Virus record (IMG/VR): IMGVR_UViG_3300019487_000957 | Coordinates: 1 to 20,991 of that record | Strand: one strand, 5' to 3' | DNA from: a virus | DNA: 20,991 bases | Translations under genes and position numbers: made by a program | Part shown: one piece after another, positions 1-20,991 of the stretch | How the letters are laid out: each line of letters opens with the position of its first letter | Numbering within the stretch: position 1 is the stretch's first letter | The notes under the pieces: generated by a model | Database searches by the model: none | What the model was told of the DNA's origin: nothing | Seen by the model: the letters and a program-made list of their open reading frames with translations, nothing else

Positions 1-417
1 CTACGAATCTAAGGTCTTGCGATGGGTGCGGTAGCGGATCAGATAGCGCAGGGTGATCATCCCCGCGTCCTGGTCCGCCTCCGCCATTTCCAGCTCCTGG
101 ACGAGCGGCTCGATGCCGAGGCAGAGCCCGCCCAAGTTCTCATCCTCCATCACCTTGGCATGGGCGGCGACGGCGGTGCTATCCGCCACCGAGTCCGGCA
201 CGGCGCCCCGGGCGATGACCGCTACCCGGAGGCTCAGCTGCCAGTCGAGGAGCGCATTGGAGCGCTTCTCCACGGTGTCGGTGTCCCAGGACAACACGAT
301 CACCAGCCCCTCCTCGCGGGTGGCGGCGGTCAGGCGCGAGCGGTACACCGACACTCCGGTTAAGGTGGCGAGCTGGGTCTTCAGCGCCGCCAGGATCTGT
401 TCGCGTTTGGAGGCCAT
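1..417 (-). CDS. Tail terminator / minor tail protein U-like
   Basis: A complete 138-residue protein whose TAG stop is the first three bases of the window. It looks like the small tail-completion proteins of lambda-like siphophages that cap the tail tube: a helical N-terminus followed by alternating strands (YRSRL, EEGLVIVLSWDTD, LSLRVAVIARG), an HAKVMEDENLGGL segment and a C-terminal ADQDAGMITLRYLIRYRT stretch typical of that group. A stop lies two codons upstream of the ATG, so the start is tightly bounded, although no clear Shine-Dalgarno sequence precedes it. It is the last late-operon gene visible; the tail tube and tape measure genes would lie beyond the left edge. The family call rests on remembered sequence resemblance and on position after the head genes. 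Confidence 0.6.
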   Translation of the reverse strand: MASKREQILAALKTQLATLTGVSVYRSRLTAATREEGLVIVLSWDTDTVEKRSNALLDWQLSLRVAVIARGAVPDSVADSTAVAAHAKVMEDENLGGLCLGIEPLVQELEMAEADQDAGMITLRYLIRYRTHRKTLDS

Positions 418-456
418 CAGTCAAAGGAGGGCGGCGGCCAAACCCGTAGGGGGGCC

Positions 457-480
457 GACAACGGTGGGAGGACCGTTGTC
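457..480. repeat. Perfect 9-bp hairpin between endolysin and tail gene
   Basis: GACAACGGT (457-465) and ACCGTTGTC (472-480) are perfect inverted repeats around a 6-nt loop, inside the 83-bp gap between the endolysin stop and the tail-gene ATG. There is no T-tract on either strand, so it is not a classical terminator. It could be an mRNA processing or stability element, or a protein-binding palindrome. Confidence 0.5.
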
Positions 481-500
481 CGCCGAGCTGGCCGCCGCGA

Positions 501-932
501 TCACACCCCAAGCTCGAGCAGGCGCGCCAGCTCCTTCGCGCGAAGCGGGATCTGGCGCGCCATCTTGGAATCCAGCAGCTCGCGCGCGGCCTGCGCGTAC
601 TCGCCGTCCTCCAGGGCCGCCAACATGCGCTTGAATCCGAGCAGGCCCTTAAGGCCGAGCTGGAAGCACATCGAGATCAACACCCGCTGGCGGGGCGGCG
701 AGAGCATGCGCCAGTAGCCGAGCGCCGCGTCGAGGGCGAGCTCGCAGCGGCGGATGTCGTTGCGCAGAAGGATCAACGCCTCCTCGTCGGTGATCCCGTT
801 GTCCTCCAAATTGCGCCCCACCCCGACGGTGAGCCTCCCCGCCGGGCAGCGATAGACCGTATTCTTCAGGCCCTCGTGGCGGATCAGCAGCTTTTCCAGC
901 TCGCTGAGCGTGTCGGGCAGACGGCGGCTCAT
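501..932 (-). CDS. Endolysin, GH24 (T4/P22-type) muramidase
   Basis: A 143-residue lysozyme that cleaves the MurNAc-GlcNAc bond of peptidoglycan. The catalytic pattern of the family (Glu, 8 residues, Asp or Cys, 5 residues, Thr) is present as E20, C29 and T35 in RHEGLKNTVYRCPAG and RLTVGVGR, with the same spacing as T4 E11-D20-T26. The CPAG variant is common in phage endolysins. No signal peptide or SAR segment is seen, so export would need a holin. The ATG at 932 overlaps the stop of the upstream gene (ATGA, 929-932), which fixes the start. The position is odd: it lies among head-tail and tail genes, not between the antiterminator and terminase as in lambda. Confidence 0.93.
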   Translation of the reverse strand: MSRRLPDTLSELEKLLIRHEGLKNTVYRCPAGRLTVGVGRNLEDNGITDEEALILLRNDIRRCELALDAALGYWRMLSPPRQRVLISMCFQLGLKGLLGFKRMLAALEDGEYAQAARELLDSKMARQIPLRAKELARLLELGV

Positions 933-1411
933 GGGGGCTGGGTGCGCTCGGCATGGGTGTGTCCGCGGGAACGGATCCGGGCGACGGGTGGCGGCTCCTC
1001 CAGCAGATCGGCGCGCTCGATGGTGCAGGCGATCTCCTCCCGCAGGCGCTCGGCCAAAAGCCTCAAGAGCCCGTGCTCGATGCGCCCGCAGAGCGCCAGC
1101 GCGAGTCTCACCCGGTAGTGCTCGAGGGGGGTGAAGGCGAGCTTTTTGAGCGCCACCCCACCCCACAGCGGCTCTTGGGCAAAGTGCACGGCGACGTTCT
1201 TGAACGTCTGGCTGAGCTTGACCTCGGTGATCCCAGAATAAAGCAGGGCACCGGTGTCGAGCAGCCAGAAGCCGTTCTGGATAGTGGTGATCCCCAGGGT
1301 GTGCAGCACCGTGCCCTCGCACTCGCACGCGAGCTTGACCTCGGCCAGCAATTTCTCCTTTTCCCGGCGCAGCGAGAGCGCCACCACCTGGGCGGTCAGT
1401 GCGAGTCTCAA
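929..1411 (-). CDS. Hypothetical protein, coupled to DUF1937 and endolysin genes
   Basis: An unrecognised protein of about 160 residues. I chose the TTG at 1411 because TTGA there overlaps the stop of the DUF1937 gene, while the stop at 929 overlaps the endolysin ATG, so both junctions are 4-nt couplings; a longer reading to 1543 would run deep into DUF1937. The sequence has a charged helix (LRREKEKLLAEVK), a mixed strand region (GITTIQNGFWLLDTGALLYSGITEVKLSQTFK) and a C-terminal helical part rich in Arg and Leu. No signal peptide or membrane segment is seen. The place between DUF1937 and endolysin suggests an accessory or structural role, but no function can be assigned. Confidence 0.6.
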   Translation of the reverse strand: MRLALTAQVVALSLRREKEKLLAEVKLACECEGTVLHTLGITTIQNGFWLLDTGALLYSGITEVKLSQTFKNVAVHFAQEPLWGGVALKKLAFTPLEHYRVRLALALCGRIEHGLLRLLAERLREEIACTIERADLLEEPPPVARIRSRGHTHAERTQPP

Positions 1412-1779
1412 CTCAGCCGCTCCCAGGTCCCAGCAAAGCCTTTTGGCTCGTAGAGCCGCACCGGAATGCCGCGCGTCTCGGCCGCCGCCCGTTCGGCCGC
1501 GATCCCCTCCGACTTCTCCCAGCCGCTCAAACCCAACACCCACAACTGCGAGGCCGCTTCGAGGAACGGCGCGTTCAGAGCCATCCAGAATTCGGTCGGC
1601 TTTTTTTGCAGCGCCGGCGCCGCCTCGGCCACCGGATGCGAGTGCACGATGGGCGAGAAGATCGGGCGGTGTTCCTGATCGTGCAGCACATGCCGGGCGC
1701 AGAAAGCGACCGCCGCGCGGTAGCGGGCCCGGCGCACCCGCGGATCGGGATCGGTGTAGGGGGAGGCTAAGAAGATCAT
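1408..1779 (-). CDS. DUF1937 family protein (nucleoside deoxyribosyltransferase-like fold)
   Basis: A 123-residue protein starting MIFLASPYTDPDPRVRRARY, the hallmark N-terminus of DUF1937, followed by the SPIVHSHP motif (residues about 42-49), FWMALNAPFLEAASQLWVLGLSGWEKSEGIAAE and a C-terminal GIPVRLYEP. The family is predicted to share the nucleoside 2-deoxyribosyltransferase-like Rossmann fold, and it is often found in phages; its reaction there is not established. The start ATG at 1779 begins the conserved motif directly. It is coupled downstream by a TTGA overlap and follows a 33-residue membrane protein gene. Confidence 0.85.
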   Translation of the reverse strand: MIFLASPYTDPDPRVRRARYRAAVAFCARHVLHDQEHRPIFSPIVHSHPVAEAAPALQKKPTEFWMALNAPFLEAASQLWVLGLSGWEKSEGIAAERAAAETRGIPVRLYEPKGFAGTWERLS

Positions 1780-1795
1780 TTCGTGGCGCGCGCTC

Positions 1796-1897
1796 CTACG
1801 GTGCCTGAAACCTGTGTACGTAAGACCATATCACCACCCAACCCACGACCCCGATCGCGACCAGCAGTACCAGGCCGAGCAGGGTGCGTGCGCTCAT
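1796..1897 (-). CDS. 33-residue single-span membrane protein (holin/lysis candidate)
   Basis: A very short reading frame: ATG at 1897-1895, stop at 1796. After the start, residues 5-24 (TLLGLVLLVAIGVVGWVVIW) form one strong hydrophobic span, followed by a short polar tail SYVHRFQAP. Only 2 nt separate it from the stop of the preceding gene (TGAGCATGAG context), so it fits the tightly packed operon. It sits three genes upstream of the endolysin, and single-span proteins of this size can act as small holins or lysis accessory proteins. That role is inferred from context only. It could also be a phage membrane peptide of other function. Confidence 0.5.
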   Translation of the reverse strand: MSARTLLGLVLLVAIGVVGWVVIWSYVHRFQAP

Positions 1898-1899
1898 GC

Positions 1900-2097
1900 T
1901 CAGTCGTCGAACAGGGGCTGAAAAGACGCCCGCGGACGATAAGGCGCGGGCGCTTGGGCCTCTGCCACGAGGGCGGCGCGCGCCAGCTCGATCTGCTCCA
2001 CCGCCACCAAGTAGATGGGACGATCGAGCTTCGGCACGTGGCGCTCGAGGCTCGCGAGATTGATCAGCGCGGTGCTCAAGAGCTCGGGGGCGTTCAT
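1900..2097 (-). CDS. Hypothetical 65-residue protein
   Basis: Starts at the ATG at 2097 (MNAPELLSTALINLASLERH), which overlaps the upstream stop as ATGA (2094-2097); a longer frame to 2139 would overlap the preceding gene needlessly. The protein is predicted mostly helical and acidic to neutral, without membrane segment, cysteines or a motif I recognise, and ends RASFQPLFDD. The next gene, the 33-residue membrane protein, begins 2 nt after its stop. It is part of the lysis-like cluster by position only. Confidence 0.55.
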   Translation of the reverse strand: MNAPELLSTALINLASLERHVPKLDRPIYLVAVEQIELARAALVAEAQAPAPYRPRASFQPLFDD

Positions 2098-2348
2098 CGC
2101 GCAGAGCGCGCCAGGGTGGGCGGCGCTATCGGATCCCACCCCACGACCTCGGGCATATTGCGGCGCTCCTCAATCTCACGCCAGTGCGCCCGATGCACCC
2201 ATACCTTCGGCTCCCCTGGGCCTAGCATTGCCGGTGCCTGAGCATCGGAATACTCGTCTGTACTGTCTGTACTGTTAACGCTGAAGGCCGCCAGGCTAAC
2301 GAGCGTAACGAGGGTGGCGCACACGATAAAAGCTCTGTTTTGGATCAT
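2094..2348 (-). CDS. Small exported or membrane-anchored protein of the lysis-like cluster
   Basis: An 84-residue protein (from the ATG at 2348; an ATG two codons earlier, at 2354, is only 2 nt from the GAGG at 2357-2360 and so less likely). Residues 5-24 (AFIVCATLVTLVSLAAFSVN) form a signal peptide or N-terminal membrane anchor without a lipobox. A polar, presumably periplasmic part follows, with NSTDSTDE encoded by a perfect 9-bp tandem repeat CTGTACTGT on the plus strand (2258-2275), and then VHRAHWREIEERRNM. It ends in an ATGA overlap with the next gene. A spanin-like or other lysis role is possible from position but has no sequence support. Confidence 0.55.
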   Translation of the reverse strand: MIQNRAFIVCATLVTLVSLAAFSVNSTDSTDEYSDAQAPAMLGPGEPKVWVHRAHWREIEERRNMPEVVGWDPIAPPTLARSAR

Positions 2349-2375
2349 CTGCATTTCCTCACAAAGGGTTGGTTG

Positions 2376-2765
2376 TCACGGGGCCGGGGTCTCCGGCCCG
2401 ATCTCGAGCGCCCCGTCGGTGGTCAAGGCACGCTCCGAGAAGCTGCCGTGGGCGGCGCTCAAGCTGGTGAGATTGCCATCGAGATCCCCGAGCACCTCGG
2501 GCGCCACCTCGCGCCTCGCCAGGGTCGGGTGCCCGTCGGCGAGCAAGGACTCGATGGCAGCCCGGGTGGTGGCGAGCGCTTGGGTCAAGGCCGCCAGCAG
2601 ATCGCGGCGGCGCTGATAGTCGGCGAGGAGCGCCTGTACCTCGGCCCTAGTGTCCGCGCGCAGATCGAGACTGAGATAAGCCTCCAGGCCCTCGAGGACG
2701 GCGGCCACCGGGAGGGTGGCCGCTTGCGCCTCGGTGGCCAAGCTATCGATGGCGGCGCTGTCCAT
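2376..2765 (-). CDS. Hypothetical phage structural-module protein
   Basis: A 129-residue, strongly alpha-helical, acidic protein (MDSAAIDSLATEAQAATLPV, then LRADTRAEVQALLADYQRRRDLLAALTQALATTRAAIESLL by composition), with likely coiled-coil between about residues 35 and 75. It begins 3 nt after the stop of the Ig-like protein gene, so the two are co-translated. No family recognised. It could be a tail-associated or chaperone-like protein given its place between connector and tail genes. Confidence 0.6.
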   Translation of the reverse strand: MDSAAIDSLATEAQAATLPVAAVLEGLEAYLSLDLRADTRAEVQALLADYQRRRDLLAALTQALATTRAAIESLLADGHPTLARREVAPEVLGDLDGNLTSLSAAHGSFSERALTTDGALEIGPETPAP

Positions 2766-2768
2766 GGC

Positions 2769-3101
2769 TTACGGGCCAGGCGCGATCGGCTGCTCCTCGC
2801 CCACCGTGAAGGATCCTCCCGTCGCCCCCAGCACCGGTAGCATGGAAAATACCTCCGAGAGCACGATGGGATGAACGCCGGCGCCGAGATCCCCGTCCGC
2901 GCGCACCGTTAAGGTCACCTCGCCCACGGCGCCGTTGTGAGCGATGGTGGCGCTCATGCCGTCGGGGCGGGGGGTGAGGGTCGCCAGTGAGGGATCCGAC
3001 AAGGACCACTCGGGCGCGGCCTCCACTTGCCCTGGGCTGCCATCGGCCTTGGTATAGCTCACGCTCATGGCGCGCTGGTTTAGGGGATGGATGTCAAACA
3101 T
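2769..3101 (-). CDS. Ig-like domain (BIG-2-like) phage protein
   Basis: 110 residues starting at the ATG at 3101, chosen because AAGGAG lies about 6 nt upstream; a longer frame to 3152 has no such site. Predicted beta-rich: VSYTKADGSPGQVE, PEWSLSDPSLATLTPRPDGM, ATIAHNGAVGEVTLTVRADGDLG. The pattern 'W-x-L-S-D-P-S-L-A-T-L-T ... G-x-V-G-E-V-T-L-T-V-x-A-D' resembles BIG-2 or other Ig-like folds that decorate phage virions. It follows the connector gene in the late operon, so a surface decoration or tail-associated role is likely. The fold is inferred from the strand pattern. Confidence 0.65.
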   Translation of the reverse strand: MFDIHPLNQRAMSVSYTKADGSPGQVEAAPEWSLSDPSLATLTPRPDGMSATIAHNGAVGEVTLTVRADGDLGAGVHPIVLSEVFSMLPVLGATGGSFTVGEEQPIAPGP

Positions 3102-3153
3102 GGATGTCTCCTTTCGATGGGTTAAATGGATATACAGGTGCGTAGAACGCACC

Positions 3154-3552
3154 TTACGTTTTGGCCAGGGTCGCGCGCATCAGCGCCCCGTCGTCGAGGG
3201 CGGCCACTTCGCGCACGGTGTAGGCGAGCGCGTTTACGGTCACGGTCTCGCCAGTTTTCAATCCCGCCAATTGGTTGGCGGCGTAGGTGATCGCGTACTC
3301 GCGCGAGCGCACCGCGCCGTCGATGAGCTCCGCATCGGGAGCATCGAGCAGCACCTGGGCGCTCTGTTGCGCCCCGCCCCCCGATGGGGTCCAGTGGGCG
3401 GGGAGGGCGGCGCAATCGCCGCCCGGAAAAAAAACGCTTAGGTCTTCGGCAAACAATGGGTCAAAGTCAAAAAAAAGGGCGGCATAGGAACCGCCCCAGT
3501 TTCGCTTGGGGTATTTACGCCACCGCGTCGGTAAAGAGATACCCGAGGTCAT
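3154..3552 (-). CDS. Head-tail connector, lambda FII-like (start doubtful)
   Basis: The body FDFDPLFAEDLSVFFPGG ... VLLDAPDAELIDGAVRSREYAITYAANQLAG ... VTVNALAYTVREVAALDDG matches head-tail joining proteins of the FII / Phage_attach type, which sit between the portal ring and the tail. The only in-frame ATG, at 3552, lies 38 nt inside the capsid gene, and the first ~26 residues (MTSGISLPTRWRKYPKRNWG) look spurious. A better start is the ATG at 3485, which is one frame off; a T8 run at 3469-3476 (minus strand) separates it from the coding frame, and a ninth T would give MPPFFFDFDPLFAED. A second T8 run lies at 3427-3434. So slippage, a real indel or a homopolymer miscount is possible. Confidence 0.7.
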   Translation of the reverse strand: MTSGISLPTRWRKYPKRNWGGSYAALFFDFDPLFAEDLSVFFPGGDCAALPAHWTPSGGGAQQSAQVLLDAPDAELIDGAVRSREYAITYAANQLAGLKTGETVTVNALAYTVREVAALDDGALMRATLAKT

Positions 3553-4444
3553 TGGCGGTCAATAATTCCTTGACCGACTCCCCGACCCGCACTCGTTGGC
3601 CGCCGCGAAGGCCGATGTCGGGATCGGGCTGGGTGCCCGAGACCCGGCTGCCCCACTCGGCGGTGAAACCGAAGGTGACGCCGCGACTGGCATCGGCTAA
3701 GCGGTCCCGATAAAGCAACGCGCATTTCTTGCCCCAGACCCGGGCCAAGGAGACGGCTTGTCCCTTCTTGGCCGTGTTGAGCCAGCCTTGGCCGACCAGC
3801 ACCGCCTCGAATTCCAGCAGTTGCGCTAAGAAATCGCGCGGCACGACACCGGCGGTCGCGGCGTTGCCGTAGAAGGCCTGCACGACTTTAGGGTGGGTGC
3901 GGAGCTTAGTGTAGACCGCTTGGCCCACGACCATGATGTTGGGCCGCATGACCATGCCATCCAGCGCATTTAAGATCGCCGCCAAGGGATCGCTGTTGGT
4001 GAAATCCGACCACTGGGCGGTGCCGGAGAGCGTGGTCTTGTTCGCCGCCGCATACTGGGCGGCGTCGAACACCAGATCCGCCGTACGCTTCTCGCGGTCC
4101 AGCAGGATCAGATCGGTGACCGTCTCGGTCGCCTTCATCAAGGGATCGTAGTTCGCGGGAGCGTTGTCGATGTCGGCCTGGGGCACCGGATCATCGAGCC
4201 CGTAGTCCTGGGTCGATGAGCTGGTCTCGGTCGCCTGGAACTCGACCTCATTGGGCTTACCGCGGCGCCCGACCTTGGTGTCGGGGATGGTGAAGCCATC
4301 GGCTAAGTTGTGCTTTAGGTATTTGAAATCCTGCACGCCCACGGGCACGCGGGGCAGGACCTCGTCTGCGATCAGGACCGGGTTGCGATAGGCGATCGCG
4401 ATCGCGGTCAGATACGGTTGAACGGGGAATGGTGCTGTTGCCAT
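3515..4444 (-). CDS. Major capsid protein
   Basis: 309 residues, complete. The sequence contains the run of features typical of this phage capsid group: MATAPFPVQPYLTAIAIAYR, ADEVLPRVPVGVQDFKYLKH, PDTKVGRRGKPNEVEF, DYGLDDPVPQADIDNAP, LTDLILLDREKRTADLVFD, SGTAQWSDFTNSDPLAAI, MRPNIMVVGQAVYTKLRTHP, GWLNTAKKGQAVSLARVWGK and a C-terminal RVRVGESVKELLTANDLGYL. It would form the icosahedral shell with an HK97-like fold (fold by family, not seen here). It directly follows the decoration gene (stop at 4448, start ATG at 4444) and precedes the connector, the usual lambda D-E-FII order. Confidence 0.92.
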   Translation of the reverse strand: MATAPFPVQPYLTAIAIAYRNPVLIADEVLPRVPVGVQDFKYLKHNLADGFTIPDTKVGRRGKPNEVEFQATETSSSTQDYGLDDPVPQADIDNAPANYDPLMKATETVTDLILLDREKRTADLVFDAAQYAAANKTTLSGTAQWSDFTNSDPLAAILNALDGMVMRPNIMVVGQAVYTKLRTHPKVVQAFYGNAATAGVVPRDFLAQLLEFEAVLVGQGWLNTAKKGQAVSLARVWGKKCALLYRDRLADASRGVTFGFTAEWGSRVSGTQPDPDIGLRGGQRVRVGESVKELLTANDLGYLFTDAVA

Positions 4445-4447
4445 GAT

Positions 4448-4828
4448 TTACGCTCCTTGGATCTGGCCAGGGGCGAGCTGGACCAAGCCGATATCGCCCA
4501 CTGCGCCTGAGACCAGGGCGATCCCGATGATGCGGTTATTGACGCCTGCGGCCGGGGCGGCTGCGATGGCGCGCCCCACCGAATCGGTGGTCAGGAGAGC
4601 GCCGCGGGTGACGCTGGCGCCGTACTCGACCTCGGCGGTGCCCGCGAGTGCGCAATCGACCCGGCCGTTGACGGTCGCCTGACCGAGCATATCTGCGACC
4701 GCGAACATGGCGTCGCCGACGGCGGCGGCCTGCACCACCCCGCCATCGGCGCCGCCGATCTTGACGATGCGATAGGGCAGGACCGCGGCCTCGGCGATGA
4801 AGGTTTTGATTAGGGTTGGATTAGGCAT
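4448..4828 (-). CDS. Capsid decoration protein, DUF2190 family
   Basis: 126 residues from the ATG at 4828, which has an excellent AGGAGG (4834-4839) 5 nt upstream; a GTG two codons earlier lies inside that site. The sequence (AAVLPYRIVKIGGADGGVVQ, AVGDAMFAVADMLGQ, GTAEVEYGASVTRGALLTTD, GVNNRIIGIALVSGAVGDIG, LVQLAPGQIQG) is a clear DUF2190 pattern. Such proteins have been labelled 'RecA/RadA-like phage recombinase' but in this position act as head decoration, equivalent to lambda D. The gene overlaps the protease/scaffold stop by 8 nt, so its ribosome site lies in the scaffold coding end. Confidence 0.88.
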   Translation of the reverse strand: MPNPTLIKTFIAEAAVLPYRIVKIGGADGGVVQAAAVGDAMFAVADMLGQATVNGRVDCALAGTAEVEYGASVTRGALLTTDSVGRAIAAAPAAGVNNRIIGIALVSGAVGDIGLVQLAPGQIQGA

Positions 4829-5264
4829 ACGCACCTCCTTGCCTGAGACTCAAAACGGCTTGGGCATAAGACAGCGCCTCGCCGCGGGTGGCGGCCTGGT
4901 CCACCAGCTCGCGCGCTTTGGCGGCGAGCGCCTTGGGGTCGACCGCGCTGGGTCCGCCTTGCGGCTCCACGGTGGGCGGTAAGGGCTGCGGGGCATCGGT
5001 GCGGAGGTCCTCCAGGCGCGCCTGGCTGCGTCGCTTCTCGGCCGCCAGAACCTGCACCGCCGCCTCTGGGCCGGTGGTCTTGCCGTCGAATTTCAATTGC
5101 TCGATCAGGGCCTCATGGCCCGGCATCGACTGCGCCTGCACGGCGCGGATGCGCTCGCGCTCTTGCGCGGCGCCCTCGGTCAGCCCGGTGGCATGGCCCT
5201 CGGCTCGGATGGCCTCGGCGATCTCCGGGTGATCGGCTGCGATCTTCTCTCTGGTGATTTCCAT
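4821..5264 (-). CDS. Nested in-frame scaffold protein (Nu3-like) from internal start
   Basis: An in-frame ATG at 5264 (Met310 of the protease, MEITREKIAADHPEIAEAIR) is preceded by GAGGAG (plus-strand CTCCTC, 5271-5276) at an ideal 6-nt spacing. The 147-residue product would be highly charged and helical, with EGAAQERERIRAVQAQ and LAAEKRRSQARLEDL as coiled-coil segments and a Pro-rich hinge before the end. Lambda makes its scaffold Nu3 in the same way, from a start inside gene C. The existence of a separate product is inferred from the ribosome site and the family precedent. Confidence 0.72.
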   Translation of the reverse strand: MEITREKIAADHPEIAEAIRAEGHATGLTEGAAQERERIRAVQAQSMPGHEALIEQLKFDGKTTGPEAAVQVLAAEKRRSQARLEDLRTDAPQPLPPTVEPQGGPSAVDPKALAAKARELVDQAATRGEALSYAQAVLSLRQGGAYA

Positions 5265-6191
5265 CGCTGGCTCCTCGATAATAGCTTCAATTCCCGGCGC
5301 GACACCGGCGCCAACCCCAGCCACCGTGGTAACAGTGGCCCGCCTCTGCACGGGTTTCTTTGCCCGCGCCATGTCCGCGATCAATTTCGGGAAGGCGGCC
5401 ACTCCGTCCGCGAGCCCGGCCTTGACCGCCTGCCTGCCGATGAACACCCGTCCGTCGGCCATCTGTGATAGTACTGTCTCGACATCCACCCCACGGAAGG
5501 CGGCGATATCGTCCACGAATTCGGCATAGATCTGATCGACCTGCTGTTGCAGGACATCACGGCCCTCATCGGACAAGGGCTCGTATTGGCTGGTCAGGCG
5601 CTTGTATTGGCCGGCGGTGATTTCCGTGGTCTTGAGCCCTGCCGCGGCCTCGGCGCCGCTGATATCGGTATGGGTCGCGAGCACCCCGATCGATCCCACT
5701 TGGGCCGTGTTTCCGCTCAAATAAATCTCATCGGCCGCCGCTCCGATCCAATAGCCGGCCGAGGCCATCATGCCGTCGGCATAGGCGATGGCAGGTTTCA
5801 GCGCACCCGCCTCGCGCACCTCGCGCGCCAGCCCCTGGGTGCCGTCGACCGAGCCGCCGGGGGAGTCGATCTTGAGCACGATCTGGTTCACCGCCGGATC
5901 GTTGAGCGCCGCCTGCAGGTCTCGGCTGATGAGTTCGGTCGAGGCGCCGCCCGAGATCTTGGAAAGGAGGTTCATCTTCTTCCCGATCACCCCTTCGATG
6001 GGAATGATGGCCACCCCCTGCTCGACCGTATAGCCTTGCTCGGCGCGGGCCAAGGGCTCGCCCAGGCGCGCCTCGAGCGCCTTTAAGTCAATCTTCTCCC
6101 CGCGCAGATGGGTCTCGTAGATGGCCCGGATCTCGATCAGCTTCTCCGGCACGATGGCCCAGGGGGCGGTCATGATGTCGATTAGGCGCAT
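4821..6191 (-). CDS. Head maturation protease, S49 (SppA/lambda C-like), with C-terminal scaffold region
   Basis: 456 residues. The N-terminal 300 residues are a ClpP/crotonase-fold S49 peptidase: GVAIIPIEGVIGKK (59-72), IVLKIDSPGGSVDGTQGLA (104-122), the catalytic serine S144 in DGMMASAGYWIGAAADEIYL, and Lys197 in AGQYKRLTSQYEPLSDEGR as the likely catalytic base. It would process scaffold and portal during prohead maturation. Residues 310-456 are charged and helical and correspond to a scaffold domain that can also be made alone from an internal start. Start ATG at 6191 follows GAGGAAGAG. The order portal - protease/scaffold - decoration - capsid is that of lambda B-C-Nu3-D-E. Confidence 0.92.
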   Translation of the reverse strand: MRLIDIMTAPWAIVPEKLIEIRAIYETHLRGEKIDLKALEARLGEPLARAEQGYTVEQGVAIIPIEGVIGKKMNLLSKISGGASTELISRDLQAALNDPAVNQIVLKIDSPGGSVDGTQGLAREVREAGALKPAIAYADGMMASAGYWIGAAADEIYLSGNTAQVGSIGVLATHTDISGAEAAAGLKTTEITAGQYKRLTSQYEPLSDEGRDVLQQQVDQIYAEFVDDIAAFRGVDVETVLSQMADGRVFIGRQAVKAGLADGVAAFPKLIADMARAKKPVQRRATVTTVAGVGAGVAPGIEAIIEEPAMEITREKIAADHPEIAEAIRAEGHATGLTEGAAQERERIRAVQAQSMPGHEALIEQLKFDGKTTGPEAAVQVLAAEKRRSQARLEDLRTDAPQPLPPTVEPQGGPSAVDPKALAAKARELVDQAATRGEALSYAQAVLSLRQGGAYA

Positions 6192-6220
6192 GGTCGTCTC
6201 TTCCTCACACTGTTAACGCC

Positions 6221-6250
6221 AGGGGCAGAGCCGGTTTCACGGATGCCCCT
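6221..6250. repeat. 7-bp stem in the portal-protease gap
   Basis: AGGGGCA (6221-6227) pairs with TGCCCCT (6244-6250) around 16 nt, in the 95-bp gap between the portal stop and the protease start. There is no T-tract. It may be a simple mRNA hairpin; nothing else is seen in the gap. Confidence 0.3.
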
Positions 6251-6286
6251 CTCTGACGGCTGCTCACTTGTGGTTTGGTACAATCG

Positions 6287-7861
6287 CTAATCGAAGTCGG
6301 GTTCTAGTGGTGGCTCCCTGTCCTGAGCAGCGTCGAACGGGACCAGCCCATCCGCCACCCGCACCCGGCGCTCGTGCGCCTGCTGCGGGTGCTTGGTCTC
6401 CCAATCCCCGCCGTCGTAGGCCAGGGTCTCCTCCGATAGGGTCGTGATCCCGATCTCGAGCCGCTTCTCCGCCGCCTGCACCTCCTTCAACGGATCAATC
6501 GACCCCGGCTCATCGCCGACCCATTGGCTGGCAAGATACGCCCAACGCTTTAACGGATCATCGAAAAACCCCGGTGCTGCGATCCGCCCGAGGCTCACCG
6601 CCTCCTCCATCCAGCTGGCATAGATGGGCTGGCAGAAGCGCCCGGCGAGCCACACCCGCCGGCACTTGAAGAACGCCCACGCCTCCAGCAGGGCCGCGCG
6701 CGCCGCGGAATAACTCGCGGTGAAGTGCTTGATCAACACCTCGAAGGGCAGACCCAGCGCGACCCCCACTTGCCGCAGCACCGCCAGGCAGAAGGGATCG
6801 AACTGGCTGTTGGGTCTCATCGGGTTGGCGGTCTCGATCGACTCCCCGCGCCCCAGATCTGCCACGAGACCCGGCGAGAGTGTGCCATCCCAGGCGGCGC
6901 TGGTGTTCTCGGCCCCGCTCGGCACATTGCCCGTGGTCGCCGATTCCGCCGGCGCCAGCCCATCGTCGGCCTCCGATTTCACAAACACCGCGAAGAAGCC
7001 CGCGACGATGGCCGCGGTGAGCTCCGCTTCGGTGTATTGCCCGAGTTGGCGCAGAGGCTCGATCACCGGCGCCAGATACGGCACGCCGCGGCTCTGGCCC
7101 GGGCGCAGCTGCTCGTACAGATGCAGGCAGACCCGCCGGCCGGTGCGCGGACCGAAAGCCGCCACCCGTGTCCATTCGTTTCGCCGGCCCGTGAAATCGC
7201 CGGGATGATATTTGGCCACGTGATAGGCCACCGGCGCCCCTTGGGGATCGCGCTCGATCCCGGCCGTGAGCTCCGGCAGATCCGAGCGGCCCTGGGGATT
7301 GCTCACCCGATCGGCCTCGATGAGCTGCACTGCCAGCCGGTAGGGGTGGCCCGCGCGCTCGATCGAGGGCAGCAGCGCCAGGCAGTCCCCGGACTCCAGG
7401 GTGGAGCGGAACGCCAAGGCCTGCAAGCCATAGAAATTCAAGGTGCGGGCGCAATCGCAGCTCTCGGACTCTGCCCACAGGGCGAACTCCTGCTCGGTGC
7501 GCCGCTGCCAACTCGATGCCTGATCCTCCGTCCAGCCCAAAAGCTCGCGGCGCACCCGGGACTGCAACGAGAGCCCGGTGCCGACCACCCGGGTGACATT
7601 GGTTTGCAGCGCCCCCGTCGCTACGGGATAGTTTCGGATCAGATCCCGCGAGCGCTCGCGCAGCGCCGGCAAGTCATAGAGCGTATTGGCATCGGCGCTG
7701 CCCAAGGGCGTCTGCCAGCCGGCCAGGGTGCGGCGCCCGCGCGAGGCCCCGGTGTAGCTGCCGAGCAGCGCGGTCACGGTGCGCGCCTTAAGGCGCCGCG
7801 CCCCGGCCACCGGATCGAACCAGCCGATCAGACGATCGACGGCGGTGGGCTTGACTGGCAT
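6287..7861 (-). CDS. Portal protein, lambda gpB family
   Basis: 524 residues from the ATG at 7861; a TTG nine codons upstream (7888) would give 533. The protein forms the dodecameric ring at the head vertex through which DNA passes. Family signatures: LKARTVTALLGSYTGASRGR, ADANTLYDLPALRERSRDL, RNYPVATGALQTNVTRVVGTGL, LESGDCLALLPSIERAG, VAYHVAKYHPGDF, LYEQLRPGQSRGVPYLAPVI, the EAELTAAIVAGFFAVFVKSE stretch and the LPFEVLIKHFTASYSAARAA motif near residue 390. An acidic C-terminal tail (DAAQDREPPLEPDFD) ends it. Length agrees with the family. Confidence 0.95.
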   Translation of the reverse strand: MPVKPTAVDRLIGWFDPVAGARRLKARTVTALLGSYTGASRGRRTLAGWQTPLGSADANTLYDLPALRERSRDLIRNYPVATGALQTNVTRVVGTGLSLQSRVRRELLGWTEDQASSWQRRTEQEFALWAESESCDCARTLNFYGLQALAFRSTLESGDCLALLPSIERAGHPYRLAVQLIEADRVSNPQGRSDLPELTAGIERDPQGAPVAYHVAKYHPGDFTGRRNEWTRVAAFGPRTGRRVCLHLYEQLRPGQSRGVPYLAPVIEPLRQLGQYTEAELTAAIVAGFFAVFVKSEADDGLAPAESATTGNVPSGAENTSAAWDGTLSPGLVADLGRGESIETANPMRPNSQFDPFCLAVLRQVGVALGLPFEVLIKHFTASYSAARAALLEAWAFFKCRRVWLAGRFCQPIYASWMEEAVSLGRIAAPGFFDDPLKRWAYLASQWVGDEPGSIDPLKEVQAAEKRLEIGITTLSEETLAYDGGDWETKHPQQAHERRVRVADGLVPFDAAQDREPPLEPDFD

Positions 7862-7961
7862 GGGGTTATCCGCCTGCGCCTTGCTCAAGGGGCGCTTGCC
7901 TGCGGGCTTTGCTGGAGGCTTGGCGGATGCCCCCTGTCGCCGCCGCAGCGGTCCATGACTC

Positions 7962-8019
7962 CGGGCCGGAACCAGTTGTTGTCATGGAGATAGGTCATAT
8001 CATTGAGCATTCCGGCCCG
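7962..8019. repeat. Perfect 10-bp inverted repeat in a 285-bp non-coding gap
   Basis: CGGGCCGGAA (7962-7971) and TTCCGGCCCG (8010-8019) are perfect inverted repeats enclosing 38 nt. They lie in the only long gap of the head module (7862-8146), between the W-like and portal genes, which normally abut. No convincing gene is seen in the gap: minus-strand frames have no ribosome site, and the longest plus frame (7909-8103) is low in coding character. An inserted element remnant or structured RNA is possible. Confidence 0.5.
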
Positions 8020-8146
8020 CCCTACAGATCGAAAACCATCCTTTGCAAACGCGACACCGACATCGAGGGCCCCAGACTGGCGATGAGTCTATCCAGCCTC
8101 TAACACCACAGGCAGGGCGCTGGTTGGGCGGTGTGGTAGGCATGGC

Positions 8147-8365
8147 CTAACCCGGCGTGATCCCGCGCACCCGGATCCCACCGCCTCGGGTGAGGCGTTT
8201 GACCTGGCGGTCCCAGAATTCGATGTTCGTGCGGATCTCGCCGGCCTGTGCTCGGGTCAAGGTGCGGGTGCCAATGGCATAGGACTGGCCTTGTGCCACC
8301 GCGGTATCGGCGGCGAGCCAGACCGCCAATTGCGCTTGCGCTTGGGTGAGGGTGATCCCGGCCAT
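8147..8365 (-). CDS. gpW-like head-tail joining protein (DUF6148-like)
   Basis: 72 residues: MAGITLTQAQAQLAVWLAAD, then AVAQGQSYAIGTRTLTRAQA, EIRTNIEFWDRQVKRLTRGG, ending in a basic GIRVRGITPG. The pattern helix - beta hairpin (SYxIGxRxLTRA) - helix is the usual one of small gpW/DUF6148 proteins placed between terminase and portal. It would close the head after packaging and bind the tail connector. It begins 4 nt after the terminase stop. Confidence 0.82.
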   Translation of the reverse strand: MAGITLTQAQAQLAVWLAADTAVAQGQSYAIGTRTLTRAQAGEIRTNIEFWDRQVKRLTRGGGIRVRGITPG

Positions 8366-8368
8366 TTT

Positions 8369-10496
8369 TTATCTAACTCCTAGGTTGCGGCAGCGGCGGC
8401 CTTTGGGCCGTGCCTCGACCATTGCGGGGATGACATTCGCCATCACCGGTTTCGGTTTGTTCTCGGGTGGCTCCGGCGCCGCGGGTTTATCGACCCCCGT
8501 CCCACCTGGTGGTGCGATGGGAAACAGGCTCTTCTGCAATGGGTTCAGCGCCTCCTTGAGCCGCGCCCAATTCGCCCGCTGCACGCCGGCGTAGAGGGCT
8601 GCTGCATAGGCGTAGCATTCACAGTCCAGGGCCTCGTTACGGGCGCCGGGGTGCTTGCGCCACTCATAGCGCGGGTAGCCATGGCGGTACACCAGCTCCT
8701 GGCGCTCGGCGGTGAGCTGGGAGAAATACTCATCCGGCAAGCCCGAGGGAAAGTGCATCGTGCGCGGGCCGGGCGGGGCGCACTTCAGGCGCGCATACAC
8801 TTGCGCCTTGGCCGTGTCCGGCCCCACCGGCCAGAGCTTGACCCCGCCCTTGATGGTCTTGCCGCGGAAATTTACATCCTGTTCTGGGCCGGCCCAAGAT
8901 GGGCTTGCCCGGGCGCGAGCTTCCCTTGATGGCGATCACGTGCCGGCGCCGGCGGTGGCGGCAGTACTCGTACACCTCCTGGGTGTGGTGCCCCCCGGAG
9001 TCGATGGCCATGGCGGCCACCTTGAGCAGGCCCTCACCGGGGTGGGTCCAGACCTTCTCCAGTAGCTTATCGAGCTCCGCCCACACCGAGCCCTCGCCCA
9101 TCTGCGCCGGGTCGCCGTGGAGGCTCTGCCACTCGATGAGCCAGCTCTCCTCGCCCTCGCCGTAGCCTTTGACCGACAGCTCCAGCCGGTCGCCTTGCAC
9201 GTCTACCCCGGCGGTGAGTAGCAGCGCGCCGGCCGGTACCTCACCTAAGCGCCAGTCGCTCTCGACTCTAGCTTTCAACGCCTCCAGATCTGGCGCCTCG
9301 CTCTCCGGGCGGTAGGCCTCGCCCAGCACGGTGTTGTGAAACACCTGCACGAGCTTGGGATCTTTGGCGCGCTCGGCGGTGAGATACTGCATCACCGCCG
9401 CCCGCCAGGAGAACCAACCCAAGGGCGAGTAGAGCGCGTTCAAGTGAAAGCCCCGGTGCTCGTGTGAGCGCTCCGGGTGCGCCGCCACCCATTGACCCTG
9501 CGCCAGCATCGTGCTCTTGTGGTGCTCGGGGATCACGCCCCCGCAGCCCGCGCACTCATACCAGGCCGCCGCCACATCGTCGGTCTCGCGCTGCTTGATC
9601 TCCTGATCCCCGAACGCCACGCCGCAGCTCTGGCAGTGTGTGCCCGAGGCCTCGGCGATCACCCCGCAATGGGTGCAGGTGAGCTCCGCCACCGTGCGCA
9701 TCTCCCAGCGCAACTGCTCCCACACCAGGGGCTGTGCCTCCCCGCAGTGTGGGCAAGGCACCTGGTAGCGGCATTGATCCGAGCGCTCGTAGGCGCGCGC
9801 GATCCGCGAGGTGCCAGCCAATTTCGGCGAGCTGGTCCGAAACACCTTGCGCCGGGCGAAGGTGTCGGTCCGTTTGACCGCGATCACCTCCGGATCGCCC
9901 TCCCCATCGACATCGAAGGGGTAGGCATCTAGCTCGTCCAGATACAGATATTTCACCGGCATCGAGCGTAGCTCCGGGCCTGAGTTGGCCCCGGCCAAAA
10001 CCAGCACACCCCCCTCGAATTCCTTCATCAAGGCCGTATTGCTTTCGTTCCGCGCGCGTGGCTTCGCCACCCGCGCAGCCAGCACGGCGCAGTGCTCGAT
10101 CATGGGCGCGATGCGGGTGCGGCTCGCGCGCTTGGCGGTGTTGCTGGTGGGGTAGACCACCATCAGCGGGCCGCCGCGGTTAGCCATGATGTAGCCCGCC
10201 CAGTTGTTGCCGGCCTCGGTCGCCCCCACTTGGGTACCCTTCATGAAGCTCACCTCGACACAGGAGTCGTGCGGGGAGAGCGCATCCATGATGGTCCTAA
10301 GGTACGGCGTGCGCTCGGTGCGCCAGGGGCCGGGCTCGGAGGCCGAGACCGCGGAGAGCACCCGGTGCCGATCCGCCCACTCGCTGACCGCAAGCCGCAG
10401 ATCGGGCGCTACGGCCTGGGCGACGATGTCACGACGCAGCAGGGCTCGCGCTAATTGCGGTTCGCTCCTCCGCGGAAAATTCTCGGGATAGCCCAT
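8369..10496 (-). CDS. Terminase large subunit, lambda gpA family, interrupted by a frameshift
   Basis: The DNA packaging motor and nuclease. Frame 1 (10496 to about 8880) carries the ATPase: Walker-A-like MKGTQVGATEAGNNW with K86, Walker B YLYLDELDAYP with D187 and E188; four CxxC pairs (248-251, 274-277, 288-291, 315-318) suggestive of zinc ribbons; and the nuclease acidic residues D432 (AGVDVQGDRLEL) and D499 (AAMAIDSGGHHTQEVYEY). After LGRP (534-537) the frame goes out and continues for ~50 nonsense residues to 8730. The true continuation DVNFRGKTIKGGVKLWPVGPD is one frame away and runs to 8369. Removing one base within GGCCCAGAACAGG (about 8879-8893) restores a protein of about 708 residues. 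It overlaps the small subunit gene by 68 nt. Confidence 0.9.
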
Positions 10497-10968
10497 GCAA
10501 CACCTGCTCGATCTCGTCGCTTAGCAAGCGATGCACGCCCCGCGGATCGCTCTCGATCGCTAGCACCTGCGCCACGCGATCCGGCAGCGCCAGCAGCGCA
10601 TCGCGCATCTCGCGGACGATCGCGAAATACTCGCGTTTGACATCGGCCACCGATACCAAATCGCCCATCAGCCGCTCGAGCTCCACCTGCGCCCGGCGCG
10701 CCTCGATCGCCTCGCGCGCCGCTTTCGCCCGGTGATAGGTGGTGTTATCCGAGGACGGCGGGGCCTCGGGACGATTGCCCGCATAACGCTCCCGCACGTA
10801 ATCCTTCTGCGGATCGCGCGCCGCCTCGATGGCGCCCCGCGCCGCCTCTTCCTCGATCAGCCCATCCTCGCCGAACGCCAGCACCCCGCGCATCTTAAGC
10901 TTGTGCACGTGGCTGGGCGCACAGCCAAGGCGGCGCGCCAGCTCCCGCATGCCGATGCGCTCGGGCAT
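10429..10968 (-). CDS. Terminase small subunit, Nu1-like
   Basis: 179 residues, close to lambda Nu1 (181). The N-terminus MPERIGMRELARRLGCAPSHVHKLKMRGVL is a helix-turn-helix for recognising the packaging site; a basic linker (DPQKDYVRERYAGNRPEAPP) and a long helix (YHRAKAAREAIEARRAQVELERLMGDLVSVADVKREY) follow, with EMRDALLALPDRVAQVLAIE and a C-terminal EIEQVLHGLSREFSAEERT that would contact the large subunit. It overlaps the start of the large subunit gene by 68 nt. It follows the Mom gene after a 35-bp gap. Confidence 0.85.
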   Translation of the reverse strand: MPERIGMRELARRLGCAPSHVHKLKMRGVLAFGEDGLIEEEAARGAIEAARDPQKDYVRERYAGNRPEAPPSSDNTTYHRAKAAREAIEARRAQVELERLMGDLVSVADVKREYFAIVREMRDALLALPDRVAQVLAIESDPRGVHRLLSDEIEQVLHGLSREFSAEERTAISASPAAS

Positions 10969-11003
10969 CTACCCGAATCGCGGATGGAGCGTGCGGATCG
11001 GTG

Positions 11004-11852
11004 CTACCCCGTCGCTGTGCGGAGGGGCCCGCCATCGCTTGCTTCGCACGCCTGTTTTTGCCCGCGGTACATGCTAGCGCCCGCCGCCGCGATCCGGGCG
11101 AACGGCACGATCGGCACCGTCAAGCGGGCACGTGCCGCCGGATTCAAAAAATAGACATAGCGCAATTGAAACCCCGGCAAGGGTCGCGCGCCCGCTTCGA
11201 TGAACTTACGCATCGAGGCCGCGCCGTCCTCGGCAATGTGACCGCCTTTGGTCGCAGTGACCCGGTTCAACAAACCGCGTGCCTTCGGGCGCCGCGTATC
11301 CGTCGCCATCATACGCGTGAAGGTCGCTTTTCTTTTCGGCGCGTGCAGCGGGCGAAGCGCCATTCCGTGAACCGTATGATCGGCAAACGCCCAGATCTGA
11401 TCGTTGCGTTTAATCTGCGTCAACACAAAGCCCGCCGCCCGGTAGATGGTGCCGTCCCCGCATTGGGTGGCATCGGCAAAGCTAACCACCCATTCGAGGT
11501 GCGGATAATGGCGGCGGATCAGCCGAAAGGCCACCCCCAAGGCGCGCGATTCGCTGTTGCGCGGCAAGCGCTCCGAGAACGCCATGCGGTTCAGTTCGAT
11601 GAATCCATTCCAGCGCGTATCGGCCACCAGGCCGATCAGCTTGCGTTTGTCCAGCGACGGGCCGAAGGACATGACGCCCTCAAGGCGCGCACCCAGGAAT
11701 ACGCCGAGGTGCAGCATGCTGTTATTGACGAACGTGCCGCTATAGTGCCAACGGGTGATCGCCCGCCGTGCGTCCGCCACCGCGATGGGAGTCACCCGGA
11801 TCGCCTTAGCGGGCGAGGTAGGCGGCGCAGATGCGGTATAGGGCATTGCCAT
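11004..11852 (-). CDS. Mom family DNA-modification protein (adenine carbamoylmethylation)
   Basis: 282 residues. Phage Mu Mom, a GNAT-fold enzyme, converts adenine in phage DNA to N6-carbamoylmethyladenine and so protects it from restriction. The family core is plain here: RWHYSGT (H36, Y37), LGVFLGARLEGVMSFGPSLD, FIELNRMAFSERLPRNSES, HLEWVVSFADATQCGDGTIYRAAGF (D127, Y137) and a C-terminal RYVYFLNPAARARLTVPIVPF followed by ASMYRG. The H-Y pair, D and Y have the same spacing (91 and 10) as the Mu Mom residues I recall as metal-binding (H48, Y49, D139, Y149). A basic stretch 190-205 may bind DNA. It overlaps the ParB-domain gene by 47 nt; no Com-like regulator was found. Confidence 0.85.
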   Translation of the reverse strand: MAMPYTASAPPTSPAKAIRVTPIAVADARRAITRWHYSGTFVNNSMLHLGVFLGARLEGVMSFGPSLDKRKLIGLVADTRWNGFIELNRMAFSERLPRNSESRALGVAFRLIRRHYPHLEWVVSFADATQCGDGTIYRAAGFVLTQIKRNDQIWAFADHTVHGMALRPLHAPKRKATFTRMMATDTRRPKARGLLNRVTATKGGHIAEDGAASMRKFIEAGARPLPGFQLRYVYFLNPAARARLTVPIVPFARIAAAGASMYRGQKQACEASDGGPLRTATG

Positions 11853-12429
11853 TGCTGTTCTTGTTCTCGCCGGGCGCCTCGGTTTGATCCCGTTTCGCCC
11901 GCGCTAAGGCATCGTGCACGGTGGGCGCCTGCGCCTCATGCACGATGAAAGTCATCTGCTGAAATGGCGATTTATCCCCGTCCGGCAGATCGGGAAATGC
12001 CGCCTCCGACACATCATTGGCAAAAAGGGCATCGAGCTCGGCCTGCGCGAATCCCACCAACCCCAATAAATCGGGATCGTCCTGGCGCAAGTGGAGCAGT
12101 TCCTCGCGCAATAAGTCGTCATCCCAGCCGGCTAGCTCGGCCAGCCGATTGTCGGCCAGGATATACGCGCGCTTTTGGTTCTCGCTCAAGTGCGCCAGCT
12201 CGATCACCGGCACCGTCTCAAGCCCCAGGCGTTGCGCCGCAATCAAGCGCCCATGGCCCGCGATCACACCGCGGCCGCCATCGGTCAACACCGGATTGGT
12301 AAATCCAAACTCGGCGATTGAATCCATGAGCTGGGCGATCTGCTCCCCCGAGTGCCGCCGTGCATTGTGCGCGTAGGGGATAAGCTCCGCCGGCTTACAG
12401 TGCTTGATGGTGATCTCGATCTCGTTCAC
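11806..12429 (-). CDS. ParB/Srx-type nuclease-domain protein linked to Mom
   Basis: 207 residues from a GTG at 12429. Residues 1-105 are a ParB N-terminal-like domain: AELIPYAHNARRHSGEQIAQ, SIAEFGFTNPVLTD, the signature GRGVIAGHGRLIAAQRLGL (G58, H59, G60, R61), and LSENQKRAYILADNRLAELA. Phage proteins of this kind often stand beside or fused to DNA methyltransferases. Here the C-terminal 100 residues (LGLVGFAQAELDALFAND, TFIVHEAQAPTVHDALARAK) contain no methyltransferase motif. The gene overlaps Mom by 47 nt, so the two very likely work in one DNA-modification task, e.g. positioning or licensing. That link is inferred from context. Confidence 0.82.
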   Translation of the reverse strand: MNEIEITIKHCKPAELIPYAHNARRHSGEQIAQLMDSIAEFGFTNPVLTDGGRGVIAGHGRLIAAQRLGLETVPVIELAHLSENQKRAYILADNRLAELAGWDDDLLREELLHLRQDDPDLLGLVGFAQAELDALFANDVSEAAFPDLPDGDKSPFQQMTFIVHEAQAPTVHDALARAKRDQTEAPGENKNSNGNALYRICAAYLAR

Positions 12430-12480
12430 CTAACCCGACGCCCACGAACTAGCGCATTCAAGTGGTCGTAGACCCCGCAT
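12426..12480 (-). CDS. Possible micro-ORF coupled to the ParB gene (frame uncertain)
   Basis: A frame ending VYDHLNALVRGRRVR with TGA at 12428-12426 overlaps the ParB GTG (GTGA), the same coupling used by most genes here. Its nearest ATG (12480-12478) is in another frame: a run of four G just after the ATG would need one fewer G to give MRVYDHLNALVRGRRVR. Either a micro-gene with an indel, or chance. No function known. Confidence 0.25.
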
Positions 12481-12502
12481 GGACACTAACCCCGGAAAGA
12501 AC

Positions 12503-13075
12503 CTACTGGCGACCGAGGGCAAATGCGAGCTCGTGGTCGAAGATGGCCGGGGATTTCTCACGGACCTTCTGGCGCAGTGCCTGCTCGACCACCCGGTTGC
12601 TGAACCCTTGGGGGATCCCGAGGGTCATGAGCTCGGTGATGGGCAAGCGGGCCGACTGCGGGATGAAGCGCCCGCCGGCGTAACCGCCACGGGCGAAGAC
12701 GCCCTTGTGCCCGGAGCGCAAGGTGGCGATGAAGGCGCTGCGGATGAGCTTGCGGACCCCGCGGGTAACCTCCACGCTCACCCCCCGCCGGGTCTGGCGT
12801 GCCCGAAAGGCGAGCAGCGGCAACGGGCGGCCGGTCGCCGCTACCACCGCCGTCAACTGGGCTCGGTTGGCGCGCCGCTCGAGGGTGATGGCGCGGCTGA
12901 TAACCCGAGTGCCGATGTGGTAGCGCGCCTTGATGAGGCGCGCGGCCTCGGTGCGCGCTTGGCTTGCTGTCTTGTTGAGCGCCCGCGCCGCGGCGGTCGG
13001 GACCACCTGGCGCTCGAGCGCGTTGAGGCGCGCCAGTGCCCGCTCGATGTCTGATTTCACACTGAATTTCAGCAT
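12503..13075 (-). CDS. Minor tail protein Z-like (prophage minor tail Z family)
   Basis: 190 residues beginning MLKFSVKSDIERALARLNAL, then ERQVVPTAAARALNKTASQA, a basic RLIKARYHIGTRVISRAITL, and RPLPLLAFRARQTRRGVSVE, FIATLRSGHKGVFARGGYA, with a C-terminal LPITELMTLGIPQGFSNRVV. This is the pattern of lambda gpZ-like proteins, which act at tail completion and the DNA entry point. It is the first gene after the late terminator and stands before the terminase, not after the connector as in lambda. The ATG at 13075 has no strong ribosome site. Confidence 0.75.
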   Translation of the reverse strand: MLKFSVKSDIERALARLNALERQVVPTAAARALNKTASQARTEAARLIKARYHIGTRVISRAITLERRANRAQLTAVVAATGRPLPLLAFRARQTRRGVSVEVTRGVRKLIRSAFIATLRSGHKGVFARGGYAGGRFIPQSARLPITELMTLGIPQGFSNRVVEQALRQKVREKSPAIFDHELAFALGRQ

Positions 13076-13108
13076 GTTACATAGTAAAGCTTCTCACACA
13101 AAGGCAAC

Positions 13109-13141
13109 AAAAAAGCCGGTGAGCAGCGCCCTGCTCCCGGC
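13109..13141 (-). terminator. Rho-independent terminator ahead of the late operon (tR'-like)
   Basis: On the minus strand the stem GCCGG-GAGCAG / CTGCTC-A-CCGGC (13141-13115, 11 paired bases, one bulged A, 4-nt loop) is followed by T6 (13114-13109). It lies between the Q-like gene and the first late gene and would stop transcripts unless an antiterminator acts, as lambda tR' does with Q. Confidence 0.88.
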
Positions 13142-13172
13142 CTCATCGACACATCTCCCGAAGCTTAGCGAA

Positions 13173-13204
13173 AACATAGCAGAAAAAAGGGCAAAATGAG
13201 GCAA
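13173..13204 (-). promoter_or_regulatory. Candidate late promoter (pR'-like)
   Basis: On the minus strand TGCTATGTT (13181-13173) has an extended -10 (TGn) with TATGTT, and TTGCCT (13204-13199) is a -35-like match upstream, though the spacing (20) is long. A transcript from here would meet the terminator at 13141-13109 after about 30 nt, the arrangement of lambdoid late control. Other promoter readings in the interval cannot be excluded. The rest of the 198-bp gap (13076-13273) is AT-richer than its surroundings and holds no gene. Confidence 0.4.
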
Positions 13205-13273
13205 CCTATGGACACCCCTATTTATCCAGTAGTGGGTACTAATCATTTAAGCGATTGATAAAAAAGCCAAATG

Positions 13274-13642
13274 TTATCGCGCCTGCTGGATAAAGGATCG
13301 GTTGTTTGGCGTCGCGAACCGCAACTGCAACACCCGGCAGGCGAGTTCGAGGCGCCGCCCGAAGGTCTTGCGATCGCAATGGCAGGCCCGTGCCTTCTGC
13401 AGCACCCCGCCATTGCACACGAACCGCTGCACCACCACCTCGCGCAGCTCCGGGGGCAAGTCGGTGATGGCGCGCTCGGTCTCGCCGATTTCCTCGCTGC
13501 AATCCGCAAGCCCCCGCCCTTTCACTGTTAGCACGAAGGAGGCCTGGCCGGGATAGTCCCGCCCGGCTGCGATCTGGTCGCGCGCCCAATCCGCCCAGCG
13601 GTAGAGCCGCTCTAGCAGCGCCTCATCGATCCAGGGGCTCAA
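13274..13642 (-). CDS. Q-like late antiterminator
   Basis: 122 residues from a TTG at 13642 that overlaps the upstream stop (TTGA); a GTG at 13675 is an alternative. The pattern WIDEALLERLYRWADWARDQ, GRDYPGQASF, ETERAITDLPPELREVVVQR, GGVLQKARACHCDRKTFGRR and LELACRVLQL fits the phage antitermination Q group: a 'W-A-x-W ... G-x-x-Y-P' N-terminus followed by a sigma-region-4-like helix-turn-helix. It would load on RNA polymerase at the late promoter and suppress the terminator at 13109-13141. Position immediately upstream of that promoter/terminator pair is the strongest support; the family call by sequence is moderate. Confidence 0.7.
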   Translation of the reverse strand: MSPWIDEALLERLYRWADWARDQIAAGRDYPGQASFVLTVKGRGLADCSEEIGETERAITDLPPELREVVVQRFVCNGGVLQKARACHCDRKTFGRRLELACRVLQLRFATPNNRSFIQQAR

Positions 13643-13823
13643 CGCCGCCGGCCCTTGACGATATTGCGCACGCACGAGGGGCTCACCTCGAACTTGTCCG
13701 CGATAGTCTTGTAGCCCAGGGTCGTCTGCTGGTGTAGCGCCCGCACCAGGTTGACCTCGGCATCCGAGAGCGTCGCCTTGGGGTGGCCCTCGCCCTGCCG
13801 CGGGCTGAAGTAGGAGAGGGCAT
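13639..13823 (-). CDS. Small HTH DNA-binding protein (frameshifted near its start)
   Basis: A frame of about 55 residues reads LSYFSPRQGEGHPKATLSDA, EVNLVRALHQQTTLGYKTIA, DKFEVSPSCVRNIVKGRRR and is plainly a helix-turn-helix (YKTIADKFEVSPSCVRNIV) with a basic tail. It has no start codon in frame: after the TAG of the upstream gene (13830-13828) only sense codons precede it. The ATG at 13823 is one base off, and one more C in the CCC that follows it would give MPLSYFSPRQG. Hence a 1-nt deletion, a sequencing error, or readthrough of the TAG, since both genes share one frame. It ends in a TTGA overlap with the Q-like gene. Confidence 0.55.
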
Positions 13824-13827
13824 GCGC

Positions 13828-14052
13828 CTACGCACCCGGCGCGCCCTCCGCCCCCAGTGCCGCACCGCAGCGCCGGCAGTGCACCCGCCCCCCGGCGCCT
13901 GTGCGCAACTTCTGCCAGAGATTGGCGCGGTGAAAAGCCACTGTGCGGGGGCTCACCCCTAAGCGCGCCGCGATCTGCTGGCTGGTCAGACCCGCCAGGG
14001 TCAAGCCCAGCACCTCCTGCTCGCGCGCCGTGAGGGTGTTCCTTCCTTTCAC
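13828..14052 (-). CDS. LuxR/GerE-type HTH regulator, 74 residues
   Basis: Starts at a GTG (14052) with AAGGAG upstream and a GTGA overlap with the preceding stop. Residues 5-52 (TLTAREQEVLGLTLAGLTSQ, QIAARLGVSPRTVAFHRANL, WQKL) are a complete LuxR-type helix-turn-helix without a receiver or ligand domain. A short C-terminal tail has HCRRCGAALG, a CxxC that might bind metal with other ligands. Phages sometimes carry such stand-alone HTH proteins next to the antiterminator; the target is unknown. Confidence 0.78.
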   Translation of the reverse strand: MKGRNTLTAREQEVLGLTLAGLTSQQIAARLGVSPRTVAFHRANLWQKLRTGAGGRVHCRRCGAALGAEGAPGA

Positions 14053-14504
14053 GGCGCTCTCCTTTTTGGTTGCTGTTCGTTGGTTTTGCCCAGCCCCTTG
14101 AGCCTCGCCTGGAACAAGCGAAAGAACTCCACCTTGTCTTCGCGGTTGCCCTTGCCGGTAGCGAGCTGATCGGCCAGGACCATCATCGGATCGCGGGCCT
14201 CGCGCAGGGCCGCGCTCACCGCCTCAACTAGGCGCTCCCGCCAGGCTGGGTCCGGGCGCATCGTGTACCCGGCGGGCTCACCACGGGTGAGGGGGAAGTG
14301 CACACCGCAATAGCCACCCCAGAGCTGGGCGAGGTGATTGCCGAGCTTTTGCTCTGCCAGCAACACCGTGATCCGACTCGCCGCCCGCTCGCAGCGCACC
14401 CCCTGCTCGACCCATAGACAGCGCTGGTGATCACGGTGACGGGCGATGCGCTTGTACTTGCCCTCACCCTGCACCGGCTCATCGGTCTCCTCGAATTTAG
14501 CCAC
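14049..14504 (-). CDS. Hypothetical phage protein with Cys/His-rich N-terminal half
   Basis: 151 residues, unrecognised. The first half has HRDHQRCLWVEQGVRCERAA and WGGYCGVHFPLTRGEPAG, that is C29, C38, C66 and H69, spaced so as to bind zinc; the second half is helical and charged (RERLVEAVSAALREARDPMM, EDKVEFFRLFQARLKGLGK). It follows the replication protein gene with an 8-nt overlap and is coupled to the LuxR-type gene. In lambdoid phages this interval holds nin-like genes of varied role. Confidence 0.6.
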   Translation of the reverse strand: MAKFEETDEPVQGEGKYKRIARHRDHQRCLWVEQGVRCERAASRITVLLAEQKLGNHLAQLWGGYCGVHFPLTRGEPAGYTMRPDPAWRERLVEAVSAALREARDPMMVLADQLATGKGNREDKVEFFRLFQARLKGLGKTNEQQPKRRAP

Positions 14505-15188
14505 GGTTGTGGTATTTGCCCTCGTAGACTTTCGCGAAGTTCTGGGGCCGCACCAGCCATTCGAGATCGCAGCGAAACGGCGGGCGCCCGTGGGTGGGCT
14601 CGGCGCCGCCGGTCAAGAAGGGGCTGCGGGCGACGTAATCGAAATACCCCGCCCACCAGGTGAGATCTTGGCGGTCTGGATCCTCGTTCCAGCGTGCCGC
14701 CAACAGCGCCCGGCGCCTCGGATCCCAGATCCGCACCCGCCGACCCATCGGCACTCTCTGGTGTAGAGATCGATAATCGCTTGGTGGGGGACGGGGCCGG
14801 CGCTCAAGGCGCTGGAGAAATCACCCACCACTACGTTCTTCTTAAGAGGGTTCTTCTTAAAGGGATCTTCTTCGTGTTCCGTTTTCGGTACGGGTTCCCG
14901 CATCTCGTGGATGACGACCTCATAGATCGTCGTGCGGCCAGCGCGCGGGTCGAAGGTCAGCTCTACGCCGAGATCCGGACCGCGCTCCCTCCAGAAGGTG
15001 ATCGAAGCAAAGACGCTCTTCCGATCACAGCCGATCTCCTTCGCAAGCGTCGACGCCGAAGCCATCGTCTTGCCGTGCGACAGGATCGCGGCGAGGACCG
15101 CGATGTTGATTGCGCCTACTCCGGAGCGGATGACCTGATTCGGTACAGCCGCGAACGGGTAGACGATCGTAGGACGGCGCTCTGGCAA
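14497..15188 (-). CDS. Replication initiator, O-like, broken by a frameshift
   Basis: Two frames together make one protein of about 230 residues. The N-terminal frame (TTG at 15188) has FAAVPNQVIRSGVGAINIAV, LAAILSHGKTMASASTLAKE and IGCDRKSVFASITFWRERG, a winged-helix of replication proteins, then a Lys-rich linker and HQAIIDLY. The C-terminal frame (to 14497) has RRVRIWDPRRRALLAARWNE, LTWWAGYFDYVARSPFLTG, RPPFRCDLEWLVRPQNFAKV and YEGKYH, the usual C-terminus of phage O-like proteins. The frames switch in TACACCAGAGAGTGCCG (about 14750-14766); adding one C would read LYHQRVPMGRR. No helicase loader (P-like) gene follows, and no iterons were recognised. Confidence 0.72.
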
Positions 15189-15189
15189 A

Positions 15190-15429
15190 TCAGCGGCGTT
15201 TGGCGCGGCAGGGGCAGGGATCGGCGGGATCGCCGTAGATGTCCGGGCGCAGCTCCGCCCGCGTCAACTGGTACTCGCTCGCGGCCTCCAAGCGCTGACA
15301 CATTTGCGGGCTCGGGCGGCGGTTGCCATAGGCGAGATGGCGAAAGTAGGCGAAATTGGTGTCGGCCTTTACGCACACGCGCTCGATTTCGGCACGCGAG
15401 TGGTTTTGCAGGAACTGCAACGCATTCAT
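15190..15429 (-). CDS. Cro/YdaS-type lytic regulator
   Basis: 79 residues: MNALQFLQNHSRAEIERVCV, KADTNFAYFRHLAYGNRRPS, PQMCQRLEAASEYQLTRAEL, RPDIYGDPADPCPCRAK. The 'x-A-E-I-E-x-x-C-x-x-A-x-T-N-x-x-Y-F-x-x-L-A-Y-G-x-R-x-x-S-P' pattern is a small HTH of the YdaS/Cro kind. It is transcribed away from the CI-like gene across an 85-bp operator-rich interval, the standard place for a Cro. It starts the minus-strand early operon, with the O-like gene beginning 1 nt after its stop. The C-terminal CPC is unusual and may be a metal site or chance. Confidence 0.78.
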   Translation of the reverse strand: MNALQFLQNHSRAEIERVCVKADTNFAYFRHLAYGNRRPSPQMCQRLEAASEYQLTRAELRPDIYGDPADPCPCRAKRR

Positions 15430-15437
15430 GCATTAAA

Positions 15438-15458
15438 CGTTTAGCGAACGACTAAACG
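15438..15458. promoter_or_regulatory. Operator candidate 1: 7-bp inverted repeat
   Basis: CGTTTAG (15438-15444) and CTAAACG (15452-15458) are perfect inverted repeats 7 nt apart, just upstream of the Cro-like ATG. The divergent position and dyad symmetry suggest a repressor site overlapping the minus-strand early promoter, which I could not place with confidence. Confidence 0.55.
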
Positions 15459-15488
15459 AAAATAAAGTAAAGCGCAATGGTGCCTCGT

Positions 15489-15503
15489 ATAGCAGATTGC
15501 TAT
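15489..15503. promoter_or_regulatory. Operator candidate 2: ATAGCA-GAT-TGCTAT
   Basis: A perfect 6-bp palindrome with a 3-nt centre, 11 nt before the CI-like ATG. Its core GCAGATTGCTA recurs at 16249-16259 beyond the repressor gene. The repressor has no clear ribosome site, so its mRNA could be leaderless or start close to this element. Confidence 0.55.
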
Positions 15504-15514
15504 GCTAGCCAACT

Positions 15515-16174
15515 ATGAACGTCGAAGAGTTTCGCCGTCTTCACTTGAAAGCTGCCATCGCCCGGTTCAAAACGCAGCAAGAATTCGCTGACGCGCTGGG
15601 ATACGAGAGGAGCTACGTCAATCAGATGCTTAAGCGTAAAAACATGGGGCGCAAAGTCGCGCGAAAGATCGAGCGCATCCTAGGGTATGAACCGGACAGC
15701 TTCGACCAAAATCCCCATCTGCGTCCGTTGCCGACGCTAGCCGAGCCGAAACCGAGCTATGAACCGATCATGCCCTTGGTCCCCATACTCGGCACAATCG
15801 GTTTGCCCGAAGGTACCAGTTACGCCATCCCATCCCCGGGAGAGCCATCCGAGGACTATCTGCCATCGCCGGCACACGATGGAGCTGCATATGCGTTGCG
15901 CGTGGTGGGCGACGAACTAGCCCCGCGCGCCTTTGATGGCACTTTCTTGGTTGCCTATCCCAGCGCATCCTGGGATTCCGGCGATCCGGTAATCGTTCGC
16001 CTGCACGGTGGGCGGAGCTTCGCTAAGCAAGTGGTCTATCGGCGGGAAGATGACATCGCGTTACAAGAATTCATACCGACTATGAAGGGCCATATCCACT
16101 GGTCGCGCGCCGACATTGCCTTCGTGCACCTCGTCATCGCCGTTTTTCACCGCAAATCTATCGACTGGCGTTAA
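15515..16174 (+). CDS. CI-like repressor with catalytically altered S24 domain
   Basis: 219 residues. Residues 5-60 are a HTH: LHLKAAIARFKTQQEFADAL, GYERSYVNQMLKRKNMGRKV, ARKIERILGYEP. Residues 85-219 have the LexA/CI S24 fold: LVPILGTIG, AAYALRVVGDELAPRAFDGT, GDPVIVRLHGGRSFAKQVVY. In S24 proteins the motif is G-D-S-M with Ser as nucleophile; here it is G132-D133-E134-L135. The partner lysine (K171) remains. So RecA-stimulated self-cleavage is unlikely, while the dimerising fold seems intact. It diverges from the Cro-like gene and should maintain lysogeny. Lower GC than the neighbouring genes. Confidence 0.85.
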   Translation: MNVEEFRRLHLKAAIARFKTQQEFADALGYERSYVNQMLKRKNMGRKVARKIERILGYEPDSFDQNPHLRPLPTLAEPKPSYEPIMPLVPILGTIGLPEGTSYAIPSPGEPSEDYLPSPAHDGAAYALRVVGDELAPRAFDGTFLVAYPSASWDSGDPVIVRLHGGRSFAKQVVYRREDDIALQEFIPTMKGHIHWSRADIAFVHLVIAVFHRKSIDWR

Positions 16175-16248
16175 GCGCGCCGCATCTTTTTTGAGTTGCT
16201 GACGGCTCAACCAAAAAAATTTTCGTTGCTCCCCTTGATCTCTGTGTG

Positions 16249-16259
16249 GCAGATTGCTA
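16249..16259. promoter_or_regulatory. Repeat of the operator core, GCAGATTGCTA
   Basis: This 11-mer is identical to 15492-15502 in the repressor/Cro interval and lies 12 nt upstream of the -35 of the promoter at 16271-16299. It may let the repressor or Cro-like protein control the plus-strand early operon. The 203-bp gap around it (16175-16377) otherwise has A/T runs, a weak hairpin TTGAG/CTCAA, and the promoter and hairpin listed next. Confidence 0.45.
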
Positions 16260-16270
16260 AACCTTACGTA

Positions 16271-16299
16271 TTGCACGAAGATAAACTACGGGCTATAAT
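16271..16299 (+). promoter_or_regulatory. Sigma70 promoter for the plus-strand early operon
   Basis: TTGCAC (16271-16276), 17 nt, then a perfect TATAAT (16294-16299). It points at the DUF2513 gene 79 nt downstream and is the best promoter in the window. Confidence 0.72.
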
Positions 16300-16359
16300 A
16301 CTGCTCACACACCCCTGCCCCATCTGTCGCACGCTAACGTCGGGCACCGCCACCGCGAA

Positions 16360-16376
16360 GGCGGAGGAGCTCCGCC
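16360..16376 (+). promoter_or_regulatory. Hairpin that encloses the ribosome site of the DUF2513 gene
   Basis: GGCGGAG (16360-16366), loop GAG, CTCCGCC (16370-16376) form a perfect 7-bp stem ending one base before the ATG at 16378. The only Shine-Dalgarno (GGAGGAG) is inside it, so translation initiation may be held back unless the hairpin is opened. Confidence 0.6.
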
Positions 16377-16377
16377 G

Positions 16378-16866
16378 ATGAGACGCGACTGGGATCTAAT
16401 CCGCCAAATCTTGCTCAAGCTGGAGCAAAAGGACAACGCCGGAGGCGCGGTGGACCCGAGCGAGTTTCCCGGCTACGACGACGGCACGGTCATCCTGCAC
16501 ATGCGGCTGCTCGATCAGGCGGGGCTGATCGACGTCCACCCCAATACGCCGGTTTTTTGCCTGGCGCGCAATCTGACCTGGCCGGGGCATGAGCTGCTTG
16601 ATGCCATCCGCACCGATAGGGCATTGAGTCGCATCAGTGGCCTGGCCAAGGAGAAGGGGCTCGATCTGTCCTTCGAGGCGATCACAGCGATCGCGCGTCA
16701 GCTGCTATACACGCAGCTACGCCAGGAGGAGTTGCCTAATCATCCGACGGATTTGCCGGCGGGATACAAGTTCGAGCCGCTCTACCGGCTTTGCCCCCGA
16801 TGCGGATGGGACCTACGCCAACAGCCGGAAGAGGCCAAGGGCGACCAGCCCAGGTCCCAAGAGTAG
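16378..16866 (+). CDS. DUF2513 family protein with C-terminal CxxC
   Basis: 162 residues. MRRDWDLIRQILLKLEQKDN and the spaced VILHMRLLDQAGLIDVH ... LTWPGHELLDAIRTDRALSR give the DUF2513 signature (MxRDxDLxRxILLxIE, LTWxGHEFLDxIR). The domain is winged-helix-like and frequent in phages and mobile elements; its function is unknown. It has an unusual extension (residues 115-162) with FEPLYRLCPRCGWDLRQQPE, one CxxC pair. It is the first gene after the promoter at 16271-16299 and its ribosome site is folded in a hairpin. Confidence 0.82.
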   Translation: MRRDWDLIRQILLKLEQKDNAGGAVDPSEFPGYDDGTVILHMRLLDQAGLIDVHPNTPVFCLARNLTWPGHELLDAIRTDRALSRISGLAKEKGLDLSFEAITAIARQLLYTQLRQEELPNHPTDLPAGYKFEPLYRLCPRCGWDLRQQPEEAKGDQPRSQE

Positions 16867-17123
16867 ACAGGACCCCAAAGAGCTACCTACCCGCGAATTG
16901 GCGCTGCACCCTGCCGGCCGATGCCGATGGCTTGGGTGTTGGTTTCGACACCGCCGATGGAGCCCCGATCCGATTGCGCCTTGACCTTGAGAGCGCGCGC
17001 CATCTAAGCCAAACCATCGCGGAAAAGTTGCGCAACTATGAGCGCACCACTTCCCATTCGGACAGATCAGCTGGGATGTCAAGCGAGCCGGGATCAACGC
17101 CGGACGAGGGGGTGAACGTATGA
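16800..17123 (+). CDS. Hypothetical early protein (start uncertain)
   Basis: The convincing part begins about 16883: KSYLPANWRCTLPADADGLG, VGFDTADGAPIRLRLDLESA, RHLSQTIAEKLRNYERTTSH and on to the TGA at 17121-17123. It is a compact alpha/beta protein of about 75 residues, with no known motif. In-frame ATGs (16800, 16806) lie inside the DUF2513 gene and would add about 25 low-complexity residues; no start codon occurs near 16870, so an indel or rare start is possible. The stop overlaps the ATG of the micro-ORF that follows (ATGA). Confidence 0.5.
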   Translation: MRMGPTPTAGRGQGRPAQVPRVDRTPKSYLPANWRCTLPADADGLGVGFDTADGAPIRLRLDLESARHLSQTIAEKLRNYERTTSHSDRSAGMSSEPGSTPDEGVNV

Positions 17124-17152
17124 CCCCCCGCGAGATCCTCAGCGGCCTGTGA
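17120..17152 (+). CDS. 10-residue micro-ORF MTPREILSGL
   Basis: ATG at 17120 overlaps the preceding stop (ATGA), and its own stop (17150-17152) overlaps the GTG of the next gene (GTGA). Thus a 10-codon reading frame is joined on both sides by 4-nt couplings. It may be a relay that carries ribosomes to the next gene or the stub of a truncated gene. No function assigned. Confidence 0.35.
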   Translation: MTPREILSGL

Positions 17153-17381
17153 CACAGCACCTCGGTGATTTCAAACCGCATCGCCCGCTGCCGGCCCTGC
17201 GCCGGGACTGGCAGGCGCTCATTCTGGCGGCCAAAGAGAACGCCGAGCGCTGGTTGCGCTACCAGCGCGCGCTGGAGGAGGACAGCGAGGAGACCGCGCC
17301 GCGCTCAAGGCGAGCTATGTCGCCGGCTTTCTGGCCGGGGCGCAGCAGGGCTTAGCCGCGAGGGTGTCGAAACATGCATAA
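17149..17381 (+). CDS. Hypothetical early protein interrupted by a frameshift
   Basis: From the GTG at 17149 the frame reads MTQHLGDFKPHRPLPALRRD, WQALILAAKENAERWLRYQR, ALEEDSEE, then drifts into TAPRSRRAM. The natural continuation, DRAALKASYVAGFLAGAQQG followed by LAARVSKHA, lies in the -1 frame from about 17292 to the TAA at 17379-17381. One extra G in GAGGAGACC would repair it and give a helical protein of 77 residues. The sequence before the break is helical and basic, the part after it may be a small hydrophobic helix (VAGFLAGA). Confidence 0.5.
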
Positions 17382-17391
17382 GACCGCACTC

Positions 17392-17508
17392 GCGCCACCG
17401 CAGAAGGGGCCCGAAGCAGCGCCGCGGACCATTGCCCGGGGGGACCTTGGCATGCGGTTCCCCCCTGTGCTTTTGGCCCCTTCTCCGGTGGCGCCTCCCC
17501 GCGGCGCT
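17392..17508 (+). ncRNA. Long rod-like inverted repeat with nested hairpin and possible pseudoknot
   Basis: Arm 17392-17411 pairs with 17475-17494 in 19 of 20 positions. Inside, 17413-17418 pairs with 17468-17473 (one G.U) and GGGGGGACC (17438-17446) with GGTTCCCCCC (17456-17465, one bulged T). In addition AGCGCCGCGG (17418-17427) is perfectly complementary to CCGCGGCGCT (17499-17508), which lies outside the main stem, so an H-type pseudoknot or a switch between two folds is possible. No good gene occupies the interval 17382-17612. Strand assigned by operon direction. It may be a regulatory RNA, a processing site or the remnant of a mobile element. Confidence 0.5.
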
Positions 17509-17510
17509 AC

Positions 17511-17590
17511 AAAGGGATTAGAACCACTGCCGTCAATTGGACTAGCACTTGTTCGGCAGCAGTCTGCCCACTGGGTTTTAGTCCCTTTTT
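17511..17590 (+). ncRNA. Three-way-junction RNA candidate ending in a T-tract
   Basis: 17511-17525 pairs with 17574-17588 over 15 bp (two G.U wobbles on the plus strand). It encloses two hairpins: CTGCCG/CGGCAG (17527-17532, 17554-17559) and CAGT/ACTG (17560-17563, 17570-17573), the second abutting the first and the outer stem with no unpaired base. A run of five T (17586-17590) ends the outer helix. The plus-strand wobbles favour RNA over a DNA palindrome. It could be a structured sRNA with its own terminator, a riboregulator of the HTH gene starting at 17613, or an elaborate terminator. Confidence 0.5.
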
Positions 17591-17612
17591 AGGGCCGCGG
17601 AGGATCTAGCCA

Positions 17613-17888
17613 ATGAACCCCAACCCCTACATCATCGACGCCCGCGATCGTGCCCTTGAGCCCATCACCGATGGCGAGCACCGCCAGGCGCTGCTCGCGC
17701 GCTACGGGCCAACCCTGGACAAGCATCAGCTTGCGGCCGTCCTGCATCTCGCCGTCGGCACCTTGGAGAACAAGATCCAGAAAGGCCAGTCCCCGGTGCC
17801 GGTCTACCGCGCGGGCAAACAGCATCTCGCCGATGTGCGCGATGTCTGCGCCTACCTCGATGCGCGCCGGCGGGAGGCGCACCCATGA
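17613..17888 (+). CDS. Small HTH protein (excisionase/AlpA-like)
   Basis: 91 residues, preceded by GGAGGA (7-8 nt). Residues 30-80, LLARYGPTLDKHQLAAVLHL, AVGTLENKIQKGQSPVPVYR, AGKQHLADVRDVCAYLDARR, have the winged-helix pattern of small phage DNA-binding proteins related to AlpA or excisionases: helix - turn - helix with 'TLENKIxxG', a wing carrying P-V-x-R-x-G, then VRDVxxYL. It may regulate the early operon or aid excision. It lies directly after the structured RNA region and is coupled to the next gene by ATGA. Confidence 0.72.
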   Translation: MNPNPYIIDARDRALEPITDGEHRQALLARYGPTLDKHQLAAVLHLAVGTLENKIQKGQSPVPVYRAGKQHLADVRDVCAYLDARRREAHP

Positions 17889-18124
17889 ACATCCACCATC
17901 CTTGCCCCTGGTGCGGCACGTTCAGCCCCGCCCCCTGCCCGGAGTGCCTGGCGCAGCTGCGCGCCGAGCACCGGGCGATGGAGATCGAGCGGCAGATCGA
18001 GCAAAGCCGCGACGGGGTGTGCGCGGTGTGCGGCTGCACCCCCGAGCGCGCGTGCCCCGGCGGCTGCGTCTGGATCGAGCCGGATTTATGCTCGCGCTGC
18101 GCCGAGGGGATCGACGCCGCATGA
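17885..18124 (+). CDS. Cysteine-rich zinc-binding protein
   Basis: 79 residues with CPWCG (8-11), CPEC (18-21), then the CAVCGCTPERACPGGCVWIE block (from about residue 46) and CSRCAEG near the end. The C-x-V-C-G-C-T-x-x-x-A-C-x-G-G-C-x-W pattern is familiar from small phage zinc-binding proteins of unknown role. The number of cysteine pairs suggests two zinc sites. ATGA overlaps join it to both neighbours. Confidence 0.75.
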   Translation: MNIHHPCPWCGTFSPAPCPECLAQLRAEHRAMEIERQIEQSRDGVCAVCGCTPERACPGGCVWIEPDLCSRCAEGIDAA

Positions 18125-18486
18125 GCCGCTTCCCCCTGCTCATCGGCGCTACCGCGCTCACCGTGATCGCCGCCGCAGAGCCCGAGCCGGGCGAGGAGTT
18201 CTGCGCGGCGCAGGGCGGGACGGCCAACGTGCGCCTCGCCTCCGGGCGGCGTCTCGATTGCCTCGATGAGGCCCGCGGCGTGGCCTGGGCGGTGGCCGCG
18301 GCTGCCGATTGGGCCGGGTGCTATAACCGCGCCCAAGCCCAGATCCAAGAGACCAGCCTGCGCGCGGGTTGCGCCCTGATCATCCGCGCTCCAGCTGACT
18401 GTACGGACATCGAGCGGATCGGAAAACAGGCGCTTAGCTCACGTACTGCGATCACGATCAGCACTGTTGGTACGCCATGTCCTTAA
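18121..18486 (+). CDS. Hypothetical exported or anchored protein with degenerate nuclease-like pattern
   Basis: 121 residues. The N-terminus MSRFPLLIGATALTVIAAAE looks like a signal peptide with cleavage near residue 18-20. The rest, EEFCAAQGGTANVRLASGRR, LDCLDEARGVAWAVAAAADW, AGCYNRAQAQIQETSLRAGC, ALIIRAPADCTDIERIGKQA, follows the shape of small phage proteins of the type 'FCxxxGGxxEVxLxDxxRxDCLTxxHAIEVDFxxKWAEAIGQxxxYA'. The acidic and Lys residues expected at the E-x-D and K-W positions are replaced, so it would not be an active nuclease. Extra cysteines point to a periplasmic protein with disulfides. Overlap ATGA with the gene before. Confidence 0.55.
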   Translation: MSRFPLLIGATALTVIAAAEPEPGEEFCAAQGGTANVRLASGRRLDCLDEARGVAWAVAAAADWAGCYNRAQAQIQETSLRAGCALIIRAPADCTDIERIGKQALSSRTAITISTVGTPCP

Positions 18487-18489
18487 ACC

Positions 18490-18571
18490 GCGGCGAAAGC
18501 ATCCGGGCTATGCGCCCGTGCCATGGCACTCCTCCACACGGGAGAGGGCGGTTCGACTCCGCCTCGCCGCT
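18490..18571 (+). ncRNA. tRNA-like element with non-canonical anticodon arm
   Basis: Acceptor GCGGCGA (18490-18496) pairs perfectly with TCGCCGC (18564-18570). D arm: GCAT/ATGC (18499-18502, 18510-18513) with a 7-nt loop CCGGGCT. T arm: GGCGG - TTCGACT - CCGCC (18547-18563), fully canonical. The middle arm is not: CCCGTG (18515-18520) pairs with CACGGG (18537-18542), and within it TGG/CCA closes a 7-nt loop CACTCCT after a 3-nt bulge; position 33 would be A, not U. A 4-nt variable region (AGAG) follows. The 3' end reads T-CC-T, so CCA is not encoded. It starts 4 nt after the stop of the preceding gene. A decoy or degenerate tRNA, or a tRNA-like regulatory structure. Confidence 0.55.
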
Positions 18572-18591
18572 CCTTTGATGGGGAGACGCCA

Positions 18592-18792
18592 GTGCCCCTA
18601 AGCCCCGAAGAGCACCAAGCCCAGCTCAACGAAGCGCTCAGGCTCTGGCGCGCGGGCCTGCACACCGAGGCGCGGGCGCTCTATGCGGCGACCTGTGTCA
18701 CCCAGGGCGGACGCTACAGCGCGAACCGCGCAGCCGCTTTTTTCCACGATCACCTCGCATTACTCCACCAGCGCCGTCCTGTCGGCCGATGA
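18592..18792 (+). CDS. Hypothetical 66-residue early protein
   Basis: Starts at a GTG (18592) with GGGGAG 6 nt upstream; a longer frame from 18523 would run through the tRNA-like element. MPLSPEEHQAQLNEALRLWR, AGLHTEARALYAATCVTQGG, RYSANRAAAFFHDHLALLHQ, RRPVGR: two or three helices, no motif recognised. It ends in an ATGA overlap with the membrane-protein gene. Confidence 0.55.
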   Translation: MPLSPEEHQAQLNEALRLWRAGLHTEARALYAATCVTQGGRYSANRAAAFFHDHLALLHQRRPVGR

Positions 18793-19022
18793 TGCTCGAG
18801 CTCGCCTGGATCGCGATCGCCGTGTGGGAGTTCTGCCCGGATTGCCTTGTGCGCGGCCTTTGCCTGATCGCCGCCGCACCGCTGATCGCCCACCTCGCGG
18901 TGGAGATAGGGGGCACCCGCCCGAGCCCGTACGGTGTTCCTCTCGTAGCCCGGGAGGCGGCGGGCCAAACGGTCACCGGCGGCGGTGCGCCGGACTCGGA
19001 CGGGCGCGATTCAAAATGTTGA
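18789..19022 (+). CDS. Small membrane protein, one or two spans
   Basis: 77 residues. Hydrophobic stretches at residues 2-14 (MLELAWIAIAVWEF by composition) and 20-41 (CLVRGLCLIAAAPLIAHLAV) suggest a hairpin or a single longer span with a CPDC turn (16-19) between; the tail is polar and Gly-rich (GGTRPSPYG, GQTVTGGGAPDSDG). ATG at 18789 overlaps the preceding stop. Unknown role; small membrane proteins in early operons are often superinfection-exclusion or host-takeover factors, but nothing here shows that. Confidence 0.6.
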   Translation: MMLELAWIAIAVWEFCPDCLVRGLCLIAAAPLIAHLAVEIGGTRPSPYGVPLVAREAAGQTVTGGGAPDSDGRDSKC

Positions 19023-19056
19023 CGCCGAGGGGAGCTAGAGCGAAAGCCATGCCAAC

Positions 19057-19293
19057 ATGAGAGACATGACGGAAGAGGAATTAGCAGCCGTCTATGACGA
19101 CAGGTGCTGCCCGTTCTGCGACAGGAAGGGTTTGTTCCTTGGCCCCGTCGGCGGGGCGAGTGTGAACGTGCGGTGTGACCGCGGCGCGGTTTTAAACATC
19201 CTCGATCCCAGGCGTTGGAATTCCCTAATCAAGCGATACGGCGGCTCTGTCCCCCGCATAGGACAGGTCATCGAGGGACCGCGGAAGCAGTGA
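19057..19293 (+). CDS. Hypothetical small protein with CxxC
   Basis: 78 residues: MRDMTEEELAAVYDDRCCPF, CDRKGLFLGPVGGASVNVRC, DRGAVLNILDPRRWNSLIKR, YGGSVPRIGQVIEGPRKQ. The CCPFCDRKG...VRCDRG spacing resembles a zinc ribbon (CPFC ... C, one ligand short). The start could be the ATG at 19057 or the one three codons later. It is coupled to the next gene by GTGA. Confidence 0.6.
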   Translation: MRDMTEEELAAVYDDRCCPFCDRKGLFLGPVGGASVNVRCDRGAVLNILDPRRWNSLIKRYGGSVPRIGQVIEGPRKQ

Positions 19294-19505
19294 GTGATAC
19301 CTTAATCGATGCCACAGCGCTGGCACGCTGGCTCGGCTACGAGCGCGACGGGGATATCGCGCGCTGGCTGCGCACCCGCAACATACCATTCTGGTACGGC
19401 AAGGACCGGCGGCCTTGCACGACGCAGGCGGCCATTGATAGCATGTTACTGGGGGAGGGAAAGGGAGAAACAGAAGAAATCCAGTTTAAGGGATATCGTT
19501 CATGA
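19290..19505 (+). CDS. DUF4224-like / excisionase-like protein upstream of integrase
   Basis: 71 residues from a GTG (19290, GTGA with the gene before). SDTLIDATALARWLGYERDG, DIARWLRTRNIPFWYGKDRR and PCTTQAAIDSMLLG follow the pattern of DUF4224 proteins: 'L-x-x-x-x-L-A-x-x-x-G-Y-x-R-x-x-x-I-x-W-L-x-x-N-x-I-P-F', which commonly stand directly before an integrase. A role in excision or DNA architecture at attP is inferred. It overlaps the integrase start as ATGA. Confidence 0.68.
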   Translation: MSDTLIDATALARWLGYERDGDIARWLRTRNIPFWYGKDRRPCTTQAAIDSMLLGEGKGETEEIQFKGYRS

Positions 19506-20545
19506 AAAAGAAACGCACCCACAGCGGCTTACCGCCGTATACGTACCAAACAGCCTCTGCCTTTGTGTATAAGCCCTATGTCCTTGGGTCGGGGCGCAAA
19601 GGCCGACGGGAGACCATTCCGTTAAGGAACCCGGCCGGAAAAATTTTACGTCCTGGGGTTCCCCTGTCGCAGGTATGGACGGCTTGGGAACGCCTACAGG
19701 GCATTCAACAGCTAACGATTGGCTGGTTGCTGGATGCCTTTTCGCAGTCGATCGATTTCGCCGATCTCAGCCCCATCACGCGCCAGGAATTCACCAGACA
19801 GATTAAATACATACGACATTATCCTTTAGGGGATCATCGGGCATTCGGGGATTTGCGACTGAAATCCATTACGCCCGGGATGTTGCGCAAGTACTTGGAT
19901 CAGCGTAAGGAAGAGGATGCGCCGATCTCGGGTAATCGAGAGCTGACTTTGATCTCCAAGGCGTGGACATGGGCCTATGGGCGGGATGAGATCCGAGTTG
20001 AGAACCCGTGCCCACACGTGAAGCGCAACAAGGAAGTGCCGCGCAAGCGCTATGTGACCGACGAGGAATACGCGGTCGCCTTCGATCTGGCCGGAGATTA
20101 CCGCTATCTCCAGCCAGCAATGGAGCTTGCGTTTCTCTGCCGACTGCGCCAATGCGAGGTGCGAGAACTCAGAAAATCTGATATCACCGAAAAGGGCCTA
20201 GACTGCAGACGGGTCAAGGGATCGCGTGATGCACTAACGCTGTGGTCTGATCGGCTGCGCTCTGCCATCGACATGGCGTGTACCATCGCGCGTGAGGTCG
20301 ATTCCGTTTACTTGTTACACAAAGGGGATGGCCAACCGCTGACGAAGACAGGCTTTGACACGGCCTGGCAGAGGCTAAAAGCCCGCATGCGCAAGGCGCG
20401 CATCGAGCCGTTTAACTTCCACGATCTCAAGGCTAAAGGGATCTCGGACTTCGCCGGCGACAAGCAGGCTGCGGGCGGGCACCGAACGGCCGCGATGGTG
20501 GCGATCTACGACCGCAAGAAACCCGAGGTCGACCCCACTCGCTAA
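19502..20545 (+). CDS. int: Tyrosine recombinase (phage integrase)
   Basis: 347 residues. The N-terminal part (to about 60) is basic and resembles arm-type DNA binding domains; residues 70-165 are the SAM-like core-binding domain (TIGWLLDAFSQSIDFADLSP, GNRELTLISKAWTWAYGRDE); the catalytic domain starts near 180. Catalytic residues: R216 in CRLRQCEVREL, K239 in RRVKGSRDA, H307 in FNFHDLKAKGISDF, H327 in GGHRTAAM and the nucleophile Y336 in AIYDRKKPE. The second arginine of the RHRY set, normally HDLR, is Lys310. Its 3' end overlaps the convergent gene by 4 nt. No attP core could be recognised without a host junction. Lower GC than the late genes. Confidence 0.93.
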   Translation: MKKKRTHSGLPPYTYQTASAFVYKPYVLGSGRKGRRETIPLRNPAGKILRPGVPLSQVWTAWERLQGIQQLTIGWLLDAFSQSIDFADLSPITRQEFTRQIKYIRHYPLGDHRAFGDLRLKSITPGMLRKYLDQRKEEDAPISGNRELTLISKAWTWAYGRDEIRVENPCPHVKRNKEVPRKRYVTDEEYAVAFDLAGDYRYLQPAMELAFLCRLRQCEVRELRKSDITEKGLDCRRVKGSRDALTLWSDRLRSAIDMACTIAREVDSVYLLHKGDGQPLTKTGFDTAWQRLKARMRKARIEPFNFHDLKAKGISDFAGDKQAAGGHRTAAMVAIYDRKKPEVDPTR

Positions 20546-20991
20546 TCGCGCCGGCGCCCGATGAACCGAAACTCACTGTGGAGCCTTTCGTTGCAGAGTT
20601 CTTTCGCGGCGTTTGTGACAGGACACATGGTCGCGTTATAGTCGCCCAACAAGTGACGCCGCAAACCATCTGGGAAGGCAAACCCGATTGCGCCAACGGT
20701 TTGTGGCTTTCTTCGGCATAAAGGGCACGGAAGGCGCGAAGGCCGGAAGGGCCGGAGGAGAAGGTCCGGATCATATGGCGCCTGTACCAGGACTATCTTT
20801 TCGTGCGGATCAAGCGTTTCCTCGATACGGTCTAAAATGGCCTCAACCACCTCTCTAAGCCAGTCGTAGGCATGCTTTACCGATTCATCGGGATACGCAC
20901 TTAGGATCTCGGCGTAGATCTCAGGAACGAGTTCAAGGATCGCCCGGCGCGCCATAGAGAGGTCTTCTTCGAGCTGCTGTTCCCTGGTCAT
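20542..20991 (-). CDS. Hypothetical protein convergent with the integrase, CxxC
   Basis: 149 residues with ATG at the last bases of the window; a start further right cannot be excluded. The N-terminus is helical and acidic (REQQLEEDLSMARRAILELV, KHAYDWLREVVEAILDRIEE), the middle has CPLCRRKPQTVGAIGFAFPD, then GLRRHLLGDYNATMCPVTNA, so C-x2-C ... H ... C could bind zinc. The C-terminus is basic (FRFIGRRRD). It stops inside the integrase gene's last codons, on the other strand. It may be a lysogenic-conversion gene or the first host gene; the sequence does not decide. Confidence 0.6.
   Translation of the reverse strand: MTREQQLEEDLSMARRAILELVPEIYAEILSAYPDESVKHAYDWLREVVEAILDRIEETLDPHEKIVLVQAPYDPDLLLRPFRPSRLPCPLCRRKPQTVGAIGFAFPDGLRRHLLGDYNATMCPVTNAAKELCNERLHSEFRFIGRRRD

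Follow-up and report, generated by a model that had tools for sequence, protein, structure and literature searches.

What does an intercistronic gap that folds into two large hairpins do directly upstream of a phage excisionase-like gene? The DNA analyzed here (the window) is a virus record of 20,991 bases, in which the structural genes lie on the minus strand and the lysogeny genes form a rightward set. The excisionase-like gene (xis) belongs to this set, together with the genes for the repressor and the integrase (Table 1), and is preceded by a gap of 231 nt. A preliminary description had proposed that the gap encodes a folded RNA, either a regulator of the excisionase-like gene or a stable phage sRNA. 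A megablast search of the whole window against a phage collection yielded no relative. A viral contig of 6.6 kb (L009) shows approximately 80–83% DNA identity to the terminase region, and stops short of the lysogeny genes and the element.

Table 1. Rightward genes and parts of the element upstream of xis, with positions in the window.
Feature	Position	Strand	Basis or remark
S24-type repressor	15515–16174	rightward	
DUF2513 protein	16378–16866	rightward	
Noncoding intercistronic region, from the TAA of the upstream gene (17379–17381) to the ATG of the xis-like gene	17382–17612	+	sequence
Hairpin 1, arms of 27 positions (17392–17418 / 17468–17494), loop of 49 nt	17392–17494	+	predicted fold, −67.1 kcal/mol
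AGCGCCGCGGA, in hairpin 1 at the loop end; nearly the same as AGGGCCGCGGA (17591–17601, Shine-Dalgarno arm)	17418–17428	+	
Hairpin 2, outer stem 17496–17509 / 17590–17604, two small hairpins inside	17496–17604	+	predicted fold, −61.3 kcal/mol
Hairpin 2 core, apparent paralogue of hairpin 1	17501–17598	+	pair-register comparison
Hairpin 2 upper helix, 15 bp, two G.U pairs	17511–17525 / 17574–17588	+	inverted-repeat check
GTTTTAGTCCCTTTTTA, same 17 nt as at the start of the type II-C CRISPR repeat of C. jejuni	17575–17591	+	3′ arm of hairpin 2; judged chance
GGAGG, Shine-Dalgarno of the xis-like gene, 9 nt 5′ of ATG 17613, within hairpin 2 (3′ arm)	17599–17603	+	predicted fold
Excisionase-like gene (xis-like), 91 aa	17613–17888	+	phrog_1300 excisionase, E = 4.6e-7
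Tyrosine integrase	19502–20545	rightward	

An open reading frame of 72 codons (17374–17592) crosses both hairpins; at its start it overlaps with the stop of the frame that precedes it. It scores −0.33 bits per codon, within the range of out-of-frame controls (−0.79 to −0.23), compared with +0.11 to +0.52 for 17 genes of the window. Neither Pfam nor a tblastn search of phages yielded a match to the frame. Because its codon score is at the out-of-frame level and these searches returned nothing, the gap is best treated as noncoding, and a leader peptide that would open the hairpins was rejected on the same grounds. The earlier statement that the interval holds no gene is upheld, as no overlapping reading frame has a coding-like score. 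At the gathering score, no Rfam family (riboswitch, tracrRNA or phage RNA) was found in the window, and a relaxed threshold gave chance-level matches only.

Folding of the stretch 17370–17612 gave −131.9 kcal/mol, compared with −94.4 ± 5.2 kcal/mol for dinucleotide shuffles (z = −7.2), and none of the 200 shuffles folded as well; the structures that had been described are real. The minus strand of the same stretch also folds well (z = −5.6). When the whole window was scanned for long inverted repeats (arms of 27 nt matching at 23 or more positions, loops of 20–80 nt), two sites only passed, and these are the neighboring hairpins 1 and 2.

Within hairpin 1, we recovered the 20-bp inverted repeat with 19 matches (17392–17411 / 17475–17494) of the preliminary description, as well as the 10-bp complementarity that crosses out of it (17418–17427 with 17499–17508), which is perfect (P = 0.0065 versus shuffled loops). 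The self-complementary CCGCGG, present three times in the element, is part of this crossing match. Hairpin 2 had been described as a three-way junction with a 15-bp outer helix that contains two G.U pairs and ends in T5. The helix and its wobbles are present, but the helix is not the outermost one: pairs run from 17496 to 17604 and include the Shine-Dalgarno of xis, and the T5 (17586–17590) overlaps the 15-bp helix and lies within the 3′ arm of hairpin 2, not after it. Two points absent from that description are this outward extension over the Shine-Dalgarno and the apparent paralogy of the hairpins.

In the predicted fold the Shine-Dalgarno of xis is paired, as expected for a sequestering structure. 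In the outer stem, U17496–C17498 pair with GGA 17602–17604 and CCGCGG 17499–17504 with CCGCGG 17595–17600, leaving A17601 bulged. The predicted unpaired probability is 0.00–0.02 for the four G residues of the Shine-Dalgarno and 0.98 for the bulged A17601. Opening the ribosome-binding stretch of xis is calculated to cost 15.8 kcal/mol, the second highest value among 28 candidate starts in this GC-rich window, with p79 (16.2 kcal/mol) and the ParB-like gene (15.1 kcal/mol) within 0.7 kcal/mol of it. When the base of hairpin 2 was removed in silico, the Shine-Dalgarno was still paired, now with downstream sequence. As hairpin 1 lacks the outer extension, the cover of the Shine-Dalgarno belongs only to the xis-side hairpin.

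The two hairpins look like diverged tandem copies. Aligned in register, hairpin 1 and the hairpin 2 core are identical at 61 of 96 bases (64%), and 15 of the 26 comparable stem pairs are identical at both bases. In a permutation of the hairpin 2 base pairs that allowed the best single gap in each trial, 15 identical pairs were reached once in 20,000 trials (p = 5e-5), and never with flipping. The stems differ in length by one base pair, and both carry a mismatch at pair 10 and a G.U at pair 22. Seven pairs are changed on both sides, six of which are still paired (six compensatory double changes), and one further pair differs as C-G to U-G. If the hairpins are paralogues, pairing was kept while the sequence changed. 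Template switching within palindromes during replication can yield paired changes without selection on an RNA. All three arm differences of the transition type give G.U on the plus strand and A.C mismatches on the other, a weak observation that is expected by chance in 1 of 8 cases.

A covariance model built from hairpin 1 only scored hairpin 2 above every other place in the window except hairpin 1 itself when filters were off (20.2 bits, E = 0.0073); with default filters, hairpin 2 was not reported at E ≤ 1. Plain local alignment of the hairpins gave p = 0.002 (0.19 for the loops alone), and other GC-rich parts of the window match hairpin 1 equally well. Since this alignment is not decisive alone, the paralogy rests on the in-register pair test. 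In the sequences searched, no independent homologue was found outside the window. Covariation is limited to the pair of apparent paralogues, which serves as a partial substitute for the comparison of homologues proposed at the outset.

A direct search for xis in viral contigs and GTDB genomes found nothing, and an alignment-based scan identified relatives of the Xis protein on 33 viral contigs. In 25 of the 28 scored relatives there is no spacer, as the upstream frame runs into the start of xis, in most cases with an overlap of 4 nt. Fold z-scores for the 240 nt upstream of xis range from −2.5 to +1.5 in the 28 relatives with an assignable start, versus −7.7 in this phage. Among the excisionase relatives (L049–L081), the overlap with the upstream gene is nearly always 4 nt (ATGA), an arrangement of conserved translational coupling, so that xis would there be translated together with the upstream gene.

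The element is absent from all 33 xis relatives and from 83 related loci. It was not found in phages, plasmids or E. coli, in viral contigs searched by pattern, or in sampled genomes of 369 Gammaproteobacteria, 398 Pseudomonadota and 20 members of one order, the last searched by covariance model. A weak covariance match in genome G265 (E = 0.064) falls where a housekeeping reading frame begins and was taken as chance. As far as could be seen among the sequences searched, the element replaces the coupled gene junction in this phage alone, which is compatible with a specific regulator as well as with an inserted palindrome.

We consider the chances about even that the element is a cis-acting intercistronic translation block on xis in the repressor-to-integrase transcript and came about when a hairpin was duplicated in tandem. 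The basis of this reading was obtained computationally and consists of the fold, the noncoding status, the paralogy, the compensatory changes and the pairing of the Shine-Dalgarno. A single hairpin of approximately 100 nt was probably duplicated in tandem between the upstream gene and xis, and the xis-side copy has an additional outer stem in which UCC-CCGCGG (17496–17504) pairs with CCGCGG-A-GGA (17595–17604). If repressor, DUF2513, xis and int are carried on one rightward mRNA that spans the element, the buried Shine-Dalgarno would keep translation of Xis from repressor-side transcripts low, and low Xis would keep excision off in the lysogen. RNase III, a helicase or a transcript that begins inside hairpin 2 would be candidates for lifting the block. 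The structured spacer may also uncouple xis from the upstream gene, unlike the overlapping junction of the relatives. Regarding the suggested regulator of the excisionase-like gene, the sequence is indeed noncoding, strongly folded and directly 5′ of xis, and plausibly acts on it. The element was matched in no other sequence searched, and its function as a translation block is putative. If confirmed, it would place an excisionase under a built-in translation block in a phage whose repressor and xis genes share a strand, with xis 3′ of the repressor, and it would be an RNA control element with an origin in tandem duplication and divergence by compensatory changes; at present it is a single unreplicated case.

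The main rival to a translation block is a MITE- or REP-like palindromic repeat, mobile or derived from the host, that was inserted upstream of xis and tandemly duplicated, with any effect on xis being incidental; we regard this as unlikely. It would account for two similar palindromic units lying side by side, for the missing spacer in 25 of 28 scored relatives and for the absence of the element from every xis relative, and, as in MITE and REP repeats, the adjoining units are intergenic and approximately 100 nt long. Such repeats are dispersed; here no further copy was found in the window, the 83 related loci or the sampled Gammaproteobacteria and Pseudomonadota, and no target-site duplication was seen. 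That the structure insulates xis-int against repressor transcription, as a terminator or a site of RNase III processing, appears improbable. Stems longer than 20 bp suit RNase III, and both stems exceed this length; near the base of the upper helix of hairpin 2 there is GGG/CCC, with AAA preceding the helix and T5 following it. An intrinsic terminator would combine a short-loop, GC-rich hairpin with a free U-run directly behind it, but the would-be loop measures 48 nt and the T5 is paired inside the larger stem. A terminator scan did not list the site, and hairpin 1 is without a T-run. A free-standing phage sRNA, the other function initially put forward, found no support, as a consensus scan showed no promoter-like site in the stretch and no homologue was found.

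The perfect 10-bp complementarity and the resemblance of the loop word to the Shine-Dalgarno arm would also fit a pseudoknot or two-state switch that pairs the loop of hairpin 1 with 17499–17508 and frees the Shine-Dalgarno. We hold this to be very unlikely, and the originally suggested pseudoknot conflicts with the geometry of pseudoknot linkers. With hairpin 1 complete, the 4-nt linker (17494 to 17499) must bridge approximately 26 bp (approximately 70 angstrom), and therefore the crossing helix and complete hairpin 1 cannot coexist; an H-type pseudoknot between strands at opposite ends of the hairpin is excluded in that state. A nested alternative that dispenses with hairpin 1 is less stable by 22.6 kcal/mol and leaves the Shine-Dalgarno paired elsewhere, and hairpin 1 is completed before 17499–17508 is synthesized. 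We see correspondingly little likelihood in a new riboregulator architecture with one tandem copy bearing the Shine-Dalgarno block and the other exposing in its loop a decoy for that arm (AGCGCCGCGGA / AGGGCCGCGGA); on partial opening of hairpin 1 the decoy would invade the block and turn the excisionase on. As RNA anti-CRISPRs (Racr) are known from prophages (PMC10651486), a CRISPR link was tested as well. That the element is an RNA anti-CRISPR or a tracrRNA-like decoy of type II-C is, in our judgment, extremely improbable. The 17-nt word GTTTTAGTCCCTTTTTA, which pairs with an anti-repeat-like arm, equals the start of the C. jejuni II-C repeat (sequence from Table 1 of PMC4607530), and RacrIF1 is known from a Thiocystis prophage (PMC10651486). 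Compared were 20 repeats from gammaproteobacterial cas9 loci, 8 repeats from papers and 14 tracrRNA candidates. The C. jejuni match (score 17) exceeds all shuffles, but was spotted after the fact, and no lineage other than a distant, AT-rich one has it; with C. jejuni left out, the best score against the 27 other type II repeats was 12, versus a shuffle maximum of 14. A degenerate motif occurred four times, each singly, in 369 Gammaproteobacteria and its reversed control five times, indicating that no arrays in these genomes carry the repeat. The body of hairpin 2 does not resemble the 14 gammaproteobacterial tracrRNA candidates (28 versus a shuffle mean of 26.9), and the motif is missing from the paralogous hairpin 1. 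With Racr the element would share its place in a prophage gap, its structured noncoding nature and a short match to a CRISPR repeat; unlike Racr (PMC10651486), it has no promoter-like site, no repeat-length match, with no full-length repeat similarity to arrays in the sampled class, and no fitting array there. The 17-nt identity to the Campylobacter repeat is best read as chance.

The kind of element that a translation block on xis would represent is familiar, and this instance is undescribed in the sources searched. Intercistronic hairpins that mask a downstream Shine-Dalgarno occur, for example, in RNA phages and ribosomal protein operons. As in those hairpins, the Shine-Dalgarno is placed in a stable stem, on its 3′ side, directly before the start codon; unlike them, the element has a very long spacer with two apparently paralogous hairpins, and no upstream reading frame with a coding score that could open the stem. 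Similar to RNA thermometers and riboswitches, a 5′ structure is predicted to pair with the Shine-Dalgarno of a prophage gene, an example being the fourU thermometer of blyA in prophage SPbeta (PMC10586365); no fourU pairs with the Shine-Dalgarno here. The stem of −61 kcal/mol is far too stable to serve as a thermometer at ordinary temperature, and no Rfam aptamer was identified.

Two further observations concern neighboring genes. Directly 5′ of the DUF2513 start (ATG 16378), a perfect 7-bp hairpin (GGCGGAG-GAG-CTCCGCC, 16360–16376) includes the Shine-Dalgarno of that gene, and is thus a second buried ribosome-binding site in the rightward gene set. The gene upstream of the element (17149–17381) shifts frame: the reading frame 17149–17355 reads well, and the tail to TAA 17379–17381 is coding-like (codon score +0.30) in another frame, which reflects either a sequencing error or a broken gene.
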